Position numbers and translations under genes: made by a program
Assembly (NCBI GenBank): GCA_017510335.1
Contig: JAFWNM010000012.1
Location: 1-64,000 of the forward strand
Direction: 5' to 3'
Origin: Paracoccaceae bacterium
GTDB lineage: Bacteria; Pseudomonadota; Alphaproteobacteria; Rhodobacterales; Rhodobacteraceae
DNA: 64,000 bases
The notes under the pieces: generated by a model
Told to the model about the DNA's origin: nothing
The model's input: the letters and a program-made list of their open reading frames with translations, nothing else
The model's database searches: none
Shown here: piece by piece, positions 1 through 64,000 of the stretch
Position numbering within the stretch: the stretch's first letter is position 1
How the letters are laid out: every line of letters starts with the position of its first letter

Positions 1-402
1 CGCCCTGTGCCGCCGGTTTTTCATTTGCGCGGCACATATGCGGCCATGGCCCTGGCCGAGGAACTGACCCTCGCGGGCCTGCCCGCCCGCGAGATGGTCG
101 CCTATGACCAGCAGGCCTGCGCGTTGCCGGACAAGGCGCGCGACCTGTTGTCGCGCCCGGGACCTGTGGTGGTGCCGCTGTTTTCGCCCCGGTCTGCGCG
201 GTTGTTTGCCGCAGAACTGGAAAAACTGCCCAATCCGGTGGCGCAATTGCATGTCGTCGCCATTTCGCGCCCCTGCGCGGCCGCGCTGGATGGCGGGAAA
301 TGCAGCACTTTGCGAACAGTTGACCACCCCGATGGCGGTGCGATGCGCAATGCCGTGCTGCAGGTGCAGGCCGAACTTGAGGATAATGAAAAGCCGCGAT
401 AA
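1..402 (+). CDS. hemD: Uroporphyrinogen-III synthase, C-terminal part (5' end outside window)
   Basis: The frame is open from the first base and ends at a TAA at 400-402, so only the last 133 residues are present. The sequence resembles the second half of HemD, which closes and rearranges hydroxymethylbilane to uroporphyrinogen III in tetrapyrrole synthesis (heme, B12, bacteriochlorophyll). HemD is poorly conserved, so the call leans on context: a mitofilin-like gene and a HemY-like gene follow on the same strand, an arrangement known in alphaproteobacteria. The true start cannot be seen. Cytoplasmic enzyme. Confidence 0.8.
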   Translation, partial: RPVPPVFHLRGTYAAMALAEELTLAGLPAREMVAYDQQACALPDKARDLLSRPGPVVVPLFSPRSARLFAAELEKLPNPVAQLHVVAISRPCAAALDGGKCSTLRTVDHPDGGAMRNAVLQVQAELEDNEKPR

Positions 403-459
403 GGTGGCGTAAGTAAATGCAGTGGCAGCTTTGTCTGCGTGAAAGGTGGGGGTTGGATT

Positions 460-1833
460 TTGGCGCGTAACACGACCAGCAAGGGGACGTCATCCCGCAC
501 ACGGAAAACCAAACCCGCCAGCGGTGAAGCAACGCCCCAAGCCACCGAAGCGACCCCGCCAAAACCGACTTCTAGCCCGGACATCACGCGTGATAGGGCA
601 CCGGACGCAGGTGCCACGCCCGCCCCGGACACGCCCCCTTCTGCAACGGTCAGTGCCAGCACCGGACCCGCCGAAAGTGCCGCCCCCGCCCAGTCCGAAC
701 CCGCACAGTCCGAACCCGCCCAACCAGAGGCAGACCAGACGCAGACAGCACAAGGCCCCGCTGATGCGCCGTCCTCAGGCGCCGACATGGCCGCCATGCC
801 TGCGCAGGTCGACGCAGCGGCAGATACGCAAGCAGATACGCAAGAAACAGGCGGGACGCCTGCCTCTGATCCCGCCAGCGCTGATTCCACGGTGGCCAAT
901 GCACAAGATGCCGCCCCGTCTGTGCCCGTTGGCGCAGGGTCAAAGCCCGCATTTCTGCCCTTGATTCTGGGGGGGCTGCTGGCCGGTGGCATAGGGTATG
1001 GCGCGCATTTTCTGACCAGCGACAGCGCGGCGGTTCAGTCCGAACTGGCGGTGCTACAATCCGAAATGGCGCAATTGCGCAATGATCTGGGGGCCACGCC
1101 CGATCTTGCACCGCTGGAAGGGCAGGTGGCGCAATTGCGCACCGCGCTGGACCAGTTGTCAGGCACCGCGCCCGATACGGGGGATCTGGACGCCTTGCGC
1201 ACGCAACTGGACAGCCTGACCGCCCAGACCCGGACGCAGGCGGAAGCATTGCAACAGGCCCAGGACCAGATTGTCGCCGAACTGGCGCAGGTGCGTGATC
1301 TGGCCGAAAACCGCATCGCCAGCGCCGAAGCCGCGATTGACGCGGCACTAGCGCAGTCCGGGCTGGATTCGATTCGCGCCGCGCTGGAAACCGGCCAACC
1401 CTTTGCAGAGGCAACAGACCGTGTTGCACAGGGCGGGTTTGCCGTGCCCGATGTGCTGGCCGATAACGCGGCCACAGGTATTGCCACACTCGAACAGCTG
1501 CAAGAGCGCTTCCCTGATGCGGCGCGCGCGGCAATCCGCGCCAGCCTTGGCGCAGCGCCTGCCGAAAGCGCAGGTGAACGGGTCGTCAATTTCTTGCGTG
1601 CGCAAACCGGCGCGCGTTCCACAGTGCCACGGCAAGGCGATGACCCTGACGCCATCATGTCGCGTGCAAGCGCTGCAGTGGAAGCCGGTGATCTGGACCT
1701 TGCGCTGGCGCTGGTGGAGGAATTGCCCGAAGCAGGGCGCGCAGTATTGTCCGACTGGCACGCCGCCGCCACTGCGCGGCAGGCCGCTATTGGACAGACC
1801 GATGCATTGGCCCAGATGATTACGAAGGAATAA
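460..1833 (+). CDS. Mitofilin/Mic60-like inner membrane protein
   Basis: About 457 residues. A long Pro/Ala/Thr/Gln-rich, low-complexity N-terminal cytoplasmic tail (residues ~1-165) leads to one transmembrane helix (around PLILGGLLAGGIGYG). A long periplasmic coiled coil with AQLRxxL-type heptads follows, then a C-terminal domain of mitofilin type. Alphaproteobacterial Mic60 homologues have this layout and shape intracytoplasmic membranes; they typically lie next to hemD and hemY-like genes, as here. I prefer the TTG at 460 because AAAGGTGGGGG lies just upstream; an in-frame GTG at 439 has no obvious ribosome binding site. The 3' end is 10 bp from the next gene, suggesting one operon. Confidence 0.8.
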   Translation: MARNTTSKGTSSRTRKTKPASGEATPQATEATPPKPTSSPDITRDRAPDAGATPAPDTPPSATVSASTGPAESAAPAQSEPAQSEPAQPEADQTQTAQGPADAPSSGADMAAMPAQVDAAADTQADTQETGGTPASDPASADSTVANAQDAAPSVPVGAGSKPAFLPLILGGLLAGGIGYGAHFLTSDSAAVQSELAVLQSEMAQLRNDLGATPDLAPLEGQVAQLRTALDQLSGTAPDTGDLDALRTQLDSLTAQTRTQAEALQQAQDQIVAELAQVRDLAENRIASAEAAIDAALAQSGLDSIRAALETGQPFAEATDRVAQGGFAVPDVLADNAATGIATLEQLQERFPDAARAAIRASLGAAPAESAGERVVNFLRAQTGARSTVPRQGDDPDAIMSRASAAVEAGDLDLALALVEELPEAGRAVLSDWHAAATARQAAIGQTDALAQMITKE

Positions 1834-1843
1834 GGACGTAAAG

Positions 1844-3325
1844 ATGTTTTGGACGCTTTTTAAGATCCTTGCCTTCGTGGCCGTGGTTATTGGCCTTGCT
1901 TTCGGGGCGGGGCAGCTCATGGATAGCGGGCAGACAGTTGGCCTGCGTATTGTGGACATGGAATTCGAACTTGGCCCGGTGCAGGCGGCCATTGCGCTTG
2001 TTGTGCTGGTGCTGGCAGTGTGGCTGGGCCTGAAGCTTTTGGGCCTTCTGGTGGCGGCACTGCGTTTCATGAATGGCGATGAAACTGCCGTGCGCCGCTA
2101 TTTCGCCCATAACCGCGAAAAACGTGGGCTGGACGCATTGCTGGGTGCCCTGCTGGCGCAGGCGTCCGGGGACGGGAAAACCGCCGTCGCCAAGGCCGAG
2201 AAAGCGCATAGCCTGCTGAACCGGCCCGTCATTACCAGCCTGCTGATCGCGCAAGCCGCCGAACTGAAGGGCAACCGCCCCCTGGCAGAGGAGCATTACA
2301 AGCGCCTGCTGGAAGATACCCGCAGCCGCTTTGTCGGGGTCCAGGGCCTGATTCGTGCCAAGCTGGAAGAAGGCGACACCGAAAAGGCCCGCAAACTGGC
2401 CCAAAAGGCGCTGGACATGCAGCCCGCCCATGAAGCGACACAAAACACGCTGCTGCAGCTGCAGACCGATGCCGAAGATTGGCAAGGCGCGCGCAAGACG
2501 CTGCAGATCAAGAAATCCAGCGGCCACCTGCCGCGCGATGTCTACCGCCGCAGGGATGCGCTTCTGGCGCTGCAAGATGCCGATGCAATGGCGGCGGCCG
2601 ACAACATGGCCCGCGCACGCGACGCCGCGATCGAGGCCAACCGCCTGTCGCCCGACCTGATTCCCGCAGCCGTTGCGGCCGCGCGCGCACTGGTTGCGCA
2701 GGGCAAGGGCAGCTATGCGGCCAAGGTCATCAAGAAAGCATGGAAAGTGCAACCGCATCCCGAACTGGCCGCAGCCTTCGCGGCCATCGAACAGGACGAA
2801 ACCCCGTTGCAGCGCGTCCAGCGCTTTCGCAAATTGCTGGCCATGCACCCTGATCATGCCGAAACCCGCTTGCTGAAGGCCGAATTGCTGATTGCCGCCG
2901 AGGATTTCCCAGCCGCGCGGCGCGCGCTGGGCGATCTGGTGACAACCGCGCCGACATTGCGGGCCTTGACGATCATGGCCGCTGTCGAACGCGGCGAAGG
3001 GGCAGATGACGCAGTGGTGCGGGGCTGGCTGGCGCGTGCCTTGACCGCCAATCGCGGGCCGCAATGGGTGTGCACCAAATGCCAGCATGTGCATTCAAGC
3101 TGGCAGGCGATATGTGACAATTGCGGTGCATTTGATACGTTGGAATGGCGCGATGCGCCCGACAGCGCCGGCCCGTCGGCCACGCAAACCGAGTTGCTGC
3201 CGTTGATTGTTGGCCAGCTTCCCACAGGCCGCACCCAACCCGATGACGCTGATGTGGTGACGGGCGAAGTGGTTGACGAAGACAGCGCAACCGCGCCATC
3301 CCCCACCGACCCGAAACCTGCCTGA
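1844..3325 (+). CDS. HemY-like membrane-anchored TPR protein with C-terminal zinc ribbon
   Basis: 493 residues. Two N-terminal transmembrane helices (~1-24 and ~44-68) form a HemY_N-type module, followed by TPR-like helical repeats through ~400. Near residue 405 a CTKC-x12-CDNC zinc ribbon follows, then an acidic/Pro tail. The ribbon resembles the rubredoxin-like metal site that ends LapB/YciM, an LPS-assembly TPR protein. The gene shares its strand and tight spacing with the mitofilin-like gene. Proteins of this class are called HemY from their position near hem genes, but they have no shown catalytic role in heme synthesis here. A scaffold role at the inner membrane is an inference. The operon ends at a terminator immediately downstream. 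Confidence 0.8.
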   Translation: MFWTLFKILAFVAVVIGLAFGAGQLMDSGQTVGLRIVDMEFELGPVQAAIALVVLVLAVWLGLKLLGLLVAALRFMNGDETAVRRYFAHNREKRGLDALLGALLAQASGDGKTAVAKAEKAHSLLNRPVITSLLIAQAAELKGNRPLAEEHYKRLLEDTRSRFVGVQGLIRAKLEEGDTEKARKLAQKALDMQPAHEATQNTLLQLQTDAEDWQGARKTLQIKKSSGHLPRDVYRRRDALLALQDADAMAAADNMARARDAAIEANRLSPDLIPAAVAAARALVAQGKGSYAAKVIKKAWKVQPHPELAAAFAAIEQDETPLQRVQRFRKLLAMHPDHAETRLLKAELLIAAEDFPAARRALGDLVTTAPTLRALTIMAAVERGEGADDAVVRGWLARALTANRGPQWVCTKCQHVHSSWQAICDNCGAFDTLEWRDAPDSAGPSATQTELLPLIVGQLPTGRTQPDDADVVTGEVVDEDSATAPSPTDPKPA

Positions 3326-3336
3326 CACATCATGGG

Positions 3337-3398
3337 GCCAAGGCTGGGCACCCTCGCACATAACAAGCGCTATGCGCTGCCCCGCCTTGGCGTTTTTT
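3337..3398 (+). terminator. Rho-independent terminator after the hemD operon
   Basis: GCCAAGGC at 3337-3344 pairs with GCCTTGGC at 3384-3391, extended by GGGCA/TGCCC inside, and is followed by a run of six T (3393-3398). It sits 12 bp after the HemY-like stop. Confidence 0.75.
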
Positions 3399-3463
3399 AC
3401 CCCGGCGCAGTGAAATTTGGTCTGGTCTGTCCTTGGAACGGATGCTAAAGACTGCGCCACGGT

Positions 3464-3539
3464 GCCGCTGTAGCTCAGCTGGTAGAGCACGTCATTCGTA
3501 ATGATGGGGTCGGGGGTTCGAGTCCCTTCAGCGGCACCA
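3464..3539 (+). tRNA. tRNA-Thr (anticodon CGT)
   Basis: A 76-nt cloverleaf. The acceptor GCCGCTG pairs with CAGCGGC. The D arm is GCTC/GAGC. The anticodon stem is CGTCA/TGATG with loop TTCGTAA, giving anticodon CGT. The T loop is TTCGAGT and the 3' CCA is encoded. It borders the decayed islet at 3.6-5.8 kb, but no second copy of its 3' end was seen by eye. Confidence 0.95.
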
Positions 3540-3643
3540 CTAGAATAAAGCAAGCACTTGTTTTTAATAAAAAAAGGGAAAGCGCTTTTTGTGTATCCCC
3601 CTAATTATATACCCTTTGAGCGTTGCTTAAAGCTTCGGGCGGT

Positions 3644-3955
3644 TTATTCGGGGGCGTGTCTTGCGCGCAGCGCTTTTTCCACCAGCGCCCCAGAAGCCCA
3701 GCGCGGGGATTTGTCGGTTGCTAGCCCGTCGCGGCCATTGTCAGGAAAGAAAACTGCCCAATCCGCGCCAGCTTCGGCCTGAGCAGTGAAGGCTTCCACC
3801 GTTTCCCCATCTTCGCGGGTCAGGCTTCCGCCGCCCATCAGCATCGCGGCCAAGGGTTCCCGGGTTTCGGCTTCGCACAAGAAAACCAAGGAAGGCCCGG
3901 GCGCAGCCGTACCCCGTTTGCCTTCCAGTCGGCCAAGCCGCTTGCGCAGCGTCAT
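3644..3955 (-). CDS. Small hypothetical protein, MTLxKRLxRLE family, copy 3
   Basis: 103 residues starting MTLRKRLGRLEGKRG. I chose the ATG at 3955 because it overlaps the TGA of the upstream gene as ATGA, which implies translational coupling; an ATG three codons earlier is less likely. The first 15 residues match those of the next two genes upstream, while the rest diverges. The middle contains a short acidic stretch (REDGETVEAFTAQAEAGADW) reminiscent of small phage-associated proteins in Rhodobacteraceae, but I cannot name a family. Function unknown. Confidence 0.55.
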   Translation of the reverse strand: MTLRKRLGRLEGKRGTAAPGPSLVFLCEAETREPLAAMLMGGGSLTREDGETVEAFTAQAEAGADWAVFFPDNGRDGLATDKSPRWASGALVEKALRARHAPE

Positions 3956-4176
3956 ATCGCGCACTCCAATTTAAGCCGCACCGCGAACGCTTCGGTTGCT
4001 TCGCCCGGTTCATGGTCGATATGCCGCCACGGTTCGCCCGCCCGCCGCGCAAGCCCCGCCACCAGCACCGGCCCGGACGCGCTGGGCGCAAACACTTGGC
4101 GCAGCATCAGCGAAGTTGCAGTGAAAGCGCAGCCGTTTCGGCCTTCCAGCCGGTCGATTCGTTTGCGTAGGGTCAT
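3952..4176 (-). CDS. Small hypothetical protein, MTLxKRLxRLE family, copy 2
   Basis: 74 residues starting MTLRKRIDRLEGRNG. The ATG at 4176 overlaps the TGA of the preceding gene (ATGA). The end (GEATEAFAVRLKLECAI) weakly recalls the acidic segment of copy 3 (GETVEAFTAQAEAGA), which supports common descent by tandem duplication and divergence. No transmembrane helix or known domain. It sits in a four-gene minus-strand string with no space between genes. Function unknown; a phage or mobile-element origin is plausible but unproven. Confidence 0.55.
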   Translation of the reverse strand: MTLRKRIDRLEGRNGCAFTATSLMLRQVFAPSASGPVLVAGLARRAGEPWRHIDHEPGEATEAFAVRLKLECAI

Positions 4177-4352
4177 AGGTGAAAATCCACTAGCATTTCG
4201 GCAAGGTCGCGCCGCGCCTTTGCTTCGGCTTCGCCACCGGAAGCAATCGCAGCCGCCAGCCGGTCGAGCGCGTCGCACTGGGCGGGCGGTATGCAATCCA
4301 GCTTGCACCCCAGCTTTTGTTCCAGCCGTGAAAGCCGCCGCCCCAAGGTCAT
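4173..4352 (-). CDS. Small hypothetical protein, MTLxKRLxRLE family, copy 1
   Basis: 59 residues beginning M-T-L-G-R-R-L-S-R-L-E-Q-K, then helical charged sequence (GGEAEAKARRDLAEMLVDFH). The start was chosen at 4352, six bases after the stop of the Sel1-type gene; the stop overlaps the next ATG as ATGA. No Shine-Dalgarno sequence is visible, so it probably relies on coupled translation. It shares its N-terminal motif with the next two genes. Function unknown. Confidence 0.5.
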   Translation of the reverse strand: MTLGRRLSRLEQKLGCKLDCIPPAQCDALDRLAAAIASGGEAEAKARRDLAEMLVDFHL

Positions 4353-4358
4353 GTCGCG

Positions 4359-4883
4359 TTAATCGCACTCTGCATATTTGGATGCGACACACCGTCTAGC
4401 CCGCGCTTGCGCTCTTTCGATTGCTTCGGGCGTCATCAGCCGTTCGACGCTATCCCGTGATTCGCGAGAATTTTGTTGCAAGTTCGCAAGCACATCAGCA
4501 GCAACAAAGTCACTTTTCCATGTGTTGCCAGCGGCGATATTGCTCCACATATGCGCTGTTTCATAGTCTTGCGGGGTTCCAGCACCTGCAAAGTACATGA
4601 CGCCTAGCATTGATTGTGCAGGCGCAAACCCTTGCTTCGCAGCAAGCCGAAACCAATCTAGCGCAGCTTCATTACTTTGCTCTAAGGGCGCAGTTCCCAT
4701 GCGATACATCAGCCCCAATTGATACTGCGCTTATGCATCACCGCTTTCCGCAAGTGGCGTCCAGTTCAACAGGGCTGTTTCGTGGTCTCCGGCCATCGCT
4801 GCGTCCCACCCTGCGCGAAGGTCTTGCGCCGCCGAAGGCATGGCAAGCATGATGAGGGGAAGCGTCAAAAGTCTGAGTTTCAT
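4359..4883 (-). pseudogene. Sel1-repeat secreted protein broken by an in-frame TAA
   Basis: From the ATG at 4883 the frame gives a signal peptide (MKLRLLTLPLIMLAMPSAAQ) and a Sel1-like start (LRAGWDAAMAGDHETALLNW...LAESGDA), then hits TAA at 4733-4731. The same frame continues without shift as AQYQLGLMYRMG... and a second Sel1 repeat (ALDWFRLAAKQGFAPAQSMLGVMY) to a proper stop at 4359. An unbroken Sel1 repeat would read GDA-x-AQYQLG, so one base change at a sense codon (for example GAA or CAA to TAA) explains it. Sel1 proteins are periplasmic or cytoplasmic protein-interaction scaffolds. The downstream part could still be translated from the internal ATG at 4718. Confidence 0.7.
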
Positions 4884-4921
4884 TTTCAGTTCACCCCATA
4901 ACCCGCTTGCCAACCTTATTC

Positions 4922-5098
4922 TCAATTTGCCTCCCCTTCCAACGCCGCCACGCGGGCTTCGAGTTCCGAGGTTTCCAGCGTGCGCCGGAAGGTTTCCACC
5001 AGCCCCATGATATGCGCGCCTTCGGTCGGGGTAAGAACGCGTATGACTTGCCGAATGGCGGGCTGGATTTTTCGATGAACTGGAGGCAGGCGCCCAAT
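4922..5098 (-). pseudogene. Remnant of a small coiled-coil hypothetical gene
   Basis: An open frame of 58 codons ends with MGLVETFRRTLETSELEARVAALEGEAN, which has a good RxLExxELExRVAALE coiled-coil pattern. No normal start occurs before the ATG at 5008, which would give only 28 residues. The sequence upstream of that ATG (RQVIRVLTPTEGAHI) reads like protein, so the 5' part has probably been lost at about 5100. It lies 38 bp upstream of the Sel1 pseudogene on the same strand. Confidence 0.3.
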
Positions 5099-5109
5099 TC
5101 ACACTAGAA

Positions 5110-5760
5110 GGGTGGTCATGTGTCAAACGAACCGTCGCGAGCATATATAACGAAAAAGGTCTTGCAACGTCGCTATGGCAGGCTTTTGAAATGGAAGAAG
5201 CCTATCCGTCCATAACATCAGAGGTCCGTACCATCCGGGCGTCTTCGATGGCTTTGCATTTGATTTGGCGCTGTCAATCCAGGTCTGCTAGGAATCCTTG
5301 CAGGATATGACGGACGAGGAGTTCTTCGAGCGTTTTGACCTCAGAGGAGAAGTCAGTAGCGAAAGACATACCATGGCAGAACGCCTTACGCTTGCCGAGC
5401 TGAGAGCGGTGTTCAGGCAGGAACCGGTCTGGTTTGCGGGCGGCTTCGGCGTGGAAGGCCGCGAAGCAGATGTGCAGCACTCCGGCCAGGATGCTAAGAT
5501 GGTCTTTGCATGAAGTTGTTGCGCCTTCCATTGGATTGAAGCGGCACCCTGCTCGCAACAACCCGCCCCTTGGTAATCTTTCCCCACAGGGGGGGCGTGG
5601 ATGGGAATGCGCGTGTCGGTGGCTATTTCTATCATCCTGCCAGCCTCTCCCAACAAGGGAGGGGGGCTTTTATCCAACACGAAAGCTGCACAATATGCGA
5701 CTGAGAAGGTTTGCATCCTGTAGTGAGTGAGTTTGCGAACATATCGTCAAGGATCGATTT
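5110..5760. other. Gene-free stretch, probably decayed DNA
   Basis: No gene can be supported here. A 95-codon minus-strand frame (5274-5561) has a protein-like tail (SSEVKTLEELLVRHILQGFLADLD) and could be an eroded transposase or accessory gene, but no recognisable motif or terminal inverted repeats were found. The stretch closes the islet that starts at tRNA-Thr and precedes the ABC permease gene. Confidence 0.4.
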
Positions 5761-5843
5761 TCATTTGCCAGAACCGAACCAACGCAAAGCCCGATAGTTG
5801 TGAGTGTGATGGCGTGTGTGCCTGCGCGCGTGTCCGGTTTTAC

Positions 5844-7517
5844 CTATCCTGAGAAGGCGCTGCTTCCCTGACGTGCGAGCCACAGGTTGACGGCCAGCAA
5901 GATGCCCGAGGTGATGGTGATTGCGATCATGCTCATGGCCATGCCGGTCTGGACGGAGCCTTGCTCGAATTGCGCAAACACGAAGGTTCCCACTGTGCGC
6001 AGTCCTGCGGGTGCCAGCATGATCGATGCCACCAGTTCCCGCGAAGCGATGGCGAAGACAAGCATCATCGCGGCAATAAGCGACGGGGCCATCAGCGGCA
6101 GGGTGATATGGCGCAGCGCCTGCATCTGGCCGGCGCCTGCAACGCGCGCGGCATCGTCCAGCGATCCCGAAATCTGGCGCAGACGCGCCACTGCATAGCG
6201 AATGGGGTAAGGCAGCAATATCCCGATATAGGCGATCAGCAAGATGGCGGATGTGCCATACAGCGTCAGCGGCAGGAAGGGCGAATTCCACGCCAGAATG
6301 ACCCCTACGGCCAGAACTATGGCGGGAATGGCGTTTGGCAGAACCGACAGCCCGTCCATAACGGCCCGCCCACGGCCAGTGCCACGCACAACGATATACG
6401 CCACCAGACCGCCGATGGCAGCCGTGGCAAAGGCCGTGAGCACGGCAAGCCAGCCGCTTGTGATCAGCGCTTGTGCTGCACGGCTGCCCGACTGGAACAG
6501 GGGCATATAATGGCGGGTATCAAGGTTGGACCATGTCAACCCGCCCGAAATTGTGCCTGTTATCGATGTGACAGCGATTGCCGCAAGCGGGACCCCCACA
6601 CTGATCAGCGCGACCAGCAGGAACAGCCCCAGCACCGGCCAGCGCCATGGTCCCAGACTGGCCTTGTCCATGTCCGCAGGCTTGCCCGTCTGGCTGACAT
6701 AGGAACGCCGCGTCGCAATCCAGTTCTGAAGGGTGAAGGCCGCCAGCACCATGGCCATCAGAATGACCGACCCCAGCGCGGCCCCAGACAGGTCGATCGG
6801 CCAGTCCGACAAGCGCGTATAGATCCCTGTCACCAACACATCAAAACCCGTGCGCGCGGCCAGCGCGGCAGGTGTGCCGAATTCTTCAATCGACATCGCA
6901 AAGACGATCAGCAAGCTTGCGGCAATTGCGGGAATGGACAGTGGCAGCGTGATCAGAAAGAACGCCTGCACGGGCCGCGCCCCATGCACACGGGCTGCAG
7001 ATGCAAACCGCCCGCCCACCATTTCCAGCGCGCGTGACACTGCGAAATAGACCAGTGGAAACAGGTTCAGCGTCATCACAAACGCCACCCCTGCAAAGCT
7101 GAACAGGAAGCGCCCCATGTCAAAGCCCAGAAGCTGGAACAGATAGCCGCGTGGCTGCAAGGTCATCATCCAGGCAATCGCGGCAATGAAGGGCGGGATC
7201 AGGAAGGGGATCAGGAACACCACATCCCAGATGCGCGCGCCGGGCACATGGAACAGGCCGCGCAACACACCGATGGGCAGGCCAAAAAGCAGGCACCCCA
7301 GCATGACCGAGAAGGCCAGCATCAGCGTGTTTCGTGCCTGCATCAGCAGGCGGTCATTTTCTGTCAGGATGGCCAGTTTCGAGAACGCCCCGACCAGTGA
7401 CCCGCGCGCGAAATCAGGAAACACCGCTTGCAGCAGGATGAACAGCACCGGCAGGCCAACAAGGACCAGCAGCGCCGCTGCGGCCAATGTGGTCAGGATG
7501 GATTGCGCGCGCAGCAT
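5844..7517 (-). CDS. ABC transporter permease, two fused membrane domains (Fe3+/phosphonate type)
   Basis: 557 residues with about twelve hydrophobic helices in two homologous halves, each ending in the EAA-type loop of binding-protein-dependent permeases (around ARVHGARPVQAFFLITLPLS and ARVAGAGQMQALRHITLPLM). Fused permeases of this size are typical of the FbpB/AfuB/ThiP group. It forms the channel for substrate delivered by the binding protein encoded upstream (7805-8764). It is separated from that gene by 287 bp holding a terminator-like hairpin and a dispersed repeat, so its expression is probably lower than that of the binding protein. Substrate uncertain: ferric iron, thiamine or 2-aminoethylphosphonate are all possible. 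Confidence 0.85.
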   Translation of the reverse strand: MLRAQSILTTLAAAALLVLVGLPVLFILLQAVFPDFARGSLVGAFSKLAILTENDRLLMQARNTLMLAFSVMLGCLLFGLPIGVLRGLFHVPGARIWDVVFLIPFLIPPFIAAIAWMMTLQPRGYLFQLLGFDMGRFLFSFAGVAFVMTLNLFPLVYFAVSRALEMVGGRFASAARVHGARPVQAFFLITLPLSIPAIAASLLIVFAMSIEEFGTPAALAARTGFDVLVTGIYTRLSDWPIDLSGAALGSVILMAMVLAAFTLQNWIATRRSYVSQTGKPADMDKASLGPWRWPVLGLFLLVALISVGVPLAAIAVTSITGTISGGLTWSNLDTRHYMPLFQSGSRAAQALITSGWLAVLTAFATAAIGGLVAYIVVRGTGRGRAVMDGLSVLPNAIPAIVLAVGVILAWNSPFLPLTLYGTSAILLIAYIGILLPYPIRYAVARLRQISGSLDDAARVAGAGQMQALRHITLPLMAPSLIAAMMLVFAIASRELVASIMLAPAGLRTVGTFVFAQFEQGSVQTGMAMSMIAITITSGILLAVNLWLARQGSSAFSG

Positions 7518-7638
7518 CAGGGCAGGGCCTTTCGGTTAAGGCGTGTCATGGTCATGTGCGATCACGCGACATGGTGGAAGCCGTGAGTGATGTCGCGGGG
7601 TCGGCGTGCAAGGCCAGCCGGGGCCTGCGGTCTTGGCG

Positions 7639-7736
7639 CATGTCGCGTTCATTCGCCTTCAAGTGACATGCCTTGTCTTATTGATTTCGCATGTTCGAGA
7701 TGCTCAAAACCAGTCCCCAGTCTTGAGCAACATGCC
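7639..7736 (+). repeat. Dispersed intergenic repeat, copy A
   Basis: About 98 bp. It starts CATGTCGCGTTCATTCG, has a middle TTGATTTCGCATGTTCGAG and ends TTGAGCAACATGCC. The last third contains an imperfect inverted repeat (GCTCAAAAC...GTCTTGAGC). Copies B (12430-12526), C (33002-33098) and D (38804-38893) align over nearly the whole length. Confidence 0.85.
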
Positions 7737-7750
7737 CCGCAGCACGCTGC

Positions 7751-7784
7751 AAAAGCCTATGGCCCCGAACCGTATCGGGGCCAT
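7751..7784 (-). terminator. Hairpin terminator after the binding-protein gene
   Basis: A perfect 10-bp stem ATGGCCCCGA / TCGGGGCCAT (7759-7768 and 7775-7784) with a 6-nt loop, 20 bp after the stop of the binding-protein gene. On the transcribed strand it is followed by AGGCTTTTGC, a weak T run. It probably attenuates rather than fully stops transcription into the permease gene. Confidence 0.55.
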
Positions 7785-7804
7785 GGCAGGATCATCCGGT
7801 CCGA

Positions 7805-8764
7805 TCAGCGGTTGATCACAGTCGCGTTGAAGCGCGCGATGATGTCGTCGCGCCGCGCCGCAACGGCGTCTTCATCCACTTCAATTACCGTCAGGTCATT
7901 GATGCCCGGGCGCAGCCCTTCAACATCGGCGCGTGCGGGCATCATCCATGTTTGCGCGACCATGTTCTGACCGGCTTCGGACAGGACGAAATCCACAAAT
8001 GCCTTCGCAGCGTCCGGGTTCTGTGTGGATTGCAGGATCATCATGGGGCGCGGCGCGATCACTGTGCCGCTTGCGGGAACAATGACTTCAATGGTTTCGC
8101 CGCCTGCAGCTTGACCATAGCTGATGTAATCCACCGCGCCAAACACCACGGCTTTTGCACCTTGCAACACAGGGTTCAGGGCTGCAGCATTGGGGCCAGG
8201 CACGATCATGTCATTCGCGGCCAGCCCTGCCAGCAAATCCCAGGCGGCGTCGCCCATTGCGGCTTCCAGGCCCGCGACCAGATCGAAGGCAGCACCTGAT
8301 TGGGCGGGGTCGGGCATTGTGATCAGGTCGCGATACGCTTCTTCGGTCAGGTCGGCCCATTCGGTTGGGCGGGGGGCGGTGCTTTGCGTGTTCCAGACCA
8401 TCGCCAGTGCCGAAATGCCTTGGGCCACATAATGGCTGTGGGTCAGGAAATCCGGCACTTCGGCGGCATTGGGTGACAGGTATTCCATCAGCAGGCCGCG
8501 CGCGTGCATGTCGCGCGCCGACCCCCAGCTTGCTGAAACGACGACATCGGCCTGCGGGTTGGCTTCTTCGGCTTCCAGCCGGGCCATAACTTGCCCTGTG
8601 GTGCCCTGAAACACATTCACAGTGATTCCGGTTTCTGCCTGAAAGGCTTCGGCCAGCGCATCGGCCAGCCCACCGGGGCCGGCAGTGTAGAAGGTCAGTG
8701 TGTCAGCCTGCGCGAAGCTGCCAAGCAGTCCAAGTGCAGCAGCAAAGGTGGTTGTGCGAAGCAT
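7805..8764 (-). CDS. Periplasmic substrate-binding protein of Fe3+/phosphonate-type ABC transporter
   Basis: 319 residues. The start at 8764 is preceded by AAAGGA. The signal peptide MLRTTTFAAALGLLGSFAQA is followed by LTFYTAGPGGLADALAEAFQ and a mature protein of the class that binds ferric iron, thiamine or 2-aminoethylphosphonate (FYTA-x-G..., NPQADVVVSAS, then WNTQST). It lies 22 bp after the ATPase gene on the same strand, so ATPase, binding protein and permease form one transport unit. The tyrosine pair that would argue strongly for ferric iron is not obvious, so the substrate is left open. Confidence 0.85.
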   Translation of the reverse strand: MLRTTTFAAALGLLGSFAQADTLTFYTAGPGGLADALAEAFQAETGITVNVFQGTTGQVMARLEAEEANPQADVVVSASWGSARDMHARGLLMEYLSPNAAEVPDFLTHSHYVAQGISALAMVWNTQSTAPRPTEWADLTEEAYRDLITMPDPAQSGAAFDLVAGLEAAMGDAAWDLLAGLAANDMIVPGPNAAALNPVLQGAKAVVFGAVDYISYGQAAGGETIEVIVPASGTVIAPRPMMILQSTQNPDAAKAFVDFVLSEAGQNMVAQTWMMPARADVEGLRPGINDLTVIEVDEDAVAARRDDIIARFNATVINR

Positions 8765-8786
8765 GGATTTGTCCTTTTGGTTGGGA

Positions 8787-9860
8787 TCACTGCGGAAAAA
8801 GGCGCAGACGATCAGCATCGATCGCCAGCGGAATATGGCTGTTCAGGGCGGCGGGGCGGTCGGCGGGGCACACAAGGGTTGCCTGTTCGCCCGCCAACCC
8901 CAGATGCAACAGGTAGCGGTCGCCCTGAAACTGGCAGCGCAGCACTTGGCCCATCAACGCCCCTTGCGGGTCATGCCGAATGGCAGTGCGCGGGATCAGG
9001 ACGCGCGCGGGGCCTTCGGGGGCCAGTCCAGCGAAGGCGGGCAAGTTCAGATGGTCACGGCTGCAGGTAAAACCGCGCGCTGCACTGATACGCCCGTCAA
9101 TCAGCGCCCCGATGTTCAGGAATTGCGCAACCTCAACAGTGGCGGGGGCCGCGAAAAGCTGTTCTGGCGTGTCGATCTGGGCAATCTTGCCAGCCAGCAT
9201 GACGGCCACACGGTCCGCGATGGTGAACGCCTCGGACTGGTCATGTGTCACATAAATCGCGGACAACCCCAGTTCGCGCAAAAGCGCACCGATTTCCAGC
9301 GCCAGCCCTTCGCGCAATTCGCGGTCAAGGTTGGACAGGGGTTCGTCAAACAACACCAGCGGCGGTTCGGCCACAATTGCGCGCGCAAGGGCCACGCGCT
9401 GTTGTTGTCCGCCTGACAGCGTGCCGGGAAACCGGTCCGCCAGATGCGACAGGCCCACGCGGTCCAATGCGCGCAGGGCGCGGGTGTTCCGGGCGCTGCG
9501 GCCCAGTTTGCGCATCCGCAAGGGAAAGGCCACATTCTCCAGCACGCTAAGATGCGGCCAGATCGCGTAATCCTGAAACACCATGCCAATGCCGCGCGCT
9601 TCGGGCGGGGCGTTGAACCCGCTGCCATCGACCACGCGCTTGCCCGCGATCTGCATCTGGCCCGAACTGGCCGCCAGCAGCCCGGCCGCAATGCGCAGCA
9701 GGGTGGTTTTGCCACAGCCAGACGGGCCAAGCAGCGCCACAACCTCGCCGGGGGCAAGATCAAGGTCGATATTGCGCAGAACCTGTGTTTCGCCAAAGGA
9801 TTTCGCAATTTGGCGCGCCGTCAGTGCGCAGGAATGGCCGGAGTGTGCATAAGTCGTCAT
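8787..9860 (-). CDS. ABC transporter ATP-binding protein (AfuC/PotA type)
   Basis: 357 residues from the ATG at 9860. Walker A GPSGCGKTT (~46-54), Q-loop FQDYAIWPHL, signature LSGGQQQRVALARA, Walker B LVLFDEPLSNLD and switch His in YVTHDQ are all intact. A C-terminal TOBE-like domain (~270-357) fits the iron/polyamine/phosphonate import group. It energises the permease at 5844-7517. First gene of the unit; it faces the divergent B12-fold gene across a 359-bp gap that must hold promoters for both directions. Confidence 0.9.
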   Translation of the reverse strand: MTTYAHSGHSCALTARQIAKSFGETQVLRNIDLDLAPGEVVALLGPSGCGKTTLLRIAAGLLAASSGQMQIAGKRVVDGSGFNAPPEARGIGMVFQDYAIWPHLSVLENVAFPLRMRKLGRSARNTRALRALDRVGLSHLADRFPGTLSGGQQQRVALARAIVAEPPLVLFDEPLSNLDRELREGLALEIGALLRELGLSAIYVTHDQSEAFTIADRVAVMLAGKIAQIDTPEQLFAAPATVEVAQFLNIGALIDGRISAARGFTCSRDHLNLPAFAGLAPEGPARVLIPRTAIRHDPQGALMGQVLRCQFQGDRYLLHLGLAGEQATLVCPADRPAALNSHIPLAIDADRLRLFPQ

Positions 9861-10219
9861 GACGCGCCAGTAGCAGGGTTTTGTAACAGTTTTCTGTCGG
9901 CCCAGCTGCGGGGCAGCGGCGGTGCGGGCCGGAATTGACAGCGCCAGCAGGCCGCGCCATTGCGCCACCAAAACCCATGGCGTGCATCTTTCAGAACATG
10001 TTTTGGGCTGCAAACCCGCCCGGCCCAAGTGACAGCGCGGTGACAGGTGCGCGACGCGGCGATGATACTTCGCCCGACACGCAGCGGAATATTGGCGCAA
10101 GACACATGGAAACAGCCGCTATTTTGCACTGAATTTCAGCGAAAAACGCGTCCCGCATCACATCGACGACTTGAAAGTTTTGTATGCTGACGTATGCTTT
10201 GCACCGGGAGGCACTGCTA

Positions 10220-11170
10220 ATGGGAAAACAAGAGGTCGCATTCGACCCGGAAATTTTTGCACGGACAGCTTCACTCTTTGCCCAGAAACGCAGTGCATTT
10301 GCACCTGACGCTGTAGAAGCGCTTGCCGGTGATGTGTTGCGCAGGCTGGCCTCCTCGACAAAGCCGCATGACCAGTTCGACATTTCCGCCATAAGTGACG
10401 ACAGTATTGAAGCGTTTTGCGCAGCACTTGTGCGACCGCAATCCGACCCCGCGCGCCAGTTCATCGAAGATCGCCGTGCCGAAGGCATTACGCGGATGGG
10501 GGTTTATCTGGGCTATATCTGCGCCGCCGCGCGGCGTCTGGGCGAGGGGTGGGATAACGAACAGCTGTCCTTCATCGATGTGACAATCGGCACCGGCCAC
10601 CTCTATGCGCTGATGCGTGCGCTGCGCGCCGAACGCTCGTCGGCGCGCATGGAATTCGACGCCAGACGTTGCGCGCTGTTTGCCACAGTCCCCGGCGAGG
10701 ATCACGGCATTGGCATAACTGTCGCCGCAGACCTGTTTCGGGAAAACGGCTGGGACATCGATCTGCAGATCGGCACCAGTCATGACGACCTGATCGCCCG
10801 CGCGGAGGGCACGCAGCCCGCCATTATTGGCCTGTCGCTAAGCACTGAAGGGCGGTTGGATACATTGGTCAGGCTTGTGGTGGCGTTGCGGCTGATCCTG
10901 CCTGAAACTGTCATCGGTGTGGCCCCGGCGGCCGGGCTGAATGTGCAGCGCATCCATGACCTGGTGGATATCGATCTGGTGTTTACCAGCGCGCAGTTCT
11001 GCTTGCGCCGATCTGGAACAGATGATCCGGCGCCGAAGCTGACGGCGCGCGTTCTGGCGCAGTTGCCTGCGGGCCAGTCGGGGGCGTGCTGCCCGCCTGC
11101 GCGCCCACTGCGCGCGCGATCAACGCACGCGATTCCGGCATGCAGGCTTCAAGCTGGGGAAAGTCGTTGA
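10220..11170 (+). CDS. B12-binding-fold protein, PpaA/AerR (SCHIC)-like
   Basis: 316 residues from the ATG at 10220, chosen because GGGAGG lies 9 bp upstream; an ATG at 10184 has none. An N-terminal helical segment contains IDVTIGTGHLYALMRAL, and the C-terminal Rossmann-like domain has a D-H-x-x-G element (GEDHGIG) typical of cobalamin-binding folds. PpaA/AerR proteins with this plan antagonise the photosynthesis repressor PpsR/CrtJ using B12 or heme. Whether this one does the same is an inference; no photosynthesis genes lie in the window. The last ~60 residues are low-complexity (Pro/Ala/Arg) and overlap the convergent Stealth gene by 188 bp. Confidence 0.75.
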   Translation: MGKQEVAFDPEIFARTASLFAQKRSAFAPDAVEALAGDVLRRLASSTKPHDQFDISAISDDSIEAFCAALVRPQSDPARQFIEDRRAEGITRMGVYLGYICAAARRLGEGWDNEQLSFIDVTIGTGHLYALMRALRAERSSARMEFDARRCALFATVPGEDHGIGITVAADLFRENGWDIDLQIGTSHDDLIARAEGTQPAIIGLSLSTEGRLDTLVRLVVALRLILPETVIGVAPAAGLNVQRIHDLVDIDLVFTSAQFCLRRSGTDDPAPKLTARVLAQLPAGQSGACCPPARPLRARSTHAIPACRLQAGESR

Positions 11171-12065
11171 CGCACAGGAATTTCGCGTCCCCTGAACAGG
11201 AGTGCTGCAACCACGCGCGCACCTGCTCAAGCGGAAGTTCCAGCGCAGCGCCAGAACGCAGATGCAAATAATCCTTGGCAGGTGCGGTCACATACTTGCC
11301 CCTGTTAATGGCGACATGATTGTGCAGCGCCATGGGCTGGAACTGCGTTACATCCCGAAACGGATGCGCCAGATTCGCCATGAATTCCGCAGGAAGGCGC
11401 GCAAACAGGTCTTCCAGCACAGGGCGGCGCAGCGGATGCACCACATGCGCGCTGGCCCACATATGCGCCGCGTCAAAACCCGCAAGCCGTGCGGCATTGA
11501 TCTGGGTGAAGTGGTTGAACAGGGCCGGATCGCGCAGCTTCGCGGCGTCTTGGGCAAGGGCCGAATGATCGACCCATTTGCCGCGCAAAACAGGCTTGTC
11601 GTTGCAAAACACATCTTCCGGCCGCAGTGGCGCGGTCAGAAACACATCATCGTTGAAATACAAAAACGAATCCGACAGCCCCGGAATGCGCCAGATGACA
11701 GTTTCAATCGACAAGGAATTGAAGGTGGGCAAGACGTGGTGCAGCCCGTCAAAAACGATCCGGTGATCAATGATGCGCAAGCGGTCACGAATGCCAAGGG
11801 GAATTACCAACATATCCGGCGCCTGGTTGTCCGTCACCAGCCAGATATGGCGAATCCAGGGGGCGTGGTTTGCAAGCGATGTCAGACAATAGGTCAACTC
11901 ATCGCTGCTGCCCCATCTGTGGGGGTTTATGCCGTTGGCGTGAAGGGCGCGCCTGGCCTGCTTCAGTCTGGCATGGCGTTTTGCCTGATGCGCCGGGTCA
12001 GCACCGTCAACCCAAGTGATTACTGCATCTATCGGGCTGCAGGGCTGGCTTGTCATATGAATCAT
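10983..12065 (-). CDS. Stealth-family sugar-phosphate transferase
   Basis: 360 residues from the ATG at 12065 (AAAAGG upstream). Stealth CR1 is clear (PIDAVITWVDGADPAH), followed by a CR2-like block (SSDELTYCLTSLANHAPWIRHIWLVTDNQAP) and the SFLYFNDDVFL motif, then CR3/CR4-like stretches ending near FLCVNDF. Family members transfer hexose-1-phosphate units in capsule or exopolysaccharide synthesis, related to GlcNAc-1-phosphotransferase. The ~65-residue tail after CR4 is Ala/Pro-rich and lies antisense to the end of the B12-fold gene. No other polysaccharide genes are adjacent. Confidence 0.85.
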   Translation of the reverse strand: MIHMTSQPCSPIDAVITWVDGADPAHQAKRHARLKQARRALHANGINPHRWGSSDELTYCLTSLANHAPWIRHIWLVTDNQAPDMLVIPLGIRDRLRIIDHRIVFDGLHHVLPTFNSLSIETVIWRIPGLSDSFLYFNDDVFLTAPLRPEDVFCNDKPVLRGKWVDHSALAQDAAKLRDPALFNHFTQINAARLAGFDAAHMWASAHVVHPLRRPVLEDLFARLPAEFMANLAHPFRDVTQFQPMALHNHVAINRGKYVTAPAKDYLHLRSGAALELPLEQVRAWLQHSCSGDAKFLCVNDFPQLEACMPESRALIARAVGAQAGSTPPTGPQATAPERAPSASAPDHLFQIGASRTARW

Positions 12066-12429
12066 CACGCCTTTTATGAACTCGGACAAATAAGTTCCGA
12101 AAAAATGCCTTGACCAAGGGACGGGCAGGCTGCGCTTCCCTATATCCGCCCGCGCGCCATGCCCACCCCACAAAAGCCAGTGAAGGCAGGTTCCACCGGC
12201 TTGCGATTATTGAAAACACAAGGAAACTGTTTGTGTCAGAGAGATAGGTTGCACATCCGCACAGTCAACACGAAGGGTAACAGACTGTCTGCGCAGACAA
12301 AACTGGATTGGATGGTGCGCAATTCCCTGCATCACATGCCTTAGGGCGGCAATCTGGAAGGGGTGCATGGGTGTTGGCATATGGTGGCTGATAAGCAAGA
12401 AGGCCGCTTACATACATCAGTGCGGTTAA
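12066..12429. other. Gene-free spacer upstream of the Stealth gene
   Basis: 364 bp with no supported gene. It should contain the Stealth promoter, but no convincing -35/-10 pair was identified. Base composition is less GC-rich than the neighbouring core genes, in keeping with an accessory region. Confidence 0.4.
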
Positions 12430-12526
12430 GGCATGTTGCTCAAAAGTGGGAACCGGTTTTGAGCTGCTCGAACATGCAAAACCAACAAGTCAGAGCATGT
12501 CCGTGAATACGAATGAACGCGACATG
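12430..12526 (-). repeat. Dispersed intergenic repeat, copy B
   Basis: Reverse orientation relative to copy A. On the minus strand it begins CATGTCGCGTTCATTCG, contains GCATGTTCGAGCAGC and ends in CAAAACCGGTTCCC followed by ACTTTTGAGCAACATGCC. This copy has the most regular inverted repeat: GCTCAAAAC pairs with the region around TTTTGAGC. Confidence 0.85.
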
Positions 12527-12772
12527 TTCTAGAATGGCACTGGGTATGCGCGATTGCGCGTGCTGTTGGTATTATAAATGCCTGCCGTTTTCGAAGCGTC
12601 CTTGACGCCTATGCACCATGCGCCATGCGTGATGCAAATCCGGTCACAGCCTTGTGCCGATCCGCAAAATCCCCATAGCGCGGGGCGTTGCCGAAACCGA
12701 TATTTGCCATTGGTGGTCGGGTCGAACTGCGGTAACGTCCTGACACAGGCAAAGACATCAAGGAGAGCGTTC

Positions 12773-13033
12773 ATGCTGACACTGATCTGTCATCGCGTGA
12801 CCGGGGGTGCGGTGGCCGCCCCCACGCATTTTTACCGTGTTGATGTCACCTATAATCTTTTCGGGGAATACACTGTCATCCGGGAATGGGGCCAGGTCGG
12901 GTCGCGCGGGCGGAATGTAAATGCATGGTTTGCGAACCTGCGTGACGCGATCCTTGTCGCGGACCAGTTCCATCGCCGTGCGACAGATCGGGGGTATTGC
13001 CTGACTGAAAAAGTGTTCGCGCCCGCGGCTTGA
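12773..13033 (+). CDS. Standalone WGR-domain protein
   Basis: 86 residues with AAGGAG 8 bp before the ATG. The whole protein is one WGR domain: a hydrophobic strand YRVDVTYNLFGEYTVIREWGQVGSRG carries the WGQVGSRG core, then a helix (AWFANLRDAILVADQFHRRATDRGY). WGR domains bind DNA ends or nucleic acid in PARPs and bacterial MolR-like proteins. Small single-domain versions occur in alphaproteobacteria, often on accessory DNA. No partner gene is adjacent, so the role is unknown. Confidence 0.85.
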   Translation: MLTLICHRVTGGAVAAPTHFYRVDVTYNLFGEYTVIREWGQVGSRGRNVNAWFANLRDAILVADQFHRRATDRGYCLTEKVFAPAA

Positions 13034-13442
13034 ATGCCTGATGCACTGCCCCAAGCGCTGCGATGTGTGTTTTTGGTGATCCGGCGAAATCACTTTCAAA
13101 AGCGCGTTGTGGAATGGGCGCTGCGTTTCCTTTGCTACGGATTACGGCGCGCCGGGCCAGACATGCAGGTTTTCTGCTTCGGTCAGGATTAGCGGAATTG
13201 CCTTGGGGTGGGGTGGTTCCACCCTTCGGGTCTGCTCCCCCAAACCAATCAGTGCAGGACGCCTTGTTTCCCTGCGGCCGTTGCACATCGGCCGAATATG
13301 TCAACACCCGGTGCCAGGGCCCAAAGCGCCAGGAACATGGCACCCTGACAATCAGGCGACCGACTCCCGCAGATATGGACAGGGGGGAAGGGACAATTGG
13401 GTGCATTACAGATTTTTTTGTAGGGGTATGGGGTGTCGCTGC
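13034..13442. other. 409-bp gene-free stretch with a possible gene fragment
   Basis: No complete gene. On the minus strand at about 13252-13345 the frame reads AMFLALWALAPGVDIFGRCATAAGKQGVLH and then stops. This weakly recalls the N-terminal PGxD...R...G...G pattern of LysE/RhtB transporters and could be a decayed copy. A hairpin GGGTGG-TTCCACCC lies near 13205-13225. Confidence 0.3.
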
Positions 13443-14207
13443 TCAGGTGACAAGATGTCTGCACTTCTGCACGATCTCCGGTTTCCCAATCACATAGCGA
13501 AGACTCTGATCGAGAGGTTGGTCAGCCCATGCCAGCGTTGAAACTGCGCCCAGCCGTGTCAGGATTGGCCACATGCCCATGATATCCCAAGTGCTTTCCC
13601 CCAACGCCACATGACCGTCGACTTCGCCCGTTGCCACTTCGATCAAGGCATGGGTCGCAGAATTGCAGTTGCGAAACATCATCCCGGACTCCTCAATCAG
13701 GAAACGGACCAGGTCGACGCGGTTTTTCTGGGGACATTTGCCGCCAAGCGAAACACCGACCACAGCTTTGTCCGGGTCGAAGGGGCGCAATGCGGAAAGT
13801 TCCTTGCCATTCAGGCGCGGCGCATCCTCTCGTCCGCCGGTGATCATGATATCCGCTGCTGGTGCATGCACAACTCCCCAGACCGGCTGGCCATCTGCAT
13901 AAAGGCCGACAGATATCGCCCATTGGCGGCCACCTCGGACGAAGTTGAACGTGCCGTCAATCGGGTCCACAACCCAGGTCCGGCCAGATGTTCCGGGAAC
14001 CGATGCGCCTTCCTCGCCGAAAATCCCGTCATCAGGAAATGCAGCCAGAAGCTGTTGCTGAATGAAGGTTTCGACAGCGCGATCTGCCACTGTTACCAGA
14101 TCGAGTGGCCCTTTTTGTTCCACGGACGCATCTGTAAGCGTGCCGAAATGGGACATGGCAAGTTTGCCTGCGGCGTTTGAAATCTCTGTAACTGCCTGAA
14201 ACATCAA
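13443..14207 (-). CDS. Inositol-monophosphatase-family phosphatase
   Basis: 254 residues, full length for the family. Metal-binding and catalytic motifs are intact: GEEG (~67), DPIDGTFNF (~81-89) and WD near the C-terminus (ESTWDIMG). Members hydrolyse myo-inositol phosphates, histidinol phosphate, 3'-phosphoadenosine-5'-phosphate or fructose-1,6-bisphosphate; sequence alone does not settle which. It is the last gene of the DeoR-ABC-phosphodiesterase unit, 9 bp after the phosphodiesterase stop, so a phosphomonoester released by that enzyme is the likely substrate. Confidence 0.85.
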   Translation of the reverse strand: MMFQAVTEISNAAGKLAMSHFGTLTDASVEQKGPLDLVTVADRAVETFIQQQLLAAFPDDGIFGEEGASVPGTSGRTWVVDPIDGTFNFVRGGRQWAISVGLYADGQPVWGVVHAPAADIMITGGREDAPRLNGKELSALRPFDPDKAVVGVSLGGKCPQKNRVDLVRFLIEESGMMFRNCNSATHALIEVATGEVDGHVALGESTWDIMGMWPILTRLGAVSTLAWADQPLDQSLRYVIGKPEIVQKCRHLVT

Positions 14208-14216
14208 AGCATCCTA

Positions 14217-14990
14217 TCAAAATATTGGCGTTCGGCGGTGCATCGCGTGGCCGCCTTGGGTGTCGAGGGCATGAATGACATAGTGATAGGGTGCGTCATG
14301 TGTGGGCGGTTCCTCATTGGCGTCAAGTTGAAGGGCGAATTCAAATGCAGTGCTGGTCGCCGCAGAAATCAGGGAGCGCCCTAGAAATGCGGTGAACGGC
14401 CTGTGCATATGCCCGCAAAGGATCGTCACAGGCGCCGGTTGCGCATCCAGCAGGGCTTGAAGCTGCGCAGTCCCTTCCATCAGTGTCGGCCCGTCAAGTC
14501 GGCCAAGGCGTGGCTTGCAGGGCGGGTGATGCATTGCGATGAAGGTCTGACCCTCGAAAGGCTGTGCCAGCTCATGCGCCAGCCAGTCCAGCTGGCCAGA
14601 TAGCAGGCGCCCGCCAATCTCGCCGGGCGACAGCGTGTCCAGCGCGAGTATCCTGAGAGTTCCCAGATCGCGCCGGTGATACATAAAATCGGGTTCGGCA
14701 TATGGCTGGTGGGGCGCGACGCTGCGCAGCAGGTGGCGGTCATCATGGTTGCCGGGAACCAACAGATAAGGGATGCGCAGTTCTGCAAGCAGGCCAGAGA
14801 GCACGCGATACTCGTCTTCGCGCGCGTCATTGACTGTGTCACCCGTGATGACGACCAGATCAAGCGCGGGCGTAAATTCGTTCAGATCGCGGATAAGGGC
14901 ATATGCCCGCAAGACTGCGTCCTTGCGCAACAGTCCCACCGGCCCTGCATCGGCCACAAGGTGGAGGTCGGAAATATGGGCGATTTGCAT
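14217..14990 (-). CDS. Metallophosphoesterase / phosphodiesterase (CpdA/GpdQ-like)
   Basis: 257 residues from the ATG at 14990. The calcineurin-type metal motifs are in order: DLHLV (~8), GDTVND (~50), GNHDDRH (~79), a His block MHHPP (~155) and GHMHRP (~197). This pattern is typical of class III cyclic-nucleotide and glycerophosphodiester phosphodiesterases. It lies 8 bp after the permease gene of a Ugp-like importer, which suits hydrolysis of an imported glycerophosphodiester rather than cAMP signalling. Cytoplasmic; no signal peptide. Confidence 0.85.
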   Translation of the reverse strand: MQIAHISDLHLVADAGPVGLLRKDAVLRAYALIRDLNEFTPALDLVVITGDTVNDAREDEYRVLSGLLAELRIPYLLVPGNHDDRHLLRSVAPHQPYAEPDFMYHRRDLGTLRILALDTLSPGEIGGRLLSGQLDWLAHELAQPFEGQTFIAMHHPPCKPRLGRLDGPTLMEGTAQLQALLDAQPAPVTILCGHMHRPFTAFLGRSLISAATSTAFEFALQLDANEEPPTHDAPYHYVIHALDTQGGHAMHRRTPIF

Positions 14991-14998
14991 GTGATACC

Positions 14999-15823
14999 TC
15001 AGCGGATGCCAGAGCGCATGAAACTCTGAACGAACTGGCGTTGAAAGATCAAGAAAGCGATAAGCAAGGGGGCGACAGACAGCAGTGTTGCGGCGGTCAC
15101 CGTGGGCCAGTCTATGCCTTGCTCGACCGTCGAGAAGATTTGCAGCCCGACCGTAATGGGGCGCGTGGTTGCGGAGTTGGTAATGACAAGCGGCCAGAGG
15201 AAATTGTTCCAATGATAGGCAACCATCACCAGCCCGTATGCAAGATAAGTTGATTTGGACAGCGGCACATAGACCCGCCACAGCACCTTGAGAGGGCCTG
15301 CACCTTCCATGCGCGCAGCTTCATCGAGTTCCTTGGGAACGCTCTTGAACGCTTGCCGGAACAGAAAAATTCCGAAGGCAGAGGCAAGATAGGGCAGCGC
15401 AATGGCCGGGATCGTGTCGACCAGACCCATTTGCGCAATGGTGGCATAGTTTCGCACCAGCAACACTTCCGGCATCACCATCAACTGGACCAGAACCAGC
15501 ATGAACAGCCATTGTGACCCGCGGAACGGAAAGACCGCGAACGCATAGGCCGCCAGCGTGCAGATGACAAATTGCGAGATCACCACGAATGTCACCAGCA
15601 TAAAGGTATTCAGGAAATAGCGGTCAAACGGTGCCGCGTTCCAGACGCGGACAAAATTTTCCAGCGTCAGCGGCGCGAAAATGTCAAAATTTCCGACATA
15701 GACAGGCGGGTGGATGGCCGTCCAGATGGCAAACAAAAGCGGCAGCACCCACAGAAGTGCCAGCCCCCAGGCCAACAGGTTCAGCGCGACGGTTGCGGAT
15801 TTGGAAGAACTCGAAGCGCTCAT
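14999..15823 (-). CDS. ABC transporter permease, UgpE/MalG type
   Basis: 274 residues from the ATG at 15823, which overlaps the stop of the other permease by 4 bp. Six hydrophobic helices; the EAA loop reads ELDEAARMEGAGPLKVLWRVYVPLS. It is the MalG-like partner of the 15820-16695 permease in a carbohydrate/glycerol-3-phosphate-type importer. The sequence cannot tell sn-glycerol-3-phosphate from other polyol phosphates or sugars, but the downstream phosphodiesterase favours a phosphodiester. Confidence 0.9.
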   Translation of the reverse strand: MSASSSSKSATVALNLLAWGLALLWVLPLLFAIWTAIHPPVYVGNFDIFAPLTLENFVRVWNAAPFDRYFLNTFMLVTFVVISQFVICTLAAYAFAVFPFRGSQWLFMLVLVQLMVMPEVLLVRNYATIAQMGLVDTIPAIALPYLASAFGIFLFRQAFKSVPKELDEAARMEGAGPLKVLWRVYVPLSKSTYLAYGLVMVAYHWNNFLWPLVITNSATTRPITVGLQIFSTVEQGIDWPTVTAATLLSVAPLLIAFLIFQRQFVQSFMRSGIR

Positions 15824-16695
15824 CTGTAATGGATCCTCTTGTCGAGATAGCCGAACTGGAACAGCGCGATCAGCGCGAGCACAAGAAGCAGGACAACACT
15901 CAGCGCGGCGGCATAAGCCGTGTCCCAGAAGTTGAAGGCCACCTGGTAGATGTAATGCAGCAAAAGCTGGGTCGAATTGTTCGGCCCACCGCGCGTCAGC
16001 GCGATGACATGATCTACCAGCCGGAAGGCTTCGATCACCGCATTGATCAGGATGAACAGCGTCGTCGGCATCAGAAGTGGCAGGATAACGCGGCGCAGGC
16101 GCTGCAGGTAGCTTGCCCCTTCCAGGGTTGCCGCCTCGATCAGTGATGGCGGGATCTGCTGCAAGGCCGCAAGATAGAATATCATGAAAAAGCCCGCGAG
16201 CTTCCAGATCGTGATAGCAATCAAGGCCCAAAGGGCCGTGCCACTCTGGCCCAACCAGTTGGTGCCGCCCCGGCCGAACAGGCCGAAGAACTGATCAATC
16301 AGCCCAAGATCCGGCGCGTAAAAGAACATCCAGATATTGGCCACTGCGATCATTGGCAGGATCGTGGGCGTGAAGAAGGCCAGCCGCACAAGCCCGCGCC
16401 CTTTGATGCGTGCGTTCACCAGAAGCGCCATGGCAAGCGCCAACCCCATCGATGCCGGGATAACGACAGCGGCATAGATCAGGTTGTTCAGGAACGCACG
16501 GTGGAACACGGGGTCCGCGGCCATACGTTCGAAATTCCCCAGCCCGACAAAGGCCGCAGGTCGTCGTCCGCGCGGGGTGGAAAACACACTGTCGATCAGT
16601 GTGGCGACTGTGGGGTAGAAGGTGAAAGCAACCAGAAGGATGGCCGCTGGCAGCAGCAGAAAGAAGCTGATCAGTGCATTTCTGGAAATTTTCAT
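15820..16695 (-). CDS. ABC transporter permease, UgpA/MalF type
   Basis: 291 residues starting MKISRNALISFFLLLPAAIL. Six predicted helices and an EAA loop (SLIEAATLEGASYLQRLRRVILPLLM). The start at 16695 was preferred over an upstream ATG inside the binding-protein coding end. It lies 31 bp after the binding-protein gene and overlaps the next permease by 4 bp. It forms the heterodimeric channel with the UgpE-like protein. Confidence 0.9.
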   Translation of the reverse strand: MKISRNALISFFLLLPAAILLVAFTFYPTVATLIDSVFSTPRGRRPAAFVGLGNFERMAADPVFHRAFLNNLIYAAVVIPASMGLALAMALLVNARIKGRGLVRLAFFTPTILPMIAVANIWMFFYAPDLGLIDQFFGLFGRGGTNWLGQSGTALWALIAITIWKLAGFFMIFYLAALQQIPPSLIEAATLEGASYLQRLRRVILPLLMPTTLFILINAVIEAFRLVDHVIALTRGGPNNSTQLLLHYIYQVAFNFWDTAYAAALSVVLLLVLALIALFQFGYLDKRIHYR

Positions 16696-16726
16696 CTGTC
16701 TTCCCCACAGTCTGTTTTCGGGTGGA

Positions 16727-18016
16727 TCAGTCGCGATACACAGCAAGGATCCGGTCAGCTTCGGCCTGTGCGGCACTCAGCGCAGCTTCAGGGGTCTGTT
16801 CGCCGATGATCGCGGCCTGAATGGCGGTGTTGAGCACCTGGTTCACGCGCGCTGCCTCATGGGTCGAGATTTCCGGCTTGGAGTCGGGGATCTGCATCCG
16901 GGCGACCTGCGCTTGGGGAACTTCGGCCACGAAGTTGCGCAAAGTCTCGGTTTCCCAGGAGTCGTCGCGCGGTGCAACATACCCGGTCTGCACACCCCAA
17001 TCGGCCAGTAACTCTGCAGAGGTCATGAATTTCACGAACTCGAATGCTGCCGCCTGCTGTTCCTCGGTGGCACCAGAGAAGATGTAAAGATTGCCGCCGC
17101 CCAGCACCGAAGCCGGTTCAGGATTGCCAGGGAAAGGGGCCACACCGAAGTCAAAGGTCGCATTGTTGCGAATGTTCGACAGGTTGCCGGTCGTGTGCCA
17201 GGCCATTGCCAGACGCCCCTGCATGAAGTCGTTGGGTGTTGTGCCCCATTCCAGAACCCCTGCAGGGTGAATGCCGTGTTCGGTGCTTAGGTCCACAAAG
17301 AATTGCAGCGCTTCGACCACTTCGGGCGCGTCAAAAAAGGTGTGCAATCCGTCTTCGCTGGACAGCATCCCACCATTTTGCGCGACCAGCGCGCCGAACA
17401 GCCAATGCACGGCATTCATGCTGCTTGGAATACCAAGGCCATACTGGCTTACATTGCCCGATGCGTCGCGCTGGGTCAGGGCCTGACCCATCTCGACCAT
17501 CTCATCCCATGTGCGCGGTGGCTGTTCCGGGTCCAGACCGGCAGCGGCAAAGGCTTCCTTGTTGTAATACATTACCGCCGTGGAACGCTGGAACGGAACC
17601 GCCCACAAATGGCCGTCCACACGCGCGGATGCCAGATAGGCTGGCATGAAGCCGTCAACCCATGTCTGGTCTTCTTCGGTCGTGATGAAAGTGTCCATTG
17701 GCTGGATGACGTCTTCTTCCATCAGCGTGAAAATGTCGGTGGCCAGCAGCACGGCAACTGTCGGCGGCGTGCCGCTGCGCGCGGCGGTCAGGGCGCGTGT
17801 CGTTGTCTCGGTATAATTGCCCGAGAATACGGCCTCGACACGAATATCGGGGTGGTGTTCATGAAAGTCGGCGACATAGCCATCAATCACATCCGTCAGC
17901 GGGCCACCGACCTGGACAGGATAGAAAAAGGTGATGTCTGTCTGTGCCGCAGCTGGTGACAAGGCAAGCATGCTCAGACTGACGCTGCCCAGCAGCGCCT
18001 GTTTCAGATAAGTCAT
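16727..18016 (-). CDS. Extracellular solute-binding protein, family 1 (UgpB-like)
   Basis: 429 residues from the ATG at 18016. The signal peptide MTYLKQALLGSVSLSMLALS...AAAQ ends before TDITFFYPVQVGGPLTDVIDG. The YPVQVGGP stretch and the later WHTTGNLSNIRN and LGGGNLYIF segments resemble UgpB-type glycerol-3-phosphate/diester-binding proteins. It determines the specificity of the importer encoded around it. A conserved Trp-rich ligand site is plausible but cannot be confirmed without alignment. Confidence 0.88.
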   Translation of the reverse strand: MTYLKQALLGSVSLSMLALSPAAAQTDITFFYPVQVGGPLTDVIDGYVADFHEHHPDIRVEAVFSGNYTETTTRALTAARSGTPPTVAVLLATDIFTLMEEDVIQPMDTFITTEEDQTWVDGFMPAYLASARVDGHLWAVPFQRSTAVMYYNKEAFAAAGLDPEQPPRTWDEMVEMGQALTQRDASGNVSQYGLGIPSSMNAVHWLFGALVAQNGGMLSSEDGLHTFFDAPEVVEALQFFVDLSTEHGIHPAGVLEWGTTPNDFMQGRLAMAWHTTGNLSNIRNNATFDFGVAPFPGNPEPASVLGGGNLYIFSGATEEQQAAAFEFVKFMTSAELLADWGVQTGYVAPRDDSWETETLRNFVAEVPQAQVARMQIPDSKPEISTHEAARVNQVLNTAIQAAIIGEQTPEAALSAAQAEADRILAVYRD

Positions 18017-18048
18017 GGTTTGTTTCCTCAGGCTGGTTGGAGTTTGGT

Positions 18049-19080
18049 CTATGTGAGTGGGGTCGCGGCGGCTTCCCGCCGCAGCCCTGTTTGCGCATCG
18101 AACAGGTGAAGCGCGTCTGCGTCCCACCCCAGATGCAACAACGTCCCTGTCCTGATGGAGGGACGACCTTGCAGGCGCACAGCGCAGCGCGCGGCACCTA
18201 TGTCGACAGAGAGGATGGAATCCGCCCCGAAATACTCGATCTGCGTGACCTTTCCGGCAAGGCCCTGTTCTACTGGGAAAAGATCCTCTGGGCGCAGACC
18301 GACAAGCACATCGTCGGGAAAGCTTATGCCGCAGTTGGCGAAAGCGGCTGGCGGCAGAATGTTCATCGCTGGCGCCCCTATGAACCTGGCGACAAAGGTG
18401 CTGGCCGGCCGCGAATAGAGCACTTCCGGCGTATCGAACTGCTCGATTTGTCCGTTGCGCAACAGGGCGACCCTGTCTGCCATGCTCATGGCTTCGGTCT
18501 GATCATGCGTCACGAAGATCATCGTGATCCCAAGTCGGCGCTGGATCGACCTGATCTCGTTGCGCATTTCGGCGCGTAGTGACGCATCGAGGTTTGATAG
18601 CGGCTCATCCAGCAGACAGATCGGAGATTGCGCAATCAACGCCCGGCCAAGCGCCACACGTTGCTGTTGCCCGCCCGACAATTGCGCGGGCCGACGGTCC
18701 AGCAGCCCTTCCAGCCCCAGCAAGGGCGCCACGCGCGCAAGTTTCTCAGCCTGAGACTTCCGGGGTTCCCCACGCACCGACAGGCCAAAAGTGATGTTCT
18801 CTGCCACGGTCAGATGCGGGAAAAGCGCATAGGATTGGAATACCATCGAAATGCCGCGCTGCGCAGAGGGCAATTTCGAGATTTCAATCCCGTCAAGCTC
18901 AATACTCCCCGAAGTTGGCTCTTCCAGACCTGCAATCAGGCGCAAGGTGGTTGATTTTCCACATCCTGATGGCCCCAGAAGCGCAATGAACTCTCCCTCG
19001 CGCGTCTCCATCTCCAAATCGCGCACCACATGCGTGTCGCCCCATGATTTGTTCAGCGCCTGCATTTTCAGAACTGGCAT
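18049..19080 (-). CDS. ABC transporter ATP-binding protein, UgpC/MalK type
   Basis: 343 residues. Walker A GPSGCGKSTT, Q-loop FQSYALFPHL, signature LSGGQQQRVALGRA, Walker B ICLLDEPLSNLD and FVTHDQTEAMSMADR are intact; a TOBE/regulatory domain follows from ~240. It couples ATP hydrolysis to import. The gene begins 10 bp after the DeoR-type regulator and is followed by the binding-protein gene, an order (regulator, ATPase, binding protein, permeases) unlike the ugpBAEC order of enterics. Confidence 0.92.
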   Translation of the reverse strand: MPVLKMQALNKSWGDTHVVRDLEMETREGEFIALLGPSGCGKSTTLRLIAGLEEPTSGSIELDGIEISKLPSAQRGISMVFQSYALFPHLTVAENITFGLSVRGEPRKSQAEKLARVAPLLGLEGLLDRRPAQLSGGQQQRVALGRALIAQSPICLLDEPLSNLDASLRAEMRNEIRSIQRRLGITMIFVTHDQTEAMSMADRVALLRNGQIEQFDTPEVLYSRPASTFVARFIGAPAMNILPPAAFANCGISFPDDVLVGLRPEDLFPVEQGLAGKVTQIEYFGADSILSVDIGAARCAVRLQGRPSIRTGTLLHLGWDADALHLFDAQTGLRREAAATPLT

Positions 19081-19090
19081 GACGGTTTCC

Positions 19091-19876
19091 TCAGGCAAAG
19101 ATGAACTTCTTTTGCAGCGCATCTGGCAGAAGCGCTACATGATCAGCCGCGGCACAGTCCGTAACGACGCGGTCAACATCCTCCAGAGACGCGACAACAG
19201 AAAAAGCGTTGCGCGCGAATTTTGTGTGATCGGCCACCACCACCACTTCCTGAGCGATTTCGATCATCGCGCGCTGCGTGGCCGCCATCGTAAGGGATGA
19301 AATCCCGATCTGTGCGCGATGCAGGTCCACGGCCGACACGGACAGAAACAGCTTGTCGACATTGAAACGCAGGATTGCCTCGATGGTGATCGGGCCGATC
19401 ATGCTATGATTCATGTCGCTATATTCGCCACCCGTGACAAACAGACGCCCGACACCTGCGCTGCTGAGGCATGCTGCGATATCGGTGCCGTTGGTAACGA
19501 ACGTCAGATCACGTCGTCCTGCAAGGTGACGAGCGACTTCAAGCGTGGTGGTTCCTGCATCCAGAAACACAACATCGTCCGCCTGCACCAGCCCAGCGGC
19601 GGATTTCCCGATTCGCGCTTTCTCTGCAGTGTTCTTGGTCAGCCTTTCAGCGTTTGTATAGTCTTGTGTGACCTGTATGGCGGGCAAGGCACCGCCATGT
19701 GTGCGCCTGATCAAGCCGCGCGCTTCCAGATCAACCAGGTCGCGCCGGACAGTTGCTTCAGACACCCCCAGATACGAACGCAGCGCTTGCGTATCGACAT
19801 AAGCCTCTGACTGTAATCGCTCAAGCAAGCGGGCTTGTCGGCCCGACGCCAAGGAAATCATCTTCTGTTCCGACAT
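19091..19876 (-). CDS. DeoR/GlpR-family transcriptional regulator
   Basis: 261 residues. An N-terminal winged helix has the DeoR signature (RQARLLERLQSEAYVDTQALRSYLGVSEATVRRDLVDLEARGLIRRTHGG, cited here by its ends only: residues ~13-62). The C-terminal sugar-phosphate-binding domain contains DAGTTTLEVARHL and VTNG. DeoR proteins usually repress a sugar- or polyol-phosphate operon and are released by the phosphorylated substrate. It is the first gene of the importer operon, so it most likely controls this operon and itself. Confidence 0.9.
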   Translation of the reverse strand: MSEQKMISLASGRQARLLERLQSEAYVDTQALRSYLGVSEATVRRDLVDLEARGLIRRTHGGALPAIQVTQDYTNAERLTKNTAEKARIGKSAAGLVQADDVVFLDAGTTTLEVARHLAGRRDLTFVTNGTDIAACLSSAGVGRLFVTGGEYSDMNHSMIGPITIEAILRFNVDKLFLSVSAVDLHRAQIGISSLTMAATQRAMIEIAQEVVVVADHTKFARNAFSVVASLEDVDRVVTDCAAADHVALLPDALQKKFIFA

Positions 19877-20004
19877 CCTCGAATCCCCACACGCACTTCG
19901 TATGGTCGGGATCGCATACTTCCATGACAGTCGTGTGACCGAATACCATCAAGTGAATGAAACCGCGCACTGCATGCGGCATGTTTCGGGTTGGTAGGCG
20001 TGCT

Positions 20005-20018
20005 ACGCATGCATGCGT
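20005..20018. promoter_or_regulatory. 14-bp perfect palindrome, possible DeoR operator
   Basis: ACGCATGCATGCGT is its own reverse complement. It lies 128 bp upstream of the DeoR start, in the gap before tRNA-Val. It could be an autoregulatory operator, but a palindrome alone is weak evidence. Confidence 0.25.
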
Positions 20019-20142
20019 GACGCCGGCACACTTGCCAACGCAGTCCAGGGGACCGTTCTTCCGACGCAGGGACACATCAACGTGAAATGCAACACATCAG
20101 GCCCAAAGGCAGCAGTTAAGGCAATGGAACTTGTGATGTTTA

Positions 20143-20218
<76 letters not shown>

Positions 20219-20330
20219 TTGCGCACAGCATCTAGCCAGATTCGCGCGCGGCTGCAATATCGGATCGGCACAGTTTTTCGCCAGATTGTGGTTAATTATA
20301 TCTTAACCATGTTTTGGGATGAGGGTTCCT

Positions 20331-20624
20331 ATGTCCAGATGGTTCTTGATCCCGGTTTTTTGCCTTATGGCCTGCGATTCCCCGGCGCCGTGGTTGGCAC
20401 ATGGGACAGCCACGCCGGTTCAGGCGGCAGGATATGCAATGACGGTCTGGCAGGCTGGTGACAATGTCGAAGTTATTCGCCATGGCTATGCCCCGCGCAA
20501 CGACCAGCCGCAATTGCGCCCCGCCATGGCACGCGCGATTGTCGATGTGACGTCCTGCGCAATTCGCCCCGGCACATTGGAAGGCGACAGTGGCGTGTTG
20601 CGCGCGAAACTGGATTGCGACTAA
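20331..20624 (+). CDS. Small lipoprotein of unknown function
   Basis: 97 residues from the ATG at 20331, which has GAGGG five bases upstream (an ATG at 20319 lacks one). It starts MSRWFLIPVFCLMACDSPAP, a lipoprotein signal with lipobox LMAC, so the mature protein is probably anchored in the outer or inner membrane. The rest (AMTVWQAGDNVEVIRHGYAP, VTSCAIRPGTLEGDSGVLRA) matches no family I can name; two Cys (SCAIR and LDCD) may form a disulfide. Single gene next to tRNA-Val. Confidence 0.65.
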   Translation: MSRWFLIPVFCLMACDSPAPWLAHGTATPVQAAGYAMTVWQAGDNVEVIRHGYAPRNDQPQLRPAMARAIVDVTSCAIRPGTLEGDSGVLRAKLDCD

Positions 20625-20734
20625 GCGCCATTTCCCACCCTGTGCAAAATAGCGTGATCAACATTGCGCCAAATCAAGGTCTGCGCGCCTGAAACATGGT
20701 TGTTATACCCCATCCAATTGTGACGAGGGGCACC

Positions 20735-20917
20735 ATGATCAGAATGTTTCCACTAATCTACAGTATTGTCGGTGTGACCTGTGCCGGTATCGGGGTTGTT
20801 GTCGCGCTAAGCATCGGGCAGGACACGCTTCAGCCAATTCTGGCATGGGCTGCGGGCGGCGCAGTCGTGGGCGTGGTGGCAAGCTGGGTTATTGCGCGCA
20901 AGCTGATTGAAAACTGA
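20735..20917 (+). CDS. Small two-helix membrane protein
   Basis: 60 residues from the ATG at 20735 with GAGGGG directly upstream. Two hydrophobic helices (FPLIYSIVGVTCAGIGVVVAL and ILAWAAGGAVVGVVASWVIA) and a short basic tail (RKLIEN). Short proteins of this pattern in Rhodobacterales are sometimes mislabelled CTP synthetase in databases; nothing enzymatic is visible. Convergent with the esterase gene, whose stop abuts directly. Confidence 0.6.
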   Translation: MIRMFPLIYSIVGVTCAGIGVVVALSIGQDTLQPILAWAAGGAVVGVVASWVIARKLIEN

Positions 20918-21682
20918 TCAATCAAACCACATGCGCATAGTCGCTTCAAAGGGGCGCGGGGCTTCGGCATGAAGCCAATGGCCCGCGTCAGGCAGTTTGG
21001 CGAATTTCGCATCAGGAAACAGCGCTTTTATGATGTTGCGGTGTTCGGGCAAAACATAGTCCGAATTTGCCCCGCTTAGGAACAGGGCAGGGCGGGGGAA
21101 GCTGCCGGTCACCCCCGGCGGCCAGCCAGTGATACGCCCCATTTCGCGTTCCAGCACGTCCAGATTCAGCCGCCAGCGCGGTGGCGACGCGCGCAGGTCC
21201 AGCGATTGCAGCAAAAATGCGCGCACGCCGCTATCGGCAATGTCCGTGCCTAGCGCGGCATCTGCATCGGCGCGGGTTTTCAGGGCGGTCAGGTCCAGCT
21301 TGCGCATTGCCTCAATCAGGTGGGTCTGGCTGTGCCCATAGGCAACCGGCGCAATGTCAGCCACCAACAGGCGGTTCACCAGATCAGGCTGCATCAACGC
21401 CAGCATCATTGCGGCCTTGCCGCCCATGGAATGCCCCAAGACATCCATGGGCGCGCCTTCAGCCGTGATCACTTGCGCCAGATCATGGGCCAGATCGTCA
21501 TATCCATGGCTGTCGTGCCACGGGCTGTCGCCATGGTTGCGCATATCGACGCTGACAACCCTGCGGCTGTCGGATATGCGTTTGGCAATGGCCCCCCAGT
21601 TGCGCGCAGACCCGAACAGGCCATGCACAATCAGCACTGTGGGCAGGTCGGTGGGCGGGCCGTTGCGCAATATGTTCAGCAT
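20918..21682 (-). CDS. Alpha/beta-hydrolase (YbfF-like esterase)
   Basis: 254 residues. Oxyanion-hole motif HGLFGSARNW (~20-29), nucleophile elbow GHSMGG (~83-88), a catalytic Asp region near LSGANSDYV and His in DAGHWLHAE. The size and HGLFGS motif fit the YbfF/acyl-CoA esterase group. Cytoplasmic; natural substrate unknown. It lies 40 bp downstream of glyA on the same strand and may be cotranscribed. Confidence 0.85.
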   Translation of the reverse strand: MLNILRNGPPTDLPTVLIVHGLFGSARNWGAIAKRISDSRRVVSVDMRNHGDSPWHDSHGYDDLAHDLAQVITAEGAPMDVLGHSMGGKAAMMLALMQPDLVNRLLVADIAPVAYGHSQTHLIEAMRKLDLTALKTRADADAALGTDIADSGVRAFLLQSLDLRASPPRWRLNLDVLEREMGRITGWPPGVTGSFPRPALFLSGANSDYVLPEHRNIIKALFPDAKFAKLPDAGHWLHAEAPRPFEATMRMWFD

Positions 21683-21722
21683 GGGCGGATTGGCCTGCCC
21701 CTGTCAGGTGCAGGCCCCTTTG

Positions 21723-23018
21723 TCACAGGTTCGGATAGATCGGGAAACGCGCGCAAAGCTGGGCAACCTCGGCCTTGACGCGGGCTTCTACGGCGGCGTT
21801 TCCATCTTCGCCATTTTCGGCCAGCCCGTCGACCACAGCAACAATCCAGTCGCCAATCTGGCGGAATTCGGCTTCGGTAAAGCCGCGCGTCGTTCCTGCC
21901 GGCGAACCCAGACGAATGCCGCTGGTGACAGTGGGGCTTTCGGTGTCAAAGGGGATGCCGTTCTTGTTGCAGGTGATATGCGCGCGCCCAAGCGCCTTTT
22001 CGGTGGCGTTGCCCTTCACGCCTTTGGGGCGCAGGTCCACCAGCAACAAATGGGTGTCTGTGCCGCGCGTGACAATATCCAGCCCGCCTTTGGACAGTTG
22101 ATCTGCCAGTGCCTGTGCATTGCGGATGACCTGTTTTTGATAGGCGACAAACCCCGGTTGCAGCGCTTCACCAAAGGCCACGGCCTTGGCGGCGATCACA
22201 TGCATCAGCGGGCCGCCCTGAATACCGGGGAAAATGGCGGAATTGAACTTTTTCGCCAGCGCTTCATCATTGGTCAGGATCATGCCGCCGCGTGGGCCGC
22301 GCAGGGTTTTATGGGTGGTGGTGGTCGCCACATGCGCATGCGGGAACGGGCTGGGGTACAGCCCCGCCGCCACCAGCCCTGCGAAATGCGCCATATCGAC
22401 CAGCAGATAGGCCCCCACGCTGTCGGCAATCTTGCGCATGCGCGCGAAATCGATGATGCGCGGAATGGCAGACCCGCCCGCGATCAGCATCTTGGGCTGA
22501 TGTTCGCGCGCCAGTGCTTCGATCTGGTCATAATCAATGGCGTAATCTTCTTGCCGCACGCCATATTGCACGGCGTTGAACCACTTGCCCGACTGGTTGG
22601 GGCGGGCACCATGGGTCAGGTGGCCGCCTGCATCCAGCGACATGCCCAGAATGGTTTCACCCGGTTTCAGCAGCGCCGTGAACACACCTTGGTTGGCCTG
22701 TGACCCCGAATTGGGCTGTACATTGGCAAAGGCACAGTCAAACAGTTTGCAGGCCCGTTCAATCGCCAGGTTTTCTGCGACATCGACATACTGGCACCCG
22801 CCATAGTAGCGCTTGCCGGGATACCCTTCGGCATATTTGTTGGTCAGCACGGACCCTTGTGCGTCCATCACCGCCTTGGAAACAATGTTTTCCGATGCGA
22901 TCAGTTCAATCTCATCGCGCTGGCGGCCCAGTTCGGCCTGCATCGCAGCGAAAAGTTCTGCATCGCGACTTTCGATGGTTTCGGTGAAAAAGCCTGTATC
23001 GCGTGGGGTGGTGTCCAT
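21723..23018 (-). CDS. glyA: Serine hydroxymethyltransferase
   Basis: 431 residues, full length. The PLP-lysine motif [14 protein letters not shown] (~230-243) is intact, as are LIASENIVS and [13 protein letters not shown] near the N-terminus. It interconverts serine and glycine with transfer of a one-carbon unit to tetrahydrofolate, linking to the MetF-like and pterin-binding genes at 31-33 kb. The 5' region of ~200 bp before nadK contains a short hairpin (GTCGCA...TGCGAC) but no riboswitch class I recognise. Confidence 0.97.
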
Positions 23019-23238
23019 TGGGCGGCCTCCGCAAGGGTCTGGTCAGGGGTTTGGGGATCAATTAGCGCATGAAGGCCCGTGGGGAAAGGCTTGATTACGT
23101 CGCACAGGCGCAAGTCTGCGACCCAAAAGCGGGCGCGGGTTTCCTATTGGCGCGGTTCGCGCGCAATGGGAACCAGCCCTTGCCAATCCCTGCGGTTACA
23201 GGTCACATGGCGCGGACCAAGTCAGCCTTGAGGATGGA

Positions 23239-24000
23239 ATGCCCGCAGATATCGCCTTTCTGGCCAGTTCGGCCCCGGACGCACAAGCCGCCCTTGCAGA
23301 GCTGACGACGCAATACGGCACTTGTCCGCTGGACAGCGCGCAGGTGATTGTCGCCTTGGGCGGCGACGGGTTCATGTTACAGACGCTGCACGCCACGCAG
23401 GCGCTGGACACGCCGGTTTATGGCATGAATCGCGGTACCGTCGGGTTCATGATGAATGCCTACCGCACCGACGGGTTGCTGGAACGGCTGAAACAGGCGG
23501 AAATGGCCGTTCTGAACCCCTTGCGGATGCGTGCGACCCGCATTGACGGCACAGCGGCCGATGTGCTGGCCATCAATGAAGTGTCGCTGTTGCGTCAGGG
23601 CGCGCAGGCGGCAAAATTGCGGATCGTGGTGGATGGCCGCCAAAGGCTGGACGAGTTGGTTTGCGACGGGGTTATCCTAAGCACGCCTGCGGGGTCGACC
23701 GCCTATAATTATTCTGCACATGGGCCGATCCTGCCCATCGGGTCGGATGTGCTGGCGCTGACGCCGGTTGCGGCATTTCGGCCCCGGCGGTGGCGCGGGG
23801 CGTTGTTGCCGAAGGGCAGCCATGTCCGGTTCGAAGTCATAGACCCCGCCAAACGCCCGGTCATGGCAGATGCCGACAGCCGGTCAGTGCGCAATGTGCT
23901 AAGTGTCGACATCACATCCGACCAGCGTATTTCGCATAAATTGCTGTTCGACCCTGGCCATGGGCTGGAAGAACGCCTGATCCGCGAACAATTCGTCTGA
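23239..24000 (+). CDS. nadK: NAD kinase
   Basis: 253 residues. GGDGFML (~35-41) is the NAD kinase catalytic motif, NEVSLLR (~113) and GVILSTPAGSTAYNYSAHGP (~141-160) carry the NAD-binding residues. It makes NADP from NAD and ATP in the cytoplasm. It is divergent from glyA, and its start overlaps a GAGGATGGA ribosome site. Slightly short but typical of alphaproteobacterial NadK. Confidence 0.95.
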   Translation: MPADIAFLASSAPDAQAALAELTTQYGTCPLDSAQVIVALGGDGFMLQTLHATQALDTPVYGMNRGTVGFMMNAYRTDGLLERLKQAEMAVLNPLRMRATRIDGTAADVLAINEVSLLRQGAQAAKLRIVVDGRQRLDELVCDGVILSTPAGSTAYNYSAHGPILPIGSDVLALTPVAAFRPRRWRGALLPKGSHVRFEVIDPAKRPVMADADSRSVRNVLSVDITSDQRISHKLLFDPGHGLEERLIREQFV

Positions 24001-24017
24001 CTGGCACGCAGCACGTC

Positions 24018-24050
24018 AAAAGCCCCGCGTGCAGATGCGGCGGGGCTTTT
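24018..24050. terminator. Bidirectional terminator between nadK and tkt
   Basis: AAAAGCCCCGC at 24018-24028 pairs with GCGGGGCTTTT at 24040-24050. A-run and T-run flank the stem, so it can stop both convergent transcripts. Confidence 0.85.
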
Positions 24051-24106
24051 GATTGAAAGCTGTTGCGTGTCGGGCGCAGCAGTTCTGCGCGCCCGAATGC
24101 GCAGCC

Positions 24107-26131
24107 TTACAGCAGCGCCTTGACCTTTTGCGCGACATCTTCAGCGGTGATGCCGAATTGCTTATACAATTCGGGCGCGGGTGCCGATGCGCCAAAGCCC
24201 TGCATGCCGACAAAACCGGCCTTCTCGCGGCGGCCGCGTTCATCGCACAACCAGCGGTCCCAGCCAAAGCGCACGCCAGCCTCGATTGCCACGCGCACGG
24301 GGCCTGCGGGCAGAACCTTGCGGCGGTAGGCCTCGGGCTGGTCCTCGAACAATTCCCAGCAGGGGAAGGAAACAACCCGCGTGCCGATCCCTTCGGCTTG
24401 CAGCAACTCGCGCGCCGCCATGGCAATTTCCACCTCGGACCCGGTGGCCATCAGGATGGCCTGGCGCTTGCCGTCGGCTTCGGCCAGCACATAGGCCCCT
24501 TGCGCGGTCTGGTTCTTGACCTTGTGCTCAAGGCGCAGCGTGGGCAGGTTCTGGCGGCTCAGGGCCAGCACGGATGGCGTGCGCGGCGCGGTCAGCGCAA
24601 TTTCCCAGGCTTCGGCGGTTTCCACTGTGTCACAGGGGCGGAAAACATAGGTGTTGGGGGTGGCGCGCAGCATGGCCAGATGCTCGACCGGCTGGTGGGT
24701 TGGTCCGTCTTCGCCCAGACCGATGGAATCATGGGTCATCACATAGGTGACCGGAACGCCCATCAACGCCGACAGGCGCATGGACCCGCGCGCATAATCG
24801 GTAAAGCACATGAACGTGCCGCCATAGGGTTTGACACCGCCATGCAGCGCCAGCCCGTTCATGGCCGCCGCCATGCCATGTTCGCGGATGCCGTAATAGA
24901 CATAGCGCCCCTTGCGGTCATCGGCGGTGAACACGCCCAGACTGGCAGTCTTGGTGTTGTTCGACCCGGTCAGGTCCGCAGAACCGCCCATGGTTTCGGG
25001 CATGATGTCGTTGACGACTTCCAGCACCATTTCCGATGATTTGCGCGTCGCCACTTTGGGGGCGGTTTCGCTGATCTGTTTTTTCAGCGCGCGGATGGCC
25101 GCTTCCAGCTTCTTGGGGGCCTCGCCTGCCATGCGGCGGGAGAATTCGGCCTGTTTGGTGCCCGACAGTTTGGAAAAACGGTCTTCCCACGCGGTGCGGG
25201 CTTCGGCCCCTTTGGCGCCAATCGCGCGCCATGTGTCCAGAATATCGGCGGGAATGTCGAATGCGCCATGCGGCCAGCCATAGATTTCCTTGGTCGCGGC
25301 AATTTCCGCATCGCCAAGGGGCGATCCATGCGCGCCAGATGTGTCGGCCTTTTTGGGGCTGCCAAAACCGATGATTGTCTTGCAATCAATCAGGACAGGA
25401 CGGTCAGACCCTTTGGCCGCGTTCAGCGCGCGATCAATGTCAACCGGATCATGCCCGTCACACGACAGCACCTTCCAGCCTGCCGCAGCAAAACGCGCGC
25501 GCTGGTCGGTCGAATCCGACAGGCTTACACGCCCGTCAATGGTAATGTCGTTATTGTCCCACAGCACAATCAGGCGGCCCAGCTTCTGGTGGCCTGCCAG
25601 CCCGATGGCTTCGTGGCTGATACCTTCCATCAGGCAGCCATCGCCTGCGATGACATAGGTGTAGTGATCCACGATTTTCGGCCCGAATTCCGCGCGCAGC
25701 TTTTCTTCGGCCATGGCAAAACCCACAGCGTTGGAAATGCCCTGACCCAGCGGGCCGGTGGTGGTTTCCACGCCCGTGACATGGCCGTATTCGGGGTGCC
25801 CTGCCGTGATTGCGCCCCATTGGCGGAAATTCTTGATCTGCTCCAGCGTCATATCTTCATAGCCGGTCAGATACAAAAGCGCATAGACCAGCATGGACCC
25901 GTGACCTGCTGACAGGATAAAGCGGTCCCTGTCCGCCCAATTGGGGTTTTTGGGATCGAACTTCATGTGCTTTTCAAACAGCACGGTCGCCACATCGGCC
26001 ATACCCATGGGCATGCCGGGATGGCCGGAATTCGCGGCTTGCACCGCATCCATGGCCAGCGCGCGAATGGCAGTGGCTTTTTTCCAGTGGTCGGGGTGTG
26101 CTTGACGAAGGGCGGCAATATCCACGGGCAT
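24107..26131 (-). CDS. tkt: Transketolase
   Basis: 674 residues. Thiamine-diphosphate motif GDGCLMEG...NN (~158-187) and the N-terminal SGHPGMPMG block; the pyrimidine domain carries [15 protein letters not shown] and [16 protein letters not shown]. It transfers two-carbon units in the pentose phosphate pathway and, if present, the Calvin cycle. It is convergent with nadK and divergent from the coiled-coil/zapA pair. Confidence 0.97.
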
Positions 26132-26342
26132 CGGTCCTTATTGGGGCAATGTTCGCGCTCTCAATAGCAGTCTTGGCCGTAAGTTCAAGCAAAGGCAGCA
26201 TGGCGCGCGCCTGTGGCGGGCATTGTTGGAATGTGCAAGGTTTGGCTGTAGTCTTTTGGATATATCCTTGCGTGCCTTGCCAGACGTGATTCGGCATGAC
26301 AAAAAGGGAAATCGGAACAGGGCGACAGAAAGCAGGACATTT

Positions 26343-26837
26343 ATGAGCGATATAAAAGATCTGGAGCAGCGCATCAGCCGCGCGCTCGACCGGATTTCGC
26401 GGACTGTGGACGCCGTGCGCGCCGCACCGGCCCCGCAGGTTTCTTCCCCCCCCCAAGATGTGGAAGACCTGCGCGCCCAACTGGACGCAGAGCGCGCCAA
26501 GACCGCCCAATTGTCTGAGCGCGTCAATGCCGTGCGCCAGCGTCAGGAAAGTTCCTTTACGACGCTGGAACGCAGGCTGGCGCGCATGACAGAACAACTG
26601 GACCTGCAAAGCCTTGAAATGTTGCGCCTGAAAAAGGCCAATACAAAACTGATAGAAGCCAACCGCCAGTTGCGCGACGGCCATGAAGCCATGGTCATTG
26701 AACCAAGCGCGATCAATCGCGCGCTTGTCGCCGAACTGGAAGCCTTGCGCGCGGAACGCGCGGCAGACATGGTTGAAATGGAAGATGTGCTGGGGGAATT
26801 GAAGCCCTTGATTGCGACAGGGGATGACCATGCCTGA
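26343..26837 (+). CDS. Coiled-coil protein encoded upstream of zapA
   Basis: 164 residues starting MSDIKDLEQRISRALDRISR; an AGGA site precedes the ATG. Nearly the whole protein is charged heptad sequence (LRAQLDAERAKTAQLSERVNAVR..., FTTLERRLARMTEQLDLQSLEMLRLKKANTKL), so an extended dimeric coiled coil is expected. There is no membrane segment. Its last bases overlap the zapA start by 8 bp, which suggests a shared role at the division septum; this is an inference from context. Confidence 0.75.
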   Translation: MSDIKDLEQRISRALDRISRTVDAVRAAPAPQVSSPPQDVEDLRAQLDAERAKTAQLSERVNAVRQRQESSFTTLERRLARMTEQLDLQSLEMLRLKKANTKLIEANRQLRDGHEAMVIEPSAINRALVAELEALRAERAADMVEMEDVLGELKPLIATGDDHA

Positions 26838-27219
26838 ACAGACCATCATTATTGGCCACAAGGAATTCAAGGTTGCCTGCCAACCCGGCGAAGAAGTGTT
26901 CCTGCTGGCCGCTGCCGAAATGCTGGATGCAGAAGCGCGCACACTTCTGGACCAGATCGGCCGTGTTCCCGCCGAACGCATGTTGCTGATGTCGGGCCTG
27001 ATGCTGGCGGACCGTACCGCCGGGGTCGAGGACAAGCTGCAAGCCGCCGAAGCCGAACTGGCCTCCTTGCGCGAAGAAATTTCGTGCTTGCATGCGCGCC
27101 CCATGCCCGAACCGCGCCATGTGGAAGTTCCGGTTGTGCCGCAAGACCTGACCGATGCGCTGACCGAACTGGCTGCGCGTGCCGAAGCGGTCGCAGATGA
27201 TCTGGACCAGCGCAAATAA
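26830..27219 (+). CDS. zapA: Cell division protein ZapA
   Basis: 129 residues from the ATG at 26830, seven bases after AGGGG; an ATG two codons earlier lies too close to that site. The N-terminal globular domain (IIIGHKEFKVACQPGEEVFLLAAAEMLDAEA) and the long C-terminal helix (RMLLMSGLMLADRTAGVEDKL onward) match ZapA, which crosslinks FtsZ filaments. Coupled to the upstream coiled-coil gene. The 6S RNA often found after zapA in alphaproteobacteria cannot be here: the next gene begins 13 bp on. Confidence 0.85.
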   Translation: MPEQTIIIGHKEFKVACQPGEEVFLLAAAEMLDAEARTLLDQIGRVPAERMLLMSGLMLADRTAGVEDKLQAAEAELASLREEISCLHARPMPEPRHVEVPVVPQDLTDALTELAARAEAVADDLDQRK

Positions 27220-27231
27220 GTCTGTACTGCG

Positions 27232-28035
27232 CTATGGCGCTATGTGCCGCAAGGCTGCCTGCAAGGCGGTGCTGAATTCCGGGTGGGAATAAATGTCGTT
27301 GTGGCCCGCCGTAATGCGGGAAACTGTCAGGCGCGCGTGGTGCGACGCCTGTAGTCCTGAAATCAGGGCTTCGGTGCGGGCGGGGGGGATAACCTCGTCC
27401 CGGGTGGCGGTCAGAATGGCCACAGGCACGGCCCGGTCGCGCAAATCGGACAGCGGGGTCATGTCGTGGCGCAGCAACCATGTGACAGGCGCCCATGGCA
27501 AGCTGTCGCGTGCCACATTGCGCAGGCTGTCGAACGGGGTGACCAGCGCCACCCCTTGCACATCGCGCCTTGCGCCCAGATGGGCCGCGGCACCGCTGCC
27601 GATGCTGAACCCTATGGCAATGATCCCTGCTTCGGTGCTGGCCATGTGGTCATGGATCAACACCGCATCATCGCGCAGCGCGCGTGCCGACGGGGTGCCA
27701 GTGCTGGGCGCATAGCCACGAAAGTGAAAGGCCGCCACAGGGTGGTCCGGGGCGTGCCGGTGCAAAAACAGCGCCATGCTTTCGGCGTTCCAGGCATTGC
27801 CGCCAAACCCCAGCAGCAGGGCCGCATCGGTATTTCGCCCGGGAATGCGCACCCCCTGCAGCACATCGCCGCCGGGCGTTTGCAGCGTCATGCGCGTTGT
27901 GCCCTGGGGCAGGAGGGGCGCAGCGCCGGTCAGGCCGCGCGGAAAAATCAGGGATGTCTGAAACGCCGCCAGAAGCGCAACTGTCCCTGCATAGAGCGCC
28001 AGCACAATCAGACCGAATTTCAGCACCGTGCCCAT
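27232..28035 (-). CDS. Membrane-anchored alpha/beta-hydrolase
   Basis: 267 residues. One N-terminal helix (LKFGLIVLALYAGTVALLAAF) anchors a hydrolase with nucleophile elbow GFSIGSG, a catalytic Asp near TATRDEVIPP and His in GHNDIYSH. LGFGGNAWNAE supplies the oxyanion-hole region. The layout resembles BEM46/YfhR-type serine hydrolases facing the periplasm. Substrate unknown. It follows trmO by 5 bp on the same strand. Confidence 0.8.
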   Translation of the reverse strand: MGTVLKFGLIVLALYAGTVALLAAFQTSLIFPRGLTGAAPLLPQGTTRMTLQTPGGDVLQGVRIPGRNTDAALLLGFGGNAWNAESMALFLHRHAPDHPVAAFHFRGYAPSTGTPSARALRDDAVLIHDHMASTEAGIIAIGFSIGSGAAAHLGARRDVQGVALVTPFDSLRNVARDSLPWAPVTWLLRHDMTPLSDLRDRAVPVAILTATRDEVIPPARTEALISGLQASHHARLTVSRITAGHNDIYSHPEFSTALQAALRHIAP

Positions 28036-28040
28036 AGCGG

Positions 28041-28517
28041 TTAGGCAGGAAGATGGTCGGCGCGGGGCATATGCGGTTTGATGTCGACCAAGGGCGTGCC
28101 GTCGATGGCATCGATTGCGTCAATCGTGATCCGGCCTGCGGGCATGTCCAGCGCCAGAACCCTGACAACCCCCATCCCGATGGGGTTTGGCCGCGCCGGC
28201 GAACGCAGGTTGAACGTCCCCGTGGCGCTGTCGCGGTGGCGGGGCATCTGGCGGATCAGGTCGCGGGGGGCGCGGTCCATCCAGTATAACAGCACCAGCG
28301 CATCGCCTTGTGAAATCCCTTCCAGCCCCGCGCGAAACAGCGGCGCAATATGCAGATGGGCGGGTTTGCCCGCCTCGCGGGCCTGGGCTATGTTCTTTGG
28401 GCAATCTTCCAGCGACCAGCCGCTTTCGATATGGCCAATGAATGTGATTTCAGCCTGCATCGAAATGGGGGCGTCAAGCTGGACCTCGCCGGGGCGGGGG
28501 GCGAAACGACCTGTCAT
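28041..28517 (-). CDS. tRNA (m6t6A37) N-methyltransferase, TsaA/TrmO-like
   Basis: 158 residues of the UPF0066/TsaA fold: [10 protein letters not shown] near the N-terminus, [22 protein letters not shown] (~104-125) carrying the conserved RPNPIG motif, and [10 protein letters not shown] at the end. TrmO methylates t6A at position 37 of some tRNAs using SAM. The ATG overlaps the rlmE stop as ATGA, so it is translationally coupled to another RNA methyltransferase. Confidence 0.85.
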
Positions 28518-29257
28518 TCGGGATCACCGTCATGTTCAGCATCAGGGACACTTCCCCCCCGAAACCCTTGGGCAACAACATATTTTTCGGAACTGTCGGA
28601 CCGGCTGGCAGGGGGTTTGACATTCGCGACCTTCTTGAAGTTCTGCTTCAGCAGGCGTTGCAAATCCCCTTCGGCACCACCGGCCAGAACCTTCGCAACA
28701 AATGTCCCGCCTTCTTCCAGCACGTCAAAGGCAAAATGCGCCGCCGCCTCGCATAGCGACATGATGCGCATATGGTCGGTCTGTTTGTGTCCACTGGACG
28801 CCGCCGCCATGTCCGACATGACCACATCGGCCCGCCCGCCCAGCCAGTCCTTGACCTGCTGATCTGCACCTTCGTCCAGAAAATCCAGCACATGGGCTGT
28901 TGCGCCGGGCAGGGGTTCGACATCCTGCAAATCCACGCCCAGCACAAACCCCGTGCGCTTGCCCTTCTTTTCGCCTAGCGAATTGACGCGCGCCACAGCC
29001 ACTTGCAGCCAGCCCCCCGGTGCGCAGCCCAGATCGACAACCCGCGCGCCGGGCACAAGGAAACGATACTTGTCGTCCAGTTCCAGCAGCTTGTAGGCGG
29101 CCCGCCCGCGATAGCCATCGCGCCGTGCTGCGGCCACATAGGGGTCATTCAACTGCCGTTCCAGCCAGCGCGTGGATGACAGCTTGCGCCCGCGCGCAGT
29201 CTTGACCTTGACCTTCAGTTCGCGGCTGCCGCGACCGGATGTGTTCTTGGCTTTCAT
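28514..29257 (-). CDS. rlmE: 23S rRNA (uridine-2'-O)-methyltransferase RlmE/FtsJ
   Basis: 247 residues from the ATG at 29257. The SAM-binding motif [14 protein letters not shown] and the K-D-K-E tetrad region ([45 protein letters not shown]) are intact. A basic N-terminal extension ([15 protein letters not shown]) is typical of alphaproteobacteria. It methylates U2552 of 23S rRNA and aids 50S assembly. It forms a tight group with ppx/gppA upstream (17 bp) and trmO downstream. Confidence 0.95.
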
Positions 29258-29274
29258 TTGTCTTGCGCCTTTCG

Positions 29275-30423
29275 TCAGGCTTTCATGTCTAGTGCGCCAT
29301 CGCGGCTCATCTGCGCGTAAAGCAACCCCTCGCGCAACCCGCGATCGGCCACTGACATGCGTTCTGTGGGCCAAACGCGCATCAACGCTGTCAAAATCGC
29401 GGCGCCCGACATGATTTGTGTGTGCCGGTCGCGCCCGATGCTTGGGTCTTGCCTGCGTCCGATGGGGCCAAGCGCCAGATATTCGCGGATGACCTTGTCA
29501 ACCTGCCCCGAATTCATCACCAGCCCGTCCACCTTGGACCGGTCATAGCGTTTCAGCCGCAGATAGGACGCGGCCACCGTGGTGATGGTGCCCGATGTGC
29601 CGATGATCTGGAACGCCTTGTGTTGCTTCAGGTCGCTATAGGGCGTGAAGGCTTCAAGCTGTTCTTCGAAATACCAGCTCATCAAGGCAAAGCGCGCCGC
29701 GTCATCATCCACTTCTGCGAAGTAGTCCTTCAATGTGGCAACGCCCAGCGGCACGCTGATCCAGTCAATGACTTGCGGTTTGCCGGCAACAGGGTCGCGG
29801 TTGAACGCGCCACGATACATGCCCATGATGGCATTGCGCCGCTTTTCAGGGGCCACACGCGACAGATCAATCCAGACCAGTTCTGTTGACCCCCCGCCAA
29901 TGTCGATAACCAAAAGCTGTTCGGTTTCCATTGCCACCAGCGACGCACAGGACACCACGGCAAGGCGCGCTTCTTCTTCGGCCGTGATGATGTCCAGCCG
30001 CAGGCCGGTTTCAGCATGGGCACGGCGGATGAAATCGCGGCTGTTGCGCGCGCGTCTGCATGCTTCGGTGGCCACAAGACGCATGCGCGATACCTTGTGG
30101 CGTTCCAGCTTTGCGCGGCAAATGCGCAGCGCCTGCAAGGTGCGCTGCATCGGATGATAGGACAGCAGCCCCGAAGATTTCAGGCCGGTTCCCAATTCGA
30201 CTGCTTTTGAAAAACTGTCCACGACTTCGAAGTGCCCGCCATGGGGGCGGGCAATCAACATGCGACAGCTATTCGTCCCCAAATCAAGTGCCGCATATAG
30301 TTGCGGCTGCCTTGGCTTGGGGTGGCGCGGTGCCTTTGCCGATTTTCGGGCGACGGCAACAGGTGCCGCGCCGTGTGTCGAGTTCGGGGAAGCGCCCACG
30401 CCTGCGGGACGCTCGGGCGTCAT
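29275..30423 (-). CDS. Exopolyphosphatase/guanosine pentaphosphatase family (Ppx/GppA)
   Basis: 382 residues. After a basic, low-complexity N-terminus (~1-40), [19 protein letters not shown] opens an actin-like ATPase fold; [15 protein letters not shown] and [11 protein letters not shown] are the Ppx/GppA phosphate motifs. It degrades polyphosphate and/or pppGpp. It lacks the C-terminal HD extension of long Ppx proteins. First gene of the gppA-rlmE-trmO-hydrolase string, divergent from the methyl-folate cluster. Confidence 0.92.
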
Positions 30424-30692
30424 TCTTCGCCCTCCAATATCGTGTTAAGAAATAACGTAATCAACCGACCTGGAATAAGCAAGGGTTTGCGCGTCATGAT
30501 GGCGCAGGTAATTTGTCGTCGCGGTCATAATGAAGTTGAAAGATTTGAGGGTCGCGTCCACTCGCTTTTCGGGTGGGCACAAGGTAGGTGTGGCGCGTCG
30601 GTGCTGCGCGTGCGCAGGTCGCAACCGGATGGGACAGCAGCCCGGGGCAGGCGTTCAATAGGCCCAGTTCGGCGCGCGTGAAAGGAAGAACC

Positions 30693-30998
30693 ATGGCACA
30701 GCTTGTAATCGTTTATTGGCGCGATATTCCCGCACAGGTCATTGTGGGCAAGGGGCGCAAGGCGCATAAGATCCAGCTTTCGGAACGGTTCGAACAGGCC
30801 ATTGACCGTTGCGCCATGAAAGTGGGTGCGCGCGATGCGGATGCCTACCTGGCGGAGTGGCGCAAAGCGCCCCCTGTCGAGGTCGCTGGAAGCGATGAAG
30901 ATGTCGCGAAAACCACCGCAGAGCACCTGGAAGCGCAGTATGACGCAGACAGGCTGAAGCTGCTGATCGCCAATGACGGCTGGGTAGCGAAGGTCTGA
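30693..30998 (+). CDS. Virulence-factor-family small protein, methyl-folate cluster
   Basis: 101 residues from the ATG at 30693 (AAGGAA upstream). It starts MAQLVIVYWRDIPAQVIVGKG, a conserved opening of a small family labelled virulence factor in Pfam, although no virulence role is established. No membrane segment. In Rhodobacterales it typically travels with a MetF-like and a pterin-binding methyltransferase gene, as here, which ties it to methyl-tetrahydrofolate metabolism. Its biochemical role is unknown. Confidence 0.75.
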   Translation: MAQLVIVYWRDIPAQVIVGKGRKAHKIQLSERFEQAIDRCAMKVGARDADAYLAEWRKAPPVEVAGSDEDVAKTTAEHLEAQYDADRLKLLIANDGWVAKV

Positions 30999-31036
30999 TT
31001 GCAATGACCCGCCGCCCCCGTGTATTGGAGAGTCTC

Positions 31037-31960
31037 ATGGCGCTTTTTAATTTCCGCAGTCCCCCTGCGCAGGGCCAGCCCGCGCCCGACAGTGCCGCCC
31101 TGGAGGCGCTGATGCAGGGCTATTCCATCGAAGTGATGCCCCGCACCGCTGAGAAGATCGCGGATTTTCGCGCCATCCTGCCTGCGGGCACGCGCGTCTA
31201 TATTGCCCATATCGACGGGACACCCATTTCCGACATGGTGGCCACAGCCGCGCGCCTGCGCGCACAGGGCATGGAGCCGATGCCCCATTTCCCTGCCCGC
31301 ATCATCAACGACAGGGCCGAATTGTCCGACTGGGTCGCGCGCTATCAAGGCGAGGCGGATGTGCGGCAAGCGCTGGTTCTGGGCGGGGGCGTGTCCACCC
31401 CCAAAGGTGCCTATGACAATTCCATGCAGGTGTTGGAAACAGGGCTGTTTGACGGGTTCGACCGGCTGCATGTCGCTGGTCACCCCGAAGGCAACCGCGA
31501 CATTGGCCCCGATGGCGGGCATGAGATTATTCTGAACGCGCTGCGCTGGAAGCAGTCTTTCGCGCAATCAACAGGTGTGAAAATGGCCATCGTCACGCAG
31601 TTCGCGTTCGAGGCCAAGCCCGTTATTGCATGGGCAGACGGCCTGCGCGCAAAGGGTGTCACGCTGCCGGTGCATCTGGGCGTGGCGGGGCCGGCGAAGT
31701 TGCAGACGCTGATCAAATTCGCGGTGGCCTGTGGTGTTGGCCCGTCGCTGCGCGTGTTGCAAAAGCGCGCCAAGGATGTGTCAAAACTGTTGCTTCCGTT
31801 TGAACCCACCGAACTTCTGTCCGAACTGGCCGCGCACAAGGCCGCCACCCCCGATTTCGCACTGGAGCATGTGCATTTTTTCCCGCTGGGCGGGATCAAG
31901 GCCAATGCTGACTGGAACATCGCCAATGGTGGGGCAGCCGCCCGACCGGCGCACCGCTGA
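31037..31960 (+). CDS. Methylenetetrahydrofolate reductase-like protein
   Basis: 307 residues from the ATG at 31037 (GGAG upstream). A MetF-type TIM barrel: SIEVMPRTAEKIADF near the start, VYIAHIDGTPISDMVATAARLRAQGMEPMPHFPARI (residues ~54-90), LVLGGGVSTPKGAYDNSMQ and VTQFAFEA. It reduces methylene-THF to methyl-THF, the methyl donor for methionine synthase. It is more divergent than enteric MetF and is placed 24 bp before the pterin-binding methyltransferase gene. Cytoplasmic flavoprotein. Confidence 0.85.
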   Translation: MALFNFRSPPAQGQPAPDSAALEALMQGYSIEVMPRTAEKIADFRAILPAGTRVYIAHIDGTPISDMVATAARLRAQGMEPMPHFPARIINDRAELSDWVARYQGEADVRQALVLGGGVSTPKGAYDNSMQVLETGLFDGFDRLHVAGHPEGNRDIGPDGGHEIILNALRWKQSFAQSTGVKMAIVTQFAFEAKPVIAWADGLRAKGVTLPVHLGVAGPAKLQTLIKFAVACGVGPSLRVLQKRAKDVSKLLLPFEPTELLSELAAHKAATPDFALEHVHFFPLGGIKANADWNIANGGAAARPAHR

Positions 31961-31984
31961 CCGCCCCTTTTCCCCGGAGAGATC

Positions 31985-32974
31985 ATGACCCGCACTGTCC
32001 TTGAATCTGCCACCAAAACTGTTGTCATCGGCTTTGATGAACCGTTTTGCGTTATTGGCGAACGCATCAACCCGACGGGCCGCAAAAAGCTGGCCGCCGA
32101 ACTGGAACTGGATGATTTTACCACGGTTGAACGCGACGCGCTGGAACAGGTGGCCTGTGGTGCGATGGTGCTCGATGTGAATTCAGGGGCGGTTTTCACC
32201 AACAAAATGGCAGCAGATCCGCGCTATGCCGACAATAATTTCGTTGAACCGCCGTTGATGAAGGCGCTGATCGAACGGGTGCAGGCGGTGGTGGATGTGC
32301 CGCTGTGCATTGACAGCTCTGTTCCCGGCGCGCTGGAAGCGGGCTTGCAGGCCGCCTATGGCCGCCCGTTGCTGAATTCTGTCACCGGCGAGGAAGACCG
32401 TCTGGAACTGGTCCTGCCGCTGGTCAAGAAATACAACGTGCCAGTGGTTGCCATTTCCAACGATGACACAGGCATTTCCGAAGACCCCGACGTACGATTT
32501 GCCGTCGCAAAAAAGATTGTCGAACGCGCTGCGGATTTCGGCATTCCTGCCCATGACATTGTCGTGGACCCGTTGGTGATGCCGATTGGCGCCATGGCCA
32601 GTGCAGGCCAGCAGGTGTTCGCACTGGTGCGGCGTTTGCGCGATGAACTGGGCGTGAACACAACATGCGGCGCGTCCAATATCAGCTTTGGCCTGCCCAA
32701 CCGTCACGGGATCAATGCGGCGTTCCTGCCAATGGCCATAGGGGCCGGGATGACAAGCGCCATCATGAACCCCGTGCGCTCGGTCGAGATGGAGGCCATT
32801 CGCGCGGCCAACATGCTGATGAACCATGACCCAAATGGCGGGGCGTGGATCGGGCTGGCGAAGGTGCTGGACGCCGTGAAAGATGGCGTCACATTCGCCG
32901 AAGCGTCCAGGGCTGCGATGGATGCAGGCGCGCGCACCGGCGGGCGGCGCGGGGGGCGGCGGTCACGGGGGTAA
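31985..32974 (+). CDS. Methyltetrahydrofolate-binding methyltransferase, probable split-MetH component
   Basis: 329 residues. A pterin-binding (DHPS-like) barrel: CVIGERINPTGRKKL (~20-34), MVLDVNSGA, PLCIDSSVPGALEAGL, DPLVMPIG and CGASNISFGLPNRHGINAAFLPMA match the methyl-THF domain of MetH and of AcsE. The B12 and homocysteine domains of full MetH are absent. Genetic work in Rhodobacterales has shown a methionine synthase split into separate proteins; this is the expected methyl-THF part. The Arg/Gly-rich tail (GRRGGRRSRG) is unusual. Confidence 0.82.
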   Translation: MTRTVLESATKTVVIGFDEPFCVIGERINPTGRKKLAAELELDDFTTVERDALEQVACGAMVLDVNSGAVFTNKMAADPRYADNNFVEPPLMKALIERVQAVVDVPLCIDSSVPGALEAGLQAAYGRPLLNSVTGEEDRLELVLPLVKKYNVPVVAISNDDTGISEDPDVRFAVAKKIVERAADFGIPAHDIVVDPLVMPIGAMASAGQQVFALVRRLRDELGVNTTCGASNISFGLPNRHGINAAFLPMAIGAGMTSAIMNPVRSVEMEAIRAANMLMNHDPNGGAWIGLAKVLDAVKDGVTFAEASRAAMDAGARTGGRRGGRRSRG

Positions 32975-33001
32975 GGCCCGCCCCCTCTGGCCATATCAGG
33001 G

Positions 33002-33098
33002 CATATCGCGTTCCTTGGCAATCGCATGACATGCCCTGACCTGTTGATTTCGCATGTTCGAGACGCTTAAAACGGGTTCCCGCTTTTAGGCAACCTAC
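33002..33098 (+). repeat. Dispersed intergenic repeat, copy C
   Basis: Same orientation as copy A. CATATCGCGTTC at the start, then ATGACATGCCCTGAC, TTGATTTCGCATGTTCGAGA and GGGTTCCCGCTTTTAGGCAA near the end. Lies between the pterin-binding methyltransferase gene and the clpX terminator. Confidence 0.8.
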
Positions 33099-33119
33099 GC
33101 GAACACGTCATCGGAACAG

Positions 33120-33149
33120 AAAAAACCCGCCCAAAAGGCGGGTTTTTTT
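33120..33149. terminator. Strong bidirectional terminator
   Basis: AAAAACCCGCC, an AAAA loop, then GGCGGGTTTTTTT. It serves the minus-strand clpX transcript and the plus-strand methyl-folate cluster. Confidence 0.85.
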
Positions 33150-33223
33150 GTGATGGCGAAGGACTGGAGAAGCTGTTTCGCAGCTTGATGCAGTCAGTCG
33201 CGGATCAAGCGAGAGCGCCCGTG

Positions 33224-34486
33224 TTACCCGGCGCTTGCCGTGCCTTTCTTGGCTTCGGCATAGATGATCAGCGGGGATGCTTCGGAATTCACGGCTTCTT
33301 CATTCACCACAACTTCGTTCACATTCTCAAGGCTGGGCAGGTCGAACATGGTATCAAGCAAGATATCTTCCATGATGGACCGCAACCCCCGTGCGCCTGT
33401 CTTGCGCAAGATTGCGCGTTTGGCAATCGCGCGCAGCGCTTCATCTGTGAAGCTAAGGTCCACACCTTCAATGTCGAACAGTTTTTGATACTGCTTGACC
33501 AATGCGTTTTTGGGTTCGGTCAGGATGGTGACCAGCGCATCTTCATCAAGGTCCATCAATGTGGCGATAACCGGCAAACGGCCCACAAATTCCGGGATAA
33601 GCCCGAATTTCAGCAGATCTTCGGGTTCCAGTTCCTTCAGCGACTCGCCAATGGTGCGGGCGCTTTCGTCCTTGACGTCTGCGCCAAAACCGATGGCCGA
33701 CCCTTTGCCGCGCTGCGCGATAATCCGGTCAAGCCCCGCGAACGCGCCGCCGCAGATAAACAGGATATTGGTTGTATCTACCTGCAGGAATTCCTGTTGC
33801 GGATGTTTGCGCCCACCTTGCGGGGGGACACTGGCAACAGTGCCTTCCATCAGTTTCAAAAGCGCCTGCTGCACCCCTTCACCGGACACATCGCGGGTGA
33901 TGGACGGGTTGTCGGATTTGCGCGTGATCTTGTCGACCTCGTCAATATAGACGATGCCGCGTTGCGCGCGTTCGACATTGTATTCACTGGATTGCAGCAG
34001 CTTGAGGATGATGTTTTCCACATCTTCGCCCACATAGCCCGCTTCGGTCAGCGTGGTTGCATCGGCCATGGTGAAGGGCACATCCAGAATGCGCGCCAGC
34101 GTCTGGGCCAGCAATGTCTTGCCGCAGCCTGTGGGACCGATCAGCAGGATGTTGGATTTCGACAGTTCCACTTCGCCGGATTTGCCGGAATGGTTCAGCC
34201 GTTTGTAGTGGTTATGCACTGCGACGGACAGAACACGCTTGGCTTGTTCCTGCCCGATGACATAATCATCCAGCACATTGCAAATCTCGCGCGGGCTGGG
34301 CACGCCGTCGGTGGTTTTCAGGCCGCCGGTTTTTGTTTCCTCGCGGATGATGTCCATGCACAGCTCAACACATTCATCGCAGATGAACACTGTCGGCCCT
34401 GCAATCAGTTTGCGCACTTCGTGCTGGCTTTTGCCACAGAAGGAACAATAAAGGGTGTTCTTGCTGTCTTTTTCCGATGTTGCCAT
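33224..34486 (-). CDS. clpX: ATP-dependent Clp protease ATP-binding subunit ClpX
   Basis: 420 residues from the ATG at 34486. The N-terminal zinc finger ([12 protein letters not shown]...CDECVELC), Walker A GPTGCGKT, pore loop GYVGED, Walker [12 protein letters not shown] and the sensor/C-terminal region are complete. It unfolds tagged substrates for ClpP. clpP lies 162 bp upstream on the same strand, the usual clpP-clpX order. Confidence 0.98.
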
Positions 34487-34648
34487 CACATACCTCTGTG
34501 GTCTTGACTGCGAAAGGGACCTGTTGGCCAAAACAGACCTGTCGCGTTGGCCTTATTATGGTCCAAGGGTAGGTTAGTCGGGGGGGAGGAACAATGCAAA
34601 ACTGCGAAAAAGCCTTACAAAAATCCCGCCTTGCCCCCCGAATTCGTG

Positions 34649-35272
34649 TTATGCGCCGGCTGTTTCAGCGCGTGATGTGACGATTTCGTCAATCAGGCCC
34701 CAATCCTTTGCCATTTCGGCAGTCATGAAATTGTCACGTTCCAGCGCGTCCTCGACCTTTTTCAGGGTCTGGCCGGTATGGCGCACATAGATTTTGTTTA
34801 GGCGTTCCTTCAGTTCCAGAATTTCGCGGGCATGGATGGAAATATCCGTGGCCTGGCCCTGAAACCCGCCTGAGGGCTGGTGGACCATGATGCGCGAATT
34901 CGGCAAGGAGAAGCGCATGCCCTTCTCGCCGGCTGCCAGCAAAAGCGACCCCATACTGGCCGCCTGACCCACAACAAGGGTCGACACTTTGGGTTTGATA
35001 TATTGCATGGTGTCATAGATCGACAGACCGGATGTGACCACACCGCCGGGGCTGTTGATATACATGCTGATTTCCTTGGACGGATTGTCCGCTTCAAGGT
35101 GCAGCAACTGCGCGACAATCAGGCTGGCCATGCCGTCATGCACAGGGCCGGTCACAAAGATGATCCGTTCCTTCAGCAACCGCGAGAAGATGTCATAGGC
35201 CCTTTCCCCGCGGCTGGTCTGTTCAACAACCATGGGGACAAGGTTCATGTAGGTTTCGATCGGATCTTGCAT
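34649..35272 (-). CDS. clpP: ATP-dependent Clp protease proteolytic subunit ClpP
   Basis: 207 residues. The catalytic Ser in GQAASMGS (~100), His in MVHQPSGG (~125) and the IGF-loop region are present; the N-terminus [22 protein letters not shown] is typical. It forms the tetradecameric protease chamber used by ClpX. In the same transcriptional direction as clpX. Confidence 0.98.
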
Positions 35273-35398
35273 TACGCCTGCCTTTGTGTGGACCTGTTCG
35301 GGTCAGTGATAACATAAATAGGTTGCGGGAATCTTAGTCCTGCGCTTGGGGGGCCGCAAGGGGCAGGCGGGAATTTGTCGCAAACCGCATGTGCCGCC

Positions 35399-35938
35399 TT
35401 ATTCCAGGGCCTTGCCCAGACGCGGCAGTTTCGCGCGTTTGAGCAAGGCGCGCACGGGCTGCGCCCGCCCGGACGCGGCTTCGGTTGCGGTGCGCGCAGC
35501 GTCCACGGCCTGTTCGACAATTTGCGGCGCGTCCAGCCACAGCGCCATCAGGAACGCATCGGGGCTTTGGGCCTGCAGCCCTTCCGCCTGCAGCGCGCGG
35601 CGCGGAAAATCCCGCAGGTTCAAGGTGATGATGCAATCTGCCTGTGCAGATATGGCGGTTGCCAGAACATGCTTGTCTGCTGCGTCGGGCAGGTCCAGCC
35701 GCGCTTCCAGTTCGGGGGTGGCGGGAATTTCCGCCATTGGCCACAGGCCGCGCAACTGCGCAATTTCGCCCGATGCAACCGCCGCGCCTGCTGGTCCCAA
35801 CCGGGCAGCGGCGTGTTGCCACTCTGCCAGAATACGCGCCGACCACAAAGGCGTGAACCCGCCGCGCGCGGCAACACCGACAAGGATTTCGCGCAACACT
35901 GTGGGATACAGCACACAGGCATCCAGAACCGCGCGCAT
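35399..35938 (-). CDS. PIN-domain protein
   Basis: 179 residues. MRAVLDACVLYPTVLREIL at the start carries the first acidic residue of a PIN nuclease. D in LDLPDAADKHVLATAISAQAD (~95) and TLNLRDF (~119) give the later acidic positions. The architecture fits VapC-like RNases, but no antitoxin gene is adjacent. Its ATG overlaps the TGA of the RlmI-like gene (TGATG), so it is translated as a coupled partner of an rRNA methyltransferase rather than as a toxin-antitoxin pair. Confidence 0.75.
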   Translation of the reverse strand: MRAVLDACVLYPTVLREILVGVAARGGFTPLWSARILAEWQHAAARLGPAGAAVASGEIAQLRGLWPMAEIPATPELEARLDLPDAADKHVLATAISAQADCIITLNLRDFPRRALQAEGLQAQSPDAFLMALWLDAPQIVEQAVDAARTATEAASGRAQPVRALLKRAKLPRLGKALE

Positions 35939-37128
35939 CAATCCAGCCGGAAGAAAACAGCCTTCAGATACCCGCTTTCGGCCAGTTGCGGCAATTGCGG
36001 ATGATCCGCGCCACCAAAGCCTGTGTGAATAAGCTGTGCGCGCCGCCCCGCACGCCCGATCCCGCGCGCACTGGCATTGCGGAAACTGGTCAGGTCAGCG
36101 GCGTGCGAACACGAACACAGCCCCAGATAGCCGCCCGGTGCCACCAGCGGCGCGGCCAGACGCGCAACCCGTTCATAGGCGCGCAAGCCCTTGTCCAGCG
36201 CGGGTTTGCTGGGCGCGAAGGCGGGCGGATCGCAGACCACCAGATCGAATTGCGCCCCCTCGGTGGCCAGCGCTTCCATCACGGCGAAGGCATCGCCCTG
36301 ACGGGTCTGGAAATGCTTTGCCAGCGCGCTTGCACTGGCCCCTTGCCGGGCCAGTTCCAGCGCGGGCGCAGAACTGTCCACCGCCAGCGCAGAAGCAGCC
36401 CCTTGCGCCAGCGCGGCCAGCGCAAACCCGCCCACATGCGAAAACACATCCAGAACGCGCGCGTCCCTTGCCAGTCGCGCGGCAAAGGCATGGTTGTCGC
36501 GCTGGTCGAAAAACAGGCCCGTTTTCTGCCCGCCCAGCAAATCGGCCATATAGGTGGCGCCATTCATCTGCACAGGCACGGCCCCGTCCAGATTGCCGCA
36601 ATGCAGGACGGTTTCTTCGTCCAGCCCTTCCAGCGCACGCGACCGCCCGCTGGCGTTTTTCACAACCGTCGAAACGCCGGTGACTTGCTGCAGGGCCTGC
36701 GCCAACAGGGCAAAATGCGCTTCCGCCCAGGCCGCATTGGGCTGGATGACCGCAGCATCGCCAAAACGGTCGATGATGACACCGGGCAGGCCGTCAGCCT
36801 CGGCGTGGACCAGCCGGTAGAAGGGCGCGCCATGCAGGCGGTCGCGCAAGTCCTGTGCGCGTGTTATGCGGTCCGCCAGCCAGTCCAGTGTCACCTCTGC
36901 ATCCGGGTCGCGGTCCATCATGCGGGCAATGATTTTCGACACCGGGTTGACGGTCACAAGGCCAAGCGCGTTGCCGTCGGCATCTTCCAGATTGGCGAAA
37001 CTGCCGGCGGCCAATGCGCGCGTGCGCCGGTCTGTGACAAGTTCATTGGCAAAGACCCACGGGAACCCGTGGCGAATGGCACGCGCCTCGGCTTTGGGTT
37101 TCAGGCGGATAACGGGACGTTTTGACAT
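35938..37128 (-). CDS. RlmI-like class I SAM-dependent rRNA methyltransferase
   Basis: 396 residues from the ATG at 37128. An N-terminal PUA domain (RPVIRLKPKAEARAIRHGFPWVFANE), a middle EEHEA-like domain, and a Rossmann SAM domain with VLDVFSHVGGFALAALAQGA and the catalytic-loop DPPAF (~280); LCSCSH supplies the conserved Cys. RlmI makes m5C1962 in 23S rRNA. The PIN gene downstream is translationally coupled. Confidence 0.87.
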   Translation of the reverse strand: MSKRPVIRLKPKAEARAIRHGFPWVFANELVTDRRTRALAAGSFANLEDADGNALGLVTVNPVSKIIARMMDRDPDAEVTLDWLADRITRAQDLRDRLHGAPFYRLVHAEADGLPGVIIDRFGDAAVIQPNAAWAEAHFALLAQALQQVTGVSTVVKNASGRSRALEGLDEETVLHCGNLDGAVPVQMNGATYMADLLGGQKTGLFFDQRDNHAFAARLARDARVLDVFSHVGGFALAALAQGAASALAVDSSAPALELARQGASASALAKHFQTRQGDAFAVMEALATEGAQFDLVVCDPPAFAPSKPALDKGLRAYERVARLAAPLVAPGGYLGLCSCSHAADLTSFRNASARGIGRAGRRAQLIHTGFGGADHPQLPQLAESGYLKAVFFRLD

Positions 37129-37386
37129 GTGCGGCACCTTTTGGCATTCCCCGCAGCCCTACGCCAGCAACACGCCAGAGGGAAGGGGCAGACCGCCACG
37201 CGCGCATGCACCATTGGCCAAATGTCGCCCATCCCAGAAGAAAAGCTGCAAAAGCAGGTGCTTTCAATGGTTATTGGTTATTCCTTCGCATGGCGTTTCA
37301 TCCTATAGTCGTAGGAAAAATGCTGTAGCCTGCGTGCATAGACGCGTTGGCGCGGGCGCGCTGCACACCAGATCGGGGTAACACAA

Positions 37387-37674
37387 ATGATTCGTTCGGA
37401 ACTGATCCAGAAAATAGCCGAAGAAAATCCGCATCTGTTTCAACGCGATGTGGAACGCATTGTGAACACGATTTTTGAAGAAATCACCGAGGCCCTTGCG
37501 CGGGGCGAACGGGTGGAATTGCGCGGCTTTGGCGCGTTTTCGGTCAAACAGCGCGACGCCCGTGTGGGGCGCAACCCGCGCACAGGCGAAAGTGTGAAGG
37601 TGGAAGAAAAGGCCGTGCCGTTTTTCAAAACCGGAAAATTGCTGCGTGACCGGCTGAATGGAATTGAGGAATAA
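37387..37674 (+). CDS. ihfB: Integration host factor subunit beta
   Basis: 95 residues. [17 protein letters not shown] at the start, [19 protein letters not shown]-like arm (here [12 protein letters not shown]) and [12 protein letters not shown] give a clear IHF-beta with the arm proline. It bends DNA in replication, recombination and transcription. The lapA-like gene follows by 4 bp. The 258-bp 5' region is AT-richer near the start codon but no clear promoter was identified. Confidence 0.95.
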
Positions 37675-37678
37675 CGAA

Positions 37679-38032
37679 ATGCTGACCTATCTGCGTTATG
37701 GTGTGCTGGCGATTATTGCACTGGTGTTGCTGACATTGGCCCTTGCCAACAGGGCCGTGGTAACCGTGCAGTTGCTGCCAGATGTGTTGGCGGGGCTTTT
37801 GGGGTTCAATCTGTCGATGACGCTGCCGCTGTTCATGATCCTTGGGCTGGCGGTCGGGTTTGGGTTGCTGTTGGGGTTCGTGTGGGAATGGGTGCGCGAA
37901 TACGGCTATCGCCGTGAAGCGTCGCAGGCCCGCCGCGAAGCGGACGCCTTGCGCGCGGACCTGCGGCGGGTGGAAACCATCGCGCCACAAACCCGCAAGG
38001 ATGATGTGCTTGCGGTTCTTGACGCACGCTGA
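37679..38032 (+). CDS. LapA-domain inner membrane protein
   Basis: 117 residues from the ATG at 37679. Two transmembrane helices (YGVLAIIALVLLTLALA and LPLFMILGLAVGFGLLLGFVWEW) with a short loop bearing NRAVVTVQLLPDV, then a basic cytoplasmic coiled coil (YRREASQARREADALRADLRRVE). This matches LapA/YciS, the partner of LapB in regulating LPS synthesis in enterics; role here inferred. Part of ihfB-lapA-trpF. The HemY-like zinc-ribbon protein at 1.8-3.3 kb could be its functional counterpart. Confidence 0.82.
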   Translation: MLTYLRYGVLAIIALVLLTLALANRAVVTVQLLPDVLAGLLGFNLSMTLPLFMILGLAVGFGLLLGFVWEWVREYGYRREASQARREADALRADLRRVETIAPQTRKDDVLAVLDAR

Positions 38033-38038
38033 GGGCAC

Positions 38039-38713
38039 ATGTCGGACGCTGTTCATGTAAAGATTTGCGGGTTGACCGACCCTGCCCATATGCGCGCCGC
38101 AGTTGACGCGGGCGCGCGCTATGTGGGGTTTGTATTTTTCCCGAAATCACCGCGCCATGTGTCCCTTGCGCAGGCGCGCGCGCTTGCGCTGGCTGTTCCC
38201 GAAGGCGTGGCCAAGGTTGCGCTGACCGTTGATGGCGATGACGACATGCTGGCGCGACTGGTTGAACAGGTGCCGCTGGACATGTTGCAGTTGCACGGCC
38301 ATGAAACGCCCGCCCGTGTCGCGGCGTTGCGCGCGCGGTTCGGGTTGCCGGTGATGAAGGCTGTTGGCGTGGCCGGACCTGATGATCTGGCGGCGCTGGA
38401 CATGTATGGCCGTGTCGCCGACCAGCTTCTGGTGGATGCCAAGCCAACGCAGGATGCAACACTGCCGGGGGGCAACGGGCTAAGTTTTGACTGGAACCTG
38501 ATTGCCGGACGGCGCTGGGCGTGCCCCTGGATGCTGGCAGGCGGGTTGCATGCGGGCAATGTTGCGCAAGCCATCGCACTGACAGGGGCGCGTCAGGTGG
38601 ATGTGTCTTCTGGTGTGGAAAGTAGGCCGGGCGTGAAGGATGCCGCGCGCATGGCCGCGTTTATACGCGCCGCGCAGTCTGCTGTTGCGCTGTCGCACCA
38701 CACGGCCGATTGA
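38039..38713 (+). CDS. trpF: Phosphoribosylanthranilate isomerase
   Basis: 224 residues, full length. [20 protein letters not shown] (catalytic Cys in KICG), [19 protein letters not shown], and [15 protein letters not shown] are the standard TrpF blocks. It performs the third step of tryptophan synthesis. trpB, which often follows trpF in related bacteria, is missing here; a dispersed repeat and an NsrR-like gene follow instead. Confidence 0.95.
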
Positions 38714-38803
38714 GGGTTTTTCCAGAGAATTGCCGGAATTTCGGGGTCGCAAGGGCGATGGCCGCGAAGCTGAAAGCGTTTCGCGGATGCCGACAGGTTG
38801 CTT

Positions 38804-38893
38804 GGCGTATAGTGCTCAAACCTGGGAACTGGTTTTGGGCGGCTTGAACACGCGAAATCAACATGTCAGAGCATGCCGCCTGAACACGACATG
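38804..38893 (-). repeat. Dispersed intergenic repeat, copy D
   Basis: Reverse orientation. The minus strand reads CATGTCGTGTTCAGG, then GCATGCTCTGACATGTTG, ATTTCGCGTGTTCAAG and AACCAGTTCCCAGGTTTGAG. It lies directly downstream of trpF. Confidence 0.8.
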
Positions 38894-38965
38894 CGCGAAT
38901 GCGGTCCCTTCATTTCTTGTCACATGCTTTTGGGTGTCTGGACAGAACAGGTTGCGCGCGCGGCA

Positions 38966-39481
38966 TCAGTCCACAAGTTCGGGGGCGATTAGCGCCTTGT
39001 CCGACGGCGCATCAGGCTGCACAGGGGCGCAGCGTTTTGGGATGCGCGGCCCTTCTACGGACAGGATCGCTTCCAGCCCTGCGTTGCAGTGGACCAGTTC
39101 GGCCAGATACAGATCATCAAGCGCGCTGTAGAAGGATTCGACTGCGCGTGACAGATGCGGGCGCATCACGCAATGGTCTTTCAACGGGCAGGTGTTGGCG
39201 GTTGAAAAGCATTCCATGAAGGGCAGGCCGGATTCAAAGGCGCGAAACACCTCGCCTACGCTGATACATGATGGGTCGCGCGCCAGATGGAACCCGCCAT
39301 GCCGCCCGCGCAGCGTGGTGATGAACCCGTCCTGACCCAGCTTGTTGATGACCTGCGCCAAGTGGTTTTCCGAAGCGTTGATGGCCTGCGCTGCGTCTTG
39401 TTTGCGCACCAGCTTTTCCTGGTTGACGGCGCAGAACATCAAGGTGCGAAGGGCCAGATTGGTGCGGGTTGTCAGACGCAT
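38966..39481 (-). CDS. Rrf2-family regulator, NsrR-like
   Basis: 171 residues from the ATG at 39481, preceded by AGGGGGA. The winged helix (RLTTRTNLALRTLMFCAV, INASENHLAQVINKLGQDGFITTLRGRHGGFHLARD given by its ends, residues ~30-70) is followed by a cysteine cluster C-x6-C-x5-C (CFSTANTCPLKDHC), a likely Fe-S cluster site. NsrR senses nitric oxide and represses detoxification or denitrification genes. An FNR-type box lies 101 bp upstream of the start, so expression is probably oxygen- or NO-responsive. Its targets are not obvious nearby. Confidence 0.85.
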   Translation of the reverse strand: MRLTTRTNLALRTLMFCAVNQEKLVRKQDAAQAINASENHLAQVINKLGQDGFITTLRGRHGGFHLARDPSCISVGEVFRAFESGLPFMECFSTANTCPLKDHCVMRPHLSRAVESFYSALDDLYLAELVHCNAGLEAILSVEGPRIPKRCAPVQPDAPSDKALIAPELVD

Positions 39482-39581
39482 TCGGAAAATCCCCCTATCG
39501 GCAAGGTGACATGCGGTTAAGGGCCTGTGCCGAAAACATGACCTTTGCGGGTGTATTATCCGCAGCACGGCAGTGCTGTCA

Positions 39582-39595
39582 TTGATCAAGATCAA
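39582..39595. promoter_or_regulatory. FNR/NnrR-type box upstream of the NsrR-like gene
   Basis: TTGATCAAGATCAA matches the FNR-family consensus TTGAT-N4-ATCAA exactly. It is 101 bp upstream of the NsrR-like start codon, a suitable place for FnrL or a DNR/NnrR regulator to act. Confidence 0.75.
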
Positions 39596-39752
39596 GTTGG
39601 CGCGGCGGTGCATCGGGCGGGGCAATCCGGGGCGCTTGCCTTGCAGATATGAACAGGGGGCGCGTGGCCTGATGCCGTGCGCCCCCCTGACCCGTGTTCA
39701 TTGGTGTGAACCGTTTACGCTACGCTTCGGGTCGGTAAAAACCTGGTGTGCA

Positions 39753-40526
39753 TTATTGCGCCGGGTGAAACACCGTCACATCGCGCAGCACAACATCCAG
39801 CGCGTCGATCTGCCAGCTTTCGGTGACCATGCCCGTGGCCAGATCCAGCGTGTGGAACGCCCCGTTTGCCACCAGCCAGGCTGTGTTTTCCCCCTCGGGG
39901 GTGGTGGCGATGTCGAAGGCAACGGGACCGTCAAATGTTGCGCCTGTCGCACCGATTACGACATTGTCGCCATCATTGGGGGCGGTTTGCTGCAAAAGCG
40001 CGGCCATCGCAGTGTCGATGTTGAACATCATCGTGCTGTCAGGCTGCCCATGGGAATTGGAATAGGCCGTTGCACCGACCATTGGCATGCCTTCCGTGCC
40101 GTCAGTAAACGTCAGGCTGCCATCAACAGTCACCGCCCCGCTGCCCAGATTGACGCGGTGGTTGGTTGTGCCCGACATGAAGCGCAGCGCATCTGCGGCG
40201 GGATTGATGTCGACAATGACCGCATCGCCCTGCGCATGGTCCAAGGGGGTGTCCATTGTGACCAGCGCTTCCCATGCGCCGGTTTCGGGGGTGACATTGA
40301 CCACGTCAAACCCGTCGGTCACAGCAATGATCTGCCCCGTGGCAGGGCGGAAATCAATGCCCAGAATGCGGCCGTCATAGTCGATATCTTGCATCCCGGT
40401 GACTTGCGCGCTGTCCAGATCGATCGACACAAGTGTTCTGTCCCCGGCAAGGCCGATTGCTGTGCCTGCGTTGGCCCCGGTTGTCATCAAAACTGCCATA
40501 AGGGCCGGTGCTGTAAGCTTGAGCAT
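39753..40526 (-). CDS. DUF4394 secreted protein
   Basis: 257 residues from the ATG at 40526. Signal peptide MLKLTAPALMAVLMTTGANA, then a beta-propeller-like series of repeats (GLAGDRTLVSIDLDSAQVTG, GRILGIDFRPATGQIIAVTD, GDAVIVDINPAADALRFMS) typical of DUF4394. Periplasmic or extracellular; function unknown. It is divergent from the sulfide:quinone oxidoreductase gene, and the two share a control region with an FNR-like site. Confidence 0.82.
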   Translation of the reverse strand: MLKLTAPALMAVLMTTGANAGTAIGLAGDRTLVSIDLDSAQVTGMQDIDYDGRILGIDFRPATGQIIAVTDGFDVVNVTPETGAWEALVTMDTPLDHAQGDAVIVDINPAADALRFMSGTTNHRVNLGSGAVTVDGSLTFTDGTEGMPMVGATAYSNSHGQPDSTMMFNIDTAMAALLQQTAPNDGDNVVIGATGATFDGPVAFDIATTPEGENTAWLVANGAFHTLDLATGMVTESWQIDALDVVLRDVTVFHPAQ

Positions 40527-40640
40527 GAAAATCTCCATTTCCGGTTTGGTTGGTTAACATCACAGGAACGGGGCACATGCTGTAAAAGTTTCAGCGCCCA
40601 CATCACAGGGCCGTGAAGATAAATCTGCGGGTGCGTCAGT

Positions 40641-40654
40641 TTGATCTGGATCAT
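40641..40654. promoter_or_regulatory. Near-consensus FNR-type box between DUF4394 and sqr
   Basis: TTGATCTGGATCAT matches 9 of 10 conserved positions of TTGAT-N4-ATCAA. It lies 62 bp upstream of the sulfide:quinone oxidoreductase start. The AT-rich sequence that follows (40655-40690) would suit a promoter. Confidence 0.5.
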
Positions 40655-40715
40655 ACATTCTTAAATAGATATATGATGTGTTGAGTATGTATATTGATGA
40701 CATTGGGGGGATTCG

Positions 40716-42038
40716 ATGATGGACCTGCAAAAACTTGCTACGAACCGACGCGGGTTCATGGGGCTTGCCGCGGGCGGCAGTGCTGCATTGGCGATGGGCG
40801 GCGCGGGCAAACCCGCACAGGCGCAACGCACCAATGCGCGTATCCTGATCATGGGCGCAGGGGCAGGGGGCGCGGCCATCGCCAACCGTTTGTCCGAGCG
40901 TCTGGAGGGCGCGCAGATCACCATTCTGGACGGACGCCCGCAGCATTGGTATCAACCCGGTTTCACCTTGATCGCCTCTGGCCTGCGCAAGGCCAGTTAC
41001 GCCGTGTCGTCCACCGAACAATGGCTGCCAGGGGGCGTGACCTATATCAATGAATATGCCGCCGAACTGGACCCGGACGCGAACCGCGTCACCACAACGG
41101 GCGGGCAGCGTATCGACTATGATTACCTGATCGTTGCCACAGGTCTGGTGCTGGACTGGGACGCCATTGAAGGGTTTGACCTGAGCATGGCCGGCCCGCA
41201 AAACGGCATCGCGGCCCATTATGCCAGCCCAGAACATGCCGAACTTAGCTGGCAGGCGCTGGACAAATTCACCACCGAAGGCGGCGTTGGCATGTTCGGC
41301 CGCCCCGCGACCGAAATGAAATGCGCAGGCGCGCCCGTCAAGCTGTGCTTCCTTGCCGAAGATATTGCCACCACCAAAGGCAATCGCAGCAAATGCGAAT
41401 TCGTCTATAACGCGCAGGCCACGAACCTGTTTGGCGTGCCGGTCATTCACCACCGCGTGCGCCAGATCATGGATGAACGCGACATCACCTACCGCTATCA
41501 GCATGTGCTGAAAGGTATTGATCTGGGGGCCAAAACGGCCACCTATGCCACGCCCGACGGGGACGTGACCGACAAATGGGATTTCATCAATGTGATCCCG
41601 CCACAGCGCGCGCCGCAGGTCATTCGCGATTCTGGTCTGTCATGGGCGGAACGCTGGGTTGATCAGGGCTGGATCGAAGTGGACATGCAAACCCTGCGCC
41701 ATGCGCGCTATGCCAATATTTTCGGGATTGGCGACATCAACGGTGTGCCCAAGGGCAAGACGGCGGCGTCTGTGAAATTTCACATTCCTGTGGTCGAGGA
41801 TCATCTGGTCAGTGAAATTGCAGGCCGCGAGGGCACGCGCCTTTATAATGGCTACACGTCTTGCCCGCTGATTACCCGCATTGGCCGCGCCATGCTGGTG
41901 GAATTCGACTATCAGGACAACCTGACCCCGTCCTTCCCCGGTGTGATTGCGCCGCTGGAAGAATTGTGGATCAGCTGGCTGATGAAGGAAGTTGCGCTGA
42001 AAGCCACCTATAATGCCATGCTGCGCGGTCGCGCCTGA
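40716..42038 (+). CDS. Sulfide:quinone oxidoreductase, type II (mitochondrial-like), Tat-exported
   Basis: 440 residues. A twin-arginine signal (TNRRGFMGLAAGG, ~9-21) precedes an FAD-binding GAGAGGAAIANRL fold. The pattern MKCAGAPVKLCF and GYTSCPLITRIGRAMLVEFDY matches mitochondrial SQOR (type II), whose redox-active Cys lie in KCAG and TSCP; both are present. It oxidises sulfide and passes electrons to the quinone pool. A GGGGGG site lies 8 bp before the ATG. A hydrophobic/amphipathic end (LEELWISWLMKEVALKATYNAMLRG) could bind the membrane. DUF5368 follows in the same direction. Confidence 0.87.
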   Translation: MMDLQKLATNRRGFMGLAAGGSAALAMGGAGKPAQAQRTNARILIMGAGAGGAAIANRLSERLEGAQITILDGRPQHWYQPGFTLIASGLRKASYAVSSTEQWLPGGVTYINEYAAELDPDANRVTTTGGQRIDYDYLIVATGLVLDWDAIEGFDLSMAGPQNGIAAHYASPEHAELSWQALDKFTTEGGVGMFGRPATEMKCAGAPVKLCFLAEDIATTKGNRSKCEFVYNAQATNLFGVPVIHHRVRQIMDERDITYRYQHVLKGIDLGAKTATYATPDGDVTDKWDFINVIPPQRAPQVIRDSGLSWAERWVDQGWIEVDMQTLRHARYANIFGIGDINGVPKGKTAASVKFHIPVVEDHLVSEIAGREGTRLYNGYTSCPLITRIGRAMLVEFDYQDNLTPSFPGVIAPLEELWISWLMKEVALKATYNAMLRGRA

Positions 42039-42074
42039 TCCTGCCCCCGGGGGCGGCTGCCCCCGGACCCCCGC

Positions 42075-42095
42075 GAGTATTTCGGGCAAGATGAA
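42075..42095 (+). repeat. Short intergenic motif, copy 1
   Basis: A 21-bp segment, GAGTATTT then CG then GGCAAGATGAA, 37 bp after the sqr stop and 25 bp before the DUF5368 start. Copy 2 is at 51102-51122 and differs at only two positions (TT in place of CG). Confidence 0.6.
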
Positions 42096-42120
42096 ACCGC
42101 CCGCATGAAAGGATGACGAA

Positions 42121-42477
42121 ATGGAAGACTTCAGCCTGATGACGCTGCTGGCCGTGTTCGAGGAAATGTTCGGGCGCGGGCTGTTCTGGGCCATGGTTGC
42201 CGTGGCTGCGATCATTACGCTTGGCTATGGCTATGTTCTGGTGCGCGACCGCGCGATGTCGATGCGTAAATTCTTGTTGGCGCAATTGTCCATGCCCTTT
42301 GGCGGGGTTGCCGCTGTTGCCTTTGTCATGATGATGACGAATTCGGGCTTTCGTGACATTGGCGGGCCGATCGACTGGATTGTGCTGTTGGGCGTTTTTG
42401 TCGCGGGGGCGGTGGGTTTCGCAATTCTGGTCTATGTGGTTCAATCCGTCCTGCGGGGCAAGGAAGCTGACATCTGA
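42121..42477 (+). CDS. DUF5368 membrane protein
   Basis: 118 residues. Three hydrophobic segments (LFWAMVAVAAIITLGYGYVLV, FGGVAAVAFVMMM, WIVLLGVFVAGAVGFAILVYVVQ). In Rhodobacterales this protein is often encoded next to a sulfide:quinone oxidoreductase, as here, which hints at a role in sulfide oxidation or in holding the enzyme at the membrane. No catalytic residues recognised. A hairpin terminator follows. Confidence 0.7.
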   Translation: MEDFSLMTLLAVFEEMFGRGLFWAMVAVAAIITLGYGYVLVRDRAMSMRKFLLAQLSMPFGGVAAVAFVMMMTNSGFRDIGGPIDWIVLLGVFVAGAVGFAILVYVVQSVLRGKEADI

Positions 42478-42541
42478 CCCCTGCATGACGATCCAAGACA
42501 TGGCCAGCGGCGCTCCTCCAATGTCCGTGTTGGCCTGCCAG

Positions 42542-42574
42542 CCCGCGCCCTTCCTCCCAAAGGCGCGGGTTTTG
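42542..42574 (+). terminator. Rho-independent terminator after DUF5368
   Basis: CCCGCGCC at 42542-42549 pairs with GGCGCGGG at 42562-42569 (12-nt loop), then TTTTGGGATTTTT. It isolates the cysS leader from upstream transcription. Confidence 0.75.
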
Positions 42575-42586
42575 GGATTTTTGGGC

Positions 42587-42615
42587 TTGGCACTTGCGGG
42601 GGGCACGCGTATGGT
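42587..42615 (+). promoter_or_regulatory. Predicted sigma-70 promoter of the cysS leader
   Basis: TTGGCA at 42587-42592 (5/6 to TTGACA), a 17-bp spacer, and TATGGT at 42610-42615 (4/6 to TATAAT). Transcription would start near 42622-42623, at or next to the ATG of the Cys-rich leader peptide, so that message would be leaderless or nearly so. Confidence 0.5.
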
Positions 42616-42622
42616 TTTCCAC

Positions 42623-42667
42623 ATGAAGACCTTGACCCGCATGATTTGCTGCTGCATTTGCCGCTGA
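42623..42667 (+). CDS. Cys-rich leader peptide upstream of cysS
   Basis: 14 codons: ATG AAG ACC TTG ACC CGC, then M-I-C-C-C-I-C-R and TGA. Four of six codons near the end are TGC (Cys), 84 bp before the start of the cysteinyl-tRNA synthetase gene. An in-frame ATG at 42611 would add four residues (MVFH); it lies in the -10 element, so the shorter form is preferred. Poly-Cys leader peptides are known to control cysteine genes by ribosome stalling in actinobacteria. The same logic here would tie cysS expression to charged tRNA-Cys. Not verified; too short for routine gene finders. Confidence 0.5.
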   Translation: MKTLTRMICCCICR

Positions 42668-42722
42668 GTTTACGGCGGGCGGTCTTGTTTTCATTTCCCT
42701 GATCGAGTTTTCCCCCGCCCGC
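42658..42722 (+). promoter_or_regulatory. Competing hairpins after the Cys-rich leader peptide
   Basis: Hairpin 1 joins TTGCCG (42658-42663, covering the end of the last Cys codon and the stop area) to CGGCGG (42673-42678). Hairpin 2 joins GCGGGCGG (42675-42682) to CCGCCCGC (42715-42722). Both use 42675-42678, so they cannot coexist. A ribosome stalled on the Cys codons would block hairpin 1 and favour hairpin 2. There is no T run after hairpin 2; control could act on translation or through Rho. Confidence 0.35.
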
Positions 42723-42750
42723 GCGCCAGCATGGCCCGAGAGGAGAGGAC

Positions 42751-44178
42751 ATGACCAAGATTCGGTTGCACAATTCGCGCACCCGCAAGCGGGAAGATTT
42801 CATCCCGCTGGACCCTGAAAATGTCCGCATGTATGTCTGTGGCCCCACTGTTTATGACCGCGCCCATCTGGGCAATGCGCGCCCTGTGGTGGTGTTTGAT
42901 GTGCTGTATCGGTTGCTGCGCCATGTCTATGGCCAGGGGCATGTGACCTATGTGCGCAATTTCACTGATGTGGATGACAAGATCAACGCGCGCGCCGCGC
43001 GCATGCAGGCGGATGGCGATGCGCGGCCCCTGAACCGGATCATCCGCGCGCTGACAGATGAAACCATCGACTGGTATCATGCGGATATGGACGCGCTTGG
43101 CGCATTGCGACCCAATCATGAGCCGCGCGCCACGCAGTTCATCACCCAGATGATTGCGATGATTGACGGGCTGATCGCCAAGGGCCATGCCTATCTTGCG
43201 CAAGGCCATGTGCTGTTTGATGTGCGCAGCTACCCCGAATATGGCGCGCTGTCGGGCCGGTCGGTCGATGACATGATCGCAGGCGCGCGGGTGGAAGTGG
43301 CCCCCTACAAGCGCGACCCGATGGATTTTGTGCTGTGGAAGCCGTCCAGCGCGGAGGAACCGGGCTGGGACAGCCCTTGGGGGCATGGCCGTCCGGGCTG
43401 GCATATCGAATGCTCGGCCATGAGCCATGAGCTGTTGGGGCCATCATTCGACATTCATGGCGGGGGCATCGATCTGCAATTCCCGCACCACGAGAACGAG
43501 ATCGCGCAAAGCTGCTGCGCGCATGAGGGCGCGGGGTTTGCGAATTACTGGCTGCATAATGAAATGGTGCAGGTGGAGGGGAAGAAAATGTCCAAGTCCC
43601 TGGGCAATTTTTTCACGGTTCGGGATTTGCTGGATACGGGTGCTTGGGGACCTGTTATTCGACTTGTTCTTCTTTCCACCCATTATCGAAAGCCAATGAA
43701 CTGGACACAGACCAAGGCTGACTCTGCAAAAAAGACACTATCTCGATGGATAAAAATAGTGGCTGAATTTGACGGACAGGCAATTGTCCCGGATCGGTTT
43801 CTTGACATTCTGGCAGACGATTTGAACACCCCATTAGCTATAGCAGAAATGAAGTCTTATGCTAAGAAAGGCAACATAGCTGCTCTTATAGGCAGCGCTC
43901 AGTTGTTAGGTATTAGCTTCTCGGAGGTTAAGCTTCATCTTGAGGTCGACAAATTTCTCAATGATGGATCTAAGCTCAGCCGTGACTTGCATGAAATCGT
44001 TCGCGACATACTCCTACTTCGAGAAAATGCAAGAGCGGAGCGCCGCTTCCAAGACGCAGATGATATTCGGGATAAACTTCAAAGCGTAGGTATACACATT
44101 ATCGACACACCAGAGGGCAGTTCATTCGAAATTACAAAGCAATTTGATCCAGAACTATTTGGAAAGTTAAAGCTGTGA
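42751..44178 (+). CDS. cysS: Cysteinyl-tRNA synthetase (mosaic composition)
   Basis: 475 residues, normal length. GAGGAGAGGAC precedes the [20 protein letters not shown] carries the HIGH-like motif, the zinc-binding Cys/His residues are in place (C in VCGPT, ECSAMS, HHENEI), and [11 protein letters not shown] is the KMSKS loop (~277-287). The C-terminal anticodon-binding region (~290-475) is complete and ends [19 protein letters not shown]. The second half is AT-rich with codons unlike the first half (see the separate feature). A Cys-rich leader peptide lies upstream. Confidence 0.95.
43620..44178 (+). other. Low-GC segment forming the 3' 40% of cysS
   Basis: Hand counts of full 60-bp rows: 43201-43260 has 38 G+C; 43681-43740 has 26; 43801-43860 has 24. 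Leu TTA, Ile ATA and other A/T-ending codons appear only after about 43620. The frame is kept, the protein stays full length, and GC returns to normal immediately after the stop. This fits replacement of the 3' part by foreign DNA with the crossover near the conserved KMSKS region. Confidence 0.75.
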
Positions 44179-44198
44179 TTTCTCCTGCTCCCTCTGTT

Positions 44199-44252
44199 CC
44201 GCCCGTGCGCCAGCACGGGCGGCGCCCGCCCGCCCCCACGGCGGGCGCTTTT
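44199..44252 (+). terminator. Tandem GC-rich hairpins after cysS
   Basis: Stem 1: CCGCCCGTGC / GCACGGGCGG with a GCCA loop (44199-44222). Stem 2: GCGCCCGCC / GGCGGGCGC (44222-44248) followed by TTTT. Probable terminator between cysS and cimA. Confidence 0.6.
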
Positions 44253-44314
44253 GCGCCCCCCTCGGTCGGGCGCTGCCCGTGTTCTGACAGGTCACACTTG
44301 CAAAGGGGACACCC

Positions 44315-45943
44315 ATGACCCGCGAACGCCTTACCCTCTATGACACAACGCTGCGCGATGGCCAGCAGACGCAGGGTGTGCAATTCTCCACACCGGAGAA
44401 GCACGCCATCGCCGCGATGCTCGACAGCATTGGTATTGACTATATCGAAGGGGGCTGGCCCGGCGCGAACCCCACGGATAGCGAATTCTTCAACGCCAAA
44501 CCGCAAACCAGGGCCGTTTTCACGGCCTTCGGGATGACCAAACGCGCGGGCCGGTCGGCGGAAAATGATGATGTGCTGGCGGCGGTGCTGAATGCGGGCA
44601 CCGATGCGGTGTGTCTTGTGGGCAAGTCGCATGATTTCCACGTCACCACGGCGCTGGGCATCAGCCTTGAGGACAACGTCGAAAACATCCGCGCCTCCAT
44701 CGCGCATTGTGTGGCGCAGGGGCGCGAGGCGCATTTCGACGCCGAACATTTCTTTGACGGCTACAAGGCCAATCCCGACTATGCACTGGCCTGTCTGCAT
44801 GCCGCCCATGATGCGGGCGCGCGCTGGGTGGTGCTGTGTGACACCAATGGCGGCAGCCTGCCATCCGAGATTGGCACCATCACCCGCGCGGTCATCGACA
44901 GCGGCATCAAGGGCGCGCGTCTTGGCATTCATTGCCATGATGACACAGGGCAGGCCGTGGCCTGTTCGCTGGCGGCAGTGGATGCGGGCGCGCGCCAGAT
45001 ACAAGGCACACTCAACGGGTTGGGGGAACGCTGCGGGAATGCGTCGCTGACCACGCTTATTCCAACATTGCTGTTGAAACCCGCCTATGCCGACCGCTTT
45101 GAAACAGGGGTGACGCTGGACGCGCTGCAGGGGTTGCTGCGCATTTCACGCAAGCTCGATGATATTCTGAACCGTGTGCCGCAGCGCAGCCTGCCCTATG
45201 TGGGGGCATCGGCCTTCGCGCATAAGGCAGGGCTGCATGCAAGCGCGATTTTGAAAGACCCCAGCACTTATGAACATATCGACCCCGCGCAGGTGGGCAA
45301 TGCCCGCATTGTGCCGATGTCCAATCAGGCGGGGCAGTCGAACCTGCGGATGCGGCTGGCCGATATGGGCGTGCAGGTCGACAAGGGCGATGCGCGGCTG
45401 GGGGCCATTCTGGACCAGATCAAGGACCGCGAGGATCAGGGCTATGCCTATGACAGCGCACAGGCCAGTTTCGAATTGCTGGCGCGGCGTGCGCTGGGGC
45501 AGGTGCCCGATTTTTTCGAGGTCAAGCGCTACCGCGTCACTGTGGAACGGCGCAAGAACAAGTATAACCAGATTGTCACCCTGTCCGAAGCTGTGGTTGT
45601 CGTAAAAATCGGGGATGAAAAGAAACTGTCAGTGTCGGAATCGATGGACAGCGCCGGTCATGACCGCGGGCCTGTCAATGCCCTGTCCAAGGCCCTGTCC
45701 AAGGATCTGGGCCCCTATCAGGCCGCGATTGACGATATGAAACTGGTAGATTTCAAAGTGCGCATCACCCAAGGCGGCACAGAGGCCGTGACCCGCGTGA
45801 TTATCGATTCAGAAGACGGGCAGGGGCGGCGCTGGTCAACTGTGGGCGTGTCGCCCAACATAGTTGACGCCAGCTTTGAGGCGCTGCTGGATGCTGTGAT
45901 CTGGAAATTCCTGCGCGACGGGGTGAAACCATGCAAGACCTGA
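44315..45943 (+). CDS. cimA: (R)-citramalate synthase
   Basis: 542 residues. The HMGL-like barrel starts with LYDTTLRDGQQTQGVQFS (catalytic Asp/Arg), has the HCHDDTG metal site (~208) and HKAGLHASAILKDPSTYEHI; a C-terminal LeuA-type allosteric domain (~410-535) follows. It condenses pyruvate and acetyl-CoA to citramalate, giving a threonine-independent route to isoleucine. It is distinguished from isopropylmalate synthase by its length and GGWPGANPTDSEFF block. The next gene overlaps its end by 13 bp. Confidence 0.92.
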   Translation: MTRERLTLYDTTLRDGQQTQGVQFSTPEKHAIAAMLDSIGIDYIEGGWPGANPTDSEFFNAKPQTRAVFTAFGMTKRAGRSAENDDVLAAVLNAGTDAVCLVGKSHDFHVTTALGISLEDNVENIRASIAHCVAQGREAHFDAEHFFDGYKANPDYALACLHAAHDAGARWVVLCDTNGGSLPSEIGTITRAVIDSGIKGARLGIHCHDDTGQAVACSLAAVDAGARQIQGTLNGLGERCGNASLTTLIPTLLLKPAYADRFETGVTLDALQGLLRISRKLDDILNRVPQRSLPYVGASAFAHKAGLHASAILKDPSTYEHIDPAQVGNARIVPMSNQAGQSNLRMRLADMGVQVDKGDARLGAILDQIKDREDQGYAYDSAQASFELLARRALGQVPDFFEVKRYRVTVERRKNKYNQIVTLSEAVVVVKIGDEKKLSVSESMDSAGHDRGPVNALSKALSKDLGPYQAAIDDMKLVDFKVRITQGGTEAVTRVIIDSEDGQGRRWSTVGVSPNIVDASFEALLDAVIWKFLRDGVKPCKT

Positions 45944-46662
45944 CACCGGATGATGCCTTTCTGACGTTATACAGCGATTTGGCGCGCGAAGGGCCGGGGG
46001 CGGCCGCTGATCTGGGCTGGGCGCTGTCTGTGGCCGCAACCCCAACTGATGCGCGCATTTGCGATGCAGGCTGCGGATCGGGGGCCGATACAGTGACGCT
46101 GGCCAAGGAACGCCCCCGCGCGCGGATCGAAGCGGTGGACCAGATTGCGCAATTCGTGGCGGCGGCGCAAAAACGCACGGCCCCTTTCGGGGATCGCGTG
46201 CAGGTGCGTCAGGGCGATATGGCGCAGCTGACCGGCCCCTATGATTTGATCTGGTGCGCGGGCGCGGTCTATTTTCTGGGAATCACCGAAGCGTTGCGCG
46301 GGTGGCGGGGCGCGCTGGCGCCGGGGGGCGCTGTGGCCTTTTCGGAACCCTGCCTGCTGCCGCGCCCGTCTGCGGCAGCGCGCGCCTTCTGGGCGGAATA
46401 CCCGCAGATCACCGATGTTGCGGGCATTCGTGCGCGGGTGGCGGCGGCGGGCTACCGTGTGCTGGGCGAACAGATGCAGATCGGCGCACCGTGGGAAGCG
46501 TATTACACGCCCATATCCCGACGTATTGACAGCCTGCGGCCCAATGCCACAGGGGTTCTGGCCAGTGCCTTGGACAAGGCCGAACTGGAAATCGCCCGCT
46601 GGAAGGCCGCGCCTTCGGAAATTGCCTATGCCCTGATGGTGGTGGCACCGTCGGATGGATGA
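45931..46662 (+). CDS. SAM-dependent class I methyltransferase
   Basis: 243 residues. The SAM motif ICDAGCGSGADTVTLAKERP (~49-68), an acidic loop after AVDQIAQFVAAA, and motif IV YDLIWCAGAVYFLGI. General UbiE-like fold; the substrate cannot be told. It overlaps cimA by 13 bp and the next gene by 8 bp, so the three are cotranscribed. The neighbour resembles a complex I assembly factor, so a small-molecule or protein target in respiration is possible but unproven. Confidence 0.8.
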   Translation: MQDLTPDDAFLTLYSDLAREGPGAAADLGWALSVAATPTDARICDAGCGSGADTVTLAKERPRARIEAVDQIAQFVAAAQKRTAPFGDRVQVRQGDMAQLTGPYDLIWCAGAVYFLGITEALRGWRGALAPGGAVAFSEPCLLPRPSAAARAFWAEYPQITDVAGIRARVAAAGYRVLGEQMQIGAPWEAYYTPISRRIDSLRPNATGVLASALDKAELEIARWKAAPSEIAYALMVVAPSDG

Positions 46663-47425
46663 TCTGGCGGCCCTTGTCCAGCAAGGCGATCCCGACCGCT
46701 ATGCCGCGACAATAGCCGCGCCTGAAACCGCGCGCGCGCGGCTGTGGCCGCTTTATGCGTTCAATCTGGAAGTCGCGCGCGCCCCTTGGGTCACGCAAGA
46801 GCCGCTGATTGCCGAAATGCGCTTGCAGTTCTGGACCGATGTTCTGGATGATATTGCCGCGCAAAAGCCCCCGCGCCCCCATCATGTCGCGGCCCCGCTG
46901 GCGCAGGTCTGGCAAGGGGCAGAGTTGCCGGTTGCGCTGGGGCACGGGATGATCAGCGCGCGGCATTGGGATGTTCACCGCGCGCCCTTCGCGGATGAAG
47001 CTGCGTTTCGCGCGCATCTTGATGCGACATCGGGGAATTTGATGTGGCTGGCGGCGCTTGCGCTGGGCGCGCCGCCGCAGGCCGAAGCGCCGGTGCGTGA
47101 CATGGCCTTCGCGTCCGGGCTGGCGAACTGGCTGGTGGCGATCCCGCAGCTTCAGGCGGCAGGGCGCATTCCGCTTGTGGACGGGCGCGACAGCGCTGTT
47201 GCGGCATTGGCGCGCGATGGTCTGGCGCATCTGGCGCGGGCGCGGGCGAAACGCCATCTGGTGCCCCGAACGGCATTGCCTGCGCTGCTGACCGGTTGGC
47301 TGGCAGGTGCAGTTCTGCGCCGTGCGGCACGCCACCCCGAACTTGTGGGACAGGGCGGTTTGCTGCCATCGGAATTCCGGCGGCGCGGCGCTTTGGTGCT
47401 GCGCGCCTTGTCGGGCCGCTGGTAG
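46655..47425 (+). CDS. Squalene/phytoene synthase-fold protein, NDUFAF6-like
   Basis: 256 residues. LWPLYAFNLEVARAPWVTQEPLIAEMRLQFWTDVLDDI (residues ~30-67) recalls the first prenyl-synthase helix region, but the Asp-rich DxxxD motifs of true squalene synthases are degenerate. Alphaproteobacterial homologues of human NDUFAF6, a complex I assembly factor, look like this. Enzyme activity is doubtful. The gene overlaps the methyltransferase gene and precedes yajC-secDF. Confidence 0.75.
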   Translation: MDDLAALVQQGDPDRYAATIAAPETARARLWPLYAFNLEVARAPWVTQEPLIAEMRLQFWTDVLDDIAAQKPPRPHHVAAPLAQVWQGAELPVALGHGMISARHWDVHRAPFADEAAFRAHLDATSGNLMWLAALALGAPPQAEAPVRDMAFASGLANWLVAIPQLQAAGRIPLVDGRDSAVAALARDGLAHLARARAKRHLVPRTALPALLTGWLAGAVLRRAARHPELVGQGGLLPSEFRRRGALVLRALSGRW

Positions 47426-47606
47426 CTGCCGTGAATTTCGGGACGCCAAGCCCGTTATGGGGGCAATGCCTGCCCGATTGCGCCTTGCCCCGCCTTGCCA
47501 AGGCCCCGCCCTGCCAGTAGGGTGCGCGCGAATTCCGCCCTGTGGCATGTGCTGCGGGGCGGCCAGTATGCCCGCCTGTCGGGTGCCACAGCCGTAAGGA
47601 GCTTTC

Positions 47607-47930
47607 ATGTTCGTCACCCCTGCCTATGCGCAAGATGCCGGTGCTGCCGGTGGATTGATTTCGATCATCCCTTTTGTCCTGATCTTCGTGATCATGTATT
47701 TCCTGTTGATCCGTCCGCAGCAGAAAAAGATGAAAGAACACAGGTCCATGGTCGATGCGCTGCGCCGTGGCGATCAGGTGGTCACGCAAGGCGGCCTGAT
47801 CGGCAAGGTCACCAAGGTCAAGGAAGATGGCGAGCTGGAAGTCGAGATTGCCGAAGGCGTGAAAGTGCGTGTGGTCAAGCAAACCATTGCAACCGTCATG
47901 TCCAAGACCGAACCGGCGACCAAGGACTGA
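47607..47930 (+). CDS. yajC: Preprotein translocase subunit YajC
   Basis: 107 residues. One transmembrane helix (LISIIPFVLIFVIMYFLLI) followed by RPQQKKMKEHRSMVDALRRGDQVVTQGGLIGKV, the YajC signature, and a beta-rich cytoplasmic tail. Accessory subunit of the SecDF complex, encoded directly downstream. Confidence 0.95.
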   Translation: MFVTPAYAQDAGAAGGLISIIPFVLIFVIMYFLLIRPQQKKMKEHRSMVDALRRGDQVVTQGGLIGKVTKVKEDGELEVEIAEGVKVRVVKQTIATVMSKTEPATKD

Positions 47931-48081
47931 CGCCCGCTTCAAGCCGGTGCGTGCGCGCTGCCCGTATGTGCAGGGCCTGCGGACCGCTTTTGACAAGAAG
48001 ACCATGTCAGGGCATTGAAATGTTCCACACGAACACAAAGATGCCCTGAACAGTCACAGATACCACGGGGACCACGCGCCG

Positions 48082-49749
48082 ATGTTGCAAATACCGATGT
48101 GGAAACGCATCCTGATCTGGTCGACCTGCGCGCTTGCGCTTCTGTTTGCCGCACCAAACCTGTTTTATGAGCGTGTGGAACGGCATAACGACGCTGTCGT
48201 GGCCCTTGACACGGGGCAGGGCAACGCCGCGCTGGAGGCCGACAGAAACGCCTGGCCCGGTTTCCTGCCCAGTTTCTTGGTAAATCTTGGCCTTGATCTG
48301 CGCGGTGGTGCGCATTTGCTGGCCGAAGTGCGCGTGTCCGATGTCTATGCCGACCGGATTGACGGGATGTGGCCTGCCGTGCGCGACAGGCTGTCATCCG
48401 AACGCGCCAGCGTCGGGGCAGTGCGACGCATGCCATCAGATGACGCAGGCGAATTGCGCGTGCGCATCGGCAACCCCGATGCGCTGGATCAGGCGGTTGC
48501 CTATGTCCGCGAACTGGCGCAACCCACGGAGTCGCTTGCGGGGTTCGGGGCCGCGCGCGATCTGGATGTGCGCCGCGACGGCGAAGAAATTGTCGTGACC
48601 CTGTCCGAGGCCGAACGCGCGGCAACAGATGAGCGCACGATGCGCCTGTCGCTGGAAATTATCCGCCGCCGTGTCGATGAGGCGGGCACCCGCGAACCAA
48701 CCATCCAGCGCCAAGGGGCCGACCGCATCCTGATACAGGTTCCCGGTATTGGTTCCGCCGAGGAACTGAAAGCGCTTATCGGCACGACTGCGCGCCTGAC
48801 CTTCCATTCGGTGGTGCGCGTTACGTCCGACCCTGATGAAGTGCCCGGACCGCGCAACGTGATTTACCCGTCAATGGATGAGCAGGGTGTTTATTACGTC
48901 GTGGACCAGACCCCCGTTGTCACGGGCGACCAATTGGTTGATGCCCAACCCGGAATGGACCAGAACAACCGCCCGGCCGTGAATTTCCGTTTTAACCCCG
49001 CAGGGGGCCGGGCGTTTGGCCTGTATACGGCGGAAAATATCGGAAACCCGTTTGCAATTGTGCTTGATAGCGAAGTGGTGTCCGCGCCGGTCATCCAAAG
49101 CCATATCGCAGGCGGGTCAGGTATCATTACCGGCCGTTTCACAGTCGAGGAAACCAGCCGCCTTGCGGTGCTGCTGCGTTCCGGGGCGTTGCCTGCAGAA
49201 ATGGATTTTCTGGAAGAACGCACTGTCGGGCCGGAACTGGGGCAGGACAGCATTGATGCAGGCAAGATTGCCGCCATCGTTGCCATGGTTGCGGTGCTGG
49301 GGTTCATGATTGCCAGCTATGGTATTTTCGGGGTCATTGCCAATATCGCGCTGGTGCTGAATGTGGCCATGATTTTTGCGCTTCTGTCGCTGATTGGCGC
49401 CACGCTGACATTGCCGGGCATTGCTGGCATTGTGCTGACCATCGGTATGGCCGTGGACGCCACCGTGCTGATTTTCGAGCGTATCCGCGAAGAAATGCGC
49501 ACCGCCAAGGGGCCTGCGCGCGCCATCGAGCTGGGCTATGAGAAGGCGCTGTCCGCCATTCTGGACGCCAATATTACCACGTTCATCACTGCGCTGATCC
49601 TGTTTGCAATGGGGTCCGGCCCCGTGCGCGGGTTTGCCGTGACATTGGGCTTGGGGATTTTGACATCCGTGTTCACCGCGCTGCTGGTCACCCGCCTGAT
49701 GATGGTGATCTATTATGAACGCCGCCGCCCTAAAACCCTGGCCATCTGA
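48082..49749 (+). CDS. secD: Protein translocase subunit SecD
   Basis: 555 residues. One N-terminal helix, then LGLDLRGGAHLLAEV (~70), a large periplasmic P1 domain, and five C-terminal helices including the RND-like segment GMAVDATVLIFERIREE with its conserved Asp. It uses the proton gradient to complete protein export with SecF. The start at 48082 was kept; a second ATG 15 bp later is possible. The 150 bp before it hold a partly similar stretch to the dispersed repeat. Confidence 0.96.
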   Translation: MLQIPMWKRILIWSTCALALLFAAPNLFYERVERHNDAVVALDTGQGNAALEADRNAWPGFLPSFLVNLGLDLRGGAHLLAEVRVSDVYADRIDGMWPAVRDRLSSERASVGAVRRMPSDDAGELRVRIGNPDALDQAVAYVRELAQPTESLAGFGAARDLDVRRDGEEIVVTLSEAERAATDERTMRLSLEIIRRRVDEAGTREPTIQRQGADRILIQVPGIGSAEELKALIGTTARLTFHSVVRVTSDPDEVPGPRNVIYPSMDEQGVYYVVDQTPVVTGDQLVDAQPGMDQNNRPAVNFRFNPAGGRAFGLYTAENIGNPFAIVLDSEVVSAPVIQSHIAGGSGIITGRFTVEETSRLAVLLRSGALPAEMDFLEERTVGPELGQDSIDAGKIAAIVAMVAVLGFMIASYGIFGVIANIALVLNVAMIFALLSLIGATLTLPGIAGIVLTIGMAVDATVLIFERIREEMRTAKGPARAIELGYEKALSAILDANITTFITALILFAMGSGPVRGFAVTLGLGILTSVFTALLVTRLMMVIYYERRRPKTLAI

Positions 49750-49757
49750 AGGAACAT

Positions 49758-50735
49758 ATGCCCATGCGACTGAAACTTGTTCCACAAGATACCGCGATTG
49801 ATTTCTTTCGCTACTGGAAGGTCACCTTCGGGGCGTCGCTGATTGCAATGCTGATTTCGGTGATCGCGTTTTTCGCGATGGGCCTGAATTTCGGCATCGA
49901 CTTTCGCGGGGGCACGTCCATCCGCACCGAAGCGCAGGCGCCCGTCGACATTGCCGCCTATCGCGGGGCGATTGCCGGACTTGGCTTCGGCGATATTGCG
50001 ATAACGGAAGTTTTTGATCCCGCCTTCGCGGCGGATCGCAATGTTGCGATGGTCCGCATCCAGGCACAAGAAGGGGTGGAAGCCATCACGCCCGAGCAGA
50101 TCGGCGCTGTGCGCGACGCGTTGCAAGCCCTTGACCCGACGCTGAGTTTCGCGGCGGTGGATTCCGTTGGCCCGAAAGTGTCGGGCGAGTTGATCCAGTC
50201 TGCGGTGATTTCGGTTGTGCTGGCCTTGGCGGCGGTGCTGTTTTACATCTGGTTGCGGTTTGAATGGCAGTTCTCGGTCGGGGCTGTGGCGGCATTGGTG
50301 CATGATGTGGTGTTGACCATCGGGGTGTTCAGCCTGCTGCAAATCCGGTTCGATCTGGCCATCATCGCGGCGCTGCTGACCATTGTGGGCTATTCCCTGA
50401 ATGACACAGTTGTGGTGTTTGACCGGGTGCGCGAAAACCTGATCAAGTTCAAGAAACGCCCCATCAAGGAAGTTCTGAACCTGTCGATAAATGACACATC
50501 GTCACGCACGGTCATGACCTCGGTTACCACATTGCTGGCGCTGATCGCGCTGTTTGTGCTGGGTGGCGATGTCATTCGCGGGTTTGTGTTCGCCATGATC
50601 TGGGGCGTGATCGTGGGCACCTATTCGTCCGTATTTGTCGCGTCGGCAGTGTTGCTGCGCCTTGGTGTGAAACGCGATTGGTCAAAGAATGCAGGCGATT
50701 CCGCAGGCACGCAATTCGGGGTCAAGGAGGGCTGA
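49758..50735 (+). CDS. secF: Protein translocase subunit SecF
   Basis: 325 residues. N-terminal helix, GLNFGIDFRGGTSIR, periplasmic domain, then five helices with YSLNDTVVVFDRVRENL. Partner of SecD; 8 bp downstream with a GAAGGA site. Confidence 0.96.
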   Translation: MPMRLKLVPQDTAIDFFRYWKVTFGASLIAMLISVIAFFAMGLNFGIDFRGGTSIRTEAQAPVDIAAYRGAIAGLGFGDIAITEVFDPAFAADRNVAMVRIQAQEGVEAITPEQIGAVRDALQALDPTLSFAAVDSVGPKVSGELIQSAVISVVLALAAVLFYIWLRFEWQFSVGAVAALVHDVVLTIGVFSLLQIRFDLAIIAALLTIVGYSLNDTVVVFDRVRENLIKFKKRPIKEVLNLSINDTSSRTVMTSVTTLLALIALFVLGGDVIRGFVFAMIWGVIVGTYSSVFVASAVLLRLGVKRDWSKNAGDSAGTQFGVKEG

Positions 50736-50736
50736 G

Positions 50737-51093
50737 ATGCGCTTGTCCGAGATTGATTTCGGGGCATCGCGCCCTGTTGACGGTTACGGCAAGACGTTCT
50801 TCCGCATCGGGGGGCAGGTCTGCGCAGCGCCCTTGTTGCTGGTTGCCGGCGATGTGCGGCCCTGGGGCGGGTATGATGATCACGCGCCCCTTCTGGAGTT
50901 GGCGGGCCGTGTGGATGTGCTGTTCATTGGCACTGGCGGCACCATCGCGCATATTCCGGCGCAACTGCGCGAGACGCTGGAGGCGGCAGGGCTGGGCGTG
51001 GAAAGCATGGACAGCCCCGCCGCGTGCCGCACCTATAATGTGCTGCTGTCCGAACAGCGCCGCGTTGCAGTTGCGTTATTGCCTGTCGGGTAG
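50737..51093 (+). CDS. Mth938-domain protein, NDUFAF3-like
   Basis: 118 residues from the ATG at 50737, one base after the secF stop. Short alpha/beta Mth938 fold: [79 protein letters not shown] (residues ~58-117). Human NDUFAF3, a complex I assembly factor, belongs to this family, and genomic linkage to secDF is a known alphaproteobacterial feature. Confidence 0.82.
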
Positions 51094-51101
51094 GGTGTAT
51101 T

Positions 51102-51122
51102 GAGTATTTTTGGCAAGATGAA
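51102..51122 (+). repeat. Short intergenic motif, copy 2
   Basis: GAGTATTT then TT then GGCAAGATGAA, 9 bp after the Mth938 gene and 37 bp before ccmA. 19 of 21 positions match copy 1 at 42075-42095. Confidence 0.6.
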
Positions 51123-51158
51123 GGGCTGCGGCAGCGCTTTGTCGAAAAGGGGCGTAAC

Positions 51159-51782
51159 TTGAGGCTGAATGTCACGAACCTTGCTTGTGCGCGCGGCGGG
51201 TTTGCGTTGTTGGAAGGTGTGGGGTTTTCCCTGTCCCCTGCACAAGCGCTGGTGCTGCGCGGCCCCAACGGGTGCGGCAAGACCACGTTGTTGCGCACGG
51301 TGGCGGGGTTGCAGCCCGCGCTTGCTGGCGAGGTGTCCTGTCCGCCCGAGTCCATCGCGTATGCGGCCCATGCGGACGGGTTGAAAACGACATTGAGCGT
51401 GGCGGAAAACCTGTCCTTCTGGGCGGCAGTTTATGGGACACGGGGCATTGATGCGGCGCTGGAGCAGATGAACCTGCGCGCGCTGTCGGGGCGCGCGGCG
51501 CAAAACCTGTCGGCGGGCCAAAAACGCAGGCTGGGGCTGGCGCGACTTATCGTCACGGGGCGGCCCGTCTGGGTGCTGGATGAACCCACTGTGTCGCTGG
51601 ATGCAGTGTCGGTGGCGCTGTTTGGCGATGTGGTGCGCGCGCATCTGGCAGGGGGCGGGATGGCGTTGATCGCCACCCATATAGACCTTGGCCTGCCCGA
51701 GGCCGATATTCTGGACCTGACGCCGTTCAAGGCGACCATCCCGCACCACGGCAGCGGCCAGTTCGATGAGGCCTTCTTGTGA
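51159..51782 (+). CDS. ccmA: Heme exporter ATP-binding protein CcmA
   Basis: 207 residues from a TTG start (AAAAGGGG upstream). Walker [13 protein letters not shown], signature [14 protein letters not shown], Walker [12 protein letters not shown]. With CcmB it forms the ABC unit of cytochrome c maturation system I that releases holo-CcmE. It overlaps ccmB by 4 bp. Confidence 0.94.
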
Positions 51783-52435
51783 TTGCGCTTCTGGTGCGCG
51801 ATCTGCGGCTTGCGTTTCGCGCAGGCGGGGGCTTCGGGCTGGGGCTGGCGTTTTTCCTGATCATGGCAGTTCTGGTGCCGCTGGGTGTGGGGCCGGAGCC
51901 GGATATTCTGGCGCGGATTGCGCCGGGAATTCTGTGGGTGGGGGCGCTTTTGGCGTGTTTGCTGTCGTTGGACCGCATATTCGCACTGGATTTTGAAGAT
52001 GGCTCGCTTGATTTGCTGGCAACTGCGCCGGTGCCGATGGAAGGTGTTGTGTCCATCAAGGCGCTGGCGCATTGGCTGACCACGGGGCTGCCGCTGGTGC
52101 TGGTATCGCCGGTGCTGGGGCTATTGTTGTATCTGCCGCCGCAAGCCTATGGCTGGCTGGTGTTGTCGCTGGCGCTTGGCACACCGGCGCTGTCGGTGAT
52201 TGGCACGTTCGGGGCGGCGCTAACGGTTGGTTTGAAACGCGGCGGGTTGTTGCTGTCGCTGCTGGTGCTGCCGCTGTATATTCCGACACTGGTTTTCGGG
52301 GCCGAGGTGGTGGCGCGCGGTGCGCAGGGATTGGATGTTGCCACGCCGGTTGCGTTGCTGGCGGGCATTACGGCGGGGGCTGTGGCATTATTGCCCTTTG
52401 CATCTGCCCTTGTGATCCGGATAAACCTTCGGTGA
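51779..52435 (+). CDS. ccmB: Heme exporter protein CcmB
   Basis: 218 residues from a GTG that overlaps the ccmA stop. Six hydrophobic helices, [13 protein letters not shown] at the start, and [18 protein letters not shown] (~62-79), a conserved CcmB block. Membrane half of the CcmAB transporter of system I cytochrome c maturation. Confidence 0.93.
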
Positions 52436-52487
52436 GGGGCTGCGTGGCAGTCTTGAGGGCGACCCCAACTGAGGATAGGTGAGCGTT

Positions 52488-53219
52488 ATGGCATCGCTTT
52501 GGGAATATGCAAACCCGCTGAAATTCATGCGCACCACAGACTGGCTGTTGCCGGTTGTGGCGGTGGCTGCTGTGGTGACCACAGCGACAGGCCTGACATG
52601 GGGTTTCTTTTTCACACCAGATGATTTCCGGCAGGAGTCCACAGTCAAGATTATGTTTATTCATGTGCCCGCCGCGATGATGGCCATCAATGCCTGGGTC
52701 ATGATGCTGGTGGCGTCGCTGGTCTGGCTGATCCGGCGGCACCATGTCAGCGCGTTGGCGGCCAAGGCGGCTGCGCCCATCGGGTTGGTGATGACCTTGA
52801 TCGGGTTGTTGACCGGCGCGGTGTGGGGCCAGCCAATGTGGGGCACATGGTGGGCATGGGACCCGCGCCTGACATCGTTTTTGATCCTGCTTCTGTTTTA
52901 TCTGGGCTATATCGCGTTGTGGTCCGCGATTGATGACCCTGACACAGGCGCGGACCTGACAGCGGTGTTGTGCCTTGTGGGGTCGGTCTTTGCGGTTTTG
53001 TCGCGCTATGCGGCGCTGTTCTGGAATCAGGGCCTGCATCAGGGGGCGTCCTTGTCGGTGGCACCGGGAACGCGGATGGATTGGGCCTATAAGGCGCCGC
53101 TTTACATCAGCATGGTGGGGTTCGGGCTGATCTTTTTGGCGCTGGTTCTGGCGGGCACGCGCACGGAAATTCGCGCACGGCGCATGAAGGCGCTTGTTGC
53201 CCGCGAAAGGATGGTCTGA
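52488..53219 (+). CDS. ccmC: Heme lyase/transporter CcmC
   Basis: 243 residues from the ATG at 52488 (AGG 8 bp upstream); a GTG at 52479 is the alternative. Starts MASLWEYANPLKFM. Six helices and the heme-handling tryptophan-rich WWAWDPRLTSFLILLLFYLGY motif with flanking His (FIHVPAAMMAIN, and His in NQGLHQGAS). It presents heme to CcmE. Confidence 0.95.
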   Translation: MASLWEYANPLKFMRTTDWLLPVVAVAAVVTTATGLTWGFFFTPDDFRQESTVKIMFIHVPAAMMAINAWVMMLVASLVWLIRRHHVSALAAKAAAPIGLVMTLIGLLTGAVWGQPMWGTWWAWDPRLTSFLILLLFYLGYIALWSAIDDPDTGADLTAVLCLVGSVFAVLSRYAALFWNQGLHQGASLSVAPGTRMDWAYKAPLYISMVGFGLIFLALVLAGTRTEIRARRMKALVARERMV

Positions 53220-53374
53220 TGCCTGATCTTGGACGTTATGCGATGGAAGTGTTGTTGGCCTACCTTGCCTCTCTCGGGCTGATTGGGGGCTTGGCGCTGT
53301 GGTACTGGGTGCGTGGGCGCGCGGTGCGCCAGCAATTGAATGAGGTTGAAAACCGAAAGGCCGGAAATGGGTAA
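53219..53374 (+). CDS. ccmD: Heme exporter protein CcmD
   Basis: 51 residues: [20 protein letters not shown], then a hydrophobic IGGLALWYW helix end and a basic tail ([17 protein letters not shown]). One membrane helix and position between ccmC and ccmG identify it. The ATG overlaps the ccmC stop. CcmD helps release CcmE from CcmABC. Confidence 0.9.
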
Positions 53375-53903
53375 GTTCAGACCGCTGATGTTCCTGCCAC
53401 CGCTGCTGTTTGTGGCGTTGGCCGCGCTGTTCTGGTTTGGCAATATGCGCGATGACCGGGATGCACTGCCATCGGCGCGCGAAGGGCAGCAAGCGCCGGG
53501 CGTGATGCTGACGCAGCTGGGCGAATTGCCGCTGTTTGATGACGACACACTGCGCGATGGACAGGTGAAGCTGGTGAATTACTGGGCGTCATGGTGCGCA
53601 CCGTGCCGCGCGGAACACCCCTTGTTGGAAGAACTGGCCGAAGAACTGCCTGTATACGGCATCAATTACCGCGACCAAGCTGATCGCGCGCTGGATTTTC
53701 TGGATGAGCTGGGCAACCCGTTTGCGGCCAGCGGGCAGGATGCAACGGGACGTATGGTGTTGGATTGGGGTCTGTATGGGGTGCCGGAAACGTATGTCGT
53801 GGCCGGTGATGGCACGATCGTCTTGCGCTTCGCCGGGCCAATCACGCGCGATGTGGTGGCAAACCGCATACGCCCCGCAATTGAACGGGCGGCCGCACGA
53901 TGA
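53367..53903 (+). CDS. ccmG: Thiol:disulfide interchange protein CcmG/DsbE
   Basis: 178 residues from the ATG at 53367 (AAAGG upstream), overlapping ccmD by 8 bp. One N-terminal anchor helix ([15 protein letters not shown]) and a periplasmic thioredoxin fold with [13 protein letters not shown], the CxxC active site. Keeps apocytochrome c and CcmH cysteines reduced for heme attachment. Last gene of the ccm set here; ccmE, ccmF and ccmH must lie elsewhere. Confidence 0.94.
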
Positions 53904-54301
53904 CCATTGCCTATGGACTGGAACCTGATTTAGGCGTGGATGAATTCGCGCAGGTTTTGCAGGCGTCCGGGCTGGCGCTGCGGCGTCCGTCTGATATGGC
54001 GCCTCTGGATGCCATGCTGCGCGGCGCGCAGATCATCGTTGCTGCCCGTGTTGACGGGCGGCTTGTGGGTGTGGCGCGGTCCATCACGGATTGGGCCTAT
54101 TGCCTGTATTGTTCCGATCTGTGCGTGGATGACGCGTATCAGGGCAGGGGCATTGGCAAGGACCTGTTGACCCGGACCGCGCAAGCGGCCCCTGATGTCA
54201 AAACCTGCCTGTTGTTGTCCGCGCCCGGTGCCGTGAGCTTCTATGAAGCTGCAGGCTTCCGGCGGCACGACGGCGCGTTTGTCTTCGCGCAGCGTGAGTG
54301 A
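53900..54301 (+). CDS. GNAT-family N-acetyltransferase
   Basis: 133 residues. Acetyl-CoA-binding motif [21 protein letters not shown] (residues ~73-92), and motif [24 protein letters not shown]. Its ATG overlaps the ccmG stop by 4 bp, but a role in cytochrome maturation is unlikely. The substrate is unknown. Convergent with the next gene; the stops abut. Confidence 0.85.
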
Positions 54302-54697
54302 TTATTCCCGCACGATAAACGGGATCACCTCTCGGGTTGATCCTACGGTCAGGACCAGTTCCCAGCGGCCCGGGCGTGTCATCTGACCAGAGCCTGACCA
54401 TGCGCCCGCGCTGTCCGTTCCCGTGTCCAGCATGATTTCTGCGCCCCCTGTGGGGCGCAATTGCGCGTGGGGGTCCTGCGTTTGCGCGTGTTCCACTGTC
54501 ACATCAACACGGTATCCGCCATCAATGGCCACTGCTGTGCGGATTTGCGGTGTGATTTCCACGGAATGCAGCAACAGCGTCTGGTTTGCCCCGACAATGG
54601 GCAGGGGGTCGCGCACAAAGAACGTCACCGAAGCCATCAGAATGATAAACCCCAGCACAAATGCCAGAAGGGACAGGGCAATGACGCGGGTTGACAT
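54302..54697 (-). CDS. Membrane-anchored protein of unknown function
   Basis: 131 residues from the ATG at 54697 (an ATG three codons earlier is less well spaced from AAAGAG). One helix (VIALSLLAFVLGFIILMASVTFF) followed by a periplasmic beta-rich domain (TVEHAQTQDPHAQLRPTGGAEIML, GRWELVLTVGSTREVIPFIV). It loosely resembles FixH-type periplasmic domains, but the match is too weak to name it. It lies downstream of the acnA terminator in the same direction. Confidence 0.6.
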   Translation of the reverse strand: MSTRVIALSLLAFVLGFIILMASVTFFVRDPLPIVGANQTLLLHSVEITPQIRTAVAIDGGYRVDVTVEHAQTQDPHAQLRPTGGAEIMLDTGTDSAGAWSGSGQMTRPGRWELVLTVGSTREVIPFIVRE

Positions 54698-54776
54698 GGT
54701 GGGCATCTCTTTTGGCGTGGATGATGATGTTGACTAATGCGCAGGCGCGATGACGTCAACCGACAGGACCGTGACA

Positions 54777-54808
54777 AAAAAGACCCCGGCGATGGCCGGG
54801 GTCTTTTG
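54777..54808 (-). terminator. Terminator after acnA
   Basis: AAAAGACCCCGGC (54778-54790) pairs with GCCGGGGTCTTTT (54795-54807). It stops the minus-strand acnA message. Confidence 0.85.
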
Positions 54809-54832
54809 GGATTTGCTGTCAAAACAACGTGG

Positions 54833-57583
54833 TCAGGCAGATTTTGCCAGATCGCGCAGCACATAATGCAGCACGCCGCCATGTTCGACATATTCCTTTT
54901 CAATGCCGGTATCGATGCGGCATTTCAGGGTGATGACCTTTTCTGTGCCATCTTCATAGGTGATGGTGCAGGGCACTTCGGACAGGGGTTTAAGATCGCC
55001 TTCCAGACCGCTGATTGAAATGGTTTCGGTGCCGGTCAATCCAAGGGATTTGCGGTTGTCGCCACCCGTGAATTCAAACGGAATGACCCCCATACCCACA
55101 AGGTTGGACCTGTGGATGCGTTCAAAGGATTGCGCGATCACGGCCTTGACGCCCAACAGGTTTGTGCCCTTGGCGGCCCAGTCACGGCTGGACCCCGCGC
55201 CATATTCCACACCGCCAATCACCACCAGCGGCGTGCCCTGTTCCTGATAGGCCATGGACGCGTCATAGATTGACGTCTGCTGCCCGTCCGGCCCGTTGGT
55301 GTAGCCCCCTTCAACGCCTTCCAGCATTTCGTTCTTGATGCGGATATTGGCAAACGTGCCGCGCATCATGACTTCGTGGTTGCCACGGCGCGACCCGTAG
55401 GAGTTGAATTCACGCACCGGCACCTGACGGTCGGTCAGGTATTTGCCCGCCGGGGTTTCGGCCTTGAAACTGCCTGCGGGGCTGATGTGGTCCGTGGTGA
55501 TCATATCCCCCAGAACGGCCAGAATACGCGCGCCTTTCAGGTCGGAAATGGTGCCCGCTTCGGCACCCATGCCGCGGAAATAGGGCGGGTTCTGGATATA
55601 GGTCGAAGACGCTGGCCAGTCATAGGTTTCGGAATCCGTGGTTTCCACGGCCTGCCATTTTTCGTCGCCTTTGAACACATCGGCATATTTCGACATGAAG
55701 GCTTCGCGCGTCACAGTGCGCTCGACCAGTTCGGCAACTTCCTTCTGGGTGGGCCAGATGTCCTTCAGGTAGACATCCTTGCCATCAGGGGTTTGCGCGA
55801 TCGGGTCCTTGGTGATGTCGATATTCATGTCACCAGCCAGCGCATAGGCCACAACCAGCGGCGGGCTGGCCAGATAGTTGGCGCGCACGTCCGGGCTGAT
55901 GCGCCCTTCAAAGTTGCGGTTGCCGGACAGAACCGAAGTGGCAATCAGGTCGTTTTCGTTGATGGCTTTGGAAATCTCGTCCTGCAGTGGCCCCGAATTG
56001 CCGATACAGGTCGTGCAGCCATAGCCCACAAGGTTGAAGCCGATGGCGTCCAGATCCTCTTGCAACTCGGCCGCTTCCAGATAGGCCGACACAACCTGCG
56101 ACCCGGGCGCAAGCGAGGTTTTCACCCAAGGCTTGCGGGTCAGACCCAGCGCGCGCGCCTTGCGTGCCACCAGACCGGCCCCGATCATGACATAGGGGTT
56201 CGATGTGTTGGTGCATGAGGTGATAGAGGCAATGACCACCGACCCGTCGCGGATTGTATAGTCTTCACCTTCAACCTTGGCGGTTTTACGCGGGTCTACC
56301 GGTGCGGTGGGGGCAGGGCCTTCGTCTGCCATTTCGGCGGCTTCCGCACTTGCCGCTGTGCCGCGATATTCGGACACGACATCAAGGAATTTCTGCGAAG
56401 CCTGATCAAGTGCCGTGTGGTCCTGCGGGCGTTTGGGGCCGGAAATTGCGGGAACAACCGTGCCCATGTCCAGTTCCAGCGTGTCGGTATAGATGGGCGC
56501 GTAATCCGCCCCGCGCCAGAACCCGTTTTCTTTTGCATAGGCTTCAACAAGGGCAACGCGGTCTTTGTCGCGGCCCGTCTGTTCCAGATAGCGCAGCGTT
56601 TCCTGATCAATGGGGAAGAAGCCGCAGGTTGCGCCATATTCGGGGGCCATGTTGGCAATGGTCGCACGGTCGGCCAGCGGCAGGTGGTCCAGCCCTTCGC
56701 CGTAGAATTCGACGAATTTGCCGACCACGCCCTTGGCGCGCAGCAATTGCACGACCTTCAGAACCAGATCGGTTGCCGTTGTGCCCTCGACCATGGCGCC
56801 GGTCAGTTTGAAACCCACCACTTCGGGGATCAGCATGGAAACGGGTTGGCCCAGCATCGCGGCCTCTGCCTCGATCCCGCCAACACCCCAGCCCAGCACG
56901 GCCAGACCGTTGACCATGGTGGTGTGGCTGTCGGTGCCCACCAGCGTGTCAGGGTAAGCGACAGTTTCGCCGTTCTGGTCTTCGTCGGTCCAGACAGTCT
57001 GGGCCAGGTATTCCAGATTGACCTGATGGCAAATACCTGTGCCTGGTGGCACAACGCGGAAGTTGTTGAACGCTTTTTGTCCCCATTTCAGGAAGGTGTA
57101 GCGTTCGATGTTGCGTTCATATTCGCGGTCCACATTCATCTGGAAGGCGCGCGGGTTGCCGAATTCGTCAATCATCACCGAATGGTCGATGACCAGATCG
57201 ACAGGGTTCAGCGGGTTGATTTTCTGCGCGTCGCCCCCCAGGGCCTTGATTCCGTCGCGCATGGCCGCAAGGTCCACCACAGCGGGAACGCCGGTGAAAT
57301 CCTGCATCAGAACGCGGGCCGGACGATAGGCGATTTCACGCGGGTTCTTGCCGCCATTTTTGCCCCAGTCGGAGAAAGCCTTGATGTCTTCCAGCGAAAC
57401 GGTCTTGCCATCCTCGAATCGCAGCATGTTTTCCAAAACAACTTTCAGGCTGGCGGGCAGTTTGGAAAACGCGCCCAAACCTGCGGCTTCGGCAGCTGGA
57501 ATGGAATAATAGGCAATGGATTTTCCGCCCAAACTTAGTGTTTTGCGCACTTTCGCGCTGTCCTGTCCGACGATAATGGTCAT
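54833..57583 (-). CDS. acnA: Aconitate hydratase A
   Basis: 916 residues, full length. Fe-S ligands lie in TSCTNTSNP (~450) and GYGCTTCIGNSG (~520); VGTDSHTTMVNGL and the swivel-domain block GVEYGAGSSRDWAAKGT are intact. TCA-cycle and stress aconitase of the IRP1-like AcnA group. Single gene with its own terminator; no IclR or Fur site was recognised upstream. Confidence 0.98.
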   Translation of the reverse strand: MTIIVGQDSAKVRKTLSLGGKSIAYYSIPAAEAAGLGAFSKLPASLKVVLENMLRFEDGKTVSLEDIKAFSDWGKNGGKNPREIAYRPARVLMQDFTGVPAVVDLAAMRDGIKALGGDAQKINPLNPVDLVIDHSVMIDEFGNPRAFQMNVDREYERNIERYTFLKWGQKAFNNFRVVPPGTGICHQVNLEYLAQTVWTDEDQNGETVAYPDTLVGTDSHTTMVNGLAVLGWGVGGIEAEAAMLGQPVSMLIPEVVGFKLTGAMVEGTTATDLVLKVVQLLRAKGVVGKFVEFYGEGLDHLPLADRATIANMAPEYGATCGFFPIDQETLRYLEQTGRDKDRVALVEAYAKENGFWRGADYAPIYTDTLELDMGTVVPAISGPKRPQDHTALDQASQKFLDVVSEYRGTAASAEAAEMADEGPAPTAPVDPRKTAKVEGEDYTIRDGSVVIASITSCTNTSNPYVMIGAGLVARKARALGLTRKPWVKTSLAPGSQVVSAYLEAAELQEDLDAIGFNLVGYGCTTCIGNSGPLQDEISKAINENDLIATSVLSGNRNFEGRISPDVRANYLASPPLVVAYALAGDMNIDITKDPIAQTPDGKDVYLKDIWPTQKEVAELVERTVTREAFMSKYADVFKGDEKWQAVETTDSETYDWPASSTYIQNPPYFRGMGAEAGTISDLKGARILAVLGDMITTDHISPAGSFKAETPAGKYLTDRQVPVREFNSYGSRRGNHEVMMRGTFANIRIKNEMLEGVEGGYTNGPDGQQTSIYDASMAYQEQGTPLVVIGGVEYGAGSSRDWAAKGTNLLGVKAVIAQSFERIHRSNLVGMGVIPFEFTGGDNRKSLGLTGTETISISGLEGDLKPLSEVPCTITYEDGTEKVITLKCRIDTGIEKEYVEHGGVLHYVLRDLAKSA

Positions 57584-57816
57584 AAGGTGGCCTCCCTTTA
57601 GGGGTTGAAGGGTCTTGCTGACATAGCATTTGCCCTAACATGGGCCTTCGTTCAAGTGGGAATGCGCGTTTTTGTATACCATTGTGCACAAAAAGCGCGG
57701 CTGATATGCAGTGTTACCTTCTGGTCATGCCTGCGCGCTCCTCTCAAAACCTTGATTGGCACGGCGTCGCGGAACTGGTTAGATCACATCGAACAATGAC
57801 ACCGGAAGGGAAGAAA

Positions 57817-58545
57817 ATGCGGTTGGCTCTGCGACCGAAGGACGTTGCTTTCGCACTGGTTGGTATGGCCCTTGGCCTTGGAACCACAGCGCAGGCGCAG
57901 ACCAATCCCGTTGTTGTCGAATTATACACATCGCAAGGATGTGCGGCCTGCCCGCCCGCCGATATCGTGCTGGAAGAACTTGCAGCGCGCGAGGATGTGA
58001 TCGCGCTTGGGCTGCATGTCGATTACTGGGACTACATCGGCTGGGCCGACAGCTTTGGCAAGGCCGCCTTCAGCGAGCGTCAGCAGACATACGCACGCAA
58101 CAATGGCCGTGCGTCTGTCTATACCCCGCAAATGATCATTGGTGGACGTGACGAAGTGAAGGGGTCTGCCACCATGCAGGTGATGGGCCTGATTCAGGAC
58201 CATCTGGCGCAAGCGGGTCATGCGGCGCAGATTTCCGTTTCCCTGACGCCTGCGGGACAGGGGCGCATGCGTATTGATGCGCATTCGGACGTTCCGTTGA
58301 AGCCGCCGGTGGATATTCAGGTCGTGCGCTATCTGGACACCGCCGAGGTTGACATCACCGGCGGCGAGAATGAAGGCCGCAAGATTACCTACCATAACAT
58401 TGTCACCACATGGGATGTGGTTGCGCAATGGGACGGGCTGGAACCTTTCGTGCAGGAAGTCGCCTTGCATGACGCCACCCCGTTTGTAGTGCTGATCCAG
58501 GAACATGCGCAGGGCGCAATTCTTGCTGCGGCCCGCCAACGCTAA
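57817..58545 (+). CDS. DUF1223 periplasmic thioredoxin-like protein
   Basis: 242 residues from the ATG at 57817 (GGAAGGGAAG upstream). Signal peptide MRLALRPKDVAFALVGMALG...AQAQ, then VVVELYTSQGCAACPPADIVLEEL with CxxC in a thioredoxin-like fold, and YTPQMIIGGRDEVKGS. DUF1223 proteins are exported and of unknown function; redox work on envelope proteins is plausible. Divergent from acnA. Confidence 0.85.
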   Translation: MRLALRPKDVAFALVGMALGLGTTAQAQTNPVVVELYTSQGCAACPPADIVLEELAAREDVIALGLHVDYWDYIGWADSFGKAAFSERQQTYARNNGRASVYTPQMIIGGRDEVKGSATMQVMGLIQDHLAQAGHAAQISVSLTPAGQGRMRIDAHSDVPLKPPVDIQVVRYLDTAEVDITGGENEGRKITYHNIVTTWDVVAQWDGLEPFVQEVALHDATPFVVLIQEHAQGAILAAARQR

Positions 58546-58731
58546 GCCCTTGTGGGCTGCCGGTTGCGGGGTCCATGCCGTGGCAGGACGGTCGCAAATA
58601 TGGTAGGGCACACCGCACGAAAGCGGGGCGGCGCGCAATATCTGTGACACCACATTGGGCCGAATCGCTTTTCATTATGCGGCTTGGGCAATACTGTCGC
58701 GCGCAGTTTACAGGTATGGAGTTTGGCACAA

Positions 58732-59865
58732 GTGCGCAGTATTGACCGATATCTTCTGGTTCAGTTGCTGACGGTCTTTGCCTTTTTCTCGCTGGTGCTG
58801 ATTTCGGTCTATTGGGTGAACCGCGCCGCGCGGCTGTTTGATGCAATTGTCGGGGATGGCCAGAGTTTCTGGGTGTTTCTGGAACTTTCCGCATTGACCC
58901 TGCCCAATGTCATCCGCGTGGTCCTGCCGCTATCGGCATTTGCGGCGGCGGTCTATGTGGCCATGCGCATGACACGCGACAATGAACTGGTGGTGTTGCA
59001 GGGAACGGGGCTGTCCTTCGTGCGGATGCTGGTGCCGGTGGCTGTTTTCGGGCTGGTGGTTGCGGTCATGCTTGCGTTTCTGATGCATGTGCTGATGCCC
59101 TTGTCGCGCATGCAACTGGCCGAACGGCAGGTCCAGATTGCCGAAAACATAACTGCGCGCCTGCTGCGTTCCGGCGAATTTTTGCAGCCTGCTGACGGGA
59201 TCGTGGTTTTCTTGCGCGACATCACCCCCGAAGGCAAGCTTGTCGATGTGTTCTTGTCGGATTCCCGCACAGCCGGGACGCGCGTAGAATATAATGCCGC
59301 GTCGGCGTTGCTGGTGCCGGGGGCGTTGGGGCCTGCGCTGGTCATGCTGGACGGGGTCGCGCTGATCTATCGTGAAGGGCCGGACCGTCTGGGCACGCTA
59401 AGTTTCGATGAACTGACCTTCGACGTTGGCGGCCTGATCGGGCCTGCGGGGCGCAGTGCGGATGTGCGTGAACTGCCTACACCGTTGCTGATGTCGCCTG
59501 ATGCCGGAAACCTGCAGGTGATGGGGATCACGATGGCGGATGTCCGCTTTGAACTGGCCAGCCGGTTTGCCCAGCCGCTGCTGGCGGTCATGACATCGCT
59601 GATCGGGTTTGTTGCGATCTGTCTGGGGCAATTCAGCCGGCTGGGGGCCTGGCGGCAGGTTATGGGGGCCATCATTGTGCTGGCATTGGTGCAACTGGCC
59701 AGCAATGCCGCGTCGGGGTTTGCCCTGCGCAATGCGGCGCTTGCGTGGCTGGCCTTCGTTCCGGTGATTTTGGGGGCGGGGGTCGTGGTCACCATGTTGT
59801 GGTGGGCAAGCCGCGCCCGCGGCAGGGGATGGACCGCGCGCCCGGCGTCGGGGGCGCTGACATGA
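58732..59865 (+). CDS. lptF: LPS export permease LptF
   Basis: 377 residues from the GTG at 58732, ten bases after GGAG; a TTG three codons earlier is closer than usual. Starts MRSIDRYLLVQLLTVFAFFS. Six helices in two triplets around a periplasmic beta-jellyroll domain. With LptG and LptB it extracts lipopolysaccharide from the inner membrane. It overlaps lptG by 4 bp. Confidence 0.93.
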   Translation: MRSIDRYLLVQLLTVFAFFSLVLISVYWVNRAARLFDAIVGDGQSFWVFLELSALTLPNVIRVVLPLSAFAAAVYVAMRMTRDNELVVLQGTGLSFVRMLVPVAVFGLVVAVMLAFLMHVLMPLSRMQLAERQVQIAENITARLLRSGEFLQPADGIVVFLRDITPEGKLVDVFLSDSRTAGTRVEYNAASALLVPGALGPALVMLDGVALIYREGPDRLGTLSFDELTFDVGGLIGPAGRSADVRELPTPLLMSPDAGNLQVMGITMADVRFELASRFAQPLLAVMTSLIGFVAICLGQFSRLGAWRQVMGAIIVLALVQLASNAASGFALRNAALAWLAFVPVILGAGVVVTMLWWASRARGRGWTARPASGALT

Positions 59866-60956
59866 CGCTTGATCTGTATCTGATCCGGCGCTTGCTGGTG
59901 GCCTTCATGATGGTGCTTGGGGTGTTCGTGGGCATGTTGCTGTTGCTGGACATGGTCGAGCAGATGCGCCGGTTCAGCGGCCAGTCCGCAGGCATGGCCC
60001 AGATCCTGCGCTTGTCGGCGCTGAACACCCCCGAAGCGCTGTATGAAATTGCACCGCTTGTGTTGATGCTGTCGGCAATCTGGGTTGCGTTGGCATGGTC
60101 GCGCAGTTCTGAATTCGTGGTCATCCGTGCGGCAGGGCGGTCCATCCCGCGCTTGATTGTCCTGCCCGCTTTCGTTTTTTTCCTGTTCAGCATCGTGTTT
60201 GTCGCTGTCATGAACCCGCTGGTTGCCAGCACCACGCGCGAATACAGCCGCGCACAGGCCCAGTTGCGTGGCGACACGACCAGCGCCGTGATCATCAGCG
60301 GTCAGGATGTCTGGCTGCGTCAGGCCGATGCGCGGGGGCAAACCGTCATCTATTCGCCCCGCGCCGAAGACACCGGCACAGTGCTGCATGACGCGACATT
60401 CCTTATTTTTGATGCAGATGACGGGTTGTCATTGCGCCTGCGTGCGGGCCGGGCGGAATTGCAACCCGGTCTGTGGGCGCTGCATCAGGTGAAGCAATGG
60501 CGCCTGTCGGACATGAACCCGGAACAACAAGCCACTGAAATGGCGCATGTCTCGGTGCCGACTGACCTGACGCCTGAACAGATCAGGGACAGTTTTGCAC
60601 AGGTGCGCACTGTGCCGCTGGTGCAACTGCCTGCGTTTATCGCGGCCCTGGAACGCGCGGGATTTGCGGCGCTGGAACACCGGATGCGGCTGAATATGGA
60701 ACTGGCGCTTCCGGTTCTGATGACAGGCATGATGCTGCTGGCATTGGGGATGTGTATTCATCATGCCCGCGCGGGGGGCGCAGGAATTCGGGCCTTAATC
60801 ACGATTCTGGCTGGATTCACCTTGTTCTTTCTGCGTAACTTTGCACAGGTTTTGGGGGAAACCGGACAGGTGCCTGTCATGCTTGCGGCATGGGGTCCAC
60901 CTGTTGCGACATTGCTGCTTGCAGTGGGACTGCTGCTGAATCTGGAGGAAGGTTGA
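59862..60956 (+). CDS. lptG: LPS export permease LptG
   Basis: 364 residues. TLDLYLIRRLLVAFMMVLGV at the start; same six-helix/jellyroll plan as LptF, with DLTPEQIRDSFAQVRTVPL linker typical of LptG. Translationally coupled to lptF, and its stop overlaps the lptD start. Confidence 0.93.
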   Translation: MTLDLYLIRRLLVAFMMVLGVFVGMLLLLDMVEQMRRFSGQSAGMAQILRLSALNTPEALYEIAPLVLMLSAIWVALAWSRSSEFVVIRAAGRSIPRLIVLPAFVFFLFSIVFVAVMNPLVASTTREYSRAQAQLRGDTTSAVIISGQDVWLRQADARGQTVIYSPRAEDTGTVLHDATFLIFDADDGLSLRLRAGRAELQPGLWALHQVKQWRLSDMNPEQQATEMAHVSVPTDLTPEQIRDSFAQVRTVPLVQLPAFIAALERAGFAALEHRMRLNMELALPVLMTGMMLLALGMCIHHARAGGAGIRALITILAGFTLFFLRNFAQVLGETGQVPVMLAAWGPPVATLLLAVGLLLNLEEG

Positions 60957-63142
60957 TGCCTTGGGCCTGTGCGCCATATCGCCAAAATTTGCGGGGCGTC
61001 GCGCGGTCGGGTTATGCGGCGGCGGTGGTGCTGGCGCTTGGGTTGGCCGTGGCCGCGCCACTGCCCGCGCGCGCCCAGATCGCGCAGACGCAGCCGGAAT
61101 TTGCAACATTGGTTGCAGACAGGCTGTATCTGGACGGACCCAACCGCCTGATCGCCCAAGGCAATGTGGAAGCACTGTCCGGCCAGACCCGCTTGCGCGC
61201 CGCGCGTGTCATCTATGACCGCCAGACAGGTGATCTGCAAATCGAAGGTCCACTGACCCTGACCGAAGGCGACAGGGTGGTGGTGCTGGCCGAGTCCGCG
61301 CAAATGAATGACGGGCTGCGCCGTGGACTGGTGCGTTCCGCGCGTGTGGTGCTGGACCAGCAACTGCAGATCGCCGCCCATCAGGTCGAGCGTGTGGATG
61401 ACCGCTACACACAGATGAATTCTGTCATCGCATCGGCCTGTGAAATCTGCGCGCAGACCCAGACCCCGCTATGGGAAGTGCGCGCCACCCGGGTGGTGCA
61501 TGACCAGCTTGAACAGCAAATCTATTTCGAGAATGCACAGTTCCGCCTGTTCGGGCTGCCGGTCGCTTATTTGCCGCGCCTGCGTGTGCCTGATCCGGGG
61601 CTGGAACGGGCCACAGGTTGGCTTAGCCCGCAATATACCATTGATACCGGCCATGGTGTCGGGTTGCGCGCCCCTTATTTCATAGCCATCTCGCCCGACA
61701 AGGACCTGACGGTGACGCCGTTTCTGGCCACCAAGGAAACACGCGCGCTGGAACTGCGCTACAGACAGGCCTTCGCCACGGGCATGCTGGAACTTGGCGG
61801 TCTGGTCGCGCGCGATTCGATCCGGCGGGGAACCACCCGCGCGATGGGCTACACGCGGGGCGCGTTTTCGGTTGGAAACGGGTTTGAACTGTCCTTCAAC
61901 CTGATCAAGGTGTCTGACAGGCCCCTGCTGGAAGATTATGACCGCCCCGAAGCGCAGCTGACATCCGACATCACGCTGGAACGTGTGCGCCGGGATGAAC
62001 GTATCCGGGCGCAGGTGCTGCAATTCCGGTCCTTGCGTCTGGTGGACAATAACCGCGAATTGCCCAACCAGATCGGGCAGACCATTTATGAACGCCGCTT
62101 CGACATGCCGGGCCTTGGGGGTGTCGGGGGGCTTCGGCTGGAAGCGCATGGTCATTCGCGGCGCAGGCCCCTGGCGGGGGATGTGAAATCGGTTGCGCGC
62201 TTCAGCGCTGATTTTGACTGGCGGCGCGATGCTGTGCTGCCCGGCGGGGTGGTGGGGGCGCTTGGTTTCACGCTGGGGCTGGACCATTTCGCCATCGCAC
62301 CGGGGGCCACAGGGTTTGCACGTTCGAGCACGCGCCTTGTGCCCAATGCCATGGCGGAATTGCGCTGGCCGCTGGTGCGCGCCGATGCGGGCGGCGCAAC
62401 CCATGTTGTGGAACCTGTGGCGCAGGTTATCTGGGGGCGGGACCGTGTAGATACACTTCCCAATGATATCAGCAGTATGCCCGAACTTGACGAAGGCAAT
62501 CTGTTCAGCCACAGCCGGTTTGCCGCCCGCGACCAGCGCGAAATGGGGTTGCGGGCCAATCTGGGGCTAAGCTGGACGCGCCATGACCCACAGGGCTGGT
62601 CCAGCACCTTTATTCTGGGCCGTGTCTGGCGCAAGGACGACCTTGGGCAGTTTTCGCCGCAATCCGCACTTGCGGGGCAGCGGTCGGATTGGTTGCTTGT
62701 CAGCTCGCTTGATACCGATCAGGGCCTGACGCTAAGCAATCGTGCGCTGTTCAATTCAGACCTGCGCCTGACACGCAACGCGATGGAACTGGACTGGAGC
62801 ACGGCAGAATATTCGATTTCCACCACCTATATGCATATTCGCGCCGATCCTGCGGAAAACCGCGCCGCAAAAGCGGCGGAATGGTCGTTGGACGGGTCGC
62901 GCGCCCTGGATGAAAACTGGACCGCAAGTGTGAACTGGCGCTATGACATCGCGCGCAACCGCGCCGCACGCCTTGGGGCCGGGTTAAGCTTCGAGAATGA
63001 ATGCCTGCGGATGCAGATGGATGTCGAACGCCGCTTTGCCTCTGCCACGACAGCATCGGATACCACCAGCTTCGGGCTGAGCATTGATGTTCTGGGGGTG
63101 GGCGGCAACCCGTCACGGGCGCGGCGGGGGTGTTCGGGGTGA
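60956..63142 (+). CDS. lptD: LPS-assembly outer membrane protein LptD
   Basis: 728 residues from the ATG at 60956 (GGAGGAAGG upstream). Signal peptide region around YAAAVVLALGLAVAAPLPARA, an OstA jellyroll (RLYLDGPNRLIAQGNVEALSGQ), then a large beta-barrel domain. Cys pairs (CEICAQ, ~160; ECLRMQ near the end) may form the inter-domain disulfide known in LptD. It inserts LPS in the outer leaflet. Follows lptG with an overlapping stop/start; surA follows. Confidence 0.94.
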   Translation: MPWACAPYRQNLRGVARSGYAAAVVLALGLAVAAPLPARAQIAQTQPEFATLVADRLYLDGPNRLIAQGNVEALSGQTRLRAARVIYDRQTGDLQIEGPLTLTEGDRVVVLAESAQMNDGLRRGLVRSARVVLDQQLQIAAHQVERVDDRYTQMNSVIASACEICAQTQTPLWEVRATRVVHDQLEQQIYFENAQFRLFGLPVAYLPRLRVPDPGLERATGWLSPQYTIDTGHGVGLRAPYFIAISPDKDLTVTPFLATKETRALELRYRQAFATGMLELGGLVARDSIRRGTTRAMGYTRGAFSVGNGFELSFNLIKVSDRPLLEDYDRPEAQLTSDITLERVRRDERIRAQVLQFRSLRLVDNNRELPNQIGQTIYERRFDMPGLGGVGGLRLEAHGHSRRRPLAGDVKSVARFSADFDWRRDAVLPGGVVGALGFTLGLDHFAIAPGATGFARSSTRLVPNAMAELRWPLVRADAGGATHVVEPVAQVIWGRDRVDTLPNDISSMPELDEGNLFSHSRFAARDQREMGLRANLGLSWTRHDPQGWSSTFILGRVWRKDDLGQFSPQSALAGQRSDWLLVSSLDTDQGLTLSNRALFNSDLRLTRNAMELDWSTAEYSISTTYMHIRADPAENRAAKAAEWSLDGSRALDENWTASVNWRYDIARNRAARLGAGLSFENECLRMQMDVERRFASATTASDTTSFGLSIDVLGVGGNPSRARRGCSG

Positions 63143-63315
63143 CGCAACACAAGATGCGGCAGGGGCAGGAAACCTTGCAATCCGCCACCAGATTATCGCG
63201 CGCCATGATCCGCACAGGACACGCGCAGCGCATGGATGACAAAGCCGCGCATGTCATGTATGCAAACACCTGACCGACCATGAAATTTCAAGACCAACCG
63301 AACGGACCTGACCTG

Positions 63316-64000
63316 ATGCGTTTTTTCACTTCTTCCATCGTTTCGCGGCTTGGCATTGTGATGATGCTGTGCATCGGCGGGGTGTTCTGGGCCGCGACAG
63401 TCGCGCAGGCACAAGGCATGTTTGCACCGGCGCGTAAGGTCAATGACCGCATCATTACCAATTATGATGTATCCCAGCGCATGGCGTTTCTGGACCTGCT
63501 GAATGCGGGCGCGGTTGATATGCGGCAAGAAGCCCTGACGCGCCTGACCGAAGAAGCGGTGCAACAGGATTATGCCCACCGGCGCGGCATTCGCGTAACC
63601 AGTGACGACGTGGCCGAAGGGATGGCGGAATTCGCCGCGCGCGTGGAGTTGAGCGCCGAAGAAGTCCTGCAGATCATGCGCGATAGCGGTATTGATGTGG
63701 AAACCTTCCGCCAGTTCGTCACTGTCGGCCTGTTGTGGCGCAAGGTGGTCGAGCAGGAATTCCCGCCTTTGGTTTCGGTGACCGACAGCGATGTGGCGCG
63801 CGCGCGCGATATCAGCGCCATTCGTGGCACCCCGCGCGTTCTGCTGTCCGAGATATTCCTGCCAAGCGACCCCGAATTTGCCGAGGCTGTGGGCCAGATC
63901 ATGGAAATGATTGCCGGTGCGCGCACGCAGGAAGAATTTTCTGCCATTGCGCGCGAATTCTCGCTTGCGGGCACACGCGATCAAGGGGGGCGCCTGGACT
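63316..64000 (+). CDS. surA: Peptidylprolyl isomerase/chaperone SurA, 5' part (runs off the window)
   Basis: 228 residues are visible, no stop before the window edge. Signal peptide MRFFTSSIVSRLGIVMMLCI...AQA, a SurA_N domain (VNDRIITNYDVSQRMAFLDLL, EALTRLTEEAVQQDYAHRRG), then the start of a parvulin domain (RVLLSEIFLPSD...AREFSLAGTRDQGGRLD). It folds outer-membrane proteins such as LptD. Typical lptD-surA neighbour, separated by 173 bp. Confidence 0.9.
   Translation, partial: MRFFTSSIVSRLGIVMMLCIGGVFWAATVAQAQGMFAPARKVNDRIITNYDVSQRMAFLDLLNAGAVDMRQEALTRLTEEAVQQDYAHRRGIRVTSDDVAEGMAEFAARVELSAEEVLQIMRDSGIDVETFRQFVTVGLLWRKVVEQEFPPLVSVTDSDVARARDISAIRGTPRVLLSEIFLPSDPEFAEAVGQIMEMIAGARTQEEFSAIAREFSLAGTRDQGGRLD

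Follow-up and report, generated by a model that had tools for sequence, protein, structure and literature searches.

The locus described here lies in a 64,000-nucleotide stretch of contig JAFWNM010000012.1 of a Paracoccaceae bacterium (this whole stretch is called the window below), and all of its features are on the forward strand. It contains cysS, encoding cysteine--tRNA ligase (42751-44178; TIGR00435, 450.9 bits, NCBIfam cut-off 340), followed after 136 nt by cimA, encoding citramalate synthase (44315-45943; TIGR00977, 576 bits, NCBIfam cut-off 450). Upstream of cysS, a short open reading frame (MKTLTRMICCCICR-stop; 42623-42667), supported by its conservation, consists of 14 codons followed by TGA and is probably leaderless. 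Its putative regulatory codons, delimited from per-position tables, are Ile8, Cys9, Cys10, Cys11, Ile12 and Cys13 (ATT TGC TGC TGC ATT TGC; 42644-42661). An earlier note on this DNA had described the frame as lying 84 nt before cysS; the frame is present, and the distance from its end to the cysS ATG (42751) is 83 nt. A scan for promoters and terminators found both signals that had been proposed around the leader: a TTGGCA-N17-TATGGT promoter (-35 at 42587-42592, -10 at 42610-42615), the A of the leader ATG lying 8 nt past the last -10 base, and a terminator-like hairpin (42555-42577; 8 pairs, a loop of 7, then TTTTT) between a DUF5368 gene and the leader-cysS unit. The scan returned 2 promoter-like sites versus 0.6 in shuffled sequences, and 4 terminator-like sites versus 1.5.

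Two neighbouring features were recorded in passing. The DUF5368 gene (42121-42477, PF17336) adjoins a gene at 40716-42038 whose protein resembles type III sulfide:quinone reductase (NF049943, 205 bits, below the cut-off of 525). The 3' third of cysS (43741-44178) encodes a hypervariable C-terminal part of CysS: for 22 other members of the genus, mean identity was 86% over residues 1-330 and 35% (24-80%) over the remainder, and the window CysS compared with these 22 gave 85% and 28%, respectively. The variable part is AT-rich, with a GC content of 0.43 versus 0.58 in the window, and 0.44-0.55 versus 0.57-0.62 in eight relatives.

Conservation of the leader was assessed in 239 cysS loci, made up of at least 80 from named records, 30 from the window's genus (33 of 38 genomes matched) and 129 from a family sample of one genome per genus (144 of 149 genomes matched). 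The cysS start could be placed in 237 of these loci, and 234 had at least 150 nt of upstream sequence; a few species were possibly counted twice, once as a named record and once as a sample genome, and such pairs were kept in the counts. By a strict test considering Cys only (a short frame within 300 nt having at least three Cys among its last nine residues), 101 of 179 Rhodobacteraceae-type cysS loci passed, while the reverse complement and shuffled sequence each gave one pass among 234. A relaxed test considering Cys and Ile together (an ATG frame of 10-18 codons ending 55-145 nt before cysS, with at least four Cys or Ile, including at least one Cys, among the last nine residues) detected a leader in 154 of the 179 loci, namely 28 of 28 testable loci of the genus, 108 of 128 in the one-per-genus family sample and 18 of 23 other named loci listed. 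Among controls for the relaxed test, each of 20 Markov sets yielded 0-1 of 179, and neither the reverse complement nor the inside of cysS yielded any. The leader is 14 codons long in all 28 members of the genus. The Cys run, which the earlier note expected to be kept in close relatives, is indeed kept there: at least three Cys stand among the last nine residues in 27 of the 28 genus leaders, codon 10 being Cys in 27 and codon 11 in 28, and Cys occupies positions -4 and -5 in 72 and 71 of 108 genera, respectively. Comparison of sequences confirmed the leader as real and conserved beyond chance. The Cys pattern of the window leader (TGYTGYTGYATHTGY) has five matches in the window's genome; the other four sit in longer open frames and are not leader-like.

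In most relatives, the Ile codons of the predicted leader equal or outnumber its Cys codons. The 126 leaders detected outside the genus by the relaxed test contained 30.1% Ile and 22.6% Cys among residues after the start, and 125 of them had at least two Ile; the CysS proteins of the non-genus loci, taken for comparison, contained 4.2% Ile and 1.0% Cys. Since the relaxed test favours both residues, the Ile excess was rechecked in two ways. For the first, 62 one-per-genus leaders were picked on Cys alone, and codon -3 was excluded because ATT occurs there in 97 of 108 leaders, which suggests a constraint at the RNA level; Ile still made up 175 of the 500 non-Cys residues. For the second, a set blind to composition was formed from all family loci with exactly one ATG frame of 12-15 codons ending 60-115 nt before cysS (104 of 128 loci, 19 having no such frame and 5 having more than one), and its residues were 29.7% Ile and 21.6% Cys. 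Within these 104 leaders, Cys and Ile were found 67 and 32 times at position -4, 67 and 23 times at -5, and 38 and 30 times at -6, respectively; at -7 and -8 Ile was found 72 and 64 times, and Cys 6 and 5 times. From genus to genus, Cys and Ile substitute for one another at given positions of the predicted leaders, and because converting TGC to an Ile codon, or the reverse, takes at least two base changes, the exchange reads as a preference for 'Cys or Ile'. The window's genus leans to Cys (34.1% Cys and 15.7% Ile), with at least two Ile in 21 of its 28 leaders, and in the window Ile8 and Ile12 flank the TGC run. The Ile part is weaker in this genus, where the leader would be mainly a Cys sensor with few Ile codons left.

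These patterns bear on two alternatives. According to one, the Cys-rich peptide itself, and not its codons, would be the sensor or the product, for instance by binding metal or through redox chemistry, as could be read from the CCC and CC motifs in the leaders and from the fact that CysRS carries zinc. The number and spacing of the Cys residues vary, however, some leaders have just one or two Cys, and Ile substitutes at the same positions, so that a functional peptide is very improbable. According to the other, the element would be a Cys-only attenuator, as published for uORFC-8-2, in which the Ile codons serve RNA structure or slow translation beside the Cys codons. The ATT at codon -3 is a signature at the nucleotide level, the window's genus keeps the Cys run and has less Ile, and the paper on uORFC-8-2 (Brewer et al. 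2021, PMC8632094) speaks of Cys alone, the words isoleucine, citramalate, cimA and leaderless being absent from its main text. Against this stand the Ile that persists with codon -3 excluded, the mixture of ATT and ATC at the other Ile positions, and the interchange of Cys and Ile between genera. Together with the gene content described next, these points make a Cys-only attenuator unlikely, and we favour a leader in which both Cys and Ile codons are read.

Citramalate synthase acts on pyruvate and acetyl-CoA in a route to isoleucine. Leader content follows gene content in the predicted leaders: those of linked cysS-cimA pairs contain Cys and Ile, those of cimA alone are Ile-rich, and those of cysS without cimA are Cys-rich where a leader is present. 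The unlinked cases were taken from two families, f8 and f111, each of which is one lineage whose loci are not independent events. In f8, an alphaproteobacterial family of 40 genomes, cysS is far from cimA in both genomes compared (G192 and G293) and was present in none of the 30 cimA loci fetched (L340-L369). Leaders upstream of cimA (for example, MNPAHSIIQGLIISG and MNIINAIIIKGLIISG) had at least three Ile among the last ten residues in all 30 loci, versus none in the reverse complement and a Markov mean of 0.06, and none of the 30 had two or more Cys; they end in LIISG, IIIRG and similar in every locus. The f8 leader seems to be a distinct Ile attenuator of cimA. Two points speak against the Cys-only alternative: a standalone cimA preceded by Ile-rich leaders that lack Cys pairs, and citramalate synthase as the second gene of the linked pair. 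A GAGGA-like sequence precedes the ATG in several of ten f8 loci, so that a leaderless start is not evident in that family. Upstream of f8 cysS, no leader was found within 145 nt in the 29 testable of 30 loci (L419-L448), three weak matches lying about 284-310 nt out; the CysS match crosses one in-frame TAG in 11 of these 30 loci.

In f111 (61 genomes), 39 genomes gave a cimA match at E 1e-40 or better, none above 36% identity, which is the level of paralogues in other genomes. Cys-rich leaders (for example, MKTIRFHRCSACCCCC and MENTRHTLCCCLR), each with 0-2 Ile, preceded cysS in 6 of the 30 loci fetched and Ile-rich leaders in none (Markov means 0.0 and 0.3, respectively); the other 24 had no leader by the same test, and the f111 part of the comparison is accordingly small. 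Leaders were also present in ten listed Hyphomicrobiales-type loci (for example, MKTVICIICRKIIR and MKTSFAICGICIIG), the genera of this type being, by record titles, Rhizobium, Ensifer, Mesorhizobium, Phyllobacterium, Devosia, Stappia and Bradyrhizobium. The presence of cimA was checked in 13 genomes, the ten with leaders and three lacking one (L027, L038 and L055). In all ten, the cimA locus overlaps that of cysS, and cimA is on the same strand, at most 3.6 kb from where the cysS match ends; among the other three, one has an adjacent cimA and two have only paralogue-level matches. A class-wide sample contained 47 adjacent cysS-cimA pairs, of which about four had a leader that was convincing by eye (L243, L254, L268 and L315) and two a doubtful one (L246 and L251). 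In the same sample, leaders were found in none of 17 cysS with cimA elsewhere, in one of 16 cysS without cimA (L312) and in two of 20 unlinked cimA (L324 and L325, both from f8). The predicted leader is not a general companion of the cysS-cimA pair.

The gap between the two genes in the window (44179-44314) is GC-rich, contains GGCGGGCGCTTTTGC and appears hairpin-prone by eye, and a scan of it found no terminator or promoter. It could partly separate cysS from cimA, and being GC-rich and hairpin-prone it means that cimA may not depend on the leader in the window. No Ile/Cys leader satisfying the criterion was found inside the cysS-cimA gap in the genus, and leader Ile content did not differ between loci with short and long gaps.

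When the 126 non-genus leaders were aligned on their ATG, T was found at -36 (70 leaders) and -35 (100), G at -34 (68) and -33 (80), A or T at -12 (119) and -11 (104), and C at -1 (108), and the alignment showed no purine-rich ribosome site. The spacing of the promoter to the leader ATG is conserved by position in these 126 and in the 28 genus leaders, and CTTGA occurs at about the same distance in the ten Hyphomicrobiales-type loci. A promoter fixed relative to the ATG, combined with the lack of a ribosome site in front of it, suggests that the transcript starts at or beside the leader AUG.

Two hairpins sharing bases had been proposed downstream of the leader, and exclusive pairings of this kind exist: a G-rich arm (42673-42682) can pair either with the leader end (42661-42666) or with 42715-42722. 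The first of these, helix P1 (42661-42678; from folding and swap energies), joins the leader end and stop codon (42661-42666) to 42673-42678 and is likely the core of a terminator; the second, helix P2 (42675-42722; from folding and swap tests), joins 42675-42682 to a C-rich arm at 42715-42722 and excludes P1. A further helix, P0, supported by the MFE fold and by swap tests, was absent from the earlier account and is part of the conserved structure. Its 5' arms (42623-42630 and 42634-42637), with the start codon inside, pair with 3' arms (42681-42684 and 42687-42694) located in the U-rich stretch GGTCTTGTTTTCAT, and the 3' side of P0 shares bases with the end of the G-rich arm and with the loop of P2. 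In the window, 42623-42697 folds as P0 and P1 with -24.6 kcal/mol (z -2.32; 5 of 200 shuffles as good); the region after the leader, 42668-42753, folded no better than its shuffles (z 0.41). In an Rfam scan of the window only two tRNAs reached the gathering score, the best E value near the leader being 1.5, for an unrelated sRNA. A T-box riboswitch was considered and rejected, there being no T-box match at the gathering score in the window.

RNAalifold gave no consensus structure when 107 of the 126 non-genus sequences were aligned (19 were left out: 8 outside the length range, 3 for similarity and 8 by hand), and arm-swap tests were used instead; within the genus it gave one doubly changed pair. 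In the swap tests, each arm was paired with its own partner or with the partner from another genome (200 swaps), P0 being represented by the initial 18 nt and the 18 nt that follow the G-rich arm, P1 by the leader end with the G-rich arm, and P2 by the G-rich arm with the downstream region. Energies were computed for 122 of the 126 non-genus loci, the four without a recognisable G-rich arm being left out. Own versus swapped energies were -9.30 versus -6.80 kcal/mol for P0, -11.78 versus -10.66 kcal/mol for P1 and -17.41 versus -16.67 kcal/mol for P2, with 0 of 200 swaps as good in each case; two control arm pairs showed no excess over swaps in the same loci. Counting contiguous pairs in 104 one-per-genus loci, P0 with at least six Watson-Crick pairs was found in 51 (swapped mean 10.3, maximum 20), in the form of 37 distinct helices, and P2 with at least seven pairs in 61 (swapped mean 42.1, maximum 52). 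For P1 this measure was uninformative (7 of 104 versus 7.8 swapped; 0 of 28 in the genus). Inside the genus, P0 showed no excess (50 of 200 swaps as good; contiguous pairs in 9 of 28 versus 7.5), and P1 and P2 exceeded swaps by energy (0 and 2 of 200 as good, respectively) but not clearly by contiguous pairs. Eight usable Hyphomicrobiales loci gave 2, 0 and 52 of 200 swaps as good for P0, P1 and P2, respectively, and 12 of 200 for one control; with so few loci and a control leaning the same way, this set is too small to weigh. By these comparisons the predicted helix between the first codons and the U-rich tract (P0) covaries between genera, and the mutually exclusive helices are supported across genera.

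P0 and P1 are nested, enclose the Cys and Ile codons and end at the U-rich tract, and together are the likely terminator. The U tract is not continuous (TCTTGTTTT), which makes intrinsic termination less than certain, and the leader might instead act on cysS translation or through Rho, the position of the ribosome exposing a C/U-rich stretch or the cysS ribosome site. Such a route would fit the interrupted tract, the C/U-rich and G-poor composition of 42685-42714, the distance of about 15-20 nt between the end of P2 and the purine-rich ribosome site of cysS that follows it, and the precedent of actinobacterial Cys leaders, which are described as lacking conserved terminator hairpins and for which Rho has been proposed (PMC1262725). 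A hairpin followed by a T-rich stretch is nevertheless kept across the family, and P0 closes at that very stretch; we regard action through translation or Rho as somewhat unlikely, and retain an intrinsic terminator in what follows.

Taken together, the element is probably a ribosome-mediated transcription attenuator that senses two unrelated aminoacyl-tRNAs, those of Cys and Ile. Sequence comparison supports the leader with its Cys and Ile codons, the spacing of the promoter, helices that covary and a relation of codon content to gene content; from these we infer where transcription starts, that the leader is translated, that ribosomes stall on it and transcription terminates, and in which direction the response goes. 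Transcription would begin at or beside the leader AUG, and a ribosome would translate the 14 codons as they emerge. With charged Cys-tRNA ample (in most relatives also charged Ile-tRNA), the ribosome would finish and leave, and the leader would fold, with its end held to the G-rich arm in P1 and its first codons paired to the U-rich tract in P0, so that both act as a terminator and transcription halts before cysS. With either charged tRNA scarce, the ribosome would stall on the Cys or Ile codons, and a stall on codons 6-13 would block P0 and P1; the freed G-rich arm would then form P2 downstream, and the polymerase would continue into cysS and, where it is co-transcribed, cimA. Starvation would in this way raise expression of cysS (and cimA). 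As P0 holds the start codon in the window, the folded leader would also refuse a new ribosome, and as the 5' arm of P1 would likewise be hidden under a ribosome at the stop codon, timing would matter.

The earlier proposal of a Cys-leader attenuator of cysS is well supported by conservation, by the constant spacing of the promoter and by helices that covary in related genera; it missed the Ile codons and the cimA gene after cysS. With somewhat less assurance than for two-tRNA sensing as such, we lean towards a scheme in which one leaderless frame of 13-15 codons reads the charging of both Cys- and Ile-tRNA for the cysS-cimA operon and is tuned by exchange of Cys and Ile codons, single-input leaders taking its place where the genes are apart (Ile for cimA, Cys for cysS). 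If this is true, what was predicted as a cysteine attenuator is in fact a gate that responds to either of two amino acids without a shared pathway, spanning Rhodobacterales and several Rhizobiales genera. It would also be a compact attenuator with the start codon inside the terminator stem, and its Cys+Ile, Ile-rich and Cys-rich forms would offer a natural series for testing whether leader codons follow operon genes.

Among known systems, the E. coli ilv and thr leaders likewise contain codons of more than one amino acid. The amino acids of ilv and thr leaders belong to a shared pathway; no pathway is common to Cys and Ile, and a tRNA synthetase is encoded by one of the two genes here. Codons of more than one amino acid in one leader are also described for the Caulobacter ilv leader (PMC4117421). 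The rnTrpL/peTrpL system of Sinorhizobium meliloti, as described in PMC10117765, resembles the present element in having a leaderless leader ORF of 14 codons, in occurring in an alphaproteobacterium and in acting by transcription attenuation, but it reads a single amino acid (Trp) and belongs to another operon. The short leaders of cys operons in actinobacteria (Seliverstov et al. 2005, PMC1262725) likewise carry consecutive Cys codons close to their stop; they differ, in the description drawn on here, in preceding cysteine biosynthesis operons, in having no conserved terminator hairpin and in that no Ile is mentioned.

The closest counterpart is uORFC-8-2, for which 145 examples were reported exclusively upstream of cysS in Rhodobacterales (PMC8632094). 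Its publication in 2021 means that the earlier note was wrong in knowing of no description for cysS in this order. The description there comprises a uORF in which two Cys codons stand in tandem, a stem that includes this pair and a U run, with read-through on ribosome stalling proposed. Like it, the window element stands upstream of cysS (TIGR00435), its closest named relatives among the matches listed are Rhodobacteraceae, and it has tandem Cys codons, here the TGC codons 9-11. In uORFC-8-2 the Cys codons are usually at peptide positions 14 and 15, compared with 9-11 of 14 here, although the numbering basis of that paper may differ. Of its two stems, the first contains the Cys codons, and a U run lies at the 3' end of the motif; here P0 and P1 surround the Cys codons and close at a U-rich tract and P2 follows, and these helices may correspond to the published stems. 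A search of open-licence articles returned this Cys prediction, and nothing on Ile codons or cimA for this leader. uORFC-8-2 is said to be exclusive to Rhodobacterales, whereas similar leaders were found here also in Hyphomicrobiales-type loci; and while Cys attenuation had already been predicted, the Ile input and the link to cimA appear to be new.
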